Origin: Aurantiacibacter spongiae
GTDB taxonomy: Bacteria; Pseudomonadota; Alphaproteobacteria; Sphingomonadales; Sphingomonadaceae
Direction: 5' to 3'
NCBI RefSeq assembly: GCF_003815535.1
Contig: NZ_RPFZ01000001.1
Span: 1,674,001-1,738,000 of the forward strand
DNA length: 64,000 bases
The translations under genes and the position numbers were made by a program. The notes under the pieces were generated by a model. It saw only the letters and a list, made by a program, of their open reading frames with translations, had not been told where the DNA came from and searched no databases. Below are positions 1 through 64,000 of the stretch, in pieces. Numbering within the stretch: the stretch's first letter is position 1; each line of letters opens with the position of its first letter.

Positions 1-91
1 CCTGCTCGGTCGGCTCTTCCGCAACAGCCTGCTCGCCTCCGGGCAGAAGCCGACCCTGCGTCAGCTCTACGACCGGATGCGCCGGAGTTGA
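1..91 (+). CDS. C-terminal fragment of unidentified protein (5' end outside window)
   Basis: An open frame enters from the left edge (first complete codon at base 2) and stops at a TGA at 89-91. It gives about 29 residues ending in a basic tail (LYDRMRRS). The segment is rich in Leu and Arg and I do not recognise a family from so little. It converges on glnD, whose stop lies only 5 bases further on, so there is almost no intergenic space. That spacing and codon use like the neighbours suggest a real gene end, but the function cannot be read here. Confidence 0.4.
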   Translation, partial: LLGRLFRNSLLASGQKPTLRQLYDRMRRS

Positions 92-96
92 TGGAA

Positions 97-2904
97 TCAG
101 CCGGCGGGTTCGGCCTGCCTGTCCGTGCCCATGCCCGCGTCCTTCCCCTTGCGGGAGGCCTGCGCGGGCGTTCCGGCGGCGATGGCTTCCAGCAACGCCG
201 CCTCGACCCGGTCCTGCCTCGCCTCGCTCAACAGCTTGTCGCCCAGCAGATCGGTCACGTAGAAGGTATCGACCGCGCGTTCCCCGTATTGCGTGATATG
301 CGCGGAATTGACGATCAGGCTCTGTTCGAACATCGCCCGCGTCAGGCGATTGAGCAGCGCGGGCCGGTCGGTCGCGTTGACCTCGATCACGGTGAAGCGG
401 TTGGACGCCGCGTTGTCGAACACGATCAGCGGACTGACGCTGAAATGTTCGGCACGCGTCCGCGGTAGCGGGCGCCGGGCGAGGCTCGGCACCATGTCGA
501 TGCGCCCGGCTAGCGAATCCTCGATACTCTTCTGAAGCCGATCGAGCTGCGCGGGTTCGCGGAACGGCTTGCCCAGCGGATCCTGTACCAGGAAATTATC
601 GACCGCCGTGCCCATCCGCCCGGTATGGATACGCGCATCTATGATGTTGCCGCCGGCCAGGTTGATGGCGCCGGCGATACGGAAGAACAGGCCGGGATGG
701 TCGTCGGCGATTACCGTGACGAGCGTCGCACCGAGGGCCTGATAGTATTCGGTATGGATCGAAAGTTTGTCGCCCCGATCCCGCGCGGCGCAATAATGCG
801 GCAGGTTGATCGCGATGACGTCTTCCGGCTCGGCGATCCAGTAGGCATCGTCGAACCGGTCGGCCGTTTCGTCCACCATCGCGGCTCGGCCGCCCAGCAG
901 GGTGCGTACGGCGTCTTTCTTGGCTGCGACCCGCGCCTCCCGGCCACGAGCCTTGTGGCCGAGGCGGAGCCGCTCGACCGCGTTGTCGTAAAGTTCGGCC
1001 AGCAGCTGCCGCTTCCAGCTGTTCCACACGCCGGGGCCGACCGCGCGGATGTCGACGATGGTGAGGATGGTGAGCAACCGCAACCGCTCCAGCCCCTGTA
1101 CCTCCCCCACGAAATCGGCGATGGTCTTGGGGTCGGACAGGTCGCGCTTGAACGCGGTCGCGCTCATCAGCAGGTGATAGCGCACCAGCCAGCTCACAAG
1201 TTCGGTTTCGTTGCGGTCGAGCCCGAGACGCGGGCAGACGCGCAGCGCCACCTCCGCACCCAGGATGGAATGATCCCCGCCGCGCCCCTTGGCGATGTCA
1301 TGGAGCAGAACCGCGACGAACAGCGCGGTGCGATACTTGATGTTGCGCGCCAGGCCGGTGGCAAGCGGATGATCCTCCTGCAGCTCCCCGCGTTCGATCC
1401 GGCCCAGCAGGCCGATGGCGCGGATGGTGTGCTCGTCGACAGTGTAATGGTGGTACATGTCGAACTGCATCTGCGCGTTGACCTTGCCGAAATCGGGCAG
1501 GAAGCGGCCGAACACGCCGGCCTCGTTCATCCAGCGCAGTACGGTCTCGGGATCGCGACGCCCGGCAAGGACTTGCAGGAACAGCGCGTTGGCCCGTTCG
1601 TCGCGGCGCACTGCGCCGTCGATCAGCGCGGCGTCGCGGCGCGCCATGCGGATGGTTCCGGGGTGCACCTCCAGCCCCTCGCGCTCGGCGATCGCGAAGA
1701 TTTCCAGCAGGCGCACGGGGTCGTGCCGGAACCAGTCGTCTTCCGGCGCGGCGATCTTGCCGCCTTCGACCGGATAGCCCTCGATCCGGCGGGCGGGCTT
1801 CAGCGAGGAAAACAGTTCGGCGATGACGCTGCGCTCGGTCGTCTCCTCCTCCAGATGGGCGAGGAACACCCCCGTCAGGTGTCCGACATGCTTGGCCTGC
1901 AGGAAATAGAACTGCATGAACCGCTCCACGGGACTTTTCCCCGGGCGTTCGGCGTAGTTCATGCGGTCCGCCACCTCGCGCTGCATGTCGAAGGTCAGCC
2001 GGTCCTCGGCGCGGCCCGCGATGGTGTGCAGATGCGCGCGCACCGCCAGCAGGAAACCTTCGGCCCGGCGAAAGGTGCGGTATTCCTTCTCGGTGAAAAG
2101 ACCCTTCTCGATCAACTCGCGGGCATTGCGAACGCGGTGCAGGTACTTGCCGATCCAGTAGAGCGTGTGAAGGTCGCGCAGACCGCCCTTTCCGTCCTTG
2201 ATGTTCGGCTCGACGACATAGCGCGAATCGCCCATCCGCTTGTGCCGGGCATCGCGTTCGGCCAGCTTGGCGGCGACGAATTCGCTTTCGGTGCCGGGCA
2301 CCACCTCGTTCCAGAAGCGCGCGGCGGCGGCATCGTAGACGTCCTGATCTCCCCACAGGAATCGCCCCTCCAGCAGCGCGGTACGGATGGTGATGTCTTC
2401 CCTAGCCATCCGGCTGACCTCGTCGAGCGAGCGGCTCGAATGCCCGACCGTCAGGCCCAGATCCCAGAGGTAATAGAGCATCGCCTCGATCACCTGCTCG
2501 CACCAGGACGTCGGCTTGCCCGGCGTGATGAAGGCGATGTCGATATCGGAATGCGGCGCCATCTCGCCGCGTCCGTATCCGCCCACCGCCATCAGCGCGA
2601 TGCGTTCGCCGGTGCTGCGGTTGGCGACCGGGTAGACGTCTTCCACCACGTGATCGTGGATCACGCGGATCAACTGATCCACGAGGAAGGCATGACCATG
2701 GGCGATGGCGTGGCCGGCATTGGGCTTGACCTCCAGCCGCGATGCCAGTTCCGCGCGGCCGCTCGCCAGAGCATCCCTGAGCAGCGCGACGATCGCCATG
2801 CGCGCGGCTTGCGCACCCGTTTCCTCCACGGCATCGGCGATCGCGCCGGCCAGCCGGCGACGGTCCAGCACCGCGCGTTGCCGGGGGATGACGGGAAGGC
2901 TCAT
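97..2904 (-). CDS. glnD: [Protein-PII] uridylyltransferase / uridylyl-removing enzyme
   Basis: Bifunctional nitrogen sensor that uridylylates PII proteins under low glutamine and de-uridylylates them under high glutamine, acting in the cytoplasm. The 935 residues match the usual length (about 890-950). Seen in order: a nucleotidyltransferase core with GGYGRGEMAPHSDIDI near residues 108-123 (the two Asp residues bind metal), a PII-uridylyltransferase helical region, an HD hydrolase motif (LLHDIAKGRGGDHS) near residue 530, and two C-terminal ACT domains at roughly 735-815 and 850-925 that bind glutamine. ATG start at 2904. The gene is divergent from lgt; the 152-bp gap has no clear promoter motif. 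Neither glnB nor amtB is in the window. Confidence 0.96.
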   Translation of the reverse strand: MSLPVIPRQRAVLDRRRLAGAIADAVEETGAQAARMAIVALLRDALASGRAELASRLEVKPNAGHAIAHGHAFLVDQLIRVIHDHVVEDVYPVANRSTGERIALMAVGGYGRGEMAPHSDIDIAFITPGKPTSWCEQVIEAMLYYLWDLGLTVGHSSRSLDEVSRMAREDITIRTALLEGRFLWGDQDVYDAAAARFWNEVVPGTESEFVAAKLAERDARHKRMGDSRYVVEPNIKDGKGGLRDLHTLYWIGKYLHRVRNARELIEKGLFTEKEYRTFRRAEGFLLAVRAHLHTIAGRAEDRLTFDMQREVADRMNYAERPGKSPVERFMQFYFLQAKHVGHLTGVFLAHLEEETTERSVIAELFSSLKPARRIEGYPVEGGKIAAPEDDWFRHDPVRLLEIFAIAEREGLEVHPGTIRMARRDAALIDGAVRRDERANALFLQVLAGRRDPETVLRWMNEAGVFGRFLPDFGKVNAQMQFDMYHHYTVDEHTIRAIGLLGRIERGELQEDHPLATGLARNIKYRTALFVAVLLHDIAKGRGGDHSILGAEVALRVCPRLGLDRNETELVSWLVRYHLLMSATAFKRDLSDPKTIADFVGEVQGLERLRLLTILTIVDIRAVGPGVWNSWKRQLLAELYDNAVERLRLGHKARGREARVAAKKDAVRTLLGGRAAMVDETADRFDDAYWIAEPEDVIAINLPHYCAARDRGDKLSIHTEYYQALGATLVTVIADDHPGLFFRIAGAINLAGGNIIDARIHTGRMGTAVDNFLVQDPLGKPFREPAQLDRLQKSIEDSLAGRIDMVPSLARRPLPRTRAEHFSVSPLIVFDNAASNRFTVIEVNATDRPALLNRLTRAMFEQSLIVNSAHITQYGERAVDTFYVTDLLGDKLLSEARQDRVEAALLEAIAAGTPAQASRKGKDAGMGTDRQAEPAG

Positions 2905-3056
2905 GACAGGCGAGATAAGCGCGCAGCGCCGCTTTGCAAAGCGAGCCGGGCCGGCGGGCGGCGCGGGAGGGCTTTCATGGCCCGGGCGAGTGTGCCAAGG
3001 CGCGGGGCGATGAGGGCCGCTCGGCTGGCGGCCAGGTGTTTTCGGAAGGCGTATTC

Positions 3057-4028
3057 ATGCTCGACATGCTGGCCGCGGCATCGAACGATGTCCTCCGCTG
3101 GAGCGAACTCGGCCTGAAGCCGGGCATCGATCTCGGCTTCTTCACGCTGCGCTTCTATTCGCTCGCCTACATTGCCGGGCTGGTGGTCGGCTACTGGCAC
3201 CTGTCGAAGATGGTGAAGGCCCCCGGCGCACCCATGGCGCAGGTCCATGTCGACGACCTGTTCTTCTACTGCATGCTCGGCATCATCATCGGCGGACGGC
3301 TGGGCTATCTCACCTTCTACGAACCGGGCCTGTGGACCGATTTCTCGGGCGAGGGCTGGGTCAGCTGGCGCGCCCTGCGCATGTGGGACGGGGGCATGAG
3401 CTTCCACGGCGGAGTGATCGGAACGGTGATCGCCATCGCCTATGTCAGCTGGCGCGGCGGCCTGCCGTTCATTCGCGTGTGCGACTACATCGCCACCAAT
3501 GTCGGCTTCGGCATGTTTTTCGGCCGGATCGCGAACTTCATCAACGGCGAGTTGTGGGGCCGGCCGGCCGGCGAGGGCGTGCCCTGGGCGATGACCTTCT
3601 GCGACCAGGCCCCGCGGCCCGGCATCGCCTGCGCATCGAGCAACATCGCCCGCCATCCGAGCCAGCTTTACGAAGCCGGGCTCGAGGGGCTGCTGGTCGT
3701 CGTGGTGCTGCTGTCGCTGTTCTGGCTGACCCGCGCGCGCTACCGCCCGGCGTTGCTGGTGGGCGTGTTCACCGTGATGATTTCCGCCGGACGGTTCATC
3801 GTCGAATTCTTCCGAGAGCCCGACAGCCAGCTGGCCGACTTCGCCGCGCGCAGCGGCCTCAACATGGGACAGTGGTTGACGATCCCGCTGTTCCTCGTCG
3901 GTTGCGGTCTGGTGATCTGGGCGCTGATGCGTCCGCCGGTCGCCAGCGGCGCTTCCGTGCGGGCCCGGGCCGCGGCGAAGACCCCGGCCCCCGCCGCACC
4001 GGCTTCGGGCCGAAGCGGGGCTTCTTGA
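3057..4028 (+). CDS. lgt: Prolipoprotein diacylglyceryl transferase
   Basis: Inner-membrane enzyme that moves diacylglycerol from phosphatidylglycerol to the lipobox cysteine of prolipoproteins, the first step of lipoprotein maturation. The 323-residue product has about seven hydrophobic segments and the Lgt signature GRIANFINGELWGR at about residues 156-169. A conserved His lies in MSFHGG near residue 117, and an Arg in GGRLGY. The open frame extends 41 codons upstream, but the ATG at 3057 starts directly before the first amphipathic/hydrophobic segment and fits family N termini. The C terminus adds an Ala/Pro-rich tail of about 30 residues. The gene overlaps the next one by four bases (TTGA), suggesting coupled translation. 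The window encodes many lipoproteins that would be substrates. Confidence 0.95.
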   Translation: MLDMLAAASNDVLRWSELGLKPGIDLGFFTLRFYSLAYIAGLVVGYWHLSKMVKAPGAPMAQVHVDDLFFYCMLGIIIGGRLGYLTFYEPGLWTDFSGEGWVSWRALRMWDGGMSFHGGVIGTVIAIAYVSWRGGLPFIRVCDYIATNVGFGMFFGRIANFINGELWGRPAGEGVPWAMTFCDQAPRPGIACASSNIARHPSQLYEAGLEGLLVVVVLLSLFWLTRARYRPALLVGVFTVMISAGRFIVEFFREPDSQLADFAARSGLNMGQWLTIPLFLVGCGLVIWALMRPPVASGASVRARAAAKTPAPAAPASGRSGAS

Positions 4029-5110
4029 GCCCGCCCGGGGGGCAGGATGATCGGCGGCGCGATCTCGCCGATACCTTCCGGCGCCTGATCGCCGCCACCG
4101 GCCCGATCAGCCTGATGCAGTATATGGGGGAGAGCAACGCCCGCTATTACGCGGATCGCGATCCGCTGGGCAGCGCCGGAGATTTCGTCACCGCGCCAGA
4201 GATCAGCCAGATGTTCGGCGAACTGATCGGCCTGTGGCTCGCCGACATGTGGATTCGCGCCGGGCGTACCGAGCCTGTCCACTACGTCGAGCTGGGGCCG
4301 GGTCGCGGCACGCTGGCGCGCGATGCGGCAAGGGCAATGAGGCGCTACGGGCTGGAACCGAAGCTGCATCTGGTCGAAGGATCGACCCGGCTGCGCGACG
4401 TACAGCTGGAACAGGTGCCGGGCGCGATCCACCACGACGACCTTTCGACCGTGCCGATGGTCGGCCCGGTGCTGCTGGTCGCGAACGAATTCCTCGACGC
4501 GCTGCCGGTTCGCCAGCTGGTCAGGACCGACGCCGGCTGGCGCGAGGTGATGGTGGCCGTCGGGGAAGACGGTCGCTTCGTCGAGACCGCCGGCCAGCGC
4601 CCGATGGATTCCGCCGTGCCCGAGGCGCGCCGCGACGCGCCGGCCGGAACGGTGATCGAGACGTCGCCCGCCTCCGCGGCCATCCTGTTCGAGGTCGCCG
4701 GTCGCCTTGCCGCCCAGGACGGGGCGGCGCTGTTCATCGACTACGGCTATCGCGGCGGACGCAGCGGATCGACCTTGCAGGCGGTGCGCGGCCACAGGAA
4801 GGCCGGGGTGTTCGACGCTCCGGGAGAGGTGGACCTTTCCGCCCATGTCGATTTCGCGCAGATGGAACAGATCGCCCGATCGCGCGGTGCCCGCGTTCTC
4901 GGAACGGTTGAGCAGGGCGAATGGCTGCGCGCGCTGGGTATTGCGGAGCGTGCCGACGCGCTGGCGGAGTTCGCGCCCCAGCATGCCGAGGCGCTCGCCC
5001 GCGCGCGCGACCGGCTTGTCGACGCAGACCAGATGGGGGAATTGTTCAAGGTCATGGGCCTCGCCGCGCCCGACTGGCCCGATGGGGTCGGTTTCCCGGC
5101 CGCGACCTAG
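4025..5110 (+). CDS. Class I SAM-dependent methyltransferase, MidA/NDUFAF7 family
   Basis: Family PF02636 (DUF185). The mitochondrial relative NDUFAF7 dimethylates an arginine of complex I subunit NDUFS2, so the bacterial protein may act on NuoD; that is family knowledge, not shown here. The 361 residues carry the SAM-binding glycine motif VELGPGRGTLARD at about residues 88-100 and a later acidic LLVANEFLDALPVRQ segment typical of the family. The start is taken as TTG at 4025, which overlaps the lgt stop as TTGA; no ATG or GTG fits before the conserved DTFRRLIAATGPISL segment. The 3' end overlaps the convergent transporter gene by 4 bases. Confidence 0.85.
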   Translation: MSPPGGQDDRRRDLADTFRRLIAATGPISLMQYMGESNARYYADRDPLGSAGDFVTAPEISQMFGELIGLWLADMWIRAGRTEPVHYVELGPGRGTLARDAARAMRRYGLEPKLHLVEGSTRLRDVQLEQVPGAIHHDDLSTVPMVGPVLLVANEFLDALPVRQLVRTDAGWREVMVAVGEDGRFVETAGQRPMDSAVPEARRDAPAGTVIETSPASAAILFEVAGRLAAQDGAALFIDYGYRGGRSGSTLQAVRGHRKAGVFDAPGEVDLSAHVDFAQMEQIARSRGARVLGTVEQGEWLRALGIAERADALAEFAPQHAEALARARDRLVDADQMGELFKVMGLAAPDWPDGVGFPAAT

Positions 5111-6651
5111 CGCGCTATCTCGTCCAGCAGCCACGCCGCTGACCGTTCCGGCGTCCACTTGTCCTCGTCGCGGTCGACCGCGAAGTTCGCCTGCCGCATG
5201 GTTGCCACGTCGACAGCTCCGAGCAGCGGTTCGAGCGCGGCTTTCAGCCGCTCATCGTCGCGAATGCGGGGGCTCAGGAGGATGATCGCGTCGTAGCCGG
5301 GCAGCGCCTCGCGCGGGTCGGCCAGGATCGTCAGACCGTCCGCGGCGATGCGCCCGTCCGAGGTGTAGGCGCTGATGACGTCCGCTTCTCCGGAAGCGAG
5401 CGCGTTGTACATGAAGGTGGGCGAGAAGGTGCGCCGGGCCGCGAAGCGCAGGGCGTAGGCATCGCGCAGGTTTTCCCATTCGGGTCGCTCGAACCATTCG
5501 GGATCGCCGCCCATGACAAGGCGCGGCGCTACCCGGGCGAGATCGGCGATACTGGCGACGCCAAGGTCGCGCGCGCGTTCCCGCCGCATGGCGAGGCCGT
5601 AGGCGTTCTCGAAACCCAGCCGACCGAGCACCAGCGTACCGGTATTGGCCTGCTCCCACCGCACGATCTCCTCGTACGTCGCCCCGCGGCCCGGGTTGTC
5701 GGTCCGTCCGAGCTGATTGGTCCAGATCGTCCCGGTGTAGTCGATGGCGATGTCGATCGCCCCGCTCGCGACCGCATTGTGGACGACCGCGCTGCCCAGT
5801 CCCTCCCGATATTCGACCGCGTATCCGGCATCCTCCAGCACGGAACCGATGGCGCGGGCGAGGACGTATTGCTCGGAAAAGCTCTTGGCTCCGATCACCA
5901 CCGTCCCGCGCCCCTCGTCCGTGCCGAAATCGACCAGCGAGAGGGCCGCCCCGCCGATCCCCGCCAGCGCAAGCCCCGCGCCGATCCAGCAAAGCCACGG
6001 CCGGCGCGTGCTAAAACCGCGCTCCACCAGTCCGAACAGCGCATCGGCGACGAGCGCGAGGCCGGCACTGGCGATACAGCCGGCCAGCACCAGCACCCAG
6101 TTCTGCGTCTGCAATCCGGCAAAGATCGGATCGCCGAGCGAGCGCTGGCCGATCGTGGTGGCCAGCGTGGCCGCGCCGATGGTCCAGACGCTCGCCGTGC
6201 GGATGCCGGCCATGACATAGGGAGCGACGAGCGGCGCCTGCACCAGCCGCAGCTTCTGCCACGCTGTCATCCCCATTCCGTCCGCGGCCTCGATCACCTC
6301 GGCATCGAGGTTGGCGAGCGCGGTGACGGCGTTCCTCAGGATCGGCAGCAGCGCGTAAAGCGCCAGCGCCAGCCAGGCGGGCAGGAAGCCCAGTGTGGGC
6401 AAGCCTTCCCCCAACACCGTCCGCAGGGCGAGCAGCAGGGGAAAGAACAGCGCCAGCAGCGCCAGCGCGGGAATGGTCTGCACGAGGCTGGCGAAGGCGA
6501 GCGCGATGCGGGCGACGGCGGGGGAGCGACCGGCCCACACGGCCAGGGGCAGGGCGACGGCTATCCCGAGGGACACGGCGGCGGCGCAGAGCAGGACATG
6601 CTCGGCCAGTTGTGGTCCCAGGCCGAGGAGCGCGTCGCCGAGGCCGCCCAT
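5107..6651 (-). CDS. Glycine betaine/choline-type ABC transporter, fused permease and substrate-binding protein
   Basis: A 514-residue fusion. The N-terminal half (about 1-230) is a ProW/OpuBB-like permease with about six membrane helices and a LVQTIPALALLALFFPL segment. The C-terminal half (about 250-514) is an OpuAC-like binding domain starting at GTVVIGAKSFSEQY. In this type the binding domain sits in the periplasm tethered to the permease, so each dimer carries its own receptors. Likely substrate is a quaternary amine such as betaine, choline or carnitine (inference from family). Start ATG at 6651 shares one base with the stop of the ATPase gene upstream (TGATG), so the two form an operon. 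Confidence 0.9.
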   Translation of the reverse strand: MGGLGDALLGLGPQLAEHVLLCAAAVSLGIAVALPLAVWAGRSPAVARIALAFASLVQTIPALALLALFFPLLLALRTVLGEGLPTLGFLPAWLALALYALLPILRNAVTALANLDAEVIEAADGMGMTAWQKLRLVQAPLVAPYVMAGIRTASVWTIGAATLATTIGQRSLGDPIFAGLQTQNWVLVLAGCIASAGLALVADALFGLVERGFSTRRPWLCWIGAGLALAGIGGAALSLVDFGTDEGRGTVVIGAKSFSEQYVLARAIGSVLEDAGYAVEYREGLGSAVVHNAVASGAIDIAIDYTGTIWTNQLGRTDNPGRGATYEEIVRWEQANTGTLVLGRLGFENAYGLAMRRERARDLGVASIADLARVAPRLVMGGDPEWFERPEWENLRDAYALRFAARRTFSPTFMYNALASGEADVISAYTSDGRIAADGLTILADPREALPGYDAIILLSPRIRDDERLKAALEPLLGAVDVATMRQANFAVDRDEDKWTPERSAAWLLDEIAR

Positions 6652-7415
6652 CAGGTCAGGTCCGCCAGGGCGCGGGCCTGGGCCCGCGGTACGGCAACGA
6701 GCGCCTGCGCCACGTCCCCCCCGCCGCCCGCCAGCAATTCGCGCGGAGTTGCGTCGGCGACGATCCGTCCGCCGTCCATGACCAGCACGCGCGTTCCCAG
6801 CAGCAGGGCCTCGGCCATGTCGTGCGTGACCATGACGGTGGTCAGCCCCAGTTCGGCATGCAGCCGCTTGACCCTTTCTCCCAGCGCGTCCCGGGTAACG
6901 GGGTCCAGCGCGCCGAACGGTTCGTCCATCAGCAGCAGCGGCGGTTCCCCCGCCAGTGCCCGCGCGACGCCGACACGCTGGCGCTGGCCGCCGGAAAGCG
7001 CGTCCGGATAGCGCCCTGCCATCGCGGGATCGAGGTCGACCAACTGGAGAAGGTCGGCGATGCGGCCTTCGGGCGGGTGGCGCCCTTCCAGCCGGGGGAC
7101 AAGGGCGATGTTCTGCGCCACGCTCATGTGGGTGAACAGGCCGATCCCCTGGAACACGTATCCGATCCGGTGGCGCAGCGCAGGGGCGGGGCCGTCGGTA
7201 ACGTCGGCCCCTTCCAGCAGCACCCGGCCCGCGGTCGGTTCGACCAGCCGGTTGACCGTCTTGAGCAAGGTCGATTTGCCCGACCCGCTGGCCCCGACCA
7301 GGGCGACGAATTCCCCGCGCTCGACCGATAGCGAGACGTCGTCGACAGCCGTTACCTCGCCGTAGTGCCGCGATACGCGGTCGAACTGGAGCAAGGGTGG
7401 GGAAGCGCCCGGCAT
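6651..7415 (-). CDS. ABC transporter ATP-binding protein (ProV/OpuCA-like)
   Basis: Cytoplasmic ATPase that powers the fused permease/binding protein encoded just downstream. The 254 residues contain Walker A GASGSGKST (about 41-49), a Q-loop region, the signature LSGGQRQRVGVARAL (about 140-154), Walker B LLLMDEPFGALD (about 160-171) and the switch His in VMVTHD. It is shorter than E. coli ProV (400) because it lacks the C-terminal CBS pair used for ionic-strength sensing, so osmotic regulation must work differently. ATG start at 7415. It is the first gene of a two-gene operon lying head to tail with the histidine kinase upstream (12 bp between). Confidence 0.9.
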   Translation of the reverse strand: MPGASPPLLQFDRVSRHYGEVTAVDDVSLSVERGEFVALVGASGSGKSTLLKTVNRLVEPTAGRVLLEGADVTDGPAPALRHRIGYVFQGIGLFTHMSVAQNIALVPRLEGRHPPEGRIADLLQLVDLDPAMAGRYPDALSGGQRQRVGVARALAGEPPLLLMDEPFGALDPVTRDALGERVKRLHAELGLTTVMVTHDMAEALLLGTRVLVMDGGRIVADATPRELLAGGGGDVAQALVAVPRAQARALADLT

Positions 7416-7427
7416 CGGGCGGGAACG

Positions 7428-8945
7428 CTAACCGGCCAGCGCGTCCTTGGAAACAGTGAGTTCGACGATCAGTCCTTCATCGGTGAAGCGTCGGTCCCAT
7501 TCGCCCTGCAATTGCCCCCTCACGCTCATTTCGACCAGACGGGAGCCGAAGCCGCGTTCGCCCGCATCCACGGCCGGCGGTCCGCCGTGCTCCGTCCAGA
7601 CAAGACCGATGACGTCGCCGCGATCCTCCGCGACCAGATCGACATGGCCATCATCGGCCGACAATGCCCCGTACTTGGCCGAATTGGTCGCCAGTTCGTG
7701 GAAGACCAGCGCCAGCGGCGTGGCGGCGCGATGGTGAATTTCAGCGTCTTCCCCCGACAGGTGCACACGCGGGCCGCCCAGTTCGTCACGATAGGGTTCG
7801 AACAAGGCCGACAGCAGGCCCTGCAGACTTTCCTGCATGGCGGCATCCTGCGGCCTGACGAAATCGTGCGCCCGGCTCAGCGAACGCAGCGTATCGGTCA
7901 GATCCCTCGCGAAGCTTTCGTGTTCCGGCGCCTTGCGCGCCTTCATCGTGGCGAGCCCGATCACGACCGCGAAGATGTTCTTGATGCGGTGCGACAGTTC
8001 CTTGGCGAGCACGTCCCGCTCTTCGGAAAGCTGGCGACCCTCGTCGATGTCGGTCAGCGTACCGAACCAGCGCAGGGGATCGCCGCGCCGTTCCGCCACG
8101 GGTGCCGCCTGCGCCAGCATCCACAGCCAGCCATGCTCCCGGGTGCAAAGACGGAACTCGGCCTCGTACTCTTCTCCGGCCGCGAAGCAGCGCAGCCATT
8201 CCGCTTTCGCCGTTTCCCAGTCTTCGGGATGGATGAAGCGCTTCCAGTGGGTGAGGGTGGCCGGCGGCGTCTCGCCCGTCAGTTCCTTCCACCGCCTGTT
8301 GAAATACTCGAAATTCCCCCTCGCGTCGGCCGACCAGGCGATCTGCGGGACACCGTCGATCATCCGCCGCATCCGCTCCTCGCGTTCGGCGATGGCCCTT
8401 TCGGCCTGCAGGTTTTCGCGCCGGTTGCGCAGGCGCCGAAGCACCGCCTGGCCGAGCACCGCCAGCCCCTCCCGCTGGAAGTCCGACAAGCCTTCTTGAT
8501 TGGGGCGCGTGTCGATTACGCAAAGCGCCCCAAGCGGCGCGCCCTCATCCGAAATCAAGGGCTGGCCGGCATAATAGCGGATGCCCGGATCGCGCGTGAC
8601 GAGATCGTTGTCGACGAAGCGCTCGTCCTCGGTAGCGTCGTGCACTTCCATCAGTTCGCAGGTCTGCATGGCGTGCTGGCAGAAGCTTACCTCGCGCGGG
8701 GTGTCGTCCACCTCCAGCCCCTCGCCCGCGAGGAAGCGCTGGCGCACCTCCTCGACCAGCGTGACCTGCGCTATGGGCACGTTGCACAGCCGCGCCGCGA
8801 AGCTGGCGATGGCGTTGAGTTCGGGATCGTCCTGAAGCGCGTCGACCTCGAAACTGTGCAGGACGCGCAGCCGCTCCGCCTCGTCGTTGTAAACGGGCGA
8901 GGGCTCCGGAACGCCGGACGGCGTTATGGCGACATGTTCGTTCAA
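7428..8945 (-). CDS. GAF-PAS sensor histidine kinase, HWE family
   Basis: The 505-residue protein has a GAF domain (about 25-165), a PAS domain (about 185-305, with FNRRWKELTG) and a kinase core of the HWE class. Phospho-acceptor His lies in ELSHRIKNIFAVV, the ATP lid segment is HELATNSAKYGAL, and the class-defining W-x-E appears as VWTEHGG. No membrane helix is seen, so it is cytosolic. HWE kinases often feed the alphaproteobacterial PhyR-NepR-EcfG stress pathway or respond to light/redox; the GAF lacks an obvious bilin Cys. The start is TTG at 8945 with GGGA a few bases upstream. No partner response regulator is adjacent. Confidence 0.88.
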   Translation of the reverse strand: MNEHVAITPSGVPEPSPVYNDEAERLRVLHSFEVDALQDDPELNAIASFAARLCNVPIAQVTLVEEVRQRFLAGEGLEVDDTPREVSFCQHAMQTCELMEVHDATEDERFVDNDLVTRDPGIRYYAGQPLISDEGAPLGALCVIDTRPNQEGLSDFQREGLAVLGQAVLRRLRNRRENLQAERAIAEREERMRRMIDGVPQIAWSADARGNFEYFNRRWKELTGETPPATLTHWKRFIHPEDWETAKAEWLRCFAAGEEYEAEFRLCTREHGWLWMLAQAAPVAERRGDPLRWFGTLTDIDEGRQLSEERDVLAKELSHRIKNIFAVVIGLATMKARKAPEHESFARDLTDTLRSLSRAHDFVRPQDAAMQESLQGLLSALFEPYRDELGGPRVHLSGEDAEIHHRAATPLALVFHELATNSAKYGALSADDGHVDLVAEDRGDVIGLVWTEHGGPPAVDAGERGFGSRLVEMSVRGQLQGEWDRRFTDEGLIVELTVSKDALAG

Positions 8946-9012
8946 GGTGTTTCCCGTCTCAGCAGAGGCGCTTGTAGCGACAAACGCCGCGATGCGCGAG
9001 TCCTCTCGCCCC

Positions 9013-9024
9013 CGGTTGCAACCG
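9013..9024. promoter_or_regulatory. Perfect 12-bp palindrome CGGTTGCAACCG, candidate operator
   Basis: CGGTTGCAACCG reads the same on both strands and is followed 4 bases later by another CGGTT half-site (9029-9033). It lies between the kinase and the divergent ivd gene, about 64 bp before the ivd start. The form resembles LacI- or TetR-type operators. The regulator is unknown and none is encoded next to it. Confidence 0.3.
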
Positions 9025-9087
9025 TTACCGGTTTGCGCTCGTGCGCGCTATTGCTAGGGCGAGGGGGAAACGAAGGAGAGCAGACCC

Positions 9088-10254
9088 GTGCGCGCCACCC
9101 CCGATTTCGATTTCGGCCTTTCGCAAGAGGCCATGATGATCCGCGAAAGCGTCGCCCGCTTCGCCGACGAGCGGATTGCCCCCATCGCCGCGAAGGTCGA
9201 TGCCGAGGACTGGTTCCCCGTCGAGCTATGGCCCGAGATGGGCGAGCTGGGCCTTCACGGCATGACGGTGAGCGAGGATGATGGCGGCACGGGGCTGGGC
9301 TATCTCGAACATCTGATCGCGGTCGAGGAAGTGAGCCGCGCCAGCGCATCGGTGGGTCTCAGCTACGGGGCCCATTCCAATCTGTGCGTCAACCAGATCG
9401 CCCGCTGGGGCACGGCGGAGCAGAAGGCGAAGTACCTGCCCGGCCTCATCAGCGGAGAGCATGTCGGCTCGCTGGCGATGAGCGAGCCTGCCGCCGGTTC
9501 CGATGTCGTGTCGATGAAGCTGAAGGCCGAAGGCGTGCAGGGCGGATACCTGCTCAACGGCACGAAGTTCTGGATCACCAACGGGCACGCTGCGCAAACC
9601 CTGGTGGTCTATGCCAAGACCGATCCCGAAGGCGGCAGCAGGGGCATCACCGCCTTCCTGATCGAAAAGGGCATGGACGGCTATCACCCCGGCCAGAAGA
9701 TCGAGAAGATGGGCATGAAGGGGTCCATCACCAGCGAGCTGGTGTTCGAGGACTGCCTGGTACCCGAAGAGAACGTGCTGGGCGAAGTCGGCAAAGGCGT
9801 CGCCGTCCTGATGAGCGGTCTCGATTACGAGCGCGTGGTGCTGTCGGGGGTACAGCTCGGCATCATGCAGGCGTGCCTCGACACCGTCATCCCCTATGTC
9901 CGCGAACGCAACCAGTTCGGCAAGCGACTGGGCGACTTTCAGCTGATGCAGGCCAAGGTCGCCGACATGTACGTGGCCCTGCAATCGGCGCGCGCCTATG
10001 CCTATGCCGTCGCCCGGGCGTGCGACAACGACAAGACCACGCGGTTCGACGCGGCGGGCACGATCCTGCTGGCGAGCGAGAACGCCTTCCGCGTGGCGGG
10101 CGAGGCGGTGCAGGCGCTCGGCGGTGCGGGCTACACCACGGACTGGCCCGTCGAGCGCTATCTGCGCGACGCCAAGCTGCTCGACATCGGCGCGGGCACG
10201 AACGAGATCCGCCGCATGCTGATCGGGCGCGAGCTTATCGGCGCGGCGGACTGA
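9088..10254 (+). CDS. ivd: Isovaleryl-CoA dehydrogenase
   Basis: FAD enzyme oxidising isovaleryl-CoA to 3-methylcrotonyl-CoA in leucine breakdown. The 388 residues match the family length. Diagnostic stretches are GLSYGAHSNLCVNQI (about 91-105), the acyl-CoA dehydrogenase signature AMSEPAAGSDV, and LDYERVVLSG, whose Glu matches the catalytic base position typical of IVD rather than the C-terminal Glu of other acyl-CoA dehydrogenases. The C-terminal ALGGAGYTTDWPVERYLRDA is also typical. Start is GTG at 9088 with a good AAGGAGAG ribosome site 8 bases before. The next step enzyme subunit, mccB, lies 2.6 kb downstream with unrelated genes between. Confidence 0.93.
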   Translation: MRATPDFDFGLSQEAMMIRESVARFADERIAPIAAKVDAEDWFPVELWPEMGELGLHGMTVSEDDGGTGLGYLEHLIAVEEVSRASASVGLSYGAHSNLCVNQIARWGTAEQKAKYLPGLISGEHVGSLAMSEPAAGSDVVSMKLKAEGVQGGYLLNGTKFWITNGHAAQTLVVYAKTDPEGGSRGITAFLIEKGMDGYHPGQKIEKMGMKGSITSELVFEDCLVPEENVLGEVGKGVAVLMSGLDYERVVLSGVQLGIMQACLDTVIPYVRERNQFGKRLGDFQLMQAKVADMYVALQSARAYAYAVARACDNDKTTRFDAAGTILLASENAFRVAGEAVQALGGAGYTTDWPVERYLRDAKLLDIGAGTNEIRRMLIGRELIGAAD

Positions 10255-10257
10255 CCC

Positions 10258-11007
10258 TCAGTCCGCGGCCACCGGCGGTAGTGTCGGCGGGGCAGGTTCG
10301 GGCGCCGTCATCGCGCGCAATTCGTCCAGCGACAGCGGTTCGGACGGCAGGGCGAAGCGCGCGGGCGGGATCGGGTCGAACGACACGTCCGTCAGTTCCA
10401 TCGTCAGCATCCGCAGCAACGCGCCTTCCGCCAGCGTTTCCGCAATGTCGGCGTTGAGCATGGAGAACATCGTGCCGAGCGTCCCGGCATTGCGGAACAT
10501 GGAACCGTTCGCTGTCTGCATCGCCCGCCCGAGCGGCGCGAGCGCCGGATCGCGGCTGATGACCATCGAGGCATGGTGCGCCTCGCCGCCTTCTCCCACG
10601 GCCATGCCATAGGCCGTGCCCGTGCGGCCGTTGACCGTCTCATCCCCCATGGGGACGAGGTCCAGCGCCATTTCGTCATCGCCATGCACCGGAACCTCGG
10701 CGAAGAATTCGGCGTATTTCTCGTCGGCCAGGGCGGAGATGTCCGCCACGCGGGCCACCACGTCACGCCCCATGCCGCCGCCGACGGCATAGATGTCGTC
10801 GTCCATCACCAGGTAATAGCCGGGCTGGCTGCCCATCTGCAGACGGACATTGCCGGTCTCGTCCGCTTCCACCGTCATGCTCATGCGGATCGGAATGTTC
10901 TCGCCGACCATCTCGTAACGGCCCGCGACGTCGGCCTGGGCCGCGACCGGTATCATCGCCATAAGGGCGGCGCACACTATGGAGGCTGGGCGGTGCAATC
11001 TCGGCAT
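10258..11007 (-). CDS. Secreted protein of unknown function
   Basis: I do not recognise a family. The 249-residue product starts with a clear Sec signal peptide (hydrophobic ASIVCAALMAMIPVAAQA, cleavage likely after residue about 27), so it should be periplasmic. The rest is acidic and Met-rich, without Cys pairs or membrane helices, and ends in a Pro-rich tail (PEPAPPTLPP). The open frame runs further upstream, but the ATG at 11007 is the only one directly preceding a signal peptide. The 3' end is 3 bp from the convergent ivd stop. It follows the GH130-like gene on the same strand after 71 bp and may be cotranscribed with it. Confidence 0.7.
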   Translation of the reverse strand: MPRLHRPASIVCAALMAMIPVAAQADVAGRYEMVGENIPIRMSMTVEADETGNVRLQMGSQPGYYLVMDDDIYAVGGGMGRDVVARVADISALADEKYAEFFAEVPVHGDDEMALDLVPMGDETVNGRTGTAYGMAVGEGGEAHHASMVISRDPALAPLGRAMQTANGSMFRNAGTLGTMFSMLNADIAETLAEGALLRMLTMELTDVSFDPIPPARFALPSEPLSLDELRAMTAPEPAPPTLPPVAAD

Positions 11008-11078
11008 GGCTCGAACCCTTCGGTGATCGCCGCGCATTGTGCGCCCGGCAATGGCGCGCCGCAAGCCCTTGTCGCGCC

Positions 11079-12041
11079 TCAGCTTCGCCGCACCAGCGCG
11101 CGGGCCAGCTTCTTGTCCTCCAGCGAGTAATACAGCCAGACCTGCCCACCCACGCTGACGCAACTGGCAGCAAAGGCGATGTCGGTGGCGGCGCGGTCGT
11201 CGCTGGGCGGGGGCACGACGAGCGGCATGATACCGCGATCGACGACCGCCAGACAATCGGCGGAAAAGGCGATCCAGCCAATGCGCCAGCGCGCGTCGCG
11301 GGTCGCGCCATTGTAGAACATGACCGGCATTTCCGGATCGTCCATCAGCAGCGGTCCGGTGGAAAGGTGCCAGTTGTCCCAGCTGTCCTCGCGCGGCATG
11401 AAGGGGCTGGGCCGGAAGGTCCACGGACCCGCGACGTCGCGGCCCGTGGCCAGTCCGATACGCGACGCATCGCCAAAGGCGTATTCGAAGAACAGCCGCC
11501 ATTCGCCGCTCTGCGTGCGCTCGACCGTCGCTTCCTTCGTATTGCCCATCGTCTCGCTGGCGGCGAGTGCGACGCCGGCTTTCTCCAGCCGGTCGAGCGA
11601 GGGGCCACGGGCGTAGAACATCTGGCCGTGCGCCCTGTCCGCCCGAACGCCCGTGTAATAGACCGCGTAGCCGTCGTTCAGGCGGATGACGGTGGGATCC
11701 TCGATGCCGCCGATATCCTCGGCACCGGGACCGGGGATTATGGAAGGCGCGTCGAGCATCGCGAAACGGCCGCCATCCTCGCTCCATCCGCTCCAGGCGA
11801 GGCCGGTATCGGCCGCGGTCGAAGGATCTTTCGGCACCGCCCGCAGCATGATGCCGAAACGACCATCCGCTTCGCGCCAGACATAGGGCGACATGAAATC
11901 GCGCGCCATCAGTTCGGGAGGACCGATGATCTCGACCAGGTCGAGCGCTTCGACGTTGAAATCGATGGCGGTGGAGCGCGGGCGCACGTCATCCTTGCCA
12001 GCGCGCTCCATCGCCTGCGGATCGACGAACTGCGCAGTCAT
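11079..12041 (-). CDS. Glycoside hydrolase/phosphorylase-like five-bladed propeller protein (GH130/GH43-like)
   Basis: The 320-residue protein shows the repeated short beta-sheet pattern of the GH43/GH130 superfamily. Recognisable elements are [21 protein letters not shown] near residue 115 (the IEDPR-like motif of GH130 mannoside phosphorylases), [20 protein letters not shown], and [12 protein letters not shown]. There is no signal peptide, so it is cytosolic, which fits an intracellular phosphorylase better than a secreted hydrolase. The exact sugar cannot be told. ATG at 12041 overlaps the stop of the SDR gene upstream by four bases (ATGA), so the two are translationally coupled and may act on the same substrate. 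Confidence 0.65.
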
Positions 12042-12802
12042 GCCCCGGTGGCCTGGATGAGCGACAAGCCGCCGTCGATCACCATCTGCGCGCCGGTGAT
12101 GTAGCGTGCCTTGTCCGACGCGAGAAACACCGCGAGTCCGGCGACCTCGCTCGCCTCCCCGGCCCGGCCGAGCGGAATGTTCGCCTCCAGCCTGGCGCGG
12201 TAGGCGGCATCGTCCTGCGCGCGCGCGTTCATCGGCGTGAGGATCATGCCGGGCGCGATGGCATTGACGCGGATGCCGCGCGGCGCTTCCTCGATGGCCA
12301 GCGTGCGCACGAGGTTGGCGAGGCCGCCCTTGGCCGCGCAGTAATCGGCCCCTCCCTCGCGAACGGCGAAGGCGTGGATGGAACTGATGTGGACGATCGA
12401 CGCGTCGCCTGGCGCCTTCCCGCGGCCTGTCAGGAAGCGGCGCGAGGTGAGAAAGGCACCCGTCAGATCGGTGGCCACCAGCTTGTCCCACTGATCCGCG
12501 GCCATGTCGCGCACGGGCACGCCGCGCATGTTGAGGCCGGCGGAATTGACGAGCACGCTTGCCGTACCCCACCGGATCTCGATCTGCGCGAACGCGGTAT
12601 CGACAGAGTTTTGGTCCGCGACGTCGCATTGCACGGCAAGTCCGGTTCCGCCCGCCTTCTCGACCGCGCGAACGGTGGCGGCTGCCGCATCCGCGTCCTC
12701 GAAATAGAGGACGGCGACAGTGTCGCCTTCAGCGCCGAAAGCGGCGGCGCATGCCGCACCGATGCCCGACTCGGCCCCTGTGACGACGACGGTGCGCGGC
12801 AT
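12038..12802 (-). CDS. Short-chain dehydrogenase/reductase (glucose-dehydrogenase-like SDR)
   Basis: A classical SDR of 254 residues with the cofactor motif [11 protein letters not shown] near the N terminus, NSAGLN in the NAG position, and the catalytic Ser-Tyr-Lys set: HISSIH, then YCAAKGG with Tyr and Lys. The C terminus has the [11 protein letters not shown] loop common to glucose 1-dehydrogenase and FabG-like enzymes. ATG at 12802 is chosen; a TTG at 12817 would add five residues. It is coupled to the GH130-like gene by an ATGA overlap, suggesting sugar metabolism, but substrate is not determined. It is divergent from mccB (102 bp apart). Confidence 0.85.
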
Positions 12803-12904
12803 TGGCTTGTCCCTCAAAGACGCTTGCCGACAATCAATCCGCGAGCGGGCGACAGGGTCCGGGCGGCTTTGCTTTTTGGCGGGCCGCCGCTATCGGCAAG
12901 GGCC

Positions 12905-14506
12905 ATGACCGCACCTGTCCTTACCTCCACGCTCGATACCCAAGGCCCCGATGCGAAGGCGCGCGCCGCGCATAATCGCAAGCTGGCGAGGACGCTGCGC
13001 GACACGGTGGCCGAGGCCGCGCGCGGCGGCAGCGAGAAGCACCGGGAGCGCCATGTCGGGCGTGGCAAGTTGCTGCCGCGCGAGCGCGTTGAACGGTTGC
13101 TCGATCCCGGCTCGCCCTTCCTCGAGATCGGTCAGCTCGCCGCCAACGGCATGTATGGCGGCGACGTGCCGGGCGCCTCCATGATCGCGGGCATCGGGCG
13201 CGTCGGCGGGCGGCAGGTGATGATTGCGGCGAACGACCCCACCGTGAAGGGCGGCGCCTACTACCCGATGACCGTCAAGAAGCACCTGCGTGCGCAGGAG
13301 ATCGCCGAACAGAACCACCTGCCCTGCATCTACCTGGTCGACAGCGGCGGGGCGAACCTGCCCTATCAGGCGGAGGTCTTTCCCGACCGGGACCATTTCG
13401 GCCGCATCTTCTACAACCAGGCGCAGATGAGCGCGAAGGGCATTGCGCAGATCGCCTGCGTCATGGGCAGTTGTACGGCGGGCGGTGCCTATGTCCCGGC
13501 GATGAGCGACGAGAGCGTCATCGTGCGCGAGCAGGGCACCATCTTCCTCGCCGGCCCACCGCTGGTGAAGGCCGCGACCGGCGAGGAGATCAGTGCCGAG
13601 GATCTGGGCGGCGGCGCACTCCACGCGAAGAAATCCGGGGTCGTCGATCACCTGGCCGAGAACGACGAACATGCGCTCACCATCGTGCGCGACATCGTCT
13701 TTCATCTCGGGGCGGAATCGAAAGCTCAAGTGGACTTGAGGGAGCCGCGCGCACCGAAATACGGTGCCGAGGATCTCTACTCCATCATCCCCGAGGACGT
13801 GCGCGCGCCCTACGACGTGCACGAGGTAATCGCCCGGCTGGCGGACGGCAGCGAATTTCACGAATTCAAGGCCCAGTACGGCGCCACGCTCGTCTGCGGC
13901 TTTGCCCATATATGGGGCATGCCCGTAGCGATCCTGGCGAATAACGGCGTGCTGTTTTCCGAGAGCGCGCAGAAAGGCGCGCATTTCATCGAACTCGCCT
14001 GCCAGCGTGGCATTCCGCTGCTGTTCCTGCAGAACGTTTCTGGCTTCATGGTCGGCGGAAAGTACGAGGCCGAAGGCATCGCCAAGCACGGCGCGAAACT
14101 GGTGACGGCGGTCGCGACGGCGCAGGTGCCGAAGATCACCGTGGTCATCGGCGGCAGCTTCGGTGCGGGCAATTACGGCATGTGTGGGCGGGCCTATTCC
14201 CCGCGTTTCCTGTTCACCTGGCCCAATGCGCGCATTTCCGTGATGGGCGGGGAACAGGCGGCATCGGTCCTTGCCACCGTCCACCGCGATGCCGACACCT
14301 GGACCGAGGAGCAGGCCGAGGAATTCAAGGCGCCCATCCGCGAGAAATACGAAGCCGAGGGCAATCCCTATTACGCCACCGCCCGCCTGTGGGACGACGG
14401 CGTGATCGACCCGGTGCAGACGCGTGACGTGCTCGGTCTCAGCCTGTCCGCCTGCCTCGCGGCGCCGATCCCGCCGCGCCCGCAATTCGGCGTGTTCCGC
14501 ATGTGA
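12905..14506 (+). CDS. mccB: Methylcrotonyl-CoA carboxylase, carboxyltransferase (beta) subunit
   Basis: Transfers carboxyl from carboxybiotin to 3-methylcrotonyl-CoA, the leucine-degradation step after isovaleryl-CoA dehydrogenase. The 533 residues fit the family. The crotonase-like halves carry [17 protein letters not shown] (N-terminal oxyanion/acyl-CoA site) and [20 protein letters not shown] followed by [17 protein letters not shown], a combination typical of MCC-beta rather than propionyl-CoA carboxylase. ATG at 12905 is chosen over the much longer open frame because it lies directly before the conserved region. The biotin-bearing alpha subunit (mccA) and the hydratase and lyase of the pathway are not in this window. 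Confidence 0.93.
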
Positions 14507-14598
14507 TCGGCGGGGCGGGGCTGACTGGTCCGCCGCTGCTTGAGTATCGTTCGGATCGGGGCTAATTTCCCGCGGAGGACGAAACGAGGAGCCCGACG

Positions 14599-15273
14599 AT
14601 GACCTTCGCACGAAGCGCCGCCGCAGGTCTTGCCCTGCTCGTCATCGCGACGGCCTGTTCTTCGGCCGATGGCGCCGGCTGGCGGGAGGCGGACATCATC
14701 GGGTCGGGCAATGTCGTCGAACGCCAGGTTGAGATCGGCAATTTCGACCGGATCGTGGCCAACGGTCCGGTAAGTGTCGAGGTCCGTCAGGGGCCCCGCC
14801 CCTCCGTCACGATCGAGGCGGAAGACAACATCGTGAACCTGATCGATGTCGATGTGAGCGGCGATACGCTCGTCATCGGTTCGCACGGATCGTGGTCCTC
14901 ACGCCGGGATGTCCGTGCCGTGGTCACCGCGCCGGGCCTGCGGGATATCGAGAAATTCGGCAGCGGCCGGGTCCGGGTGGTGGACTGGAATGCCGATAGC
15001 CTCGCGCTGTCGACGCATGGATCGGGCGGGATCACGCTTTCGGGCCGCATCGATACGCTGGCGCTGTCGACCGGTGGTTCCGGCAGCATAGATGCTGGCG
15101 AGGCAACGGTAAGAGACGCTACGGCCAGTACGCAGGGATCGGGAAGCATAACGCTTGGCGATCTCGACCGTCTGAGCGCGGCGGTCGCCGGGTCGGGCAG
15201 CATCCGGGCGGGGCGGGTTGGCCAATTGACGCAGTCGGACAGCGGATCGGGAAGTATCCGCGTCGCGAACTGA
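14599..15273 (+). CDS. Lipoprotein with DUF2807 (head GIN) beta-helix domain
   Basis: The 224-residue product has a lipoprotein signal peptide (ALLVIATAC, lipid-attachment Cys near residue 20). Then comes a DUF2807 right-handed beta-helix with repeated glycine/serine turns (GSGSI, GSGGI) every 15-20 residues. DUF2807 proteins are envelope proteins of unknown function. Asn-Phe-Asp-Arg near residue 50 and IVANGPVSVEVRQG match the usual start of this domain. ATG at 14599 with an AGGAG site nearby. The gene stands alone after mccB. Confidence 0.8.
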   Translation: MTFARSAAAGLALLVIATACSSADGAGWREADIIGSGNVVERQVEIGNFDRIVANGPVSVEVRQGPRPSVTIEAEDNIVNLIDVDVSGDTLVIGSHGSWSSRRDVRAVVTAPGLRDIEKFGSGRVRVVDWNADSLALSTHGSGGITLSGRIDTLALSTGGSGSIDAGEATVRDATASTQGSGSITLGDLDRLSAAVAGSGSIRAGRVGQLTQSDSGSGSIRVAN

Positions 15274-15326
15274 ACCCGGCACCCGCCGCGCGACTTCCGT
15301 ATTTTCGCCCCATTCTCGCCACGTTT

Positions 15327-15351
15327 GGAACAACATGGCTGCGTGATCGCT
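15327..15351 (+). promoter_or_regulatory. Weak EcfG-type promoter candidate
   Basis: GGAAC (15327-15331), 16 bp, then CGCT (15348-15351), upstream of the lipoprotein gene at 15382. The -35 matches the alphaproteobacterial EcfG consensus; the -10 differs from CGTT in one base. It is listed mainly because neighbouring small lipoprotein genes have better versions. Confidence 0.3.
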
Positions 15352-15381
15352 TCTTCACGGAACCACCACGGAGAAGACATC

Positions 15382-15954
15382 ATGCGTAACCTGTTGAAAT
15401 TCACCGCCGCAGCGGCGCCCCTGGCCCTGCTCGCCGCTTGCGGCAGCGACGAGCCGACGGACGACGTGACCGATGTCGCGGCCGCCCCCGCGACGTCCAC
15501 CGATGCCGGGATGACCGAACCCGGTCCAGCCACGCGCCTGTCGGATGCCGGCGACTATTCGGGCACCTACAACTACGCCAATTCCGACGGCACCACCTCC
15601 AGCCTCAGCCTCAATTCGTCGGACAACACCTATGAATATACCGGCAGCGACGGCAGCCCGCGCACCGGTACCTATACCGTCGATGACGACGGGTATCGCC
15701 TGACGATCGACGACTACAATGGCAGCCCCGGCTATTTCGCGATTTCGAACGGTGCGCTCTACCGGCTTCAGAACGATACCGCGATCGACGCCGATACCAT
15801 GGTCAGCGGCGAGCGTTACACGCGCGATGGCATGGACGGATCGACGAACAACAGCGCCATGGGTACGAACCCGAGCAACACGATGGCGGACGAAGAGCAG
15901 TTCTCCCGCGAGCCGGAGCTTGGCAGCCCGGTCGCGCCGCCGGCGAACGACTGA
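15382..15954 (+). CDS. Small acidic lipoprotein of unknown function
   Basis: A 190-residue protein with a lipoprotein signal (APLALLAAC, Cys near residue 20). The mature part is Asp/Thr/Ser-rich and begins with a low-complexity stretch. A central beta-rich region has repeated Tyr motifs (YSGTYNYANSDG, YEYTGSDG, GTYTVDDDGY) that look like a small beta-barrel or sheet fold. I do not recognise a family. ATG at 15382; a TTG-type extension upstream lacks a signal peptide. It is followed by a strong terminator and preceded by a weak EcfG-like promoter, so it may be a stress-induced single-gene unit. Confidence 0.7.
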   Translation: MRNLLKFTAAAAPLALLAACGSDEPTDDVTDVAAAPATSTDAGMTEPGPATRLSDAGDYSGTYNYANSDGTTSSLSLNSSDNTYEYTGSDGSPRTGTYTVDDDGYRLTIDDYNGSPGYFAISNGALYRLQNDTAIDADTMVSGERYTRDGMDGSTNNSAMGTNPSNTMADEEQFSREPELGSPVAPPAND

Positions 15955-15977
15955 CCCAAACCCGGCGAAAGACAGGA

Positions 15978-16007
15978 GGGGCGGCCCGCGACGGGTCGCC
16001 CCTTTTT
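15978..16007 (+). terminator. Rho-independent terminator after the lipoprotein gene
   Basis: Stem GGGGCG-G-CCCG with CGGG-T-CGCCCC (one mismatch), 3-base loop, then TTTTT. It is 24 bp downstream of the lipoprotein stop on the same strand, a textbook intrinsic terminator. Confidence 0.85.
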
Positions 16008-16032
16008 CCGTGCGTTGGCAGTACCATGGGCT

Positions 16033-16057
16033 GGAACGCCCCGGCCTGCCCAGTGTT
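16033..16057 (+). promoter_or_regulatory. EcfG-type stress promoter candidate
   Basis: GGAAC (16033-16037), 16 bp, TGTT (16054-16057), ending 40 bp before the ATG at 16098. One mismatch from GGAAC-N16-CGTT. Confidence 0.45.
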
Positions 16058-16097
16058 GATCGGCTAATGAGGGCGGGGTCCAGACTGGAGAAATCCG

Positions 16098-16901
16098 ATG
16101 GACCAGAACATATTGACCATCATCATCGTCATCGCGGTGATACTCATCGCCTTTGCCATCTGGGCGAGCATTCGCAAGAAGCGCACCGATCACCTGCGCG
16201 ACCAGTTCGGCGAGGAATACGACCGTACGCTCGAGGCACAGGGCGGGCGCGATGCCGCCGAAGCCAACCTAGAGGCCCGCGAGGAGCGGGTGAAGACCCT
16301 CGACATCCGCCCCCTGACCAGCGAGGAACACGCCCGCTTCGCCGACGAATGGCGGGAGGTGAAATCGGTCTTCGTCGACAGCCCGACGGAAGCCGTGCTC
16401 CACGCCGACCGGATGCTGGCGACGATGATGACGGCCAAGGGCTTTCCGATGGCCGACTTCGATCACCGGTTCGAGGATCTGACCGTCAACCATGCCGACG
16501 TCGCCCGCCACTACCGTGCGGGCCACGACATCGCCGACCGCCACAACACCGGGGAAACCACAACCGAGGACATGCGCCAGGCAATGAAGCATTACGAGGC
16601 GCTCTATGACAGGCTGGTGAGCGATGCCGAACGGGGCGCCTCGCCCGCGGCCACGACGGCGACCAGCGGCAGGGCGGAAAGCGGGGCGACCTCGCATCGA
16701 CCCACGCCCGTAACCGATACGATGAACACCCGCGCGACGGGCCGGCCCGCCAATGACGGAACGGTCACCGCCGATCTCGACGGCGACGGACATGCGGACA
16801 CCCGGGGGCGCGACCTCGACGGCGACGGGGACGCCGATATCGTTCGCCGCGACCGCGACGGCGATGGCCATGCGGACCGGGTGGAGATTCGCCGCGACTG
16901 A
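16098..16901 (+). CDS. Single-pass membrane protein with C-terminal EF-hand-like Asp-Gly repeats
   Basis: A 267-residue protein with an N-terminal membrane helix (TIIIVIAVILIAFAIWASI, about residues 7-25) followed by a basic stretch, so the N terminus is likely outside and the bulk cytoplasmic, or the reverse; topology is not certain. The middle (about 35-175) is helical and charged. The last about 45 residues hold three tandem DxDGDGxAD units, which resemble calcium-binding EF-hand or dockerin loops. The family is not known to me. ATG at 16098 follows an EcfG-like promoter. Convergent with gyrB across a hairpin. Confidence 0.75.
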   Translation: MDQNILTIIIVIAVILIAFAIWASIRKKRTDHLRDQFGEEYDRTLEAQGGRDAAEANLEAREERVKTLDIRPLTSEEHARFADEWREVKSVFVDSPTEAVLHADRMLATMMTAKGFPMADFDHRFEDLTVNHADVARHYRAGHDIADRHNTGETTTEDMRQAMKHYEALYDRLVSDAERGASPAATTATSGRAESGATSHRPTPVTDTMNTRATGRPANDGTVTADLDGDGHADTRGRDLDGDGDADIVRRDRDGDGHADRVEIRRD

Positions 16902-16908
16902 CGGCGTG

Positions 16909-16949
16909 GGAACGGGTCGTCGTTGCCGCAGAAAGCGACGGCCCGTTCC
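16909..16949. terminator. Inverted repeat between convergent genes, probable bidirectional terminator
   Basis: Arms GGAACGGG-TC-GTCG and CGAC-GG-CCCGTTCC (internal TC/GG mismatch), loop 13 bases. It fills the 51-bp gap between the convergent EF-hand-like gene and gyrB. No T-run follows on either strand, so termination efficiency is uncertain. Confidence 0.5.
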
Positions 16950-16952
16950 GCT

Positions 16953-20319
<3,367 letters not shown>

Positions 20320-20356
20320 GGCGAAGGCCCGGCCGATTCCCTGAACATACACGAAA

Positions 20357-20389
20357 ATGGCCGCCCGACGCTTTCGCGCGGGCGGCCAT
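20357..20389 (-). terminator. Rho-independent terminator of the small membrane peptide gene
   Basis: An 11-bp perfect stem (ATGGCCGCCCG with CGGGCGGCCAT, loop 20368-20378). On the minus strand it is followed by TTTTC. It lies 65 bp past the stop of the 27-residue ORF and defines the end of a short minus-strand transcript. It may also stop readthrough from the ZIP-like gene on the plus strand. Confidence 0.75.
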
Positions 20390-20454
20390 CGAACGGTCCG
20401 GGACTTCGGGGGATCGGGGGAGGAGCGTCGACCGGACCGATGCTTACCGGTGCC

Positions 20455-20538
20455 TCAGACGAGGATGCCGGTGAACAGCGTGGAGGAGATGACGATAGCC
20501 GCCACGGAGGCGGCGATGTTGGTGAGCACGTGACGCAT
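20455..20538 (-). CDS. 27-residue membrane peptide
   Basis: ATG at 20538 opens a 28-codon frame ending in TGA at 20455. The product is one hydrophobic helix (NIAASVAAIVISSTLFTGIL) with a short basic/His N terminus (MRHVLT), typical of small inner-membrane peptides. The support is indirect: an intrinsic terminator sits just downstream in the same orientation. Upstream is a 150-bp AT-rich promoter-like stretch shared with guaA, with the inverted repeat GTTGC-N7-GCAAC at 20651-20667. Codon third positions are mostly G/C as in the neighbours. The ribosome site is weak (GAAAG). Function unknown. Confidence 0.55.
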   Translation of the reverse strand: MRHVLTNIAASVAAIVISSTLFTGILV

Positions 20539-20736
20539 TGGAATTAACTTTCAAATCTTTGTGGAATGACGGGCGAAGCTGGTCCCCTGTCTGTGGGCGG
20601 GCAGATGGCGTGCGACACAAAATGTTGCAAATGCGAAATATATGACAAGTGTTGCGTGTTTTGCAACTTGACCATGATGGCCCGTGTTTCCGGTCGGCTG
20701 GACTTGCCGGTGGCTGCACGCCAAAGGCATGGCGTC

Positions 20737-22311
20737 ATGGATAAAGACCACCTTCCCGATTCCATCCTGATCGTCGATTTCGGCAGTCAGGTCACGCAGC
20801 TCATCGCCCGCCGCGTGCGCGAGGCCGGCGTCTATTCCGAGATCGCGCCGTTCACGCAGGCCCAGGCGGCGTTCGAACGTTTGCAGCCCAAGGGAATCAT
20901 CCTGTCGGGCAGCCCGGCCGGCGTGCCCGACGAAGACAGTCCCCGCGCACCCCCGATGCTGTTCGAGGCCGGGGTGCCGATCCTCGGCATCTGCTACGGG
21001 CAGCAGGTCATGACGCACCAGCTCGGCGGAGAGGTGCGACCCGGGCACGAAACCGGCGAGGGCGGCGAATTCGGCCGCGCGTTCCTCACCGTGACGAAGC
21101 CGTGCGCGCTGTTCGACGGTCTGTGGCGGGAAGGGGAGCGCCACCAGGTGTGGATGAGCCACGGCGACAAGGTCACGCAGTTCGCCGACGGCTTCGAGAT
21201 CGTCGCGGTCAGCGACGGCGCGCCCTTCGCCGTCATCGCGGACGAGGCGCGCAGGTTCTACGGGACGCAGTTTCATCCCGAAGTCGTCCACACGCCGGAC
21301 GGCGGCAAGCTGCTGGCCAATTTCGCGCGCCATGTCTGCGGGCTCGCCGGGGACTGGACCATGGCAGAATTCCGCGCCACCAAGATCGCCGAGATCCGCG
21401 AGCAGGTGGGCGAGGGCAAGGTGATCTGCGGCCTGTCGGGCGGGGTCGACAGCGCGGTCGCCGCCGTCCTCATTCACGAGGCGATCGGCGAGCAGCTGAC
21501 CTGCGTGTTCGTGGATCACGGCCTGCTTCGCGCCGGAGAGGCGGAACAGGTGGTCGGCCTGTTCCGCGGGCACTACAACATCCCCCTCGTCCACGTCGAT
21601 GCGGAGGAGCGCTTCATGTCGGGGCTGGCAGGCGAAACCGACCCCGAAAGGAAGCGCAAGTTCATCGGCAAGACCTTCATCGACGTGTTCGAGGAGGAAG
21701 CGCGCAGGATCGGCGGCGCCGACTTCCTCGCCCAGGGCACGCTCTATCCCGACGTCATCGAAAGCGTCAGCTTCACCGGCGGGCCGAGCGTCACGATCAA
21801 GTCCCACCACAATGTCGGCGGTCTGCCCGAACGCATGGACATGGCGCTGGTCGAACCCTTGCGCGAACTGTTCAAGGACGAGGTGCGCGATCTCGGCCGC
21901 GAACTGGGCCTGCCCGACGTGTTCGTGGGCCGCCACCCCTTTCCCGGTCCCGGGCTGGCGATCCGTATTCCCGGCGCGGTGGACAAGGCCAGGGCGGACA
22001 TCCTGCGCAAGGCGGACGCGATCTATCTCGAGGAGATCCGCAATGCCGGTCTCTACGATGCGATCTGGCAGGCCTTCGCCGTACTGCTGCCGGTGCGGAC
22101 GGTGGGGGTGATGGGCGACCACCGTACCTACGACTACGTCTGCGCTCTGCGCGCCGTGACCAGCACCGACGGGATGACGGCGGACGTCTACCCCTTCGAC
22201 GCCAGCTTTCTCACCCGCACGGCGACGCGCATCGTGAACGAAGTGCAGGGCATCAACCGCGTGGTGTACGACTACACCTCCAAGCCGCCGGGCACGATCG
22301 AGTGGGAATGA
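20737..22311 (+). CDS. guaA: GMP synthase (glutamine-hydrolysing)
   Basis: Converts XMP to GMP with ATP and glutamine, last step of de novo GMP synthesis. The 524 residues match E. coli GuaA (525). The N-terminal class I glutamine amidotransferase has nucleophile Cys86 in GICYGQQ and the His-Glu pair in FHPEVVHT. The ATP-pyrophosphatase domain has the P-loop [10 protein letters not shown] at about 232-241, and the C-terminal dimerisation domain has [14 protein letters not shown] at 20737 fits the family start ([21 protein letters not shown]); the open frame extends further upstream without homology. The 5' region is AT-rich and probably holds the promoter. Confidence 0.97.
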
Positions 22312-22391
22312 AGCGGGCCTCGCGACCCTCGCCCGACCGCCCGCGTGAAGGCGATCTTGGCGCCCGCGTAGAATAGCTGCCTCGCCCCAGC

Positions 22392-22416
22392 GGAACGCGA
22401 ATCCCACTTGCCGGTT
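22392..22416 (+). promoter_or_regulatory. EcfG-type stress promoter candidate
   Basis: GGAAC (22392-22396), 16 bp, GGTT (22413-22416), ending 31 bp before the ene-reductase start. One mismatch from the EcfG -10 CGTT. Confidence 0.4.
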
Positions 22417-22447
22417 GCATTCGACAACCGATTGAACAGGAGCCGCC

Positions 22448-23605
22448 ATGTCCCGCCACGATCCCGAAAACGACACCGCCCCGCTGTTCGAACCCGTGAC
22501 CGCGGGTGACCTGACCTTTTCCAACCGCATCTGGATGGCCCCGCTGACCCGCGCCCGCTCAACCCGCGAAACGAGCGAGCAGACGCCGCTACATGCCCTC
22601 TATTACGCGCAGCGCGCCGGGGCGGGGCTGATCGTGTCGGAGGCGACGCAGATAAGCCGGCAGGGGCAGGGCTACGCTTGGACGCCCGGCATCTACACGC
22701 CCGAACAGGCTGATAGCTGGAAGCTTGTCACCGATGCGGTGCACGACGCCGGGGGCCGAATCTTCTGCCAGTTGTGGCATGTGGGCGCGATCAGCCATCC
22801 GGTGTTCCAGCCGGACGGCGCGCAGCCCGTCTCTTCCAGCGCGTGGACACCCGAAGGCAAGGCTTTCGTCGGCGATTACCTCGAAGATGGTCCGCAGGTT
22901 CCCCACCAGGAAGCCCGCGCCCTGACGAGGGACGAGATCGCCGCCGTCGTCGACGATTACCGCAACGCCGCCCGCATGGCCGCCCGTGCCGGCTTCGACG
23001 GGGTCGAGCTGCACGCTGCGAACGGCTACCTGATCGACCAGTTCATGCGGTCTTCGGTGAACAAGCGCACCGATGATTACGGCGGCACGCTGGAGAAGCG
23101 CCTGCGCCTTCTGGGCGAGGTGGTCGACGCGCTGACCGAAGAACTGCCGGCGGGACGCGTCGGCGTGCGCCTGACGCCGATTGGCGGGCCGGGCGGAAGT
23201 CACGACGACAATCCGCACGAAACCTACCCGGCCGCTGCGCGCCTGCTGTCCGGGCGCGGACTTGCCTACCTGCATGTGGTCCGGGCGACGGACCACGGCG
23301 GGGCGGGCGGCGAAAAGAGCGAGGGCGATCGCATTCTCGCCGCCATGCGCGAGGCGTTCGACGGCACGTTCGTCGCCAACGGCAACCTCTCGCCGGAGGA
23401 CGCTGCCGGCTGGATCGCGCGGGGCGATGCCGACGCGGTCGCTTTCGGGCGCGCCTTTCTCGCCAATCCCGACCTGCCCGCGCGCATCGCCGCCGGAGGC
23501 GATCTGAACGAGCCCGATCCCGGCACCTATTACGGCGGGGACGCACGCGGCTATGTCGACTACCCGTCGCGCGCGAGACCCGGCGACCCGTTGCCCCAAA
23601 GCTGA
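22448..23605 (+). CDS. Ene-reductase of the old yellow enzyme family (NemA-like)
   Basis: FMN enzyme using NAD(P)H to reduce activated C=C bonds, nitro compounds or nitrate esters; often part of electrophile or oxidative stress defence. The 385-residue TIM barrel shows the N-terminal LFEPVTAGDLTFSNRIWMAPLTR and QLWHVGAISHP. The substrate-binding pair is in GVELHAANGYLIDQFMR, where His-Asn replaces the second His. The FMN/phosphate region appears as RTDDYGGTLEKRLRL and ADAVAFGRAFLANPDLP. ATG at 22448 has an AGGAG site 6 bases before. An EcfG-like promoter precedes it, which fits a stress role. Confidence 0.92.
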   Translation: MSRHDPENDTAPLFEPVTAGDLTFSNRIWMAPLTRARSTRETSEQTPLHALYYAQRAGAGLIVSEATQISRQGQGYAWTPGIYTPEQADSWKLVTDAVHDAGGRIFCQLWHVGAISHPVFQPDGAQPVSSSAWTPEGKAFVGDYLEDGPQVPHQEARALTRDEIAAVVDDYRNAARMAARAGFDGVELHAANGYLIDQFMRSSVNKRTDDYGGTLEKRLRLLGEVVDALTEELPAGRVGVRLTPIGGPGGSHDDNPHETYPAAARLLSGRGLAYLHVVRATDHGGAGGEKSEGDRILAAMREAFDGTFVANGNLSPEDAAGWIARGDADAVAFGRAFLANPDLPARIAAGGDLNEPDPGTYYGGDARGYVDYPSRARPGDPLPQS

Positions 23606-23613
23606 CGAAATGC

Positions 23614-23639
23614 GGAACATCGCGCCGCACCCCGGCGTT
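23614..23639 (+). promoter_or_regulatory. EcfG-type stress promoter, exact consensus
   Basis: GGAAC (23614-23618), 17 bp, CGTT (23636-23639), ending 40 bp before the CHRD lipoprotein ATG. It is an exact match to the alphaproteobacterial general stress promoter GGAAC-N16/17-CGTT. Confidence 0.7.
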
Positions 23640-23679
23640 TCCCAGCCAGCATGATTTCATGCGGTGAGGAGAACATTCG

Positions 23680-24126
23680 ATGAGAAACCTGTCCTATGCG
23701 ATGATCGCCATCGGCGCGCTTGGCCTGTCGGCCTGTGCCACACTGGAGGAAGGCGCGGTCGAGACGACCTCGGACACCTACAACGCCAATCTGACCGGGT
23801 CTGCCGAGGTCGGGGGCGGCGCGCCGCAAGGCATGGGCCGCGCCGAAATATCCCTGTCCGACGAACTGGGCCAGATCTGTTACGAACTGAAGGACGTGAC
23901 CGGCATCGGCCCGATCACCGCCGCGCACATTCACCGCGGCGCCGCCGGTACGAACGGCGACGTGGTGTTTCCGCTCAACCGCTCGAACCAGGGCGAGTAT
24001 CAGGGATGTTCGGACGCCAGCCAGTCCTTGCAGGACGGGATCGCTGCCAATCCCTCGATGTATTACGTCAACGTCCATACCAGCCAGTATCCCGACGGAG
24101 CGATCCGCGGTCAGTTGATGCGGTGA
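23680..24126 (+). CDS. CHRD-domain lipoprotein
   Basis: A 148-residue protein with a lipoprotein signal peptide (AIGALGLSAC, Cys at about residue 19) and one CHRD domain. NLTGSAEVGGGAPQGMGRAEI begins the beta-sandwich; AAHIHRGAAGTNGDVVF and YYVNVHTSQYPDGAIRGQL carry the His motifs that define the domain. CHRD proteins are secreted or surface proteins whose bacterial role is unknown. ATG at 23680 has a GAGGAGA ribosome site. The gene has an exact EcfG-type promoter, so it is likely part of the stress response. Confidence 0.87.
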   Translation: MRNLSYAMIAIGALGLSACATLEEGAVETTSDTYNANLTGSAEVGGGAPQGMGRAEISLSDELGQICYELKDVTGIGPITAAHIHRGAAGTNGDVVFPLNRSNQGEYQGCSDASQSLQDGIAANPSMYYVNVHTSQYPDGAIRGQLMR

Positions 24127-24177
24127 GTTTGCGCCCGGCGAGTGCCCCGCCCGGCGCCAGACGTTAGGGCCGGGTGG

Positions 24178-24879
24178 GTGCATTCGCTGTTTTCCGATCC
24201 GCGCAGCGAGACGCTGGCGCGCATTCACGCGGCGCTGATCGCGCGGTTCGGGCGCATCCCGCGGCATGATGACAGGCGACGCGACCCGGTGTGGACCCTG
24301 GTGCAGGGCGTGATCGGCGCGCGGACGAAGACCCATCTTTCCAATGCCAACACCGATGCCTTGCTGGCCCGCTGGGGAAGCTGGGAAGCCGTAGCCCGGG
24401 CGCCGGAAGCCGGAATTGCCGAAGTGCTTTCGAGCGCGACCTTCCCGGCGATGGTTTCCGCCCGATTGAAGGCGTGCCTGAGCGCGATCGCCGCGGAGCG
24501 CGGCGCGGTCGATCTGCGCCACGTGTCCAACCTGCCGACCGACACGGCGATGGACTGGCTCGAGACGCTTCCCGGCGTCGGGCGCAAGATCGCCGCAGGG
24601 GTGATGAACACCAGCCGCTTCGACCGCCGCGCGCTCGTCATAGACGGCCACCACCGCCGGGTGATGCAGCGCACCGGTCTTGTCCCCCCGCGCGCCGATA
24701 CCGCCCGCGCCTATGCCGCGCTCATGCCGCTCCTGCCGGGGGAATGGTCCGCGCGCGACGTGGACGAACATCACCTGCTGGTGAAGCGACTGGGGCAGAC
24801 GCACTGCCGGCCATCGGGGCTCCATTGCGACAGCTGCCCGATCCGGGCCGAGTGCGAGACGGGGAAGCAGCGCGCGTGA
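24178..24879 (+). CDS. Endonuclease III-like DNA glycosylase (first of tandem pair)
   Basis: A helix-hairpin-helix GPD base-excision enzyme of about 233 residues. LPGVGRKIAAGV holds the catalytic Lys position of endonuclease III, VIDGHHRRV the Asp, and a C-terminal four-Cys iron-sulfur loop (C-x6-C-x2-C-x5-C) follows. Compared with classical Nth, the catalytic Asp segment has GHH instead of THV, and the substrate-pocket region GVIGARTKTHLSN replaces LSAQTTD, so lesion specificity may differ. The GTG at 24178 has GGG spacing; a GTG at 24142 would add 12 residues. The stop overlaps the next gene's start as GTGA. Confidence 0.82.
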   Translation: MHSLFSDPRSETLARIHAALIARFGRIPRHDDRRRDPVWTLVQGVIGARTKTHLSNANTDALLARWGSWEAVARAPEAGIAEVLSSATFPAMVSARLKACLSAIAAERGAVDLRHVSNLPTDTAMDWLETLPGVGRKIAAGVMNTSRFDRRALVIDGHHRRVMQRTGLVPPRADTARAYAALMPLLPGEWSARDVDEHHLLVKRLGQTHCRPSGLHCDSCPIRAECETGKQRA

Positions 24880-25526
24880 TTTCCCTGGTCGACTTGGAAG
24901 CGGTCTATCGCCGACTGGCCCGCACGATGCCGGGGCGCACGCCGAACGCGAAGGGGCCGAAGGGGCAACCCGACGCCTTTCGCGCCTGCGTGGCCTGCAT
25001 GCTCTCGGCGCAGTCGCTCGACCGCAACACCGCTGCCGCTACGAAGGCCCTGTTCGCCATCGCTGACACGCCCGAGCGGATGCTGATGCTGGACGAGCAG
25101 ACGATCGCCCGCGCGATCAGGCCATGCGGCCTCTACAACATGAAGGCGCGCAATATCCGCCGCTTTTGCAAGGCGTTGCTGCGCGAACGTGGCGGGGTCG
25201 TACCCGACACGCGGGAAGGGTTGATGGCTTTACCCGGAATCGGGCGCAAATGCGCCGATATCGTTCTCAGCTTCACCTTCGGGAAGGACGTGATCGCGGT
25301 CGACACGCACGTTCACCGCGTATGCAACCGCATCGGCCTGACCGATGCCGGCACCGCCGAACGCACTGCGCGGCAACTCGACGAGCGCACGCCGGACTGG
25401 GCGAAGCGGGACGGACATTTCTGGCTGATTCAGCTCGGCAAACGCATCTGCCGCGCCCGCAAACCCCGTTGCAAGGAATGCCCGGTGAGCGAATGGTGCG
25501 AATACCTTGCTGCCGGGTTGGAATGA
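24876..25526 (+). CDS. nth: Endonuclease III (DNA glycosylase/AP lyase)
   Basis: Removes oxidised pyrimidines and nicks the AP site. The 216-residue protein has the canonical motifs: CMLSAQSLDRNTAAAT, LPGIGRKCADIVL with catalytic Lys, AVDTHVHRVCNRIGL with catalytic Asp, and the iron-sulfur loop C-x6-C-x2-C-x5-C at the C terminus (KRICRARKPRCKECPVSEWC). GTG at 24876 overlaps the stop of the preceding paralogue by four bases, so the two are translationally coupled. A hairpin 50 bp downstream belongs to the opposite strand. Confidence 0.9.
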   Translation: MISLVDLEAVYRRLARTMPGRTPNAKGPKGQPDAFRACVACMLSAQSLDRNTAAATKALFAIADTPERMLMLDEQTIARAIRPCGLYNMKARNIRRFCKALLRERGGVVPDTREGLMALPGIGRKCADIVLSFTFGKDVIAVDTHVHRVCNRIGLTDAGTAERTARQLDERTPDWAKRDGHFWLIQLGKRICRARKPRCKECPVSEWCEYLAAGLE

Positions 25527-25575
25527 TCGCCACCGGTCGCCCGCGAGCGCTTGGGGTCGTTATACCCCGATGAAA

Positions 25576-25606
25576 GACCCGCTTCGCCGGTCGGGCGAAG
25601 CGGGTC
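25576..25606 (-). terminator. Strong hairpin between convergent genes, probable terminator
   Basis: A 13-bp perfect stem (GACCCGCTTCGCC with GGCGAAGCGGGTC) and a 5-base loop. On the minus strand it is followed by TTTC, suiting the gene at 25668. It can also act for nth on the plus strand, which reads ATGAAAG after it. Confidence 0.7.
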
Positions 25607-25667
25607 ATGAAAGGGGGCGAAATTCTGCAAAGCCCGCCGCCGATCGACGACAAGCAGGCAGGCGGCG

Positions 25668-26093
25668 TCAGCCGTCGTCTTCGTCAACCTTCGTGTAGGG
25701 CACGAAATCATCAAGGAAGACGACGCCGCTGAAGAAACCGCTCTGGTCGATGGTCCGCGTCACGTCGTATTTGCACAGGCGCGAACCGGCGCCGAAGCGT
25801 TCGATGACCGGAATATCCCAGTAATCGAGCTGGTCGGGATTGAGCGCACGGGCCACCCAGATGGTATCGCCGCGTTCGTAGACGAGGCCGACATTCTCGA
25901 CCACGCGCAGGCTGCGGCCCGACGTGCTGTAGACGTTGATGCACGAGGTCGGCTCTCCGGCGACGCGGCCCTCGAGGTCTTGTGCGAGGCGTGCCTGCGC
26001 TCGCTCGCTGGGGCTTTGCGCGGCTGCGGGAACGGCAGCGGCCGCGGTAAGGGCGGCGGCTGCGGCGGCAACGGTGGTAAGGGTCTTCTTCAT
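25668..26093 (-). CDS. Periplasmic protein of unknown function
   Basis: A 141-residue product with a Sec signal peptide (Ala-rich, ending VPAAAQS near residue 26) and no lipobox. The mature part has two Cys (CINVYSTSG and LCKYDVTR) that could pair, a VYERGDTIWVARALNPDQLDYWDIPVIERFG block, and an acidic C terminus. I do not recognise a family beyond similar small secreted proteins of sphingomonads. ATG at 26093 with AGGA five bases upstream. An EcfG-like promoter (minus strand) lies 40-65 bp upstream, so it is likely stress-regulated. Confidence 0.7.
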   Translation of the reverse strand: MKKTLTTVAAAAAALTAAAAVPAAAQSPSERAQARLAQDLEGRVAGEPTSCINVYSTSGRSLRVVENVGLVYERGDTIWVARALNPDQLDYWDIPVIERFGAGSRLCKYDVTRTIDQSGFFSGVVFLDDFVPYTKVDEDDG

Positions 26094-26132
26094 GTCCTGT
26101 CTCCTGCCCGAGACAATAGCGGGTTTCCTGTT

Positions 26133-26158
26133 AACCGCGCCTGACCGCGCTTTGTTCC
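26133..26158 (-). promoter_or_regulatory. EcfG-type stress promoter candidate
   Basis: On the minus strand GGAAC (26158-26154), 17 bp, GGTT (26136-26133), 40 bp before the secreted-protein ATG at 26093. One mismatch from CGTT. It lies between this gene and the zf-CHCC gene. Confidence 0.5.
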
Positions 26159-26163
26159 GGCAC

Positions 26164-26472
26164 TCAGGATCCTTCGACGGGCTGTTCCTGCGGGCCGTCG
26201 CCCTGCTTGGGCAGCGGGGCGCCGGCATCCTTGTCCACGCCCGTCATCGCGGCCGAATCGGGCACTGCGCCATGATCCGCCGGCCCGCCTTCGAGAATGA
26301 AGCGCCGGTCGCAATAGCCGCAATCGACATAGCCCTTCTCGTCGATCTGCATCCAGACGCGCGGATGGCCGAGGCTGGCGGGCAGGTAGTTCTCTCCGCC
26401 GCGAATGTCGCCGGCCCCGTCGCACCAGACGCGCGCGGTATCGACGATGGTTGTTTCGGGTACGTGGTCCAT
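26164..26472 (-). CDS. zf-CHCC zinc-finger protein (NDUFS6-like)
   Basis: A 102-residue protein with the zf-CHCC pattern: VWCDGAG, then LGHPRVWMQI with the His, then GYVDCGYCDRRFIL with the C-x2-C pair. The mitochondrial relative NDUFS6 is a complex I subunit; alphaproteobacterial homologues are thought to associate with NADH dehydrogenase. The C-terminal 45 residues are Pro/Asp-rich and disordered, unlike the usual short form of 60-70 residues. ATG at 26472. The stop is 5 bp from the start of the EcfG-like promoter of the next gene. Confidence 0.85.
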   Translation of the reverse strand: MDHVPETTIVDTARVWCDGAGDIRGGENYLPASLGHPRVWMQIDEKGYVDCGYCDRRFILEGGPADHGAVPDSAAMTGVDKDAGAPLPKQGDGPQEQPVEGS

Positions 26473-26575
26473 GGCCGCGAAGCCCTATCGCCTGCCCGTG
26501 ATTCCCGCAATATCGCGCGGTCATCGCACGGCGGACGGGTTTACTCACGCGATTGCAGGGCGCATGGGGCCAGCC

Positions 26576-27562
26576 ATGACCGTGCCCCAGACGCTGCCGC
26601 CCAATCCCGACGCCGCCATCGAGATCCGCGATCTCGTGAAGGAGTATGCGGGCGAGGGCGATGCCGCCCCCAAGCTCGCGCTGAAGGGCGTCAGCTTCGA
26701 CGTGCCCGAAGGCGCGGTGTTCGGCCTGCTCGGCCCCAACGGGGCGGGCAAGTCGACGCTCATCAACATCATGGCTGGGCTGGTCAACAAGACCGGCGGC
26801 ACGGTGCGCGTCTGGGGGCACGACATCGACCGCGATCATCGCAACGCCAAACTCAATATCGGCATCGTCCCGCAGGAAATCGTGTTCGATCCGTTCTTCA
26901 CTCCCTTCGAGGTGCTGGAAAACCAGGGCGGCTTCTACGGCGTCGCCAAGGCGCTTCGCCGGAGCGAGGAACTGCTGCGCGCGGTGCGCCTGTGGGACAA
27001 GCGCGATGCCTATGCCCGCACGCTGTCGGGCGGGATGAAACGCCGCCTGCTGATCGCCAAGGCCATGGTCCATTCGCCGCCCATCCTGGTGCTGGACGAA
27101 CCGACCGCCGGCGTCGATGTCGAACTGCGCCGCCAGTTGTGGGATCTGGTCAACGAACTCAATGCCGAAGGCGTGACCGTCGTCCTCACCACGCATTACC
27201 TGGAGGAGGCCGAGGCGCTGTGCGAGCGAATCGCGATCATCAATCACGGCGAACTCATCGCCAACGAGCCGACCCGCGAACTGGTCGGCATGATGGGCGA
27301 GAAGATCGTCGCGGTGACGGTCGATCAGGACGTGACCGACCTGCCCGCCGATCCGCGCTTCCACAAGTGCGAGGCGGTCGGCGAAAGACAGATCGAGATC
27401 ACCTTCGACAAGGGGGAGATGACCGCCGGGCAGGTGCTGGCCAAGGTCCAGCAGCAGGGCTTCACGATAGAGGATGTGACCACCCGCGAGGCCGATCTGG
27501 AGGACGTGTTCGTCCAGCTGACCGAGGCCGCCGATGCGCGCAGCGGGCAGACCGTCACCTGA
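26576..27562 (+). CDS. ABC transporter ATP-binding protein (drug/polymer exporter type)
   Basis: A 328-residue ATPase of the DrrA/CcmA-like class. Walker A is GPNGAGKST, the signature LSGGMKRRLLIAKAMVH, Walker B ILVLDEPTAGVD, and the switch VVLTTHYLEEAEAL. A C-terminal extension of about 90 residues is typical for YadG-like exporters, where the partner is a six-helix permease (YadH). No permease gene follows: the next gene is on the opposite strand. ATG at 26576 chosen; the in-frame ATG at 26564 would add four residues. Confidence 0.85.
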   Translation: MTVPQTLPPNPDAAIEIRDLVKEYAGEGDAAPKLALKGVSFDVPEGAVFGLLGPNGAGKSTLINIMAGLVNKTGGTVRVWGHDIDRDHRNAKLNIGIVPQEIVFDPFFTPFEVLENQGGFYGVAKALRRSEELLRAVRLWDKRDAYARTLSGGMKRRLLIAKAMVHSPPILVLDEPTAGVDVELRRQLWDLVNELNAEGVTVVLTTHYLEEAEALCERIAIINHGELIANEPTRELVGMMGEKIVAVTVDQDVTDLPADPRFHKCEAVGERQIEITFDKGEMTAGQVLAKVQQQGFTIEDVTTREADLEDVFVQLTEAADARSGQTVT

Positions 27563-27598
27563 ACCCCGTCACGCCCCGCCGGTCCGGGCCGGTCGGGG

Positions 27599-28630
27599 TC
27601 AGTCCGCGCCCTCGGCGCGCCAGTAGGGGCCAGTGGCGTAGAGCTTGAGGCGCCAGTCGGCGTCCTGCGCGAAGATCACCAGTTCGTCGGTGCGAACAAG
27701 ACCGCCCTCGGGTGTCTCGTCGACATGGTGAAGCTGCGCCGCGACGCCGGCAAAGCTCGACAGCAGCGTGGCGGCGGCGATCTCGATCAGCGGCGCGTCC
27801 TCGTGGCGCAGGTCGATCAGGAGCGGGGCATCGCCCGGCGCGCGCGCTTCGAGCCAGGCGCGCACCTCGTCCGCCAGGCCTTCTACGTCGCCGCGTTCGA
27901 CCAGGGCCTTGAGCGACTTCTCGCGCGTCTTCCAGTCGGGCAGCGCGAGCGGACGGCGCAGGTGGGGCGGGGCCGCATCCCTGCGCGAGACGAGCCGCAG
28001 GGCGCCCCCGTCGGCGGCCACGACGCTGGCGAGCGGCGCCGCGTAGGCTTCCTCGCGCAGATGACGCCGGTGAATGTCCTCGCGGTCCGGCTCGGGCGGC
28101 AGGGAAAGCAGCGTGAAGGTGCTCTCGTCGCTCTCGATCAGCCAGTAGTTGGGAAGTCCCCAGATCCATACCTTGACGCGTTCGGGCAGCAGCGTTTCGA
28201 GCACCGGCAGGGCATCGGCAACGGCGATGACGACGCCGGTAGCCTGCGAATCGTAGCCGAACGTGACGTGGTCCTGCCCTTCGGCCACCAGCCAGAGCAT
28301 GTCGGCGACCTGATCGGCGCGTCGCGCCCTGTCCGCCTCGTCCTCCCCCGGCAGCGGCGGGTAGCGCCAGTAATCCGGATGGCGGTAGGTTTCCATGACG
28401 TCGGCAGGGGGCGAGGCATGCCACAGGACGCCGGACCCCGACACGGTCAGCCAGGGCGGCGTCCAGATGCCGAAGGGTGCAGGCCGAAAGGCGACGCCAA
28501 GCTCGCGCAACCGTGGAACCACGTCGCCCCTGACCCTGGGGTCGGGCTCGGACCGGGGATCGGTGCGACCCGCATCGCGACGCGCGGCGATTCTCCTGCG
28601 GCGTTCCGGGTCCATAGGCGCGGCGCTCAT
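27599..28630 (-). CDS. Conserved protein of unknown function
   Basis: A 343-residue cytosolic protein without signal peptide or membrane helix. It is Trp/Asp/Arg-rich with no motif I can assign. ATG at 28630 is chosen because it overlaps the stop of the small Cys-rich gene upstream as ATGA; a longer open frame exists but would overlap that gene. Features that stand out are WHASPPADVMETYRHPDYW near residue 70, LPNYWLIESDESTFTLL in the middle, and a C-terminal YATGPYWRAEGAD. The gene is probably cotranslated with the small protein. Confidence 0.65.
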   Translation of the reverse strand: MSAAPMDPERRRRIAARRDAGRTDPRSEPDPRVRGDVVPRLRELGVAFRPAPFGIWTPPWLTVSGSGVLWHASPPADVMETYRHPDYWRYPPLPGEDEADRARRADQVADMLWLVAEGQDHVTFGYDSQATGVVIAVADALPVLETLLPERVKVWIWGLPNYWLIESDESTFTLLSLPPEPDREDIHRRHLREEAYAAPLASVVAADGGALRLVSRRDAAPPHLRRPLALPDWKTREKSLKALVERGDVEGLADEVRAWLEARAPGDAPLLIDLRHEDAPLIEIAAATLLSSFAGVAAQLHHVDETPEGGLVRTDELVIFAQDADWRLKLYATGPYWRAEGAD

Positions 28631-28818
28631 TTGCGCATCCTTGCCCAGCGCTTCTTGCGCACGCGGCGGATCGCCCGGTCGCAGAACTCGCAACGGCTGA
28701 CGAACTGCTCGCCGTCCCAGTCCGCGCGCCGCCCGCGCGGGCGATGCTGGCCGAGCCGGCAGAGAAGGCGCGGAAGAATGGGACTACCGGATGATGTGGC
28801 GGACTGGTGTTCGGTCAT
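28627..28818 (-). CDS. Small Cys/Arg-rich protein, putative zinc ribbon
   Basis: A 63-residue, strongly basic protein. Cys and His residues are placed as LLCRLGQHR and SRCEFCDR, a C-x4-H ... C-x2-C pattern that could bind one zinc. The C-terminal tail is RRVRKKRWARMRK. It overlaps the next gene by ATGA, which supports translation. It is divergent from nadB (154 bp between). No function assigned; zinc binding is inferred from residue spacing only. Confidence 0.6.
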   Translation of the reverse strand: MTEHQSATSSGSPILPRLLCRLGQHRPRGRRADWDGEQFVSRCEFCDRAIRRVRKKRWARMRK

Positions 28819-28972
28819 CACTGGCCCCCCCGATGACGGCACGAATCCGACCCGGTTTGTGCAGCGCATCGTAACACCTTGCCGTGGGTCGGCGCAACAA
28901 TCGCCCGCGAAGGCCGCGCGGCGGGCGAAAGCTTGTGTTGCGGGCGGGGGCCGGGGTGGGCAAAGACCGGGC

Positions 28973-30565
28973 ATGATCAACCCATCCCATACCCATGACG
29001 TTCTCGTGATCGGATCCGGCGCGGCGGGACTGACGGCCGCGCTCACGCTCGCGACGCAGCGGCGCGTGCTGGTGCTTGCCAAGGGCGCGCTGACAAGCGG
29101 GTCGACCGCCTGGGCGCAGGGCGGAATCGCCGCGGTGCTGGATGCGGGCGACACGTTCGAGGACCATATCCGCGACACCATGATCGCCGGGGCCGGTCTC
29201 AATGACAGGCGAACGGTCGAATTCGTGATCGAGCGCGCGCCCGCGGCGATCGACCGGCTGGTGGAACTCGGCGTGCCGTTCAACGCCCAGGGCGAAGATC
29301 TGCACCTGACGCGCGAGGGCGGTCATTCGCACCGGCGCATCGTGCATGTGAACGACGCCACCGGCTGGGCGGTGCAGGCCGCGCTCCTGAAGGCGGCGCA
29401 GGACAATCCCAACATCACGCTGCTGCCCGACCAGAGCTGCATCGAGCTCATCACCGGGCGGCACGAGGAACGCTATTCCGGTGCGGGCCGTGTCTGGGGC
29501 GTCTACGCTCTCGACACGGCGAGCGGGCGCGTGGTGGCGCATACCGCGCGGGCGACCGTGATGGCGGCGGGCGGGGCGGGGCGCTGCTACCTGTTCTCCA
29601 CCGCCCCGCGCGGCGCGACCGGAGACGGGATCGCGATGGCGTGGCGCTCGGGCGCGCGCGTTTCCAACATGGAGATGATGCAGTTCCATCCGACCTGCCT
29701 GTACAACCTCGAGGTCAAGAACTTCCTCATCACCGAAGCGGTGCGGGGCGAGGGCGGGCGGCTGATCCATCCCGAAACCGGCCGCCGGTTCATGGCCGAT
29801 TACGATCCGGAGCGCATGGAGCTGGCCCCGCGCGACGTGGTGGCGCGGGCGATCGACGACCAGATCAAGCGCTTCGGCCTGGATTACGTGCATCTCGACA
29901 TCAGCCACCAGAGGGCCGACTTCGTCACGGAGCACTTTCCCACCATCCACGAGAAGCTGCTGACGCTGGGAATCGACATGACCGCGCAGCCCATCCCCGT
30001 CGTTCCCGCCCAGCACTATACCTGCGGCGGCATCGTCATCGACCTCGACGGCCGCACCGACCTGCCGGGCCTCTACGCCGCGGGCGAGTGTACCGAGAGC
30101 GGGTTGCACGGGGCCAACCGCCTCGCGTCCAACAGCCTGCTCGAATGCTTCGTCTTCGGCGAGGCGGCGGCGCGTGACATTCTCTCCCGCTGGAGCGAGT
30201 TCCCGCCCCCGCCCGCCATTCGCGAATGGGACGATACGCGCGTCACGGATTCGGACGAGGAGGTCGTCATCAAGCAGAACTGGACCGAGATCCGGCGCCT
30301 GATGTGGAACTATGTCGGTATCGTGCGAACCACCAAGCGGCTGGAACGCGCCGCCAACCGTATCGCCCTGCTGCGCAAGGAGATCGACGAATATTACGGC
30401 GCGTTCAAGGTGACGACCGACCTCATCGAACTGCGCAACCTCCTGCAATGCGCCGACCTGATCGTCGAGAGTGCGTTGATGCGCCACGAAAGCCGGGGGC
30501 TGCACTTCACGCTGGACTATCCCGAAACCGCACCGGTCGCGCGGGATACAGTTCTCGTGCCGTAA
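28973..30565 (+). CDS. nadB: L-aspartate oxidase
   Basis: Flavoenzyme oxidising L-aspartate to iminoaspartate, first step of de novo NAD synthesis. The 530 residues match E. coli NadB (540). Motifs: FAD dinucleotide fold VIGSGAAGLTAALTLA, SGSTAWAQGGIAAVLD, HTLRGEGGHS-type HLTREGGHSHRRIVH, MQFHPTCLYN, and the C-terminal AGECTESGLHGANRLASNSL FAD-binding segment. ATG at 28973. Its usual partners nadA and nadC are not in the window, so the pathway genes are scattered. Confidence 0.95.
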   Translation: MINPSHTHDVLVIGSGAAGLTAALTLATQRRVLVLAKGALTSGSTAWAQGGIAAVLDAGDTFEDHIRDTMIAGAGLNDRRTVEFVIERAPAAIDRLVELGVPFNAQGEDLHLTREGGHSHRRIVHVNDATGWAVQAALLKAAQDNPNITLLPDQSCIELITGRHEERYSGAGRVWGVYALDTASGRVVAHTARATVMAAGGAGRCYLFSTAPRGATGDGIAMAWRSGARVSNMEMMQFHPTCLYNLEVKNFLITEAVRGEGGRLIHPETGRRFMADYDPERMELAPRDVVARAIDDQIKRFGLDYVHLDISHQRADFVTEHFPTIHEKLLTLGIDMTAQPIPVVPAQHYTCGGIVIDLDGRTDLPGLYAAGECTESGLHGANRLASNSLLECFVFGEAAARDILSRWSEFPPPPAIREWDDTRVTDSDEEVVIKQNWTEIRRLMWNYVGIVRTTKRLERAANRIALLRKEIDEYYGAFKVTTDLIELRNLLQCADLIVESALMRHESRGLHFTLDYPETAPVARDTVLVP

Positions 30566-30579
30566 ATCGTCGCAACGCA

Positions 30580-30595
30580 CGAAACTATTGTTTCG
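30580..30595. repeat. Short inverted repeat after nadB
   Basis: CGAAAC-TATT-GTTTCG, 6-bp arms, 15 bp after the nadB stop. It could be a weak terminator or operator; no T-run follows. Nothing else is obvious in the 280-bp gap to 30846 except a further imperfect repeat TGTCCG/CGGACA around 30708-30731. Confidence 0.3.
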
Positions 30596-30845
30596 AGCCG
30601 CAAACGCAGATATTTGATTTCTTGAGAAACCCGTTCGGCGTCATTTTCGGTCAACCTGTCCCGATTTGGTTTAACTTTTGGCAATCTGGCGTAGAAAGGG
30701 AACCGGACGTGTCCGAACCGCAGGCGGACATTTTCCGGGATCGACCCGAAGTGTTTCGCGTGTCCTCGAAGAAAAACTACCCCAACAGGTCGCCGTGCCA
30801 GCGATAGCCCCCGGGCCGATCATCCACACTCGAAGGGATGATCCG

Positions 30846-31361
30846 ATGCGTAAATTCGACCTGTCTGCGGTATTCGTCGTTCTGCTCGGCGTGAGCACCG
30901 CCCCCGCCGCCACCCTCGCGCACGACGAGGCGCTCCCCCAGATCACCGTCATGCCATCCGCCGTGAGCGAGGCGCTCGATCGCGACCTCGACCGGCAGCT
31001 TGTGATCGTCGACCGGCCTTTCGCCAGGGTGCAGCCGTCCCAGGGGATCGTGCGGGTGCGTTTCTCGCTCGATGTCGACGGCAAGCCGGTGAACGTCCGC
31101 CTGTACGACCACCGCGCCAACCTTCCCGCGCGCCGCGCCGCGCTGCGAGCCGTGGAGCGCCTGCAGGCCTGCAGCGACATTCCGGTCGCCTATCGGAGCG
31201 GCGATCTCCAGGCGAACATCATCTTTGCCTCCAGCGATCGCGATTTCCGGCGCCTGACCGCCGATCTTGGAGACATGGAGGCGCTGCGTCTCGCCTCCTC
31301 CCAGGCCGAGCGCGAGGTTCTTGCCTTCGGTTCCACGACCGCCCGCGCTCCCGCCGTCTGA
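30846..31361 (+). CDS. Secreted TonB-C-terminal-like protein
   Basis: A 171-residue protein with a signal peptide (VFVVLLGVSTAPAATLA, cleavage near residue 25). A segment of about 80 residues resembles the TonB C-terminal/energy-transducer fold: QGIVRVRFSLDVDGKPVNV, then a helical RRAALRAVERLQACSDIP, then a beta strand (QANIIFA). Unlike TonB there is no membrane anchor or Pro-rich linker, so it does not transduce energy. Such free periplasmic domains are common in sphingomonads and their role is unknown. ATG at 30846 has an AAGGGATGATCC region upstream. Confidence 0.65.
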   Translation: MRKFDLSAVFVVLLGVSTAPAATLAHDEALPQITVMPSAVSEALDRDLDRQLVIVDRPFARVQPSQGIVRVRFSLDVDGKPVNVRLYDHRANLPARRAALRAVERLQACSDIPVAYRSGDLQANIIFASSDRDFRRLTADLGDMEALRLASSQAEREVLAFGSTTARAPAV

Positions 31362-31491
31362 CCTTCCGGCCGGACGGTGGCTCTCCGGTATCGTCGGTAC
31401 GCCGGGTACTGCGGACGCGGTGCACGGGCGGTACCGGGGTTGCCACGCCGACGAACGGCGAGGCTGTCTGCCCGCTTTTCGTCACAATCTT

Positions 31492-31517
31492 GGAACATTT
31501 GTCCTGTTCGTCCTGTT
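31492..31517 (+). promoter_or_regulatory. EcfG-type stress promoter candidate
   Basis: GGAAC (31492-31496), 17 bp, TGTT (31514-31517), 58 bp before the small lipoprotein start. One mismatch from the EcfG consensus. Confidence 0.45.
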
Positions 31518-31575
31518 GAATACACGAGACCTTCGGCCAAGCCGCCGGACCGACAGACGATAACAGGAGGATATC

Positions 31576-31854
31576 TTGAAAAAGACACTCATGCTCGCCG
31601 CCCTTCCCCTCGCCACCCTGGTCGCCGCATGCGGTCAGGATTCGGCCGTCGAGGAGCGTGGCGACATGCTCGAGGAGCGCGCCGATGCGGTCGAGAATGT
31701 CGGCGATGATCGCGCCGGCCAGCTTGAAGAGATGGCCGACGAGGCGCCGACCGACGCGCAGGAAGACGCGCTCAACGCCCGGGCCGAGGAAATCGACGAT
31801 ATCGGCGACAACCGCGCCGAGGCGCTGAACGAGCGTGCCGACGAAATGGAATGA
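31576..31854 (+). CDS. Small acidic repeat lipoprotein
   Basis: A 92-residue lipoprotein with signal LATLVAAC (Cys at about residue 17). The mature part is a Glu/Asp/Ala-rich, probably helical protein with a repeated unit: EERADAVENVGDDRAGQLEE and ARAEEIDDIGDNRAEALNE share an [DE]-x-[IV]-G-D-[DN]-R-A core about 40 residues apart. The start is TTG at 31576, decided by an excellent AGGAGG ribosome site 6 bases upstream. A strong terminator follows and an EcfG-like promoter precedes, so this is a single-gene stress-type unit. Function unknown. Confidence 0.75.
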   Translation: MKKTLMLAALPLATLVAACGQDSAVEERGDMLEERADAVENVGDDRAGQLEEMADEAPTDAQEDALNARAEEIDDIGDNRAEALNERADEME

Positions 31855-31898
31855 CACTCGCCCGCCGGCCGCCGGTCGGCGCGAGACGGACACGGGAA

Positions 31899-31927
31899 GG
31901 GGCCTGCGGCGACGCGGGCCCCTTTTT
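31899..31927 (+). terminator. Rho-independent terminator after the repeat lipoprotein
   Basis: Stem GGGGCC-T-GC with GC-G-GGCCCC, loop of 6, followed by TTTTT, 44 bp past the lipoprotein stop. The T-run is on the plus strand, so it serves the plus-strand gene. Confidence 0.85.
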
Positions 31928-31931
31928 CGCG

Positions 31932-32147
31932 TCAGTCGCCCATCATCAGGAACAGGAAGAAGGCCAGCGCGGTCGCCCCCAGGAACAGCATCCAGCTCCA
32001 GTAGAAGGTGATGGCGGTTTCCATCACCTCGAAATGGAAGGTGCGGATATTGAGCGGTCCGCCGGTCGTGCCGCCCGACCCCATGAACAGACACACGATG
32101 ACCGTCAGCGCGATGCCGAGCGGTATGGCTTTCAGGAATGCGAACAC
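31932..32147 (-). CDS. Small two-helix membrane protein
   Basis: A 71-residue protein with two membrane helices (AIPLGIALTVIVCLFMGS and MLFLGATALAFFLFLM) joined by a short loop. I do not recognise a family. The start is uncertain: GTG at 32147 has AAGGA 9 bases upstream, and TTG at 32192 would add 15 residues. The 3' end is 5 bp from the T-run of the opposite terminator. Neither neighbour suggests a role. Confidence 0.5.
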   Translation of the reverse strand: MFAFLKAIPLGIALTVIVCLFMGSGGTTGGPLNIRTFHFEVMETAITFYWSWMLFLGATALAFFLFLMMGD

Positions 32148-32192
32148 GGTCCCGTCGTCCTTTCTCGCCGCCAGCGAACCCGCCTCGCCCAA

Positions 32193-32719
32193 TGCCCCGC
32201 CCGGCGCGGCGCGTCCAGTGCCGCCGGGCGCATGACCGCTCCAACCCTTGCGCGTGAGGATGGGTTCGATCGCGCGGGTTGCGACGGCGGACTTTTTTTC
32301 CGCAATTCGATTATGCCCCTTGCACCTCGCGCAAGCCGTGGAGAACCCACGCGTCGCACCGTGTTTGTGCCACCAGACACCCTGCTCCGGCGTTCCCGAT
32401 CGCGGTAAACCTGGCTTAACCCTCTTGCGCGCGAGTCGCACCTGATTCACTTTGGGTTGTGGTCGTCACTCGGGGTTCACCCACAAGACCTAGATTTGCG
32501 GGGCGTCGCCACCATCTTGGCGAGGTTGCCGAATCGACGTCGGGGAAGGTGCGGGAAAAGGCGGCTGTGGGCAGGCGGGGGATAAGTTTTCTCCTGCCGG
32601 CGCGTGGGGATCGCTAGGCTGGCACCGTCCGGCCGAATCGCAAGACCGCCACGGGCGCAAGGGATGGATCACGGGCCGGCGGCAAGCGCGCCGGGCCGAG
32701 GGAAACGGGGACGGGCACG
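32193..32719. other. Intergenic region upstream of nrdA
   Basis: About 530 bp without a convincing gene. The left part (to about 32440) is moderately AT-rich with an ATTCGA/TTCG-type sequence and no clear motif. At 32447-32496 lie two NrdR-like boxes. From there to the nrdA start is a leader of about 223 bases, GC-rich, with no ORF of note. No riboswitch core was recognised. Confidence 0.5.
32447..32496. promoter_or_regulatory. Pair of NrdR-like boxes upstream of nrdA
   Basis: Box 1 TCACTTTGGGTTGTGG (32447-32462) and box 2 CCACAAGACCTAGATT (32481-32496), start to start 34 bp. Both fit the NrdR pattern acaCwAtATaTwGtgt with degeneracy. The same two boxes, 12 of 16 bases identical each, recur upstream of nrdB at the same 34-bp spacing. 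NrdR is the ATP/dATP-sensing repressor of ribonucleotide reductase genes. It is not encoded in the window. Confidence 0.6.
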
Positions 32720-34762
32720 ATGGATTTTCGAGGCGGCAATGAAGGGGCGATGGCCGGCGGGACGGATACCGACGCCGGCGAGACGGTCGAGGATACCGCG
32801 GCGCCCCGCAACACCGATGACAAGGCAATGGCTATGGACAGGAAAGACGCAGGGACCGAGGCGCTGGTGGATGCCCCTTCGGCGGACGATGGCGGAGCGG
32901 CGCTGGCCGCGGCCGGAGCATTGGCGGAGGCGGCAAAGGCGGCGAAGAGCGATTCCAGGTCGGTCAATCCGCGCCGCTTCACGATTCGCACCGATCCGGC
33001 GCGCGACGCCAACCTGACCGAGTTCGGCAAGGCGACGCTCAACGATCGCTATCTGCTGCCGAACGAGACCTATCAGGATCTCTTCGCCCGGGTGGCCGAC
33101 GCCTACGCCGATGACGAGGCGCACGCACAGCGCATCTACGACTACATTTCGAACCTCTGGTTCATGCCGGCAACGCCCGTCCTGTCGAACGGCGGCACCG
33201 GGCGCGGTCTGCCGATCAGCTGCTATCTCAACAGCGTCGAGGACAGCCTCGAAGGCATCGTCGGCACCTGGAACGAGAATGTCTGGCTTGCCAGCAAGGG
33301 CGGCGGCATCGGCACCTACTGGGGCAATGTCCGCGGCATCGGCGAACCGGTGGGCCTGAATGGCAAGACCAGCGGCATCATCCCCTTCGTGCGGGTAATG
33401 GATTCGCTGACGCTGGCCATATCCCAAGGAAGCCTGAGGCGCGGTTCGGCGGCCTGCTATCTCGACGTGAGCCACCCGGAAATCGAGGAATTCCTCGAGA
33501 TCCGCAAGCCATCGGGCGACTTCAACCGCAAGGCGCTGAACCTGCATCACGGCGTGCTTCTGACCGATGAGTTCATGGAGGCCGTGCGCGCGGGCGAGAA
33601 GTTCGCGCTGAAAAGCCCGAAGGACGGCACGCAGCGCGGCGAGGTCGATGCGCGCAGCCTGTTCCAGAAGCTGGTCGAGACGCGGCTGGCGACGGGCGAG
33701 CCCTACATCGTGTTCTCGGACACGGTGAACCGCATGATGCCCAAGCATCACCGCGAGCTGGGGCTGAAGGTGTCGACCTCCAACCTGTGCTCGGAAATCA
33801 CCCTGCCGACCGGCATCGACCATCTCGGCAACGACCGCACGGCGGTATGCTGCCTGTCTTCGCTCAACCTCGAAAAGTGGGACGAGTGGAACGGCGACAA
33901 GCGCTTCGTGGAGGATGTCATGCGCTTCCTCGACAACGTGCTGCAGGACTATATCGACCGTGCGCCCGACGAGATGGCGCGCGCCAAGTACTCCGCCGCG
34001 CGCGAACGCAGCGTGGGCATGGGCGTGATGGGCTTCCACTCTTTCCTCCAGTCCAAGGGCATCGGCTTCGAAAGCCCGATGGCGAAGGTCTGGAACCTCA
34101 AGATGTTCAAGCACATCTCCGCCCGCGCGGAGGAAGCGAGCATGATGCTGGCGCATGAACGCGGCCCCTGCCCCGATGCCGAGGAAATGGGCGCGATGGA
34201 GCGCTTCTCCTGCAAGATGGCGATCGCGCCGACGGCCTCGATCTCCATCATCTGCGGCGGCACCAGCGCGTGCATCGAGCCGATCCCGGCCAACATCTAC
34301 ACCCACAAGACCCTCTCGGGCAGCTTCGTGGTCAAGAATCCATATCTGGAAAAGCTGCTCGACAAGAAGAGCAAGAACTCCACCAATGTGTGGAATTCGA
34401 TCCTCGAGAAGGGCGGCTCGGTCCAGCATCTCGATTTCCTGACCGCGGAGGAAAAGGCCGCGTACAAGACGAGCTTCGAGATCGACCAGCGCTGGCTGCT
34501 CGAATTCGCTGCCGACCGCACGCCGTTCATCGACCAGGCGCAGAGCCTCAACCTCTTCATCCCCGCAGATGTCGACAAGTGGGATCTGGCGATGCTGCAT
34601 TTCCAGGCATGGGAGAAAGGCGTCAAATCGCTCTATTACCTGCGCTCCAAGAGCGTGCAGCGTGCCGGTTTCGCCGGCGGGGTGGAGGCCGACAACACGG
34701 CCGACCCGGCGAAATACGAACTGCCGACCACCGATTACGACGAGTGTCTGGCCTGCCAGTAG
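32720..34762 (+). CDS. nrdA: Ribonucleoside-diphosphate reductase, class Ia alpha subunit
   Basis: Reduces ribonucleotides to deoxyribonucleotides with the radical subunit NrdB. Seen in the 680 residues: PISCYLNS with the redox Cys (about 178), STSNLCSEITLP with the thiyl-radical Cys and Glu, the second redox Cys in TAVCCLSSLNL, AIAPTASISIICGG, and a C-terminal C-x2-C (DECLACQ) that shuttles electrons. The protein lacks the N-terminal ATP-cone that sets overall activity in E. coli NrdA. Instead there is an Ala/Asp-rich low-complexity extension of about 80 residues before NPRRFTIRTD. ATG at 32720 is used; a shorter start inside the extension (Met about 37) is possible. Confidence 0.95.
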   Translation: MDFRGGNEGAMAGGTDTDAGETVEDTAAPRNTDDKAMAMDRKDAGTEALVDAPSADDGGAALAAAGALAEAAKAAKSDSRSVNPRRFTIRTDPARDANLTEFGKATLNDRYLLPNETYQDLFARVADAYADDEAHAQRIYDYISNLWFMPATPVLSNGGTGRGLPISCYLNSVEDSLEGIVGTWNENVWLASKGGGIGTYWGNVRGIGEPVGLNGKTSGIIPFVRVMDSLTLAISQGSLRRGSAACYLDVSHPEIEEFLEIRKPSGDFNRKALNLHHGVLLTDEFMEAVRAGEKFALKSPKDGTQRGEVDARSLFQKLVETRLATGEPYIVFSDTVNRMMPKHHRELGLKVSTSNLCSEITLPTGIDHLGNDRTAVCCLSSLNLEKWDEWNGDKRFVEDVMRFLDNVLQDYIDRAPDEMARAKYSAARERSVGMGVMGFHSFLQSKGIGFESPMAKVWNLKMFKHISARAEEASMMLAHERGPCPDAEEMGAMERFSCKMAIAPTASISIICGGTSACIEPIPANIYTHKTLSGSFVVKNPYLEKLLDKKSKNSTNVWNSILEKGGSVQHLDFLTAEEKAAYKTSFEIDQRWLLEFAADRTPFIDQAQSLNLFIPADVDKWDLAMLHFQAWEKGVKSLYYLRSKSVQRAGFAGGVEADNTADPAKYELPTTDYDECLACQ

Positions 34763-34789
34763 GCGCACGCGGGAGGGAGACGACGCATC

Positions 34790-34966
34790 ATGGGCATACC
34801 GGGACTGGTGGCGCTGGGCGTCGTCTTCGTCGCGCTCGGCTTCGTCTTCCGCAAGCGCGGGGCGGACAGGGCGGCGGCGCGCGCGGGAACGCTGACATTC
34901 GCCCTGTTCGAGCTGGCGGGCGCGCTGTTCCTGATCGCCGCGCTCATCACGGCGCTGCGCGGCTGA
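34790..34966 (+). CDS. Small two-helix membrane protein
   Basis: A 58-residue ORF with ATG at 34790 and a GGAGGGAG site 11 bases upstream. Two hydrophobic segments (PGLVALGVVFVALGFVF and TFALFELAGALFLIAALI) flank a basic loop with the pattern FRKRGADRA. It lies 27 bp after nrdA on the same strand and may be cotranscribed. The next short ORF has a similar helix-basic loop-helix layout. No family recognised. Confidence 0.6.
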   Translation: MGIPGLVALGVVFVALGFVFRKRGADRAAARAGTLTFALFELAGALFLIAALITALRG

Positions 34967-34970
34967 AACC

Positions 34971-35144
34971 CTGACCTATATCGTCGTCATCCTCGTGCTG
35001 ATGGCCGTCGTCCTGTTTCGGGCCGACCGAAAGCGGGCGGATACCGTCAATTCGGGTACGATGCGATGGTTCGCTCTCGGCCTTGCCGGGGCTGCGCTGC
35101 TGCTGGGAATAGTCACCCTGCTCGATCTCGCGCCGGCGATCTGA
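34971..35144 (+). CDS. Small two-helix membrane protein, possible paralogue of the preceding ORF
   Basis: An open frame 4 bp after the previous stop, ending in TGA at 35142-35144. Taking CTG at 34971 gives 57 residues with helix 1 (TYIVVILVLMAVVLF), basic loop RADRKRADT and helix 2 (WFALGLAGAALLLGIVTLL). A GTG at 34995 or ATG at 35001 would shorten helix 1. The same helix-basic loop-helix plan as the previous ORF suggests duplication. Start and reality are uncertain. Confidence 0.4.
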   Translation: MTYIVVILVLMAVVLFRADRKRADTVNSGTMRWFALGLAGAALLLGIVTLLDLAPAI

Positions 35145-35150
35145 CGTTGC

Positions 35151-35957
35151 CTATTCCAGGTGCTCCTGCGCGCGCACCGTTTCGGGGCGCTGGGGCAGGA
35201 CGATGACGAGGACGACGATGGCGAGGGCCAGCACGATGGAGGCGGCGAGGCGGCTGAGTTCGAGCCCGCCGCTGGCAACGGGCTTGTCGAGGAAATCGCC
35301 GACCACCGCGCCGAGCGGCCGGGTCAGGATGAAGGCCGACCAGAACAGCGCGACCCGGTTCGCCTTCGTAAAGCGATAGGCGACGGCCAGCGCGATGAGC
35401 GCGCCGCCGAAGATTTCCGCCGCGCCGAGATAGCCGAGCGGACCGTCTGCCACCCAATCGCCCAGCGCCGTGCCCAGCGTCTGCGAGAAGGTGATCGTCA
35501 GCCAGTAGAACAGTTCAGCGTCGCGCCGGTGGACCGATGCGGCGGAGATCGTGCCGATGGACCGGTGCCAGACGAACAGCGACATCAGCACCAGCGCGAA
35601 CAGCAGCGCCGATCCGCCAGGATAGCCGATGCCGAGCGAGCGTGTCGCGAAATCCGCCAGCGTCGTGCCGACCGTGGTGGACGCGATGATGGTCGCCCAG
35701 TAGAGCGCGGGGTGAAAGCGCGAGGCGCGCACCTGCTGAAAAGTGAAGAGCGCGAAGATCGCGCCGAAGATGGCGGTGCCCACGACATAGCCGTTGACGC
35801 CGGACTGGCCGGCGGTCGCGCTCGTCTCGCCCAGCCAGCTCATGCTGACGGTATCACCCATCGTCTCGCCGAAGGTGGTGGCAAGGATCTTCACGATCCA
35901 GAAGCCGAGTGTCACCGCCGGCACCTTGGCCAGCATTTCCCTTTCGTCCCGCGTCAT
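35151..35957 (-). CDS. COG4705-family membrane protein
   Basis: A 268-residue integral membrane protein with about eight helices. Four similar motifs recur: KILATTFGETMGDTVS, TTVGTTLADFATRSLG, SQTLGTALGDWVADG and TRPLGAVVGDFLDKP. Each has T-x-G/x-x-x-[GA]-D, so the protein looks like an internal fourfold repeat with one acidic residue in each repeat inside or at the membrane. This pattern is typical of COG4705, whose function is not established; ion or metal transport is a reasonable inference. ATG at 35957. Divergent from a membrane-bound LuxR-type regulator (107 bp between). Confidence 0.8.
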   Translation of the reverse strand: MTRDEREMLAKVPAVTLGFWIVKILATTFGETMGDTVSMSWLGETSATAGQSGVNGYVVGTAIFGAIFALFTFQQVRASRFHPALYWATIIASTTVGTTLADFATRSLGIGYPGGSALLFALVLMSLFVWHRSIGTISAASVHRRDAELFYWLTITFSQTLGTALGDWVADGPLGYLGAAEIFGGALIALAVAYRFTKANRVALFWSAFILTRPLGAVVGDFLDKPVASGGLELSRLAASIVLALAIVVLVIVLPQRPETVRAQEHLE

Positions 35958-36064
35958 GCGAAGGTCCTTCCGTCGGTACGGCGACGCCGTCGCAAAAGGA
36001 TTGGCCGGGGGCTGCGCAAAATCTATAAGCAGCGGCCGATGGAAAGCCGCATCAGCAATTGCGT

Positions 36065-36586
36065 ATGAACCTGTCAGGTGCGGATCGAGGCCGGCTGGAG
36101 ACGCAGCTGGGCGGCGCTGTCCTCATCGTCGCGGTGCAGGCCGTCGCGGCGATCTACTTCGTCGTGGACGGAATAGAGGACGTGCTGCCGCAACTGCGCA
36201 CCGGGCCGAGCGCCGAAGTGGTGATGGAAGGGCTGGTCGCGCTTGCCCTGCTTTTGGGGGTGGTGCTGGGCGCGCGGCACACCACGCGCGTTCTGCACGA
36301 GGCGCGTCACCGCGACAGCGCGCTCGATGCCGCACGCGGTGCGATGAGCGCGGTGATCGAACGGCATTTCCGCCAGTGGAACCTCTCGCCGGCGGAGGCG
36401 GAGGTCGCCCTGTTCGCGCTGAAGGGGAGCACCATCGCACAAATCGCCGCGATGCGCGGTGCAGCGCAGGGCACGGTGCGTTCGCAGCTCAGCCAGGTCT
36501 ACGCCAAGGCCGGGGTCCGGAACCAGTCTACGCTGGTGGCGATGTTCGTCGACGAACTGCTCGATCCGCTGGTGCCGGGGCAATAG
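36065..36586 (+). CDS. Membrane-anchored LuxR-type transcriptional regulator
   Basis: A 173-residue protein with two membrane helices at the N terminus (VLIVAVQAVAAIYFVV and LVALALLLGVVLGA) and a C-terminal LuxR/GerE helix-turn-helix (about 105-170). The HTH segment WNLSPAEAEVALFALKGSTIAQIAAMRGAAQGTVRSQLS has the usual pattern. There is no receiver or autoinducer domain, so the signal is probably sensed at the membrane. It faces the COG4705 transporter-like gene and may control it. ATG at 36065 chosen; a TTG at 36059 would add two residues. Confidence 0.82.
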   Translation: MNLSGADRGRLETQLGGAVLIVAVQAVAAIYFVVDGIEDVLPQLRTGPSAEVVMEGLVALALLLGVVLGARHTTRVLHEARHRDSALDAARGAMSAVIERHFRQWNLSPAEAEVALFALKGSTIAQIAAMRGAAQGTVRSQLSQVYAKAGVRNQSTLVAMFVDELLDPLVPGQ

Positions 36587-36595
36587 GCGCGAAAA

Positions 36596-36625
36596 ACCCC
36601 GGCCGCGCCTGTGGCGGGCCGGGGT
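36596..36625 (-). terminator. Terminator of the DUF2171 gene
   Basis: A 9-bp stem (ACCCCGGCC with GGCCGGGGT), loop of 12. On the minus strand it runs straight into TTTTTCG, a good intrinsic terminator 24 bp past the DUF2171 stop. It may also serve the LuxR-type gene on the plus strand. Confidence 0.75.
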
Positions 36626-36648
36626 CTGCCAAACGTCATGCGGGACGA

Positions 36649-36882
36649 TCAGGCGTTCGCGCCGCCCACGCCCGGAGGCACCGCCGCGCCGGCCTTCAGA
36701 TAGACACGGTTATCGTCGATCTTCTCGACGTCGTCGAGCTTCAGGTAGTGATGCAGGTCGTCCTTCGCATCGGACTTGGTCAGCTTGATCCGGTCGTCCT
36801 CGACCTCGTCGACGGTACCGACGTGCTGACCGTTGCTGTCGGCGACTTCCATGTGCTCCTTGATGCGCATCTTCTCGAACAT
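36649..36882 (-). CDS. DUF2171 protein
   Basis: A 77-residue cytosolic protein of the DUF2171 family, with MRIKEHMEVADSNGQHVGTV, VDEVEDDRIKLTKSD, HHYLKLDDVEKID and VYLKAGA. The fold is related to the PRC-barrel; family members are often stress-induced. ATG at 36882. It has its own terminator and an exact EcfG-type promoter 37 bp upstream, so it is almost certainly a stress-response gene. The Ala/Gly/Pro tail (AAVPPGVGGANA) is not conserved in pattern. Confidence 0.88.
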   Translation of the reverse strand: MFEKMRIKEHMEVADSNGQHVGTVDEVEDDRIKLTKSDAKDDLHHYLKLDDVEKIDDNRVYLKAGAAVPPGVGGANA

Positions 36883-36918
36883 TTGCGTTCTCCATCTGGT
36901 GTTGGGGTATGGCCTTCC

Positions 36919-36944
36919 AACGATGCCGGACCCCTGCGTGTTCC
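36919..36944 (-). promoter_or_regulatory. EcfG-type stress promoter, exact consensus
   Basis: On the minus strand GGAAC (36944-36940), 17 bp, CGTT (36922-36919), 37 bp before the DUF2171 ATG. Exact match to GGAAC-N17-CGTT. Confidence 0.75.
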
Positions 36945-37018
36945 GCGGATCGGGAGGGGGAGTTGCGTGTTCGCGGCAAACTGTGTCTTGCCATTGACAG
37001 CGGTGGGGCTAAGAACTG

Positions 37019-37035
37019 TTGCAATTGATTTGCAA
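37019..37035. promoter_or_regulatory. Fur-like box upstream of the PepSY-type gene
   Basis: TTGCAA-TTGAT-TTGCAA, a perfect inverted repeat with 5-bp spacer, 19 bp before the ATG. It resembles alphaproteobacterial Fur sites of the TTGC-x-A-T-x-A-T-T-x-GCAA type. The gene behind it belongs to a family often tied to iron uptake. Binding by Fur is inferred. Confidence 0.5.
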
Positions 37036-37054
37036 GAGCATCTGAAAGGCTTTC

Positions 37055-37444
37055 ATGCGCAAATGGCATCGCTGGCTCTCGCTCGTGTTCGGGATCGTGC
37101 TGGTTTTCGTAACCGTGACCGGGTTGCTGCACTACGTGGTCGCCTGGTGGCCCGCCGAGCCGCCCACCGCCGCCGCGCTGGCCGCGCGCGAGCCGCCCGC
37201 CGGATTCGTCTGCCCCGAAGGCTGGCGCTGCTCGCCGCCGCGGGGCAGGCCGGCACTCGGCATCGACCTTGGGTTTGTCCACCATCTCCATTCCGGCAGC
37301 GAGGGGGGCGTATGGGGCGAGATCGTGGTGATGCTTTCCGGCCTCGCGCTGCTGTTCTTCAGCGTTTCGGGCTTGTGGATGTATCTGCGCATGTGGCGCG
37401 CACGCCGCGCGAAGGGAAAGCGCCGCGGCCTGTTCTGGACCTAG
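37055..37444 (+). CDS. PepSY-associated membrane protein
   Basis: A 129-residue membrane protein. An N-terminal helix preceded by MRKWHRWLSLVFG, a periplasmic loop with two Cys (FVCPEGWRCSPP) and a second helix (IVVMLSGLALLFFSVSGLWMYLRMW) with a basic tail match the PepSY-TM family (PiuB-like), which contains iron-regulated inner-membrane proteins. At about 130 residues it is a short form with one PepSY-TM pair, versus 350-500 in full PiuB proteins. A Fur-like box lies just upstream, so iron regulation is likely. ATG at 37055. Confidence 0.78.
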   Translation: MRKWHRWLSLVFGIVLVFVTVTGLLHYVVAWWPAEPPTAAALAAREPPAGFVCPEGWRCSPPRGRPALGIDLGFVHHLHSGSEGGVWGEIVVMLSGLALLFFSVSGLWMYLRMWRARRAKGKRRGLFWT

Positions 37445-37500
37445 CGGCGGGGGTGCTGCGGTAATCGAACCTTAACCGTGCGCGCGTAACGGATAAGCCC

Positions 37501-37800
37501 ATGAGCAAGGCGCGCCCCACCGTTCCCACGCACCACGGCTATGGCGAGGTGCGCGTGTCGCGCTACTTCACGCTGTACCTCGCGCAGATCGCCTGGCTGG
37601 CGCTGGGCCTGTACCTCAATGCGATCGCCTACTGGCCCTCCACCTGCACGCCCGACAACATCATCGAAGCCTATGGCTGCTCGATGCGGCTGCCGGAAAA
37701 TGGCGGGTGGAGCGAGGCGGCGCTGCTCACCTGGATGTGGGCGACACCGATCCTTATCGCGCTGGAGATTTCGCGCCGCGTGGGCAAGAGCAAGGACTGA
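37501..37800 (+). CDS. Two-helix membrane protein of unknown function
   Basis: A 99-residue protein with two membrane helices (LYLAQIAWLALGLYLNAIAYW and AALLTWMWATPILIALEI) and two Cys in the loop between them (STCTPDNIIEAYGCSM) that could pair in the periplasm. The N terminus is basic and cytosolic. No family recognised. ATG at 37501. Convergent with the Ser/Gln-rich gene (31 bp). Confidence 0.6.
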   Translation: MSKARPTVPTHHGYGEVRVSRYFTLYLAQIAWLALGLYLNAIAYWPSTCTPDNIIEAYGCSMRLPENGGWSEAALLTWMWATPILIALEISRRVGKSKD

Positions 37801-37831
37801 AGGGCAGTCCTTGCCGCCGCCCCTTTGGGGG

Positions 37832-38446
37832 CTATTCCTTCAGCTTCTCCACGCGTTCCTCGGTCGCGCCGCCGTAGCCGCGCTCTTCCTCGTCTTCCTC
37901 GATCCTGTCGCTGGCGTCCGCGCTCCGATCGCGGCCCAGCCCCTTGTCGAGCGAGGAATCGTTTTGCGCCGCGGCCTGCGCCCGGCGTCTGTCCTCGTCG
38001 GCGGCGTCCTGGTGCATGTTGGTCGGGCTGTTGACCTCGTACTGGTCGTAGGTGGGTTTCGCCGCGCCGACATGGTTGTCCTTCGCCTGAGGCTGGTTGC
38101 CGGCGAGCGGACCTGTCTCGATATCGTTGTTGAGACCGGCACTGGCCTGAGGACGCGGCTCGCCATCTTGCGCTGCGGATGATGGCCCCTGCGACTGGCC
38201 CTGCGACTGTGACTGCGACTGCGAGCCCTGCGACTGCGACTGCGCGGACTGCTGCTTGGCCTGATCCATCATGTCGCCCTTGCGCACGGGCGGATGCTTC
38301 TGCTGGTCTCGCGGAGCGTGATCGGGTTCGCCGCTGGCCGTGCGGCGCGCCTCGTCCTCCTGCGGGCCGGTGCGCTTGATGCCGCCGGGCTCGTGCCCCG
38401 GCTTCAGGGTGACGTCGCGGCTGTCTTCGGGTTCGTATTCGCCCAT
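37832..38446 (-). CDS. Hydrophilic protein with Ser-Gln repeat tract
   Basis: A 204-residue, highly charged protein with no hydrophobic segment. The middle has a QSQSQGSQSQSQSQGQSQG tract, encoded by nearly perfect 6-base repeats at about 38196-38243. The N-terminal part is Glu/Asp/Arg-rich (DVTLKPGHEPGGIKRTGPQ) and the C terminus ends EERVEKLKE. Intrinsic disorder is likely. ATG at 38446 has an AGGAGG site. An exact EcfG-type promoter lies 34 bp upstream on the same strand, so the gene belongs to the stress set. Function unknown; desiccation-type hydrophilin is one speculative idea. Confidence 0.7.
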   Translation of the reverse strand: MGEYEPEDSRDVTLKPGHEPGGIKRTGPQEDEARRTASGEPDHAPRDQQKHPPVRKGDMMDQAKQQSAQSQSQGSQSQSQSQGQSQGPSSAAQDGEPRPQASAGLNNDIETGPLAGNQPQAKDNHVGAAKPTYDQYEVNSPTNMHQDAADEDRRRAQAAAQNDSSLDKGLGRDRSADASDRIEEDEEERGYGGATEERVEKLKE

Positions 38447-38479
38447 GATGGGCCTCCTTGTGTATCCTCTTGCAGCGTC

Positions 38480-38505
38480 AACGGCCCGTGCCCCCCGCGC
38501 GTTCC
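38480..38505 (-). promoter_or_regulatory. EcfG-type stress promoter, exact consensus
   Basis: On the minus strand GGAAC (38505-38501), 17 bp, CGTT (38483-38480), 34 bp before the ATG of the Ser/Gln-rich gene. Exact match to GGAAC-N17-CGTT. Confidence 0.72.
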
Positions 38506-38724
38506 GCCGGCAGGCTCCGCCCCGGGCGCGCCGGTGGCCGTTTCGGGCCGGGCCGTTGACCTGGGGCGACGGGTCGCCCCTCGCAGGCGGGCGAGGCGGT
38601 GTCGCTCATCCGACACAGGCCGCATGGCGTCTTATCCACGCCGAATCATCCCCTCTTGTCTCCAAAAGGCGCGCATGATTCACTATATGAGTCGCTCGCG
38701 TTCCGATGGGAGGAAGGCATCGCG

Positions 38725-38774
38725 CCACTATCGGTAGTGGCGTATCCTGCCCGGTCTTCCACAACATATTGATT
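38725..38774. promoter_or_regulatory. Pair of NrdR-like boxes upstream of nrdB
   Basis: Box 1 CCACTATCGGTAGTGG (38725-38740), with perfect 6-bp inverted arms, and box 2 CCACAACATATTGATT (38759-38774), core CAACATATTG fitting CwAtATaTwG. Start-to-start 34 bp, as before nrdA. Box 2 ends 21 bp before the nrdB ATG, so it probably overlaps or follows the transcription start. Confidence 0.68.
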
Positions 38775-38795
38775 TCAATCCGCCGGAGATTCCGC

Positions 38796-39860
38796 ATGTC
38801 CCTCCTCGAAGCCCGCAAGACCTACAAGCCGTTCGAATATCCGTGGGCCTACGAATTCTGGAAGCGCCAGCAGCAGATCCACTGGATGCCGGAAGAGGTG
38901 CCGCTGGGGGAGGATTGCCGCGACTGGGCGCAGAACCTGACCGATCATGAGCGCAACCTGCTCACCCAGATCTTCCGCTTCTTCACCCAGGCCGATGTCG
39001 AGGTGCAGGATTGCTACCACGAGAAATACGGCCGCGTGTTCAAGCCCACCGAGGTCAAGATGATGCTGGCCGCGTTCAGCAACATGGAGACGGTGCACAT
39101 CGCCGCCTATTCGCATCTGCTCGACACGATCGGCATGCCCGAGAGCGAATACGGCATGTTCCTCGAATATGCGGAGATGAAGGACAAGCACGACTATCTT
39201 CAGGATTTCGGTGTCGAGACGGACGAGGACATCGCCCGCACGCTCGCCATGTTCGGCGGCTTCACCGAAGGGCTGCAGCTGTTCGCCAGCTTCGCCATGC
39301 TGATGAACTTCCCGCGCTTCAACAAGATGAAGGGGATGGGCCAGATCGTCAGCTGGTCGGTGCGCGACGAATCGCTGCACTGCGAAGGCATCACCCGCCT
39401 GTTCCACGCCTTCACCAGGGAACGCGACTGCCTGACCAAGGCGGTGAAGGAAGACATCATGGACATGTGCCAGAAGACCGTCCGGCTGGAGGACGCCTTC
39501 ATCGACCTGGCCTTCGAGCAGGGGCCCGTGCCCGGCATGACGGCGAAGGAGATCAAGAAGTACATCCGCTACATCGCCGACTGGCGGCTGTCGCAGCTGG
39601 GCCTGCCCAGCATCTACATGGTCGAGGACCACCCGCTGCCCTGGCTCGCGCCGCTGCTGAACGGCGTGGAGCACGCCAACTTCTTCGAAACCCGCGCCAC
39701 CGAATATTCCAAGGGCGCCACGCGCGGCAACTGGCAGGACGTGTGGTCCAGCTTCGACAAGCGCCAGAAAGCCAAGGCCGCGAACGAGGAAGAGTCCGAG
39801 GACGACGCCCCCGGCCTGTTCGGCGAAAGCAAGGATGGCGGGGTGCAGGCGGCGGAATGA
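38796..39860 (+). CDS. nrdB: Ribonucleoside-diphosphate reductase, class Ia beta subunit
   Basis: Supplies the tyrosyl radical for NrdA from a di-iron centre. In 354 residues the metal ligands are visible: Asp67 (QADVEVQD), Glu98 and His101 (SNMETVHIAAYSH), and Glu/His in VRDESLHCEG; the radical Tyr is Tyr105. The C terminus is acidic and ends in a short flexible tail for docking to NrdA. The protein has no ATP-cone, so with NrdA also lacking one this reductase has no obvious overall activity switch. ATG at 38796. The stop overlaps the start of the foreign gene as ATGA. Confidence 0.95.
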   Translation: MSLLEARKTYKPFEYPWAYEFWKRQQQIHWMPEEVPLGEDCRDWAQNLTDHERNLLTQIFRFFTQADVEVQDCYHEKYGRVFKPTEVKMMLAAFSNMETVHIAAYSHLLDTIGMPESEYGMFLEYAEMKDKHDYLQDFGVETDEDIARTLAMFGGFTEGLQLFASFAMLMNFPRFNKMKGMGQIVSWSVRDESLHCEGITRLFHAFTRERDCLTKAVKEDIMDMCQKTVRLEDAFIDLAFEQGPVPGMTAKEIKKYIRYIADWRLSQLGLPSIYMVEDHPLPWLAPLLNGVEHANFFETRATEYSKGATRGNWQDVWSSFDKRQKAKAANEEESEDDAPGLFGESKDGGVQAAE

Positions 39861-40897
39861 GCCGGACTACTAAACCCACGGTCACTTTCATTCAGCAGAA
39901 GGGTCCGGTCGATGAGTACGGCCGGGCACTCTATGCGATTTCACGATCAGTTCTTCGCGCGCTAATAGATTCGCTCTCAAATGAAGACCTGACAGATTTT
40001 AATACGCCAATAGAAGATGTAACTCTTCGGCAATTAGCTAAGATCGCCCGCGTCGATCTCGATAAGGGTATGCGCGGCGATGGATTTGAATGGGCGGTTC
40101 ATGAAGCGTTGTTAGGTAGTGAGCCGACGGTTTGTGAGATGGTCTATCGCGCAATGAAGCGAGCGGCCCCAAAATTACGCGATGAAGCTCCAACCTCATT
40201 GATGTTTGGTCAAGAGCGAGCAAAATATTTGGGTTTCATGGATGCGACAATTGACCAAGCAGGAGGAGATGAAGCACTGCTGTTGCCGACAGGCAGTGGA
40301 CGCCCATTTCGCTTCGCAAATTACATACCGACGGCGGCGCAAGGCTTTAGAGCAGAGGACCATCTACCAGATCGAATCAAGAAAGTTTGGAAAACCGACC
40401 TCTTCTTATCTACCGAAGATGACTCCCGGCATTTGGCTGCGACGGTCAAAAGCAATTTCGGTCTCTTAGAGGGCGGCAACGGCTTGAGAGTGGCAATTGT
40501 CCCGGAGTCTACACATCCTAGCAACCAATCAGGCGTATATTTTGACCAGAAGTCTAAGCTTTGGGTCGCTAGTCTAGCTGATCCTAATGGCTTTATGGGC
40601 CTCTTTAACGATGGTTACCACGCCGTCATGCGCGCCCTTTGCTCGATCGGTAAGCAGCCTAAGCCACCATACTTCGTGAAACCAAGTGCCAAGGCGCAGA
40701 AAGTGCAAGATCAACTCGAAAAATTTGCCGGAGCTGAAGTTTTAGAAGTCGAAGCTGCCTTAGATGAAGCTGCACAACAGAACCTCGTTGGAGTTGAAAA
40801 AGCACTAGTGGGTGTAAACGCTCCGAATTGGCTTCGGATGAAAACACTGGCTCCAAAGATCATTAGCCCGAAGCCTAGTTTCGTTCGGCTGGATTGA
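39857..40897 (+). CDS. Low-GC foreign gene, putative restriction-like nuclease
   Basis: A 346-residue protein from a gene whose base composition differs sharply from its surroundings: sampled 60-base lines have 37%, 43% and 55% G+C against about 65% in neighbours, with many A/T-ending codons. ATG at 39857 overlaps the nrdB stop. Possible PD-(D/E)XK-like elements are GDGFEWAVHEALL (about 75-87, Glu in first helix), KTDLFLS and then HLAATVKSNFG with Lys, in the order Glu-Asp-x-K. This nuclease assignment is inferred from residue pattern, not from a recognised family. No methyltransferase or other defence gene is adjacent. A helical C-terminal part follows. Confidence 0.6.
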   Translation: MSRTTKPTVTFIQQKGPVDEYGRALYAISRSVLRALIDSLSNEDLTDFNTPIEDVTLRQLAKIARVDLDKGMRGDGFEWAVHEALLGSEPTVCEMVYRAMKRAAPKLRDEAPTSLMFGQERAKYLGFMDATIDQAGGDEALLLPTGSGRPFRFANYIPTAAQGFRAEDHLPDRIKKVWKTDLFLSTEDDSRHLAATVKSNFGLLEGGNGLRVAIVPESTHPSNQSGVYFDQKSKLWVASLADPNGFMGLFNDGYHAVMRALCSIGKQPKPPYFVKPSAKAQKVQDQLEKFAGAEVLEVEAALDEAAQQNLVGVEKALVGVNAPNWLRMKTLAPKIISPKPSFVRLD

Positions 40898-41039
40898 AGG
40901 CCAGACAACGACGTTTCATATAGGTTTTTGAAAGCAGTCCGGCTGTTTTGTCGGTTGCCAAACTTGACCCACCTCAAATACCCCCGCCGCAACCCGCGCT
41001 AGTCTCCTTCCAACGCCAGCCCTGGAAGGACCAAGCGCA

Positions 41040-41294
41040 ATGTCGCAGCACACCCCGAACGAACTCACGCAGATATTCCGTCGCGATCACGATCTGATCA
41101 CACGGCTCAAGCAGGAGGACGCGCATTACGCGCGGCTGGCGGACGAATATCACGCGGTCAATCGCGAGGTGCACCGGATCGAGGCCGAGGTCGAGGCCGC
41201 CAGTTACGAGCGGACCGAGGCGCTTAAGAAGCCGCGGCTTGCGCTCGGCGCTCCAGTATGCGTTCTCGTCTGGACGCTTCCATCCGGCCGCTGA
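41040..41294 (+). CDS. DUF465 (YdcH-like) protein with divergent C terminus
   Basis: An 84-residue, coiled-coil protein. Residues 1-65 match DUF465: HTPNELTQIFRRDHDLITRLK, DAHYARLADEYHAVNREVHRIE, then ERTEALKKPRLAL. In family members this is followed by a few charged residues (KDEI) and the end. Here it runs into APVCVLVWTLPSGR, which is out of character. The change happens at a perfect palindrome AAGCCGCGGCTT (41229-41240), so a frameshift or small inversion is possible. ATG at 41040. Function of DUF465 unknown. Confidence 0.75.
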   Translation: MSQHTPNELTQIFRRDHDLITRLKQEDAHYARLADEYHAVNREVHRIEAEVEAASYERTEALKKPRLALGAPVCVLVWTLPSGR

Positions 41295-41443
41295 GCCGTC
41301 CGCCCGGCCTTTTTCCATCGCCAAACTAAATCCTTGTTAAGTCTCGGAACGGGCGGCGATGCCATTCCTTGATTCTGCATAGAGCCACGCAGCCGGCGTA
41401 CAGGGCGTCGATGCGCGGTGGCTCCAATGCGAAAGGATGGCTG

Positions 41444-41986
41444 ATGGCCGAAATCCCAGTAGAAAAGAAATCGTCCTCGTCATGGTTGTGGTGGCTGTTG
41501 CTGCTGCTCGGCGTGATCGCGCTCGTCTGGTGGCTGATCGCTGCGAACGACGATGACGATGTCGAGACGGCGGTTAACGACGATGTCGCGACGCAGACCG
41601 CGCCCGCCGACGGCGCGATGGCCGATGGCGACATGCAGGCCAATGCCGCGGGCCAGACCACGCTGACCGGCCTTGCCGGCCTCGCCAATCTCGGCACGAT
41701 GATCGGGCAGGACGTCGAACTGACCGGCGTTCCCGTCAACGAGGTCGTGAGCGACGAGGGCTTCACCGTGGGCGAAGGCGCGAACGAGACGCTCGTCATG
41801 TTCGACGAAGCGTATACGCCGAACACCCCAATGGAAGGCGGCGTGGACGTCAATCCCGGCTCCAACGTCACCATCACCGGCACCGTGCGCGATTTCCCCG
41901 GCGATCTGCCCGAAAGCGTGACGCGCGAAGTCGATACCGACGCCGCCGCGATGATCTTCGCGCGTGAAGTCCGCACGGTCCAGTAA
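41444..41986 (+). CDS. Single-pass membrane protein with acidic periplasmic domain
   Basis: A 180-residue protein: short basic N terminus, a Trp/Leu-rich membrane helix (SWLWWLLLLLGVIALVWWLIA, about 13-33), an Asp-rich linker (ANDDDDVETAVNDDV), then a beta-rich domain with QDVELTGVPVNEVVSDEGFTVGEG and SNVTITGTVRDFPGDL, which looks like an OB-type or BON-like fold. ATG at 41444 with AAGGA 6 bases before. It is followed after 11 bp by a PRC-barrel gene, probably in one operon. Family not recognised. Confidence 0.68.
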   Translation: MAEIPVEKKSSSSWLWWLLLLLGVIALVWWLIAANDDDDVETAVNDDVATQTAPADGAMADGDMQANAAGQTTLTGLAGLANLGTMIGQDVELTGVPVNEVVSDEGFTVGEGANETLVMFDEAYTPNTPMEGGVDVNPGSNVTITGTVRDFPGDLPESVTREVDTDAAAMIFAREVRTVQ

Positions 41987-41997
41987 GGAAGACAGAC

Positions 41998-42285
41998 ATG
42001 AAACATGACGACAGGTTCGGCGAACTCGATTCGCTCGACAAATGGCAGCTCGAAAACGAGGACCAGGACATTCGCGGCTATCCCGTGCGCTCCGCCACCG
42101 GAGAGGAATATGGCAAGGTCGACGACATGCTGGTCGACAAGGAAGCCAGGCATGTCCTAGCCGTGCGGCTGAACGACGGGCGCACGGTTCCGGCCGAGCA
42201 TCTCGACATTCGCGACGATCACGTGATCTATACAGAGGATCGCGCCGCCTCGGACGTGAACTACACCCGCGTGCGCGCTCGCTGA
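41998..42285 (+). CDS. PRC-barrel domain protein
   Basis: A 95-residue cytosolic protein with one PRC-barrel: IRGYPVRSATGEEYGKVDDMLVD, then ARHVLAVRLNDGRTVPAEHLDI and DDHVIYTED. PRC-barrels occur in photosynthetic reaction centre H subunit and in RNA-processing and stress proteins; single-domain copies are common in sphingomonads and often linked to stress. ATG at 41998 has AAGGAAG 7 bases upstream. It follows the membrane protein gene closely and ends before a hairpin terminator. Confidence 0.85.
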   Translation: MKHDDRFGELDSLDKWQLENEDQDIRGYPVRSATGEEYGKVDDMLVDKEARHVLAVRLNDGRTVPAEHLDIRDDHVIYTEDRAASDVNYTRVRAR

Positions 42286-42310
42286 GGCCACGCATCGCGC
42301 AAAGCGAGCG

Positions 42311-42340
42311 AAGGGGCGGCGGAGCGATCCGGCGCCCCTT
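42311..42340 (+). terminator. Terminator after the PRC-barrel gene
   Basis: Outer stem AAGGGGCG with CGCCCCTT, and an inner CGG/CCG pair around AGCGAT, followed by TCGCG. It lies 26 bp past the PRC-barrel stop. The T-run is short. Confidence 0.6.
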
Positions 42341-42431
42341 TCGCGTGGCGCCCCTTCCCCGGCGGGCCTTGCCAACCGGGGCGCGGGGCGGCACATCTGC
42401 GCCCAGCACCCCCAACCGGAGTTAACCGACC

Positions 42432-42707
42432 ATGATTGTCCCCGCAGCCCGCCACGCCCTTCCCCTCGCCGCGCTGCTGGCGCTTGCCGCATGCGGCTCC
42501 CCCGAACCGGCGGACGACGGTGCCGAGACGGTTGGCGCCGGCGCGGTCGACGTCGGCTCCGGCTCGACGATCGAGACGCGCGAGGTCGATCCGAACGAGA
42601 TCCCGGTCGATGTGCCCGATGCCGAAATGACCGAGGTGCCGATGGACGAAATCACCCCGCCCGCCGACGCAACCACCACGCAGACCCCTCCGCCGCCCGC
42701 CGAGTAG
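42432..42707 (+). CDS. Small acidic lipoprotein
   Basis: A 91-residue protein with a lipoprotein signal (LAALLALAACGS, Cys at about 20). The mature part is Glu/Asp/Pro-rich and disordered, ending in TPPPPAE. No family recognised. ATG at 42432. It shares composition with the other small lipoproteins in this window. Confidence 0.6.
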   Translation: MIVPAARHALPLAALLALAACGSPEPADDGAETVGAGAVDVGSGSTIETREVDPNEIPVDVPDAEMTEVPMDEITPPADATTTQTPPPPAE

Positions 42708-43207
42708 GCCGGGAATGCCGCGCGGCGGCGCGCGGGCTTTCCTACATGCGCAGGACAGGGCAATTGCGGGCGATGACGTTCGCCCGATATTCCCTTCGCC
42801 AGTGACGAAAACGCCGCTCGCGCCTGTCAACTTCGTTTCGGGCCAGAAAAGTCAGCGCAGTCAAGCGCTTGTCAGCGCCGAGCGGCCTTGACGGCGTGTC
42901 AACTTCGCCAGGTTCGCGGTAGTCGGAGGCGCGGCTCAGCTGCGCGGGCTGGCGCGCCGGTCCTCGCCCGACCGGCGATCGGCGGTGCGCCGGCATTCAC
43001 CCTCGAACGGCAGGTCGGCCACTCGCCGGTCCTTGCCCGAACGGCGTCCGCCGCGGTCCACGGTCTCGTCCCTTGCGTCACGGTCGGCGGGCATGGCCGT
43101 CCCCCTAGATGGCGACCGCCCGCGGCGCGACCCATCGCCCGGCAGTCCAGTCGCCTTCGGGATAGGAGAAAATGGTTGGGATAGGGTTAAGCGGCGGGCG
43201 GCGGCGG
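42708..43207. other. Gene-free stretch containing repeat element copy A
   Basis: About 500 bp with no convincing gene; short open frames on both strands have no conserved features. It contains the direct-repeat element copy A (42802-42912) and GC-rich sequence. MarC is convergent at the right end. Confidence 0.5.
42825..42912. repeat. Intergenic element with terminal TGTCAACTTCG direct repeats, copy A
   Basis: Direct repeats at 42825-42835 and 42897-42907, start-to-start 72 bp. The second is extended to GTGTCAACTTCGCCAGG. Five bases after the first copy follows GGCC-A-GAAAA (42841-42850). Upstream, GTGACGAAAACG at 42802-42813 is shared with the other copy at 59.6 kb. Just before the second repeat TTGAC-GGCGT-GTCAA forms an inverted repeat. 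Confidence 0.65.
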
Positions 43208-43831
43208 TCAGGCCGCGAAACTGCCGCGCAGCCCGTCGATGACGTACTGCGCGGCGAGGGCGGCCAGCAACACGCCGAGCAGCCGGGTGATCACCGCCTC
43301 CACCTTGGCCCCGAACATGCGCATCAGGGGGCTGGCGGCAAGGAAGGCGAACAGCGTGAGAACCAGCACCAGCGCCAGCGCGGCCAGCACGGTCAGCGTG
43401 CCGACCAGCCCGTCCGCCGAGCCTTCGAGCAGCATGACGGAGGCGATGGCCCCCGGCCCGGCGAGCATCGGCATGGCCATGGGGAACACCGCGACATCCT
43501 CGATCGAGGGATCCTCGCGTACCTTGTCCGCGCGGTTTTCCCGCCGCTCCGTCCGTTTCTCGAACACCATGTCGAGCGCGATGAGGAACAGCATGATGCC
43601 GCCCGCCGTGCGGAAGGCGTCGAGCTCGATATGCATGGCCGCCAGCAGATCGGCGCCGAACAGCGCGAAACCCAGCAGGATGGCGCCCGCGATCAACACC
43701 GCGCGCAGCGCCATCGACCGGCGCATCGCCGGCGAGTGCTGCGCCGTGAGGCCGGCATAGATGGGCGCGCAGCCGGGCGGATCGATCACCACGAACAGGG
43801 TGACGAAGGCGGACAGGAACAGCTCGACCAT
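43208..43831 (-). CDS. MarC-family membrane protein
   Basis: A 207-residue, six-helix inner-membrane protein of the UPF0056/MarC family, starting LFLSAFVTLFVVIDPPGCAP, then FRTAGGIMLFLIALDMVF and AVFPMAMPMLAGPGAIA. The biological role is not established; despite the name MarC does not confer drug resistance. ATG at 43831, 4 bp after the upstream lipoprotein gene stop (43836), so the two are probably cotranscribed. Confidence 0.9.
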   Translation of the reverse strand: MVELFLSAFVTLFVVIDPPGCAPIYAGLTAQHSPAMRRSMALRAVLIAGAILLGFALFGADLLAAMHIELDAFRTAGGIMLFLIALDMVFEKRTERRENRADKVREDPSIEDVAVFPMAMPMLAGPGAIASVMLLEGSADGLVGTLTVLAALALVLVLTLFAFLAASPLMRMFGAKVEAVITRLLGVLLAALAAQYVIDGLRGSFAA

Positions 43832-43835
43832 CGCT

Positions 43836-44612
43836 TCAGCCGCCGGCGCGCGGTGCGGGCACGGCGAAGGAGAGCGCGTCCTGCCACGCCCCCTCGCGCC
43901 GCCAGGTCACGACGACGCGGTGCGATCCGTCGGGGGCGTGTTCGAGCCGGTACCGGAGGGAATTGTCCGCTGCGCTCGCGGTGTCGACCGCGACCCCCGC
44001 CGGAACGGCGGCAACGGGCGGAGCGAACGTCTCGCCGTCGCCGGGGCAATCGGCCACCCGCCCTTCGATCGCGGCCAGGCCCGGGACGATGATGGCGTCC
44101 TCGTCCGGCTCCTCCTGCGGTGCACGGGGCGGCGGCTGCGGATCGTCGGGCGTGCCGGTATCGAAGATCCAGCGATAGGTGCGATCGCGCTGCAATCGCC
44201 ACACGGTCGCATAATCGCCGACGAGACCGGAGGGCTGCTGCCAGCGCCCGAAGCTGACCGCCAGCGTGCCGTCGCAACTCGACCACACCTCGCTCGGCGT
44301 CCAGGTGATCGCCTGCGGCGGGTCGGAGCGGCCGGAGAGCCACTCCTGCGCGGCAACGATATGGCCATCCTCGATACGCTTGGCGTCGTCGGCGGCGTAG
44401 CGGCGAAAGGCCGTCCACTGCCCGTCCTCCCGCGCCGATTTGGCGAAGGCTATGTCGGTCGCGGCGACCTTGCCCGGATCGCCGACGGCGGGCAGGTCGC
44501 GCGCCCATTCGGAAAGCGGCACCCGCGGTTCCCCGCCGCGCTGTTGCGCGCAGCCGGACGCCAGCGCCAGCGTGGCCATGCAGCTTGCCAGAATGCGACG
44601 GTCAGCCCTCAT
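43836..44612 (-). CDS. Lipoprotein of unknown function
   Basis: A 258-residue protein with lipoprotein signal LALASGC (Cys at about 21). ATG at 44612 is chosen as the only Met before the signal peptide. The mature protein has an N-terminal DIAFAKSAREDGQWTAFRRYAA block like many secreted SnoaL/nuclear-transport-factor-2-like domains, PSEVWSSCDGTLAVSFGRW and DYATVWRLQRDRTYRWIFDTG. An NTF2-like fold is thus plausible (inference). The C-terminal half contains a beta-rich part. It ends 4 bp before marC. Confidence 0.7.
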   Translation of the reverse strand: MRADRRILASCMATLALASGCAQQRGGEPRVPLSEWARDLPAVGDPGKVAATDIAFAKSAREDGQWTAFRRYAADDAKRIEDGHIVAAQEWLSGRSDPPQAITWTPSEVWSSCDGTLAVSFGRWQQPSGLVGDYATVWRLQRDRTYRWIFDTGTPDDPQPPPRAPQEEPDEDAIIVPGLAAIEGRVADCPGDGETFAPPVAAVPAGVAVDTASAADNSLRYRLEHAPDGSHRVVVTWRREGAWQDALSFAVPAPRAGG

Positions 44613-44654
44613 ATCCGATGCGCCCCTGCGCCCGGCGGGGCGCTTTGTCAAAGC

Positions 44655-44948
44655 TCAGTACCCGGCGCGCGCGGCGTTGACGAGAACGATATTGACGATG
44701 TTAAGCACCACGATCAGCACCAGCGGGGAGAAGTCGATCGCACCGGTGTTGGGCATGATCCTGCGGATCGGCGAGAGCACCGGATCGAGCAGCGCGTTCA
44801 CCGCCCGGTAGATGGCTATCACGAAGTCGTTGTCGCGGTTGACGACGTTGAAGGCGAGCAGCAGGCTCAGCACGAACTGCACGATGACGAGTATGATGAT
44901 GACCGAGATGAGGTAGCCCACGATCTCGGCAAGGGTCATGAGAAGCAC
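44655..44948 (-). CDS. YggT-family membrane protein
   Basis: A 97-residue protein with two membrane regions (LISVIIILVIVQFVLSLLLAF and LVLIVVLNIVNIVLVN) and the YggT loop NALLDPVLSPIRRIMPNTGAIDFSPL. YggT proteins are linked to cell division/osmotic tolerance in some bacteria. The start is GTG at 44948 (GGAAAG 7 bases before) or ATG at 44939. The gene lies between the lipoprotein gene and a further lipoprotein gene, all on the minus strand. Confidence 0.88.
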   Translation of the reverse strand: MLLMTLAEIVGYLISVIIILVIVQFVLSLLLAFNVVNRDNDFVIAIYRAVNALLDPVLSPIRRIMPNTGAIDFSPLVLIVVLNIVNIVLVNAARAGY

Positions 44949-45013
44949 GAGGGGTCTTTCCGTTCGCTGTGTGGGTCCGCGAATGGCGCGGACGGTTCGA
45001 TGGCGCAGTGTAT

Positions 45014-45044
45014 CACGCGGCTAATACGGGTCAACCGCCGCGTG
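45014..45044 (-). terminator. Inverted repeat after the AP-rich lipoprotein gene
   Basis: CACGCGG and CCGCGTG, 7-bp arms around a 17-base loop, 22 bp past the stop at 45066. Possible terminator of the argB-lipoprotein operon; no T-run, so confidence is low. Confidence 0.35.
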
Positions 45045-45065
45045 GGTGATCAGGGGGTCGCACCC

Positions 45066-45641
45066 TCAGGCCGGCTCGCCGCGGCCCGCACGTTCCATGG
45101 GTTCCTCGAACTCGCTGCTGCGCACCGTCCAGCGAAGCTCCCGTTCGCTCGCACCCGGTACGTCGTTCGCGCGCCGCAGCGTGATCGTGCCCGAGCGCGG
45201 CGCGCGCGGGTTCGGTCCGGTATCGAACAGCCGCGCCTCGACGGTGCAATACAGCGATCCCGCCGCGCCTTCCGTGCCCAGGGTGTCGATGGCGATACGC
45301 TGACCGTCATACCCCGCGAGCATGGCGGCGATGTAGGAACGGCCCTCCGCCGGATCGCGCCAGACGCCCGCCGCGCGGTCGAACGCCCCGGCCTCGATCA
45401 GGGCCGCGTAGGCGGAGACGACCGTGCGGCAGTCGCGACTGGACAGCTGTGTCTCGCTTACCGGCGCAGCGGGCGCGGGGGCGGGAGTCGGCGCCGCGGG
45501 TGCCGCCGGGGCGGCTGGCGCGCCCGGGGCAGCGGGGGCGGCCGGCGCGGGTTGCCGGGCCGCATCAGTGGTCTGGTCCGCACCGCCATCGCACGATGCG
45601 AGGGCGAGGCTCGTGAAAAAGAGGGAAAGGGATTGTCTCAT
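45066..45641 (-). CDS. Lipoprotein with Ala-Pro linker
   Basis: A 191-residue lipoprotein (signal LFFTSLALASC, Cys at about 17). A linker of about 30 residues of Ala and Pro (PAAPGAPAAPAAPAAPTPAP) would span the periplasm and reach away from the membrane. The C-terminal domain (about 65-191) has two Cys (SRDCRTVVSAYAAL and SLYCTVEARL). ATG at 45641 overlaps the argB stop (ATGA), so it is translated with argB. Function unknown. Confidence 0.7.
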   Translation of the reverse strand: MRQSLSLFFTSLALASCDGGADQTTDAARQPAPAAPAAPGAPAAPAAPAAPTPAPAPAAPVSETQLSSRDCRTVVSAYAALIEAGAFDRAAGVWRDPAEGRSYIAAMLAGYDGQRIAIDTLGTEGAAGSLYCTVEARLFDTGPNPRAPRSGTITLRRANDVPGASERELRWTVRSSEFEEPMERAGRGEPA

Positions 45642-46537
45642 GATGCGCTCACTAGGGTGCCGGCGCCCCGGCTGGTGAAGAATTCGAGCAGCATGGCGTG
45701 CGGCACCCGCCCGTCGAGGATCACCGCCGCCTCGCACCCCGCCTCGACGGCGTCGACGCAGGTCTGCAGTTTGGGGATCATTCCGCCGGTGATCGCGCCC
45801 TCGGTTTCCAGCCGGGCGATGTCCACCGGGGTGAGATCGGTCAGCAATTCGCCTTCGCCATTCAGGACGCCCGCGACGTCGGTCAGCAGGAACAGGCGCG
45901 CGGCCCCGAGCGCGGCGGCGAGGGCGCCGGCCATGGTGTCGGCATTGATGTTGTACGTCGCCCCGTCCTCGCCGGCGCCGATCGGCGCGACGACCGGGAT
46001 CATGCCGGCGCGGCTGGCGGTTTCGAGGATCGCGGTATCGACCGTGGCCGGTTCCCCCACGAAACCGAGATCCACCGGCTCCGCGTTCCCCCCGCCCACG
46101 CCGCGCGACCGCCGCGCCACCTTGCGCGCCGTGACGAGGCCGCCGTCCTTGCCCGAGATGCCGATGGCCTTGCCGCCAGCCTGCGCGATCCAGCCGACCA
46201 GTTCCTTGTTGATCGAACCTGAAAGGACCATCTCGGCGACCTCTGCGGTGCGCTTGTCGGTAACGCGCAGCCCGTCGACGAAGCTCGTCTCGACCCCCAG
46301 CCGTTCCAGCATGGCACCGATCTGCGGGCCGCCGCCGTGAACGACCACGGGATTGATGCCGACCGCCTTCAGCAGCACGATGTCTTCGGCGAAGTCCTGC
46401 GCCGCCTCGGGGTTGCCCATCGCGTGTCCGCCATACTTCACCACGAAGCTGCGGCCGGCATAGCGCTGGAAATAGGGCAGCGCCTCGATCAGCGTTTCCG
46501 CCTTGGCCAGCATCTGCCTGTCTTCGGACATCCTCAT
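45638..46537 (-). CDS. argB: N-acetylglutamate kinase
   Basis: Phosphorylates N-acetylglutamate, second step of arginine synthesis. 299 residues: FVVKYGGHAM (ATP-binding Lys), VVVHGGGPQIG, SGKDGGL, and ATYNINADTMAGALAAALGA. The C-terminal half carries the AAK fold and LTDVAGVLN. The N-terminal helix (LIEALPYFQRYAG) is the extension found in arginine-inhibited hexameric NAGKs, so feedback inhibition by arginine is likely. ATG at 46537 or the second Met at 46531. Coupled by ATGA to the lipoprotein gene. No other arg genes nearby. Confidence 0.95.
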   Translation of the reverse strand: MRMSEDRQMLAKAETLIEALPYFQRYAGRSFVVKYGGHAMGNPEAAQDFAEDIVLLKAVGINPVVVHGGGPQIGAMLERLGVETSFVDGLRVTDKRTAEVAEMVLSGSINKELVGWIAQAGGKAIGISGKDGGLVTARKVARRSRGVGGGNAEPVDLGFVGEPATVDTAILETASRAGMIPVVAPIGAGEDGATYNINADTMAGALAAALGAARLFLLTDVAGVLNGEGELLTDLTPVDIARLETEGAITGGMIPKLQTCVDAVEAGCEAAVILDGRVPHAMLLEFFTSRGAGTLVSAS

Positions 46538-46647
46538 GGCGCTGGCGCATAGCCGGTGGGAAGGGGCCTGCATAGCCGCGCGGTGCCTCGCGGCGCTAGG
46601 TAATCGACCGGATAACGCGGCAGCGGGCGGTGTCCTAGCCGGTCGGC

Positions 46648-47097
46648 ATGCGTGCGCTCGCCCTCTCGTTTCGCCCGGTATTGCCCCTCGCTCTCGCCCT
46701 TTCCCCGGCAGGAGCGCAAGGTCCGCGCGACGAAGAGCGCGCCACCTTCGCGCGGTGCGAGGGAAGCGGCCGCGTCACCTGCGTGGTGGACGGCGACACC
46801 ATCTGGTATCGCGGCGACAAGATCCGCATCGCCGACATCAACACGTCCGAAATCTCCCGCCCCGACTGCGCGGCGGAAGCGGCGCTCGGCGAACGGGCGA
46901 CAACGCGCCTGACGCAGCTGCTCAACGAGGGGCCGTTCTCGCTCGAGCGCGAAGGCCGCGACACCGACCGCTACGGCAGGTTGCTGCGCGTGGTGTCGCG
47001 CGGCGGGCAAAGCCTGGGCGACATCCTCGTGGCGGAAGGTCTGGCCGAGCAATGGCGGGGTCGCCGCTCGGGCTGGTGCGGGCAGCGGGTCGGCTAG
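46648..47097 (+). CDS. Secreted thermonuclease-like (SNase) protein
   Basis: A 149-residue protein with a signal peptide (LPLALALSPAGAQG, cleavage near 23). The staphylococcal-nuclease fold is seen in CVVDGDTIWYRGDKIRIADINTSE, EAALGERATTRLTQLL and FSLEREGRDTDRYGRLLRVV, with Asp/Arg/Glu residues at the catalytic positions. It probably degrades nucleic acid in the periplasm or outside the cell. ATG at 46648. Stands alone, divergent from argB. Confidence 0.85.
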   Translation: MRALALSFRPVLPLALALSPAGAQGPRDEERATFARCEGSGRVTCVVDGDTIWYRGDKIRIADINTSEISRPDCAAEAALGERATTRLTQLLNEGPFSLEREGRDTDRYGRLLRVVSRGGQSLGDILVAEGLAEQWRGRRSGWCGQRVG

Positions 47098-47099
47098 AC

Positions 47100-47711
47100 C
47101 TATTGCAGGGTGACGCGGCCTTCGTCCGGGTCGCCGCGACCGAAGAATTCCATCAGCTGCACCAGCAGGTCGCACCGCTCGCGCAGGTTCGGGGCTTCCA
47201 GCAGCGCCTGCTTGGCGGCGGCGTCGAAGGGAGCGATCTGCGAGACGCCGTTGATAAGGGAGACATCGTCGAGCCGCGCCACCGAATCCCAGTCGATCGC
47301 ATAGCCCTGCATGTCGGCGAACTTGCGCGCCTCGTGCTCGAATCCGGCGCGCTCCCCCAGGGTGAGGAACTCTTCCTCCGGATCCTCGATCAACTCGGCC
47401 TCGACCTGGCGAAAGGGGGTGGTGACGTCGAGCTCGCGAAGGGTGCGGAAGCGCGATTCGCCTACCAGCACGATGTTGTAGAGGCCATCCTCGCTTGTTT
47501 CGACGTTCTCGATCTTGCCGACGCAGCCGACCTCGTAGAGCGGCGCATCCTCGCTCCGTTCGGTCGGCTGGATCATGGCGATGCGCCGGTCGCGGGCGAG
47601 CGCGTCGCCCACCATCGCGCGGTAGCGCGGTTCGAAGATGTGCAGCGGCAGCTGCAGATCGGGAAACAGGATCGCGCCGGTCAGCGGAAAGATCGAGAGG
47701 CGGGTGCTCAT
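47100..47711 (-). CDS. LON N-terminal (substrate-binding) domain protein
   Basis: A 203-residue protein that is only the Lon N-domain (PUA-like): LSIFPLTGAILFPDLQLPLHIFEPRYRAMV at the start, then QPTERSEDAPLYEVGCVGKIEN and a helical tail. It has no ATPase or protease part, so it may deliver or hold substrates; family role unknown. ATG at 47711 overlaps the stop of the thioredoxin/TPR gene (ATGA), making a translationally coupled pair likely related to protein quality control. Confidence 0.88.
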   Translation of the reverse strand: MSTRLSIFPLTGAILFPDLQLPLHIFEPRYRAMVGDALARDRRIAMIQPTERSEDAPLYEVGCVGKIENVETSEDGLYNIVLVGESRFRTLRELDVTTPFRQVEAELIEDPEEEFLTLGERAGFEHEARKFADMQGYAIDWDSVARLDDVSLINGVSQIAPFDAAAKQALLEAPNLRERCDLLVQLMEFFGRGDPDEGRVTLQ

Positions 47712-48670
47712 CCGAACAGCAGCAGGCTCAGCTTGCGGCGCTGACCGGCAACCCACGGGTCTTCCAGCCCGACCGCCTCGAACATCTGCAGCAGCTTCGC
47801 CTTGGCCGCGCCCTCGTTCCATTCGGCGTCGGTTTCGATCGCGCGCAGCAAGGTCGCGGCGGCATCGTCACGCTCTCCGGCGGCGAACGCGGCCTCGGCG
47901 AAGGCCATCTGCGCCTCCATGTCGGCGGGGCGTTCGGCCGCGGCGGCGCGCAGCGCGTCGAGTTCGGCGCGGTCCACCTGCGTGCCCGCCAGTTCGAGCG
48001 CGGACTGCGCCTGCCTGACCAGCGGATCGTCGCGCATTTCAGGCGTCAGCGCGTCGTGCACCGACCGGGCGTTCTCCGTCTGCCCGGCGGCGACGAGCGC
48101 ACGGATAAGGCCCGATTGCACCTCGGCCTTGTCGGGCGCCATCTGCGCCAGTTGCATGAATACCTGCGCCGCGCGCTCGGCATCGCCGCCCGCGAGCACC
48201 TGCTCGCCCATAGCGACGAGTTGATCAATATCGGGCGCCTGCCCGCCTTGCTGGCCGCCCTGCTGACCGCCGATCATGCCGTCGGTCGAACTATCGTCTT
48301 GCCCCGGCTCGACGGGCAATTGCTCGAGTATCTGGTCGAGCGCCTGTTTCAGTTGCGATTCGGACCGGGCCGGGGTCAGATCGGCGACCGGCTGGCCCTG
48401 GAAAATCGCATAGACGGTGGGAATTGACTGGACCTGGAACTGGCTGGCGATGAACTTTTCCTCGTCCACGTTGACCTTGGCCAGCACCACGCCCTTGTCG
48501 GCATATTCGCCCGCGACCTTTTCCAGAACCGGCGTCAGCGCCTTGCACGGCCCGCACCATTCGGCCCAGAAATCGACGATCACCAGCTTCGTCTGGCTCG
48601 GATCGACGACCTGCTTGCGAAAGCGTTCGACCGCCTTTTGTTCGTCGAGGTTGAGGCCCATGCTCGCCAA
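47708..48670 (-). CDS. Thioredoxin-TPR co-chaperone (CnoX/YbbN-like)
   Basis: A fusion of a thioredoxin domain (about 1-115, with active site WAEWCGPCKA, and the cis-Pro IPTVY) and a C-terminal TPR-like helical region (about 150-320). A Gln/Gly linker (GGQQGGQQGGQ) separates them. CnoX in E. coli binds unfolding proteins and hands them to GroEL/DnaK; here the CxxC is intact, unlike the E. coli SXXC. The start is TTG at 48670 with AGGAG 7 bases before; ATG at 48661 is the alternative. It precedes the Lon-N-domain gene with a 4-bp overlap. Confidence 0.88.
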   Translation of the reverse strand: MASMGLNLDEQKAVERFRKQVVDPSQTKLVIVDFWAEWCGPCKALTPVLEKVAGEYADKGVVLAKVNVDEEKFIASQFQVQSIPTVYAIFQGQPVADLTPARSESQLKQALDQILEQLPVEPGQDDSSTDGMIGGQQGGQQGGQAPDIDQLVAMGEQVLAGGDAERAAQVFMQLAQMAPDKAEVQSGLIRALVAAGQTENARSVHDALTPEMRDDPLVRQAQSALELAGTQVDRAELDALRAAAAERPADMEAQMAFAEAAFAAGERDDAAATLLRAIETDAEWNEGAAKAKLLQMFEAVGLEDPWVAGQRRKLSLLLFG

Positions 48671-48858
48671 TGTCGTGCTCCTGTGGTTCCGGTTCGGGTC
48701 TAGGGGCACAATGTGGCACCGATGTGCGGATTGTGAAGGGGCGGCGACCGGCTGCCCGACCAGCGAAATTTCCCCTTGCCCGCCTTCCTGCCCGGTGCTA
48801 ACCGCCCCGCTCCCCACCCGGACCGCCGTGGCGCGTCGTCCGGGGGAGCGCCAAGTGA

Positions 48859-48933
48859 GCGGGCGTAGCTCAGGGGTAGAGCACAACCTTGCCAAGGTTG
48901 GGGTCGGGCGTTCGAATCGCCTCGCCCGCTCCA
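48859..48933 (+). tRNA. tRNA-Gly (anticodon GCC)
   Basis: A cloverleaf folds with acceptor stem GCGGGCG/CGCCCGC, D-arm GTAGCTCAGGGGTAGAGC, anticodon stem CAACC/GGTTG with anticodon GCC at 48891-48893, and T-loop GTTCGAATC. The CCA end is encoded (48931-48933). The acceptor stem and loops are complete, so the gene looks functional. It lies between the thioredoxin gene and the efflux operon; I see no integrase or attachment repeat next to it. Confidence 0.96.
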
Positions 48934-48952
48934 TTTTCGAAATGTCCGGTCA

Positions 48953-50470
48953 TCAGTCGCGTGCGGACCTCGTGCCGGGTTCGTCGCCCGGCAGGTATTC
49001 CCCGGGATCGCGCCAGCCCAGACCCAGGGCCGTTTCGACCTCGATGAACGCCCTTGTCAGCGCCGCGCGCGCTCGGACCACGTTCGCCCGGGCCTCCACC
49101 CGGTCGAGCGAGGCGGCGAGAAGTTCTATGCGCGACTGGACGCCCTGTTCGAAGCGCTGACGCGCCTGATCTTCCCGGCTTGCCGCCAGCGCCTCCAACT
49201 GCGCGGCCTCGGCGAGGTCTGCGCGGCCGTAGCGGAACGATACGAGCCCGTCCTCCACCTCCCTGAGAGCGACCAGCACGCTCTGCCGGTATTCGGCTCG
49301 CGCGCCTGCCATCCGCGCTTCTGCCTGCGTCAGCCGTGCCTCGTTGCGGCCGAAGTCGAGGAAGTTCCACTGCAACACCGGGGCCGCGATCGCGGTGAAA
49401 TCGCCAAGGCTCGAAAGGTCGCTGAGCCGCGTCCCGCCGATACCGAGGATTCCCATGAAATTGATGCTCGGCAGACCGGCGGCCCGGGCGACCCCGATCC
49501 GTGCGCTGGTGGCGGCGAGGCGACGTTCGGCCGCGCGGATATCGGGCCTGCGCGCGAGCAGTCCTGCCGGATCGCCGATCGCCACGGCGGCGGGCGGAAG
49601 GGGCGGGGGCATGGCGTTGTCGGCCAGCTCGTCGAGGGCGCCGGGGGCCTGGCCGGTAAGCACGGCGAGAGCATCGAGAAACCTCGCGATGTCGGCGCGG
49701 ATCGCCGCCGCCTGCCGGCGCGCCGAGACGAGCGCGCTGCGCGCCTCGTCGACCTGCGAACGGGGGGCCACCCCCTGGCGGAACAGTTGTTCGGTCAGCG
49801 CCACGATCTGCTCCCGCCCGCGGACGGCGTCTTCCGCCAGGCCCAGCCGTTCCCCCGCCGCCCGCAGATCGACATAGGCGTCGGCGACCGACGCCGTCAG
49901 CGCCACCTGCGCGTCGGCGAGGCTGGCGTCGCCCGCCGCGAGGTCGGCCCGCGCCGCCTCCGCCTGTCGCTGGTATCCGCCGAACAGGTCGATTTGCCAG
50001 CTGGCATTGAGACCGAGATTGAAGAAGTTCGTCGATGTCGTGCCGTTCGCAGTGGCCCCGTCGCCGGAGCCGCCTTCTCCGGCGGAGCTCCCGTTCGAGC
50101 CGAGGCCCAGTCCGGGCACGCGGATGTGCGCCGCCGTCGCGATGGCACTGGCGCTGGGGTAGGCCTCCGCGTCGATGCCGGCCAGCGCGCCGCGCGCCTC
50201 GGCCACGCGCGCGCGCGCCACGGCGAGATCGGGGTTGGCGGCGAGCGCCTGCTCCTCCAGCTCGTTCAGGGCAGGATCGTCCAGGCTTTCCCACCATGCG
50301 GCCAGTTGCGGGGCGGCGTCCTCCAAGCCCGGCCCGGCACGCACGAAAGCCGTGTTCTCGCCGGTCGCGGAAGCGACGGAGGGCGGACCGGCGTAATCCG
50401 GACCGACGGTGCAGGCGGCAAGGGCGAGGCTGCCGGCGCCAGCCAGCAGATGACGAAGGGAGCGGGTCAA
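48953..50470 (-). CDS. Outer-membrane efflux lipoprotein (NodT/OprM-like)
   Basis: A 505-residue TolC-family channel with a lipoprotein signal (AGAGSLALAACTVGPDY, Cys at about 21). The RND/MFS outer-membrane factor signature is seen in PDLAVARARVAEARG, YVDLRAAGERLGLAEDAV, RPDIRAAERRLAATSARIGVA and FDFGRNEARLTQAEARMAGARAEY. It completes the EmrAB-type pump encoded upstream. The start is TTG at 50470, with AGGAG 7 bases before, overlapping the EmrB stop as TTGA. Confidence 0.9.
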   Translation of the reverse strand: MTRSLRHLLAGAGSLALAACTVGPDYAGPPSVASATGENTAFVRAGPGLEDAAPQLAAWWESLDDPALNELEEQALAANPDLAVARARVAEARGALAGIDAEAYPSASAIATAAHIRVPGLGLGSNGSSAGEGGSGDGATANGTTSTNFFNLGLNASWQIDLFGGYQRQAEAARADLAAGDASLADAQVALTASVADAYVDLRAAGERLGLAEDAVRGREQIVALTEQLFRQGVAPRSQVDEARSALVSARRQAAAIRADIARFLDALAVLTGQAPGALDELADNAMPPPLPPAAVAIGDPAGLLARRPDIRAAERRLAATSARIGVARAAGLPSINFMGILGIGGTRLSDLSSLGDFTAIAAPVLQWNFLDFGRNEARLTQAEARMAGARAEYRQSVLVALREVEDGLVSFRYGRADLAEAAQLEALAASREDQARQRFEQGVQSRIELLAASLDRVEARANVVRARAALTRAFIEVETALGLGWRDPGEYLPGDEPGTRSARD

Positions 50471-52041
50471 TGGGCTACTCCTGACGATATACCGGGGGGA
50501 AGCGGGCGCAGCAGCAGCGCCAGCGGCACGACCACGATGATTCCGACGAACAGCAGCCAGAACATGTCGTTGTAGGTCATAACGAGGGCCTCGCGCTGGA
50601 TCTGGCCCGCCAGCGACCGCAGCGCGGCCCCCTCGCCGCCGAGGGTGCGCGCGGTGTCGGCCAGGTAATCCTGCACGCCGATGGCGTTCGCCTGCAGCGT
50701 CTCCTCGATCCGCCGGGTGTGCAGCCACATGCGCTGCTCCTGCACGGTGGCGATGCCGGCGAGGGCGAGGGAGCCCCCCAGGTTGCGGGCAGTGTTGAAC
50801 AGCCCCGACGCGTCCCCGGCGAAGCGCACGGGGACAGAAGAGATCGCCGCCTGGTTCAGGAACATGAAGGCGAGCACCGTGCCGGTGCCGCGCATGATCT
50901 GCGATTCGACGAAGGATTCGCCCGCGGCCTGCGCGGTGAGCGAGGTATCCACGAAGCAGCTGAGGGACAGGATCAGCAGACCGGCGGCGACGGCCACGCG
51001 GATGTCGAACAGTCGCATCAGCAGCGGTGTCAGGAACATCAGGATCAGCGAGGGAATGCCCGAGATGGCGACGATCTTGCCCGCCTGCAGCGCGTTGTAA
51101 TCGGCGATGGCGGCCAGGAACTGGGGAATGATGAAGGCGGTGCCGTAGATCACCATGCCGACCATGACGCCCATGATCATGACGGACCCGAACTGGCGGT
51201 CAAGGATCAGTTTGAGCCGGATGATCGGTTCACGCGCGAGGAACTGGCCCGCGAGCAGCATCGCCAGACCGAGCGCGGAGACGAGGGACAGCCAGATAAT
51301 GAGCGTGGAATCGAACCACTGCTCGCGATTGCCCTCTTCCAGCACGACGGTAAGGCAGCCCAGAAACAGCGCCAGCCCGACGAGGCCGAGCCAGTCGGCC
51401 TCGCCGATGAGTTGCAGGCGGGTGCGCCCCTTCGGCAGGCCGACCAGCAGGAGGACGACCAGCAGGACGCAGACCGGCACGTTGATGAGAAAGGCGTAGT
51501 GCCAGCTATACGCCTCGGTCAGCCAGCCGCCCAGGATCGGGCCGATGACGGGGCCGAGAATGGCGGTCACGCCGAAGGCGGATGTACCGATGGGCTGCTG
51601 GTGGGGCGGCAGGCGCGTGGCAATGATCGTCATCGCGGTGGGGATCATGGCGCCGCCGGTAAAGCCCTGCCCGGCCCGCCCGACGATCATGGTGGTGAGA
51701 TCGTTGGCGGTCCCGCAGACCACCGAGAACAGGGTGAACAGGATCGCGGCAATCAGCAGGAACCGGCGCAGGCCCAGAACCTTCTCGAACCACGCCGCCA
51801 GCGGAATGATGACGATTTCGGCGACGAGATAGGATGTGGCGACCCACGTGGCCTCGGTTCCGGTCGCGCCGATGCCGCCCTGGATGGTCGGCAGCGCGGA
51901 ATTGACGATGGAGATGTCGAGCGTCGCCATCATCGCGCCGAGGGTTCCGGCCGCGACCGCCAGCCAGGCGCCGACATCGGCGTCGTGGCGCCGCGCATCG
52001 TTTCCGGGCACCTGCGCGTCGTCGGCTGCCACGGAGGCCAT
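50467..52041 (-). CDS. emrB: MFS multidrug efflux transporter, DHA2/EmrB family
   Basis: A 524-residue major facilitator protein with 14 predicted helices. Family marks include ATLDISIVNSALPTIQGGIG, MIVGRAGQGFTGGAMIPTAMT and the motif-C region GPVIGPILGGWLTE. EmrB exports hydrophobic drugs by proton antiport in a tripartite assembly with EmrA and a TolC-type channel. ATG at 52041 shares one base with the emrA stop (TGATG). All three pump parts and a MarR regulator are here, so the set is complete. Confidence 0.9.
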   Translation of the reverse strand: MASVAADDAQVPGNDARRHDADVGAWLAVAAGTLGAMMATLDISIVNSALPTIQGGIGATGTEATWVATSYLVAEIVIIPLAAWFEKVLGLRRFLLIAAILFTLFSVVCGTANDLTTMIVGRAGQGFTGGAMIPTAMTIIATRLPPHQQPIGTSAFGVTAILGPVIGPILGGWLTEAYSWHYAFLINVPVCVLLVVLLLVGLPKGRTRLQLIGEADWLGLVGLALFLGCLTVVLEEGNREQWFDSTLIIWLSLVSALGLAMLLAGQFLAREPIIRLKLILDRQFGSVMIMGVMVGMVIYGTAFIIPQFLAAIADYNALQAGKIVAISGIPSLILMFLTPLLMRLFDIRVAVAAGLLILSLSCFVDTSLTAQAAGESFVESQIMRGTGTVLAFMFLNQAAISSVPVRFAGDASGLFNTARNLGGSLALAGIATVQEQRMWLHTRRIEETLQANAIGVQDYLADTARTLGGEGAALRSLAGQIQREALVMTYNDMFWLLFVGIIVVVPLALLLRPLPPGISSGVAH

Positions 52042-53195
52042 CAGCGCGCAGCCCGCTCCGCCGCGGCCCCGCCGCCGGTGCGCGTATCGACCGTGACCAC
52101 CACCGAAAGGCCGGGCACCAGGACGGATCGCAGATCGGCGGGAGGATCGATGGCGATGCGAACCGGAACGCGCTGGACGATCTTGGTGAAGTTGCCCGTC
52201 GCGTTTTCGGGGGGCAGCAACGAGAACTGCGCGCCCGTGCCGGGGGCGAAACTGTCGACCCGCCCCGCTATCTCGCGTCCGCCCAGGGCATCGATCTCCA
52301 CCGTCGCGCGCTGACCGGGGCGTATCTCGCCGAGCTGCGTTTCCTTGAAATTGGCGGTGACGTAAATCTGCCCGACGGGCACGATCGACATGGTGCGGGT
52401 GCCTGGCTGGACCAGCTGGCCGAGCTGGACCGTCTTGTTGCCAACCCGCCCGGCGATGCTCGCGCGCACGATCGTGGAGCCGAGATCGGTGTTGGCGGCG
52501 CTGCGCTGGGCTTCACCGCCCTCGGCCCGGGCCTGCGCCTGACCCACCTGCGCGCGCAGCGTGCCGATACGCCGGATCGCGGCCGTCAATTCCGCCTGCG
52601 CGGCGGCGACGGCAGCCTGCGCGCTGTCGCGCTGGCTGCGTTTCTGCGCGTAGGTTTCGCGCGCCACCGCGCCGGTTTCGGCCAGCGGGGCGTATCGCTG
52701 CTCTTCCTCGCGGGCGAACCGCAGGTCCGCGCGCGCCGAAGCGAGGTTCGCGCGGGCCCGCTCCACCGCCGCCTGCTGTTCCGAGATCTGTGCCCCGAGC
52801 CCGGCGGCGTCGGCGCGGGCGGCGTCGATCTGCGCCTGCGCCTGCGCGACCTGCGCCTCGTAATCGGCCTGGTCGATGCGGAACAGCGGATCGCCCGCGG
52901 CGACCTGCTCGTTCTCCTCGACGAAAACGTCCCGGACATACCCGCCCACGCGCGGCGACACGACCACCGTATCGGCCTGCATGTAGGCATCGTCCGTGCT
53001 CACCATGTAGCGGCCGTTCGTCAGATACGCGGTCAGCCAGTAGCCGCCCAGCGCCAGCACGCCGAGCGCGATCACCAGCAGCGTGATCCGTACGCCGCGC
53101 CGCTTGAGCGGGGACGGGCGGGGCGCCTTCGCGGTATCGTCCGCAGCGCCGTCGGGCGCAGTCTCGGTCGGGGATTCGGTATCGGTTTGTGACAA
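52041..53195 (-). CDS. emrA: Periplasmic adaptor of multidrug efflux pump (EmrA/HlyD)
   Basis: A 384-residue membrane fusion protein: cytosolic N terminus (Pro/Asp-rich), one membrane helix (ITLLVIALGVLALGGYWLTAYL, about 35-56), lipoyl motif SPRVGGYVRDVFVEENEQVAAGDPLF, a long helical hairpin rich in Ala/Gln/Arg, and the beta-barrel domain with VGNKTVQLGQLVQPGT. TTG at 53195 is chosen, since AAGGA sits 7 bases before; an upstream ATG at 53255 would add 20 residues that overlap the marR operator region. First gene of the pump operon. Confidence 0.9.
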   Translation of the reverse strand: MSQTDTESPTETAPDGAADDTAKAPRPSPLKRRGVRITLLVIALGVLALGGYWLTAYLTNGRYMVSTDDAYMQADTVVVSPRVGGYVRDVFVEENEQVAAGDPLFRIDQADYEAQVAQAQAQIDAARADAAGLGAQISEQQAAVERARANLASARADLRFAREEEQRYAPLAETGAVARETYAQKRSQRDSAQAAVAAAQAELTAAIRRIGTLRAQVGQAQARAEGGEAQRSAANTDLGSTIVRASIAGRVGNKTVQLGQLVQPGTRTMSIVPVGQIYVTANFKETQLGEIRPGQRATVEIDALGGREIAGRVDSFAPGTGAQFSLLPPENATGNFTKIVQRVPVRIAIDPPADLRSVLVPGLSVVVTVDTRTGGGAAAERAAR

Positions 53196-53212
53196 GGGGC
53201 CATCCTTCGCGG

Positions 53213-53227
53213 GATTCGTTTCGAATC
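53213..53227. promoter_or_regulatory. Inverted repeat GATTCG-TTT-CGAATC, candidate MarR-type operator
   Basis: A perfect 6-bp-arm repeat with 3-bp spacer in the emrA-marR intergenic region, 18-32 bp before the emrA start. Confidence 0.45.
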
Positions 53228-53278
53228 GAAATGCACTTGCCAGATGCTCGCACATGCAGCATATTGCAAGCCCACATA

Positions 53279-53292
53279 TTGAGGAACCTCAA
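53279..53292. promoter_or_regulatory. Inverted repeat TTGAGG-AA-CCTCAA, candidate MarR-type operator
   Basis: Perfect 6-bp arms with a 2-bp spacer, ending 6 bp before the marR ATG. A bound MarR dimer here would block its own gene. Confidence 0.5.
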
Positions 53293-53298
53293 CAAAGA

Positions 53299-53739
53299 AT
53301 GTCCGATCTCGAAGCCATCGTTTCGGCCTATGCCCGCCTCTATCTGGACCTCACGCGGACGCTCGACCGTCGCATGGCGGACGAGGGCATGTCGCTCGCG
53401 CGAACGAAGCTGCTGATCTGTCTGCAAAAGAACGGTTCGATGCGCGGCACCGCCATCGCCGACTTCTTCAACCAGTCACCGCGCACCGTGACCGAGGCGA
53501 TCGACGGTCTCGAGCGAGACGGGTTCGTCGAACGCACGCCCGATCCGACCGATCGCCGGGCGAAGCTGATCGGGATCACCCGCGAGGGCGTGGGCGCGGT
53601 GCGCACGACCGAGCCGCTGCGCGAACGGATCATCGGTCAGACCTTCGGTGTGCTGGACGACGACGAACGGGCGATGCTGGGGCACCTTATCGGCAAGGTG
53701 GACGGCGCGCTCGCCCGCCTGCGCGAGGGTTCCGACTAG
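53299..53739 (+). CDS. MarR-family transcriptional regulator of the efflux operon
   Basis: A 146-residue winged-helix protein: the helix-turn-helix IADFFNQSPRTVTEAIDGLERDGFVERTP and the wing DPTDRRAKLIGITREG are typical. MarR proteins repress divergent pump operons and are released by phenolic or drug ligands. ATG at 53299 is chosen since it begins the conserved dimerisation helix; an upstream ATG at 53254 overlaps the operator zone. Divergent from emrA, so it most likely controls that operon. Confidence 0.87.
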   Translation: MSDLEAIVSAYARLYLDLTRTLDRRMADEGMSLARTKLLICLQKNGSMRGTAIADFFNQSPRTVTEAIDGLERDGFVERTPDPTDRRAKLIGITREGVGAVRTTEPLRERIIGQTFGVLDDDERAMLGHLIGKVDGALARLREGSD

Positions 53740-53771
53740 GGCCGCGGCGGCAAGGGATGCTTGCGGGGCGG

Positions 53772-55247
<1,476 letters not shown>

Positions 55248-55309
55248 GTCGGCGGTGCCTATGGCAGGGCGATGCGACAACACAAGGCAGAACAAGGACC
55301 GCACCCGCC

Positions 55310-55618
55310 ATGACCGACGCCCCCGATTCTCTCGACGCCCTGCCCGACGCCGTCGCCGCCGCCGCCTTCCGCCGTCTGGTGCGGCACCTGCGCCACCGCA
55401 GCGACGCGCAGAATATCGACCTGATGGGGCTGTCGGGCTTTTGCCGCAACTGCCTCGCGGACTGGATCCGCGATGCCGGTTACGAAGGCGACAAGGGCGA
55501 AGCGCGCGCGCTGATCCACGGGATGCCGATGGACGAATGGAAGGCCCGCCATCAGCGCGAGGCGACGCCCGAACAGATCGGGCGGATGCAGGAAAGCGTG
55601 GCGAAGAACGCGCGCTGA
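55310..55618 (+). CDS. DUF1244 protein
   Basis: A 102-residue protein with the family block AQNIDLMGLSGFCRNCLADW, in which the Cys pair (C-x2-C) is invariant, and a second block YGMPMDEWK-like HGMPMDEWKARHQREATPEQ. Function not known; it may bind metal through the Cys pair. ATG at 55310. Divergent from pyk and 97 bp upstream of gapR. Confidence 0.88.
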   Translation: MTDAPDSLDALPDAVAAAAFRRLVRHLRHRSDAQNIDLMGLSGFCRNCLADWIRDAGYEGDKGEARALIHGMPMDEWKARHQREATPEQIGRMQESVAKNAR

Positions 55619-55714
55619 CGCGCTATTTCTCCACACCCGCTTCACCCGCATCGCCCGCGCCGCTAACCAGCCGGCCAACCGATTCTCACCCCCCCTGATT
55701 CACGGAGCATGACG

Positions 55715-55990
55715 ATGGCCGACGGCGAAGCCGATACCGACGCGCAGGATACCAACGTGCAGGCGACCGACGATCGCCTGCGCCTGCTGATCGAGCGGAT
55801 CGAGCGCCTCGAGGAAGAGAAGAAGGGCATCGCCGACGACATTCGCGACGTCTATTCGGAAGCCAAGGCGGTCGGTTACGACACCAAGATCATGCGCCAG
55901 ATCGTGCGCCTGCGGAAGATGGACGCCAACGATCGCAGCGAGCAGGAGATGATCCTCGACACCTACAAGGCGGCGCTCGGCATGCGCTGA
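55715..55990 (+). CDS. gapR: GapR-family nucleoid-associated protein (UPF0335)
   Basis: A 91-residue, helical protein matching Gap[47 protein letters not shown]. In Caulobacter GapR binds overtwisted DNA ahead of replication forks and stimulates gyrase and topoisomerase IV. ATG at 55715 is chosen because GGAG is 8 bases before it; the ATG at 55709 lies only one base after that site. It stands alone. Confidence 0.9.
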
Positions 55991-56022
55991 GGCACCACTC
56001 ACCCTTGTTGCGCCGTTTTCAC

Positions 56023-56048
56023 GGAACGGGGCGGCGCGCGGCGCGGTT
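56023..56048 (+). promoter_or_regulatory. EcfG-type stress promoter candidate
   Basis: GGAAC (56023-56027), 17 bp, GGTT (56045-56048), 44 bp before the stress-SDR ATG. One mismatch from CGTT. Confidence 0.5.
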
Positions 56049-56092
56049 GATAGGGTGACACGACCCACCCGCAACCGGAAGAAAGCCGCCCC

Positions 56093-56974
56093 ATGACCGA
56101 CAGACTCGACGAAACCGACGACGCCCAGTTCATTCACGCGGTGGATGAAGAGCCGCGCATGCCCGGGCATGAAAGCGACATGGAAAACAAGCCCGACTGG
56201 CAGCCGCGCTATCCCGGCAGCGGGCGGATGGAGGGCAAGGTCGCCATCGTCACCGGCGCCGACAGCGGCATCGGCCGCGCCACCGCCGTGCTCTTCGCGC
56301 GGGAGGGGGCGAAGGTCGCCATCGCCTATCTGTGCGAACACGACGATGCCAACAAGACCCGCGAACTGTGCGAGGCCGAAGGGGCCGACGTCATGCTCTC
56401 GGCCGGGGATCTTGGCGACCAGAAGCACTGCGAGGGCCTGGTCGAGGCGGTGATGGACCGCTTCGGGCGGATCGACAGCCTGATACAGATCGCCGGCGAG
56501 CAGCACCCCGACAAGGAGGTGGGCGACATCACGCCCGAACAGCTCCAGCGCACCTTCCAGACCAACATCTATTCCATGTTCTACATGGCGCAGGCCGTGC
56601 GGCCGCATCTGAAAGAGGGCGCCACCATCGTCAACTGCACCAGCGTGACGATGTACAAGGGTGCGCCGATCCTGCTCGACTACAGCGCCACCAAGGGGGC
56701 GATCACCGCCTTCACCCGCTCGCTGAGCGAGAACCTGGTGGAGGACGGCATCCGCGTGAACGCCGTCGCGCCCGGCCCGATCTGGTCGCCGCTCAACCCG
56801 TTCGGCGGGCAGCCGCCCGAGAACATTCCCGATTTCGGCGAGGACACCCCGATGGGCCGCCCCGGCCAGCCGAACGAGGTGGCCCCCGCCTTCCTGTTCC
56901 TCGCCTGCGAGGACAGCTCCTACATGAGCGGGCAGGTGCTGCATCCCAATGGCGGGATCATCGTCAACGGCTGA
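56093..56974 (+). CDS. General-stress-type short-chain dehydrogenase (YghA/GS39-like)
   Basis: A 293-residue SDR with an N-terminal extension of about 45 residues before VAIVTGADSGIGRATAVLFAREGAKV. The catalytic Tyr-Lys pair lies in LDYSATKGAITAF, with NCTSV providing Ser. The extension and the motif YSMFYMAQAVRPHL are typical of the stress-linked SDRs of the YghA/GS39 group. Substrate unknown; aldehydes are likely. An EcfG-like promoter precedes it. ATG at 56093. The next gene (YbjQ) follows 61 bp later. Confidence 0.87.
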   Translation: MTDRLDETDDAQFIHAVDEEPRMPGHESDMENKPDWQPRYPGSGRMEGKVAIVTGADSGIGRATAVLFAREGAKVAIAYLCEHDDANKTRELCEAEGADVMLSAGDLGDQKHCEGLVEAVMDRFGRIDSLIQIAGEQHPDKEVGDITPEQLQRTFQTNIYSMFYMAQAVRPHLKEGATIVNCTSVTMYKGAPILLDYSATKGAITAFTRSLSENLVEDGIRVNAVAPGPIWSPLNPFGGQPPENIPDFGEDTPMGRPGQPNEVAPAFLFLACEDSSYMSGQVLHPNGGIIVNG

Positions 56975-57035
56975 ACTTGCGTGCGCCGGTGTATCGCACT
57001 AGCAATACGCCGGCACCACAACGCAGGAGCAACAC

Positions 57036-57383
57036 ATGGCCGGACCCTGGAAGGACGCGCGCGGCGTCATCGTCACCACAACGCCCACGGTGGAAGGGCG
57101 CCCGATCGAGGATTATCTCGGCATCGTGACGGGCGAGGTGATCGTCGGCGCGAACCTGTTCCGCGACCTGTTCGCCAATATCCGCGACATCGTGGGTGGC
57201 CGCTCGGGCAGCTACGAGCGCATCCTGCGCGACGCGCGCGAACAGGCGATAGAGGAATTGCAGGCCGAATGCGCCAGCCGCGGCGGCAACGCGGTGGTCG
57301 GCGTCGATCTCGATTACGAGGTGATCGGCGATACCGGGTCCATGCTGATGGTCAGCGCCAGCGGCACGGCGGTGCGGGTTTGA
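57036..57383 (+). CDS. YbjQ-family (UPF0145) protein
   Basis: A 115-residue protein with [32 protein letters not shown], the typical YbjQ start, and [16 protein letters not shown]. YbjQ folds as a pentameric ring and is sometimes called a heavy-metal-binding domain; role unknown. ATG at 57036 with AGGAGC upstream. Probably cotranscribed with the stress SDR. It ends 15 bp before the next membrane protein gene. Confidence 0.85.
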
Positions 57384-57398
57384 GCGGATAAAGGTCCG

Positions 57399-57803
57399 GT
57401 GGGTTCAATCCACACGAAACGAGGCATCTGGCATCCTGTATTCTGGCCGAATGTCTTGTGCGCGATCTTGGCGGGGGCAAGCCTGACCCTCTCTTTGGGG
57501 TGGCTTACGACCGCTCGCTGGACCGAGGTGCGAGATTACGAGGACATTTGGCTCGCAGGGCTCCAGATCGCAATACTTGCGCCGCTGACCGCCGTTTATT
57601 TGTGGAATATTTGTCGCTCGGCAACGCCCGCGTCGTTCAATCTGCGCGCTCTTGCCAACGCCATCGCAGCGGGAGCCTTGCTCCTTCTACTTATTGTCGG
57701 TCAGCGCGATCTAGCGGTCGTTGCAATCGCGGGTGTTGCAAGCATTGGACCGCTTTCAGCCCTGCTCCTTTCATGCCGATCTAAGCTCACGGAAACGGAT
57801 TAA
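57399..57803 (+). CDS. Four-helix membrane protein, unknown, lower GC than neighbours
   Basis: A 134-residue protein with four hydrophobic segments (VLCAILAGASLTLSLGWL; LAGLQIAILAPLTAVYLW; ALANAIAAGALLLLLIV; LAVVAIAGVASIGPLSALLLS). No family recognised. GTG at 57399 with AAAGG a few bases upstream. A sampled 60-base line has 57% G+C with more A/T-ending codons than its neighbours, a sign of later acquisition. Followed by the yebC hairpin region. Confidence 0.6.
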   Translation: MGSIHTKRGIWHPVFWPNVLCAILAGASLTLSLGWLTTARWTEVRDYEDIWLAGLQIAILAPLTAVYLWNICRSATPASFNLRALANAIAAGALLLLLIVGQRDLAVVAIAGVASIGPLSALLLSCRSKLTETD

Positions 57804-57870
57804 CGAGCTCTTGATGAGCGGATTGGTTGCCCCCAGCCGCACACCGGGTGTAAGGCGCTCCGCATAGCGG

Positions 57871-57912
57871 GACCCCACCTACGGGGTCCCCAAAAAGTAC
57901 CACTTTTTGGGG
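57871..57912 (+). promoter_or_regulatory. yebC: Two abutting hairpins in the yebC leader, hiding the ribosome site
   Basis: Hairpin 1: GACCCC-ACCTAC-GGGGTC (57871-57888). Hairpin 2: CCCCAAAAAGT-ACC-ACTTTTTGGGG (57888-57912), an 11-bp perfect stem. The only plausible ribosome site for yebC, GGGG, forms the 3' end of hairpin 2, 5 bases before the ATG at 57918. The two hairpins share one base and could exchange pairing. This suggests translational control, but a repetitive intergenic element is also possible. Confidence 0.65.
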
Positions 57913-57917
57913 TAATC

Positions 57918-58664
57918 ATGGCAGGCCATTCCAAGTTCAAGAACATCATGCATCGCAAGGGGGCGCAGGACAAGAAGCGCTCCAACCTGTTCTCCAAGCT
58001 CAGCCGCGAGATCACCGTGGCCGCGAAATCGGGTATGCCCGATCCCGAGATGAACCCGCGCCTGCGCCTCGCGGTCAACACGGCCAAGGCGCAGTCCATG
58101 CCCAAGGACAACATCCAGCGCGCCATCGACAAGGCGAGCGCGGCGGACGGCGAGAACTACGAGGAGGTCCGCTACGAAGGCTACGGCCCCGGCGGCAGCG
58201 CGATCATCGTCGAGACGCTGACCGACAACCGCAACCGCACCGCCACCGCGATGCGCACCGCGTTCAGCAAGCACGGCGGGAACCTGGGCACCGAAGGCAC
58301 CGTGGTTCACGGGTTCGAGCGGCTGGGCTACATCCAGTATCCCGCCGAGGCCGGCGGCGAGGACAAGGTGCTCGAAGCCGCGCTGGAAGCGGGCGCGCAG
58401 GATATCACCAGCACCGATCACGGGCACGAGATATGGACCGCGCCCGAAGACCTGCACCAGGTCGCCGGCGATCTCGAAAAGGCGCTGGGTGAGGCGCAGG
58501 AGGTGAAGCTCGCGTGGAAGCCCAACCTGACCGTCGACATGGACGAACAGGGCGCCTCCACGCTGCTCAAACTGATCGACGTGCTCGACGACGACGACGA
58601 CGTGCAGACCGTGTGGGGCAATTACGACATCTCCGACGAGGTAATGGAGAAGGTGGAGGGGTGA
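57918..58664 (+). CDS. yebC: YebC/PmpR-family translation factor or regulator
   Basis: A 248-residue protein of the YebC/TACO1 family: [21 protein letters not shown] start, [45 protein letters not shown]. YebC proteins help ribosomes through proline-rich stalls and were earlier described as DNA-binding regulators. ATG at 57918. The gene is followed by DUF3147 (GTGA overlap) and ruvC, a neighbourhood common in bacteria. The leader hairpin would limit translation unless opened. Confidence 0.93.
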
Positions 58665-59011
58665 TCGCCTTCGCCGCGAAGGCGCTGCTGGCCGGCGTCA
58701 TGATCGCGGCGATCGCGGAGGTCGGTCGCCGTCTGCCCGCGGCGGCGGCGCTGATCGCCAGCCTGCCGCTGGTATCCATCCTCGGCATGATCTTCCTGTG
58801 GCAGGCGCGACCCGATGCCGAGAACATGGCGGCGCACTCGCAGGCGACCTTCTGGTACGTCCTGCCCAGCCTGCCGATGTTCCTGGTGATACCGGTCATG
58901 CTGCGCGCGGGCTGGCCGTTCTGGCCGTCGCTCGCGATCGGTTGCGCGCTGACCGTGGCGCTCTATCTGGCGATGGTGCAGTTCGGCCCCCGGCTCGGGC
59001 TGCGGCTGTGA
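58661..59011 (+). CDS. DUF3147 membrane protein
   Basis: A 116-residue protein with four hydrophobic helices ([71 protein letters not shown]), matching DUF3147. Function unknown. GTG at 58661 overlaps the yebC stop (GTGA), with GGAGGG just before it. It is followed 10 bp later by ruvC, so the three form an operon. Confidence 0.8.
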
Positions 59012-59021
59012 CGGCCGGCTC

Positions 59022-59486
59022 GTGCTGATCCTCGGCCTCGATCCCTCGCTCAGCTGCACCGGCTGGGGCGTGCTGCGGGTGGAGGGTAGCCGCATCGCCC
59101 ACCTCGCCAATGGCGAGATCAGGACGCAACCCAGGGCGCCCATCGCCCTGCGCCTGCATTATCTGCACGACGGGATCGCCGCCGTGATCGCGGCCTACGC
59201 GCCGGACAGGGCGGCGGCAGAGGAGGTGTTCGTCAACAAGAACCCGCAATCGACGCTCAAGCTCGCCCAGGCGCGCGGCTGCGTACTCGCGGCGTGCGGC
59301 GCGCGCGGGCTGTCGGTGCGCGAACACGCGGCGCGGGCGGTGAAGAAGGCGGTGGTCGGCACCGGGGGCGCGGACAAGACCCAGGTGCAGGCGATGCTGG
59401 CCGTGCTGCTGCCCGGTGTGGCGGTTGCGGGGGCCGATGCGGCCGATGCGCTCGCCGTCGCCATTGCCGACGCGCATCTGGGGTAG
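59022..59486 (+). CDS. ruvC: Crossover junction endodeoxyribonuclease RuvC
   Basis: Resolves Holliday junctions. The 154-residue protein is short but shows the catalytic acids: Asp7 (GLDPSLSCTGWG), Glu67/68 (AAEEVFVNKN) and the C-terminal Asp pair in GADAADALAVAI. GTG at 59022. RuvA and RuvB, its partners, are not in the window; yebC-ruvC linkage is a common bacterial arrangement. It ends 312 bp before the next gene. Confidence 0.93.
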   Translation: MLILGLDPSLSCTGWGVLRVEGSRIAHLANGEIRTQPRAPIALRLHYLHDGIAAVIAAYAPDRAAAEEVFVNKNPQSTLKLAQARGCVLAACGARGLSVREHAARAVKKAVVGTGGADKTQVQAMLAVLLPGVAVAGADAADALAVAIADAHLG

Positions 59487-59798
59487 CGAGCATGCGCCCA
59501 TGCTCCCCTGCGCCCACGCGGCTATTCGCCCCCCAACCGTCCCGCGTGACGAAAACGATCGCATCTTTCCTACACGCACACCCGCCGTCCAGAGCGCCCC
59601 GATGCCTTGCACTCGCGCCCGTCCGTTTTCGTCCGCCACAAGTGTCAACTTCGCGATCCGGCCCGAAAATCGCGGAAACGCGCGGGTCGGGAGGGGTGCG
59701 GCGCGCTTGTCGGGGTGTCAACTTCGTCAGGCGGACCAGCAGGCTCGACACTGCGATTCCGAACGGCCCGCCCCCACTTCAGAACAGGAAACCCGCGC
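59487..59798. other. Gene-free stretch with repeat element copy B
   Basis: About 312 bp between ruvC and the ArsC-like gene. Contents: GACGAAAACG (59548-59557) and its inverted partner CGTTTTCGTC (59624-59633), then the direct-repeat element copy B (59643-59731). No gene recognised. Confidence 0.55.
59643..59731. repeat. Intergenic element with terminal TGTCAACTTCG direct repeats, copy B
   Basis: Direct repeats at 59643-59653 and 59716-59726, start-to-start 73 bp. The second reads GTGTCAACTTCGTCAGG. Six bases after the first comes GGCC-C-GAAAA, at the same relative place as in copy A (one base longer, matching the 73 versus 72 spacing). The parallel layout makes chance unlikely. Confidence 0.65.
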
Positions 59799-60149
59799 AT
59801 GATCCACCTTTATGGCATCCCCAATTGCGACACCGTGCGAAAGGCGCGCCGCTGGCTCGAGGGGGAGGGGCTGGATTACGCCTTCCACGATCTGAAGCGC
59901 GAGGGAGTGGAGCGCGAAGCGCTGGAGCGGTGGGCGGACGAGTGCGGCTGGGAAGTGCTGCTCAACCGGCGCGGCACGACGTTCCGCCGGCTGGACGATG
60001 ATGCGAAGGCCGACATCGACAGGGCGAAGGCGATCGACCTGATGCTGGACCACCCCACTCTCATCAAGCGCCCGGTGATGGAGCGCGAGGGGGATCGGCA
60101 TATCCTGGTGGGTTTCGCGCAGAGCGAATGGAAGAATGCCCTATGCTGA
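59799..60149 (+). CDS. ArsC/Spx-family thioredoxin-fold protein (YffB-like)
   Basis: A 116-residue protein with the ArsC-like fold: LYGIPNCDTVRKARRWLEGEGLDYAFHDLK, in which the active site has one Cys (NCDTV), then LLNRRGTTFRRLD and LMLDHPTLIKRPVM. The pattern is that of YffB/Spx-type reductases rather than arsenate reductase. ATG at 59799, AGGAA 9 bases before. Convergent with ubiG. Confidence 0.87.
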   Translation: MIHLYGIPNCDTVRKARRWLEGEGLDYAFHDLKREGVEREALERWADECGWEVLLNRRGTTFRRLDDDAKADIDRAKAIDLMLDHPTLIKRPVMEREGDRHILVGFAQSEWKNALC

Positions 60150-60191
60150 AAGACTGCCAGCGATTACAATGCTATACCGCGCAGCATCGGG

Positions 60192-60941
60192 TCACGCGGC
60201 GCGCGCGGTGACGATATAGTTGAGCGAAAGGTCGTCCGACAGATGCAGGCCCCTGTCGGGGCGCCAGGCGATGCCCTTCGGCTCGCCCATCGCGAGCCCG
60301 GCATGGGCCAGCAGATCGGCGAGTTCGCCGGGCGTGACGAAGTCGTCCCAATGGTGCGTGCCGCGCGGCACCGCGCCGATCGCCTCCGCCGCGCCGACCA
60401 GCAGTGCGCGGCTTGCCAGCGTGCGATTGGGGGTGGACAGGACCATCAGTCCGCCATCGGTCAGGTGCGTGGCCAGCTGGACGGCGAAGGCCTGCTTGTC
60501 GGCGACGTGCTCGATCACCTCCATCGCCGTGACGAGATCGAACCGTCCGAGGCCGAGCTGACCCAGTTCGCCGGGCATGTAGCGGATGTCGAGCCCGGCC
60601 CCGTCGGCATGGGCGGCGGCGACGGCGGTGTTCTCGGGCGCGGCATCCACGCCCGTCACCTCTCCGCCCAGCCGGGCGAGCGGCTCGCACAGCAAGCCGG
60701 CACCGCAGCCGACGTCGAGCGCGCTCCTGCCGGCGAGCGGCTTCACGCCTTCCACATCGCCGCCCCAGTGCATGTCGATCGCCTCGCGCAGGAAGGCGAG
60801 CCGCACCGGATTGAGCCGGTGGAGCATGGCGGACGAACCGCTCGGATCCCACCACCGGTCCGCCAGCGCGCCGAAATGCGCGGCCTCCCCGGGTCGGATC
60901 GTTGCCGAACTGGTTGCAGTTGTGACAGTTGCGTCTGGCAT
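60192..60941 (-). CDS. ubiG: Ubiquinone biosynthesis O-methyltransferase
   Basis: Methylates two hydroxyls in ubiquinone synthesis. 249 residues: HFGALADRWWDPSG start, SAMLHRLNPVRLAFL, the SAM motif LDVGCGAGLLCEPLARLGG, and the UbiG insertion MEVIEHVADKQAF, then STPNRTLASRALL. ATG at 60941. Divergent from lysC (56 bp). Confidence 0.93.
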   Translation of the reverse strand: MPDATVTTATSSATIRPGEAAHFGALADRWWDPSGSSAMLHRLNPVRLAFLREAIDMHWGGDVEGVKPLAGRSALDVGCGAGLLCEPLARLGGEVTGVDAAPENTAVAAAHADGAGLDIRYMPGELGQLGLGRFDLVTAMEVIEHVADKQAFAVQLATHLTDGGLMVLSTPNRTLASRALLVGAAEAIGAVPRGTHHWDDFVTPGELADLLAHAGLAMGEPKGIAWRPDRGLHLSDDLSLNYIVTARAA

Positions 60942-60997
60942 GCTTGCTCCCTAACAGCGCGCTCGAAACCTTACCAGCAACGCATGAGGGGCGCGAC

Positions 60998-62278
60998 TTG
61001 GCCCGCATAGTGATGAAATTCGGCGGCACCAGCGTCGCGGGCACCGAACGCATCCGCCGCGTGGCCAATATCGTGCGCGCGCAGGCGGCAGGCGGCAACG
61101 AGGTCGCCGTGGTGGTGAGCGCGATGGCGGGCGAGACCGACAGGCTCGTGAATTTCTGCCGCGAGGCCAACCCGCTCTACGACCCGGCCGAATACGATGT
61201 CGTGGTGGCGAGCGGCGAACAGGTGACGAGCGGGCTGCTCGCGCTCACCCTGCAGGCCATGGGCTGCAAGGCGCGCAGCTGGCTCGGCTGGCAATTGCCC
61301 GTCCGCACCTTCGCCAACCACGCCAATGCGCGGGTCGCAGAGATCCAGGCGGAAGTGCTGGCCAGTTCGATGGCGGCGGGGGAGATCGCCGTGATCCCGG
61401 GCTTCCAGGGCCTGTCCGACGACAACCGCATCACCACGATGGGGCGCGGCGGATCGGATACCAGCGCGGTTGCCGTGGCGGCGGCGGTGAATGCTGACCG
61501 CTGCGACATCTATACCGATGTCGACGGCGTCTACACCACCGATCCGCGGATCGTGGCCCGGGCGCGCAAGATCAAGTACGTCTCCTACGAGGAGATGCTC
61601 GAACTCGCCTCGGTCGGCGCGAAGGTCTTGCAGACCCGCTCCGTCAGCCTGGCGATGAAGCGCAATGTCCGGGTGCAGGTGCTGTCATCCTTCGTCGACG
61701 ACGGCGCGCCGCCCGCCGACACCATTCCCGGCACGATGATCGTCTCCGAAAGGGAGATGCAGGAAATCCTGGAGAATACCGACATGGAACGCCAGACCGT
61801 CACCGGCATAGCCCACGACAAGAACGAGGCGCGCGTCGTGCTCACCCGCGTGCCCGACGAGCCCGGTGCCGTGGCCGACATCTTCACCCCGCTGGGCGAG
61901 GCCGGCATCAACGTGGACATGATCATCCAGAACGTCGGCCGCGACAAGGGCGAGACCGACGTGACCTTTACCGTTCCGCAGGCTGAACTCGCCCGGGCGC
62001 AGGCCCTGCTGGAAGACAGGCAGGGGGCGATCGGGTTCAACCGCCTCATCACCGATGCGAAGGTCGCCAAGATCAGCGTCGTGGGCATGGGCATGAAAAG
62101 TCATGCGGGCGTCGCCGCCACCATGTTCAAGGCGCTGGCCGATCGCGGGATCAACGTACAGGCGATCTCGACCTCGGAAATCAAGGTCAGCGTGCTGATC
62201 GACGAGGACGAGACCGAACTGGCGGTGCGCGTGCTGCACACCGCCTACGGCCTCGACGCGGCGGAGATCGCCGCCTAG
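60998..62278 (+). CDS. lysC: Aspartate kinase
   Basis: First enzyme of the lysine, threonine and methionine pathway. 426 residues: KFGGTSVAGTERI (phosphate binding), GRGGSDTSAVAVAAA and a C-terminal pair of ACT domains for feedback control (ITGIAHDKNEARV-like TGIAHDKNEARVVLTRVPD and VVGMGMKSHAGVAATMF). TTG at 60998 is chosen: GAGG sits 8 bases before, and the family start is MARIVMKFGGTS. The open frame extends further upstream without homology. Confidence 0.94.
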   Translation: MARIVMKFGGTSVAGTERIRRVANIVRAQAAGGNEVAVVVSAMAGETDRLVNFCREANPLYDPAEYDVVVASGEQVTSGLLALTLQAMGCKARSWLGWQLPVRTFANHANARVAEIQAEVLASSMAAGEIAVIPGFQGLSDDNRITTMGRGGSDTSAVAVAAAVNADRCDIYTDVDGVYTTDPRIVARARKIKYVSYEEMLELASVGAKVLQTRSVSLAMKRNVRVQVLSSFVDDGAPPADTIPGTMIVSEREMQEILENTDMERQTVTGIAHDKNEARVVLTRVPDEPGAVADIFTPLGEAGINVDMIIQNVGRDKGETDVTFTVPQAELARAQALLEDRQGAIGFNRLITDAKVAKISVVGMGMKSHAGVAATMFKALADRGINVQAISTSEIKVSVLIDEDETELAVRVLHTAYGLDAAEIAA

Positions 62279-62287
62279 CGAGCAGGC

Positions 62288-63100
62288 TCAGTCGGCAGCT
62301 TCGGTCTCCTTGCCCTGCGGCTGCGCCATGCGGCGGTGCAGCTTCGCGATGAGCGGGGCGGGGAGGATGTCGGCAACGAGGTATTGCAGCTTGTTCATGA
62401 TGCCGCTGACCTCCTTGATCTCGCCCTTGATCAGGGCGTCGTAGCCGTCCTCGGCCACCTTGGCCGGGTCCGCCTTCTTCGACTGGCCGACCGAGGTATC
62501 CTCCATGCCGGCCCGTTCGAAGAACGCGGTATCGGTCGCGCCGGGGAGCAGGCAGGTGACGACGAGATCGGTTTCCTTCAATTCGTTGGCGAGGCCCACG
62601 CAGAAGTCGTCGATGAAGGCCTTGGTCGAATTGTAAACCAGATTGAACGGTCCCGGCATGTCGCCGACGATCGATCCGGTCACCAGCATGCGCCCGCTGC
62701 CCCGCGCCTTCATCCGTCCCCCGATCTTGTGGATGAGGGAGATCGTGCCCGTCACGTTCGTGTCGAGCGCGTGCTTGATCGCGTCCCAGTCCTGATCGAG
62801 GAAGGCACCGCCATCGCCATTACCGGCATTGGCGACGAGCACGTCCACGTTCCGGTCGCCGACCGCATCCATCACCGCGGCGATGCCGTCACGGGTGGCG
62901 AGGTTGGTCTGCAACGTCTCGACCTCGGCCGCACCGAGCTCCCGGGCGGCGGTTTCGGCCTGTGACAAGTCTTCGTTGGCGACCAGCAACAGCGCGCAGC
63001 CATCCTTCGCTATCAGTTTTGTCAGTTCCAGACCGATGCCGCTGCTCGCACCGGTGACGATGACGAAGCCGGTCAGCTTGTCGACGGGGTTCTTGCTCAT
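62288..63100 (-). CDS. Short-chain dehydrogenase/reductase
   Basis: A 270-residue SDR with TGASSGIGLELTKLIAKDG, NAGNGDGG and the catalytic LVYNSTKAFIDDF (Tyr-x3-Lys). Substrate not determined. A C-terminal amphipathic stretch (KLQYLVADILPAPLIAKLHRRM) could bind membrane. ATG at 63100 overlaps the ADH stop upstream by four bases (ATGA), so the pair is translationally coupled and may act in the same aldehyde/alcohol pathway. Confidence 0.83.
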   Translation of the reverse strand: MSKNPVDKLTGFVIVTGASSGIGLELTKLIAKDGCALLLVANEDLSQAETAARELGAAEVETLQTNLATRDGIAAVMDAVGDRNVDVLVANAGNGDGGAFLDQDWDAIKHALDTNVTGTISLIHKIGGRMKARGSGRMLVTGSIVGDMPGPFNLVYNSTKAFIDDFCVGLANELKETDLVVTCLLPGATDTAFFERAGMEDTSVGQSKKADPAKVAEDGYDALIKGEIKEVSGIMNKLQYLVADILPAPLIAKLHRRMAQPQGKETEAAD

Positions 63101-64000
63101 TGTGTCGTCTCCATTCCGGGCTTCAGCACGACCTTCGTCCAGCTGTCCTGCTTTTCCCTGAAATTCTTGTACCCCGTCGCCGCCTCTTCCAGAGGAAGCC
63201 GGTGACTGATGAGGAAGGTGGTATCGAGCGTGCCGTCCTCGATCTTCGAGAGCAGGTCGCCGAGATAGCGCTGGACGTGGGTCTGCCCGGTGCGGACCTG
63301 CAGGCCTTTCTCCATCAGGGCGCCGAGCGGAAACTTGTCGGTCATCCCGCCATAGACGCCAGGAATGGAAACGCGCCCGCCAGGCCGAACCGCAAGGATC
63401 GCCTGTTTGAGCGCCTTTGCCCGGTCCGCACCGATACCGACCGTCTGCTTGGCGATATCGAGCAGGTTGTCGACAGCGAAACCGTGCGCTTCCATGCCGA
63501 CGGCGTCGATGACCGCATCGACCCCGATGCCGCCCGACATTTCCATCAACGCTTCGCGCACGTCGGTATGGCGGAAGTCGATGGTCTCGGCGCCCATCTG
63601 CTTCGCCAGTTCGAGACGGTGCGGGTAGTGATCGATGGCGATGACCTTCGATGCGCCCATGACGATCGCGGACTGGATGGCGAACAGGCCGACGGGGCCG
63701 CAGCCCCAGACAGCGACCGTGTCGTCCGGCTGGATTTCGGCATTTTCCGCTCCCATCCAGCCTGTCGGAAGGATATCGGAAAGGAACAGAACCTTGTCGT
63801 CCTCCAGATGATCCGGAACTGCGATCGGCCCGACATCGGAAAACGGCACACGCACATATTCCGCCTGACCGCCCGAATATCCACCGGTCAGATGCGAATA
63901 CCCGAACAGGCCGGCCATCGGGTGGCCGTAAAGCGTGGCCGACAGGTCCTGTTTCTCGGCGGGGTTGGAGTTCTCGCAGCAACTGAACTGCTCGATCTTG
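63097..64000 (-). CDS. Zinc-dependent alcohol/formaldehyde dehydrogenase-like protein (5' end outside window)
   Basis: A partial medium-chain dehydrogenase of about 300 residues; the N-terminal catalytic zinc region lies beyond the right edge. Visible are a Cys-rich segment QFSCCENSNPAEKQ, YGHPMAGLFGYSHLTGGYSGGQAEYVRVP and the cofactor motif VWGCGPVGLFAIQSAIVMGASKV, then VDAVIDAVGMEAHG and GRVSIPGVYGG. The pattern is that of glutathione-independent formaldehyde dehydrogenase-like enzymes. Coupled by ATGA to the SDR gene downstream. Confidence 0.85.
   Translation of the reverse strand, partial: KIEQFSCCENSNPAEKQDLSATLYGHPMAGLFGYSHLTGGYSGGQAEYVRVPFSDVGPIAVPDHLEDDKVLFLSDILPTGWMGAENAEIQPDDTVAVWGCGPVGLFAIQSAIVMGASKVIAIDHYPHRLELAKQMGAETIDFRHTDVREALMEMSGGIGVDAVIDAVGMEAHGFAVDNLLDIAKQTVGIGADRAKALKQAILAVRPGGRVSIPGVYGGMTDKFPLGALMEKGLQVRTGQTHVQRYLGDLLSKIEDGTLDTTFLISHRLPLEEAATGYKNFREKQDSWTKVVLKPGMETTQ

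Follow-up and report, generated by a model that had tools for sequence, protein, structure and literature searches.

Candidate NrdR operators with a long box spacing at the separated nrdA and nrdB genes of an Aurantiacibacter genome

Introduction

The genes nrdA and nrdB, which code for the large and small subunits of class I RNR, lie 4033 bp apart in the 64-kb stretch of Aurantiacibacter spongiae DNA analyzed here (the window). An earlier note, made from the sequence by itself, had placed them about 4 kb apart and had called a pair of boxes upstream of each, with an identical start-to-start offset of 34 bp and with 12 of 16 positions identical for each pair; all of this is exact (Table 1). 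The locus hence raises two questions: whether these boxes are operators of the regulator NrdR, and how two separate transcription units came to have the same long offset. We consider it highly probable (roughly 0.85) that the four boxes constitute two NrdR operators, which would jointly repress nrdA and nrdB, the former operator being ancestral and the latter rebuilt in this lineage.

Few regulons of the Proteobacteria are as well conserved as the control of RNR genes by NrdR, for which 186 regulons in 20 groups have been reconstructed; the accessible text gives neither box spacings nor a list of Sphingomonadales sites (PMC5343134). Our literature search found no paper on NrdR in Sphingomonas.

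Table 1. Genes, promoters and predicted NrdR boxes in the window
Feature	Positions	Strand	Description
Likely nrdA core promoter	32425-32453	+	TTGCGC 32425-32430, 17-bp gap, CACTTT 32448-32453
nrdA NrdR box 1 (predicted)	32447-32462	+	TCACTTTGGGTTGTGG; overlaps -10; C4/G13 present; box kept by nearly all congeners
nrdA NrdR box 2 (predicted)	32481-32496	+	CCACAAGACCTAGATT; right half degenerate; C4/G13 present
nrdA	32720-34762	+	ATG 32720; class I RNR large subunit, 680 aa; NCBIfam NF006577, 1038 bits
Inherited nrdB promoter region	38632-38695	+	Matches DNA just upstream of relatives' nrdB, e.g. L110, L012, L016
Relic of old Shine-Dalgarno	38708-38717	+	GGGAGGAAGG; promoter offset same as that of AGAGGA in G036/L110
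nrdB NrdR box 1 (predicted)	38725-38740	+	CCACTATCGGTAGTGG; perfect half-sites
nrdB NrdR box 2 (predicted)	38759-38774	+	CCACAACATATTGATT
nrdB	38796-39860	+	ATG 38796; class I RNR small subunit; NCBIfam NF007186, 586 bits

Results

Two pairs of palindromic boxes and an NrdR protein

Both predicted operators are characterized by two 16-bp palindromic boxes with an 18-bp spacer between them. C4 and G13 are present in all four boxes, which bears out the claim that they fit the NrdR consensus; these pairs matter for NrdR binding, having been studied as fragment positions 9/18 and 40/49 (PMC9110341), with the conversion to 16-mer numbering being our own reading. Box 2 has a degenerate right half at nrdB as well as at nrdA, and the nrdA box 1 has a T in place of the usual A at position 6. 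The spacers, TCGTCACTCGGGGTTCAC at nrdA and CGTATCCTGCCCGGTCTT at nrdB, are without similarity, hence the two operators are not one copied block. A derivation of the nrdB operator by copying from that of nrdA was likewise ruled out, since both spacers and flanks are unrelated.

The reading in the earlier note presupposed an NrdR protein, and the genome encodes one: it has a zinc ribbon (PF22811, 75 bits), and the ATP-cone (PF03477) and NCBIfam TIGR00244 models match above their cut-offs. Its relatives in the PDB are NrdR structures, including 7p37 from S. coelicolor. In the latter protein D15 and R17 contact bases of the box (PMC9110341), and the translated start of the protein studied here, MRCPYCANDNSQVKDSR, also has D and R at positions 15 and 17. 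The linker between zinc ribbon and ATP-cone is equal in length to that of E. coli NrdR. The ATP-cone hairpin features a five-residue insertion, KSDADGSGARRE, which varies within the genus. The structure of NrdR was ruled out as the cause of the spacing, because congeners with and without this insertion have the 34-bp nrdA spacing.

The NrdA protein matches only PF00317 and PF02867 (the all-alpha and barrel domains) in Pfam, with no Pfam match to an ATP-cone; the sensing of dATP in the RNR pathway may hence fall mainly to NrdR. The solved structures nearest to NrdA are 6dqw and 6dqx.

The pairs in scans of the genome, the window and relatives

When up to 3 mismatches are allowed, a combined pair pattern matches only the nrdA and nrdB sites in the whole 2.86-Mb genome, and its reversed control has 0 matches. 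As this pattern was derived from the two sites themselves it is circular, and a 16-bp weight matrix was therefore built instead from the nrdA operators of relatives, using no nrdB site and omitting box 1 of the window's own nrdA; the sequence of the window's nrdA box 2 was left in because it is common to the relatives. In the 64-kb window the matrix ranks the nrdB pair first (31.6) and the nrdA pair second (26.6), and every remaining pair either reuses one of the four boxes or scores at most 10.7. Over 1.54 Mb of relatives' loci it yields 87 matches scoring above 14, almost all upstream of nrdA or nrdB (L003:11647 being a clear exception), and pairs of 31.6 quality are seen there only at nrdA. 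The strict palindrome CACWANNNNTWGTG has a single match in the genome, which is nrdB box 1 (10 for the reversed control pattern).

The nrdA operator across the family

The named genomes and congeners furnished 75 distinct nrdA upstream regions with the operator. A promoter of the form CTTGCG-N17-CACTAT is kept in most relatives, with box 1 overlapping its -10, and box 2 is kept as C(C/T)AC(A/T)AGACCTAG(A/T)T. Conservation of the pair at nrdA, a check suggested in the earlier note, extends across the family, and 72/75 operators retain C4/G13 in each of their two boxes. The best spacing is 34 bp in 49/75, 32 bp in 14/75 and 33 bp in 8/75: the 34-bp form is spread over the greater part of the window's genus and recurs elsewhere in the Erythrobacteraceae, and the operators of Novosphingobium and Sphingomonas mostly have 32-33 bp. 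From these comparisons we infer that the nrdA operator is probably ancestral to the family. A contracted box 1 considered for Qipengyuania-type genomes was dropped, since reading it as ATTCACTATCTAGTGG restores both C4/G13 and the 34-bp spacing. Two relatives (L013 and L025) have lost the usual promoter upstream of nrdA; AT-rich DNA containing small ORFs stands in its place, and this replacement DNA again has NrdR-like box pairs.

A displaced nrdB start and a new leader

The window's nrdB start, MSLLEARKTYKP, was aligned with those of relatives. The promoter region inherited at this gene contains a DnaA-box-like element (TTATCCACG), GANTC at 38643, 38677 and 38689, TATATG at 38684-38689 and a weak box, TCACTATATGAGTCGC, at 38680-38695. 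In G036/L110 the AGAGGA that corresponds to the Shine-Dalgarno relic is followed by CCACCAC-ATG, and the old start of nrdB would have come after the relic in the window. The present start codon lies ~75 bp farther downstream than that of relatives, and the box pair is contained in the new leader, downstream of the inherited promoter.

Most relatives are without this pair, and the complete version was seen in no other genome examined, congeners included. Hence, the shared layout that the earlier note had proposed does not extend to the nrdB genes of the examined congeners, most of which have another promoter and a box straddling the start. The conserved promoter of the relatives features TTATCCCCG, TTGCTATCGAATC and GATTCCCTATATAGG with the start codon close behind, and an NrdR-like box at -7 straddles the start, typically as CCACAAG-ATG-TCGTTG or ATACCAG-ATG-TCGTTG. 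Of 101 distinct nrdB upstream regions, 61% score higher under the nrdA-trained pair model than the 95th percentile of 397 control gene starts, the relatives scored not being independent samples; box 2 of the best pairs is mostly at -7, and C at -4 of the start is kept in 67/73. The upstream partner of the straddling box is weak and its spacing preference modest; a full two-box nrdB operator in relatives was accordingly dropped as a candidate, with only the start-straddling box being strong. It is suggestive that a 14-bp contracted box prefers 34 bp in 21/73.

The nrdB start is also displaced in G015 (L087), A. luteus (L016) and Parapontixanthobacter (L009), where traces of the former start and of its box persist upstream. 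A box resembling nrdB box 2 is present at -38/-39 in G015 and in Parapontixanthobacter (L009/L188). Among 397 family genomes, a sample that does not include G015, the window and Parapontixanthobacter are the only ones with the nrdB box 2 motif at nrdB; there are six other matches, several of them in one conserved sequence context, and none is near an nrdB gene. Trees of nrdA and nrdB were too poorly resolved to order these events. In G015 and A. luteus the old first codons of nrdB form a short TAG-ended ORF (MSLLEARQTD* and MWLPVARKTH*, respectively) and the NrdR-like box is kept.

In nearly all relatives nrdA lies upstream of nrdB on the same strand, at a distance of 52-7830 bp. The nrdB operator is weaker where this distance is below 700 bp (medians -6.8 vs 3.1, p 0.001, ignoring relatedness), which fits the idea that an NrdR site at nrdB is needed only where this gene forms a unit apart from nrdA. 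In the window, the intervening DNA (34790-38446) codes for a DUF347 protein, a LuxR-type HTH protein, a DUF2171 protein and a PepSY-TM protein.

Discussion

The 34-bp offset and the spacing rule

Well-studied NrdR operators, such as those of nrdHIEF, nrdDG and nrdAB in E. coli and of nrdRJ and nrdAB in S. coelicolor, likewise feature two 16-bp palindromic boxes with C4/G13 over or near the promoter, bound by a protein that combines a Zn ribbon with an ATP-cone as in the window's NrdR (PMC9110341, PMC12176259). The window differs from both organisms in that nrdA and nrdB each form a unit of their own with a predicted operator, and in its spacer, which is 18 bp against 15-16 bp. The three-helix-turn spacing typical of NrdR operators (31-32 bp) is therefore departed from at both window operators. 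The earlier note was right that 34 bp exceeds the E. coli values, as it does those of Streptomyces, but within the family this is the normal spacing at nrdA.

A natural departure from 15-16 bp is also known in S. pneumoniae, whose operators have 25-26-bp spacers (PMC12051234); three-turn spacing is for this reason a typical rather than a strictly defining feature. In S. pneumoniae one full helix turn is added and the phase is kept, whereas in the window the addition is ~2-3 bp, a quarter turn. With an 18-bp spacer, the measured K_D is 3 nM for Listeria NrdR (LmoNrdR; best 1), 66 nM for E. coli NrdR (EcoNrdR; 45 at 17 bp), 476 nM for that of S. coelicolor (best 21) and 6603 nM for that of S. 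pneumoniae (best 41); the first two proteins thus bind such a spacer well in vitro and the other two poorly, and in E. coli cells spacers of 18-24 bp are derepressed (PMC12051234). Taken together, these in vitro values and the in vivo range mark 34 bp as a borderline spacing that still falls within what is known. We offer only tentatively the idea that in this family the geometry favored by NrdR has moved to 34 bp (~3.25 turns), a spacing maintained at nrdA in tens of species and recreated independently at nrdB upon loss of the old operator there, so that the three-turn rule would be tunable by lineage.

A model for joint repression and its alternatives

Going by the known mechanism of NrdR (PMC9110341), the protein would bind and repress at both genes as follows: when dATP is plentiful, the ATP/dATP-loaded tetramer would occupy the two boxes of an operator together and bend the DNA, thereby blocking transcription. 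With NrdR at both operators, nrdA and nrdB would be repressed together despite being separate transcription units, and it is a reasonable inference that the shared operators keep the NrdA and NrdB subunits balanced. At nrdA, where the operator would have settled on an 18-bp spacer, box 1 would cover the likely -10 and box 2 would lie ~20-35 bp downstream of the likely transcription start. At nrdB, the start codon would have moved ~75 bp downstream in the window's lineage, and a new pair would then have arisen in the new leader in the same 34-bp register, restoring co-regulation. If the inherited promoter still drives nrdB, both boxes would lie downstream of the transcription start and could act only as a roadblock.

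This last point lends some substance to an alternative that we regard as unlikely, namely that only the nrdA pair is a working operator, with the nrdB pair weak or inactive and the gene run by its inherited promoter with the DnaA-like box and GANTC. The position of the pair downstream of that promoter and its lack of conservation are the grounds for this view: the congeners do without it, and the inherited promoter is still recognizable in the window. Nevertheless, the nrdB pair is the top-scoring one in the window, its box 1 has perfect half-sites and all C4/G13 are present, and in the 1.54 Mb of relatives' loci pairs of this quality lie only at nrdA. It is much less probable still that the boxes bind another regulator common to both genes, such as a cell-cycle regulator, their likeness to NrdR sites being coincidental. 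While GANTC adjoins nrdA box 1 and recurs in the nrdB promoter, and DnaA-box-like motifs (TTATCCCC/TTATCCACG) occur at both genes, the boxes display the signature of NrdR, a palindromic CAC(A/T)A-N4-T(A/T)GTG with C4/G13 in two copies about three turns apart, and the two relatives with replaced nrdA upstream DNA carry NrdR-like pairs anew.

That two unrelated palindrome pairs were merely spotted after the fact is scarcely credible: the motif was indeed picked post hoc by the reader and the relatives are not independent samples, but the nrdA pair is kept in tens of genomes and a matrix trained without nrdB sites ranks the nrdB pair first. We therefore favor joint control by NrdR: a real, if predicted, pair of NrdR operators, ordinary in kind, in which the long spacing appears to be family-wide and the rebuilding at nrdB lineage-specific.

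NrdR is a proposed antibacterial target, and the measurements behind its DNA spacing rule come from just four proteins; the retention of an 18-bp spacer by a whole family constitutes a natural test of this rule. The displaced nrdB start illustrates how a co-regulation site at an essential gene may be lost and rebuilt.

Other sites in the two upstream regions

Beyond the NrdR boxes, DnaA-box-like elements occur in the nrdA leader (TTATCCCCC, 32577-32585, minus strand) and upstream of nrdB (TTATCCACG, 38632-38640, plus strand), and TTATCCCC is kept upstream of nrdB in many relatives; this suggests that DnaA may control both genes. Our literature search found no paper on nrdA or nrdB with CcrM sites. 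GANTC (CcrM) sites are clustered in both promoters (32433-32448; 38643-38647 and 38677-38693), and the GATTC adjoining the nrdA -10 is kept in Erythrobacteraceae.
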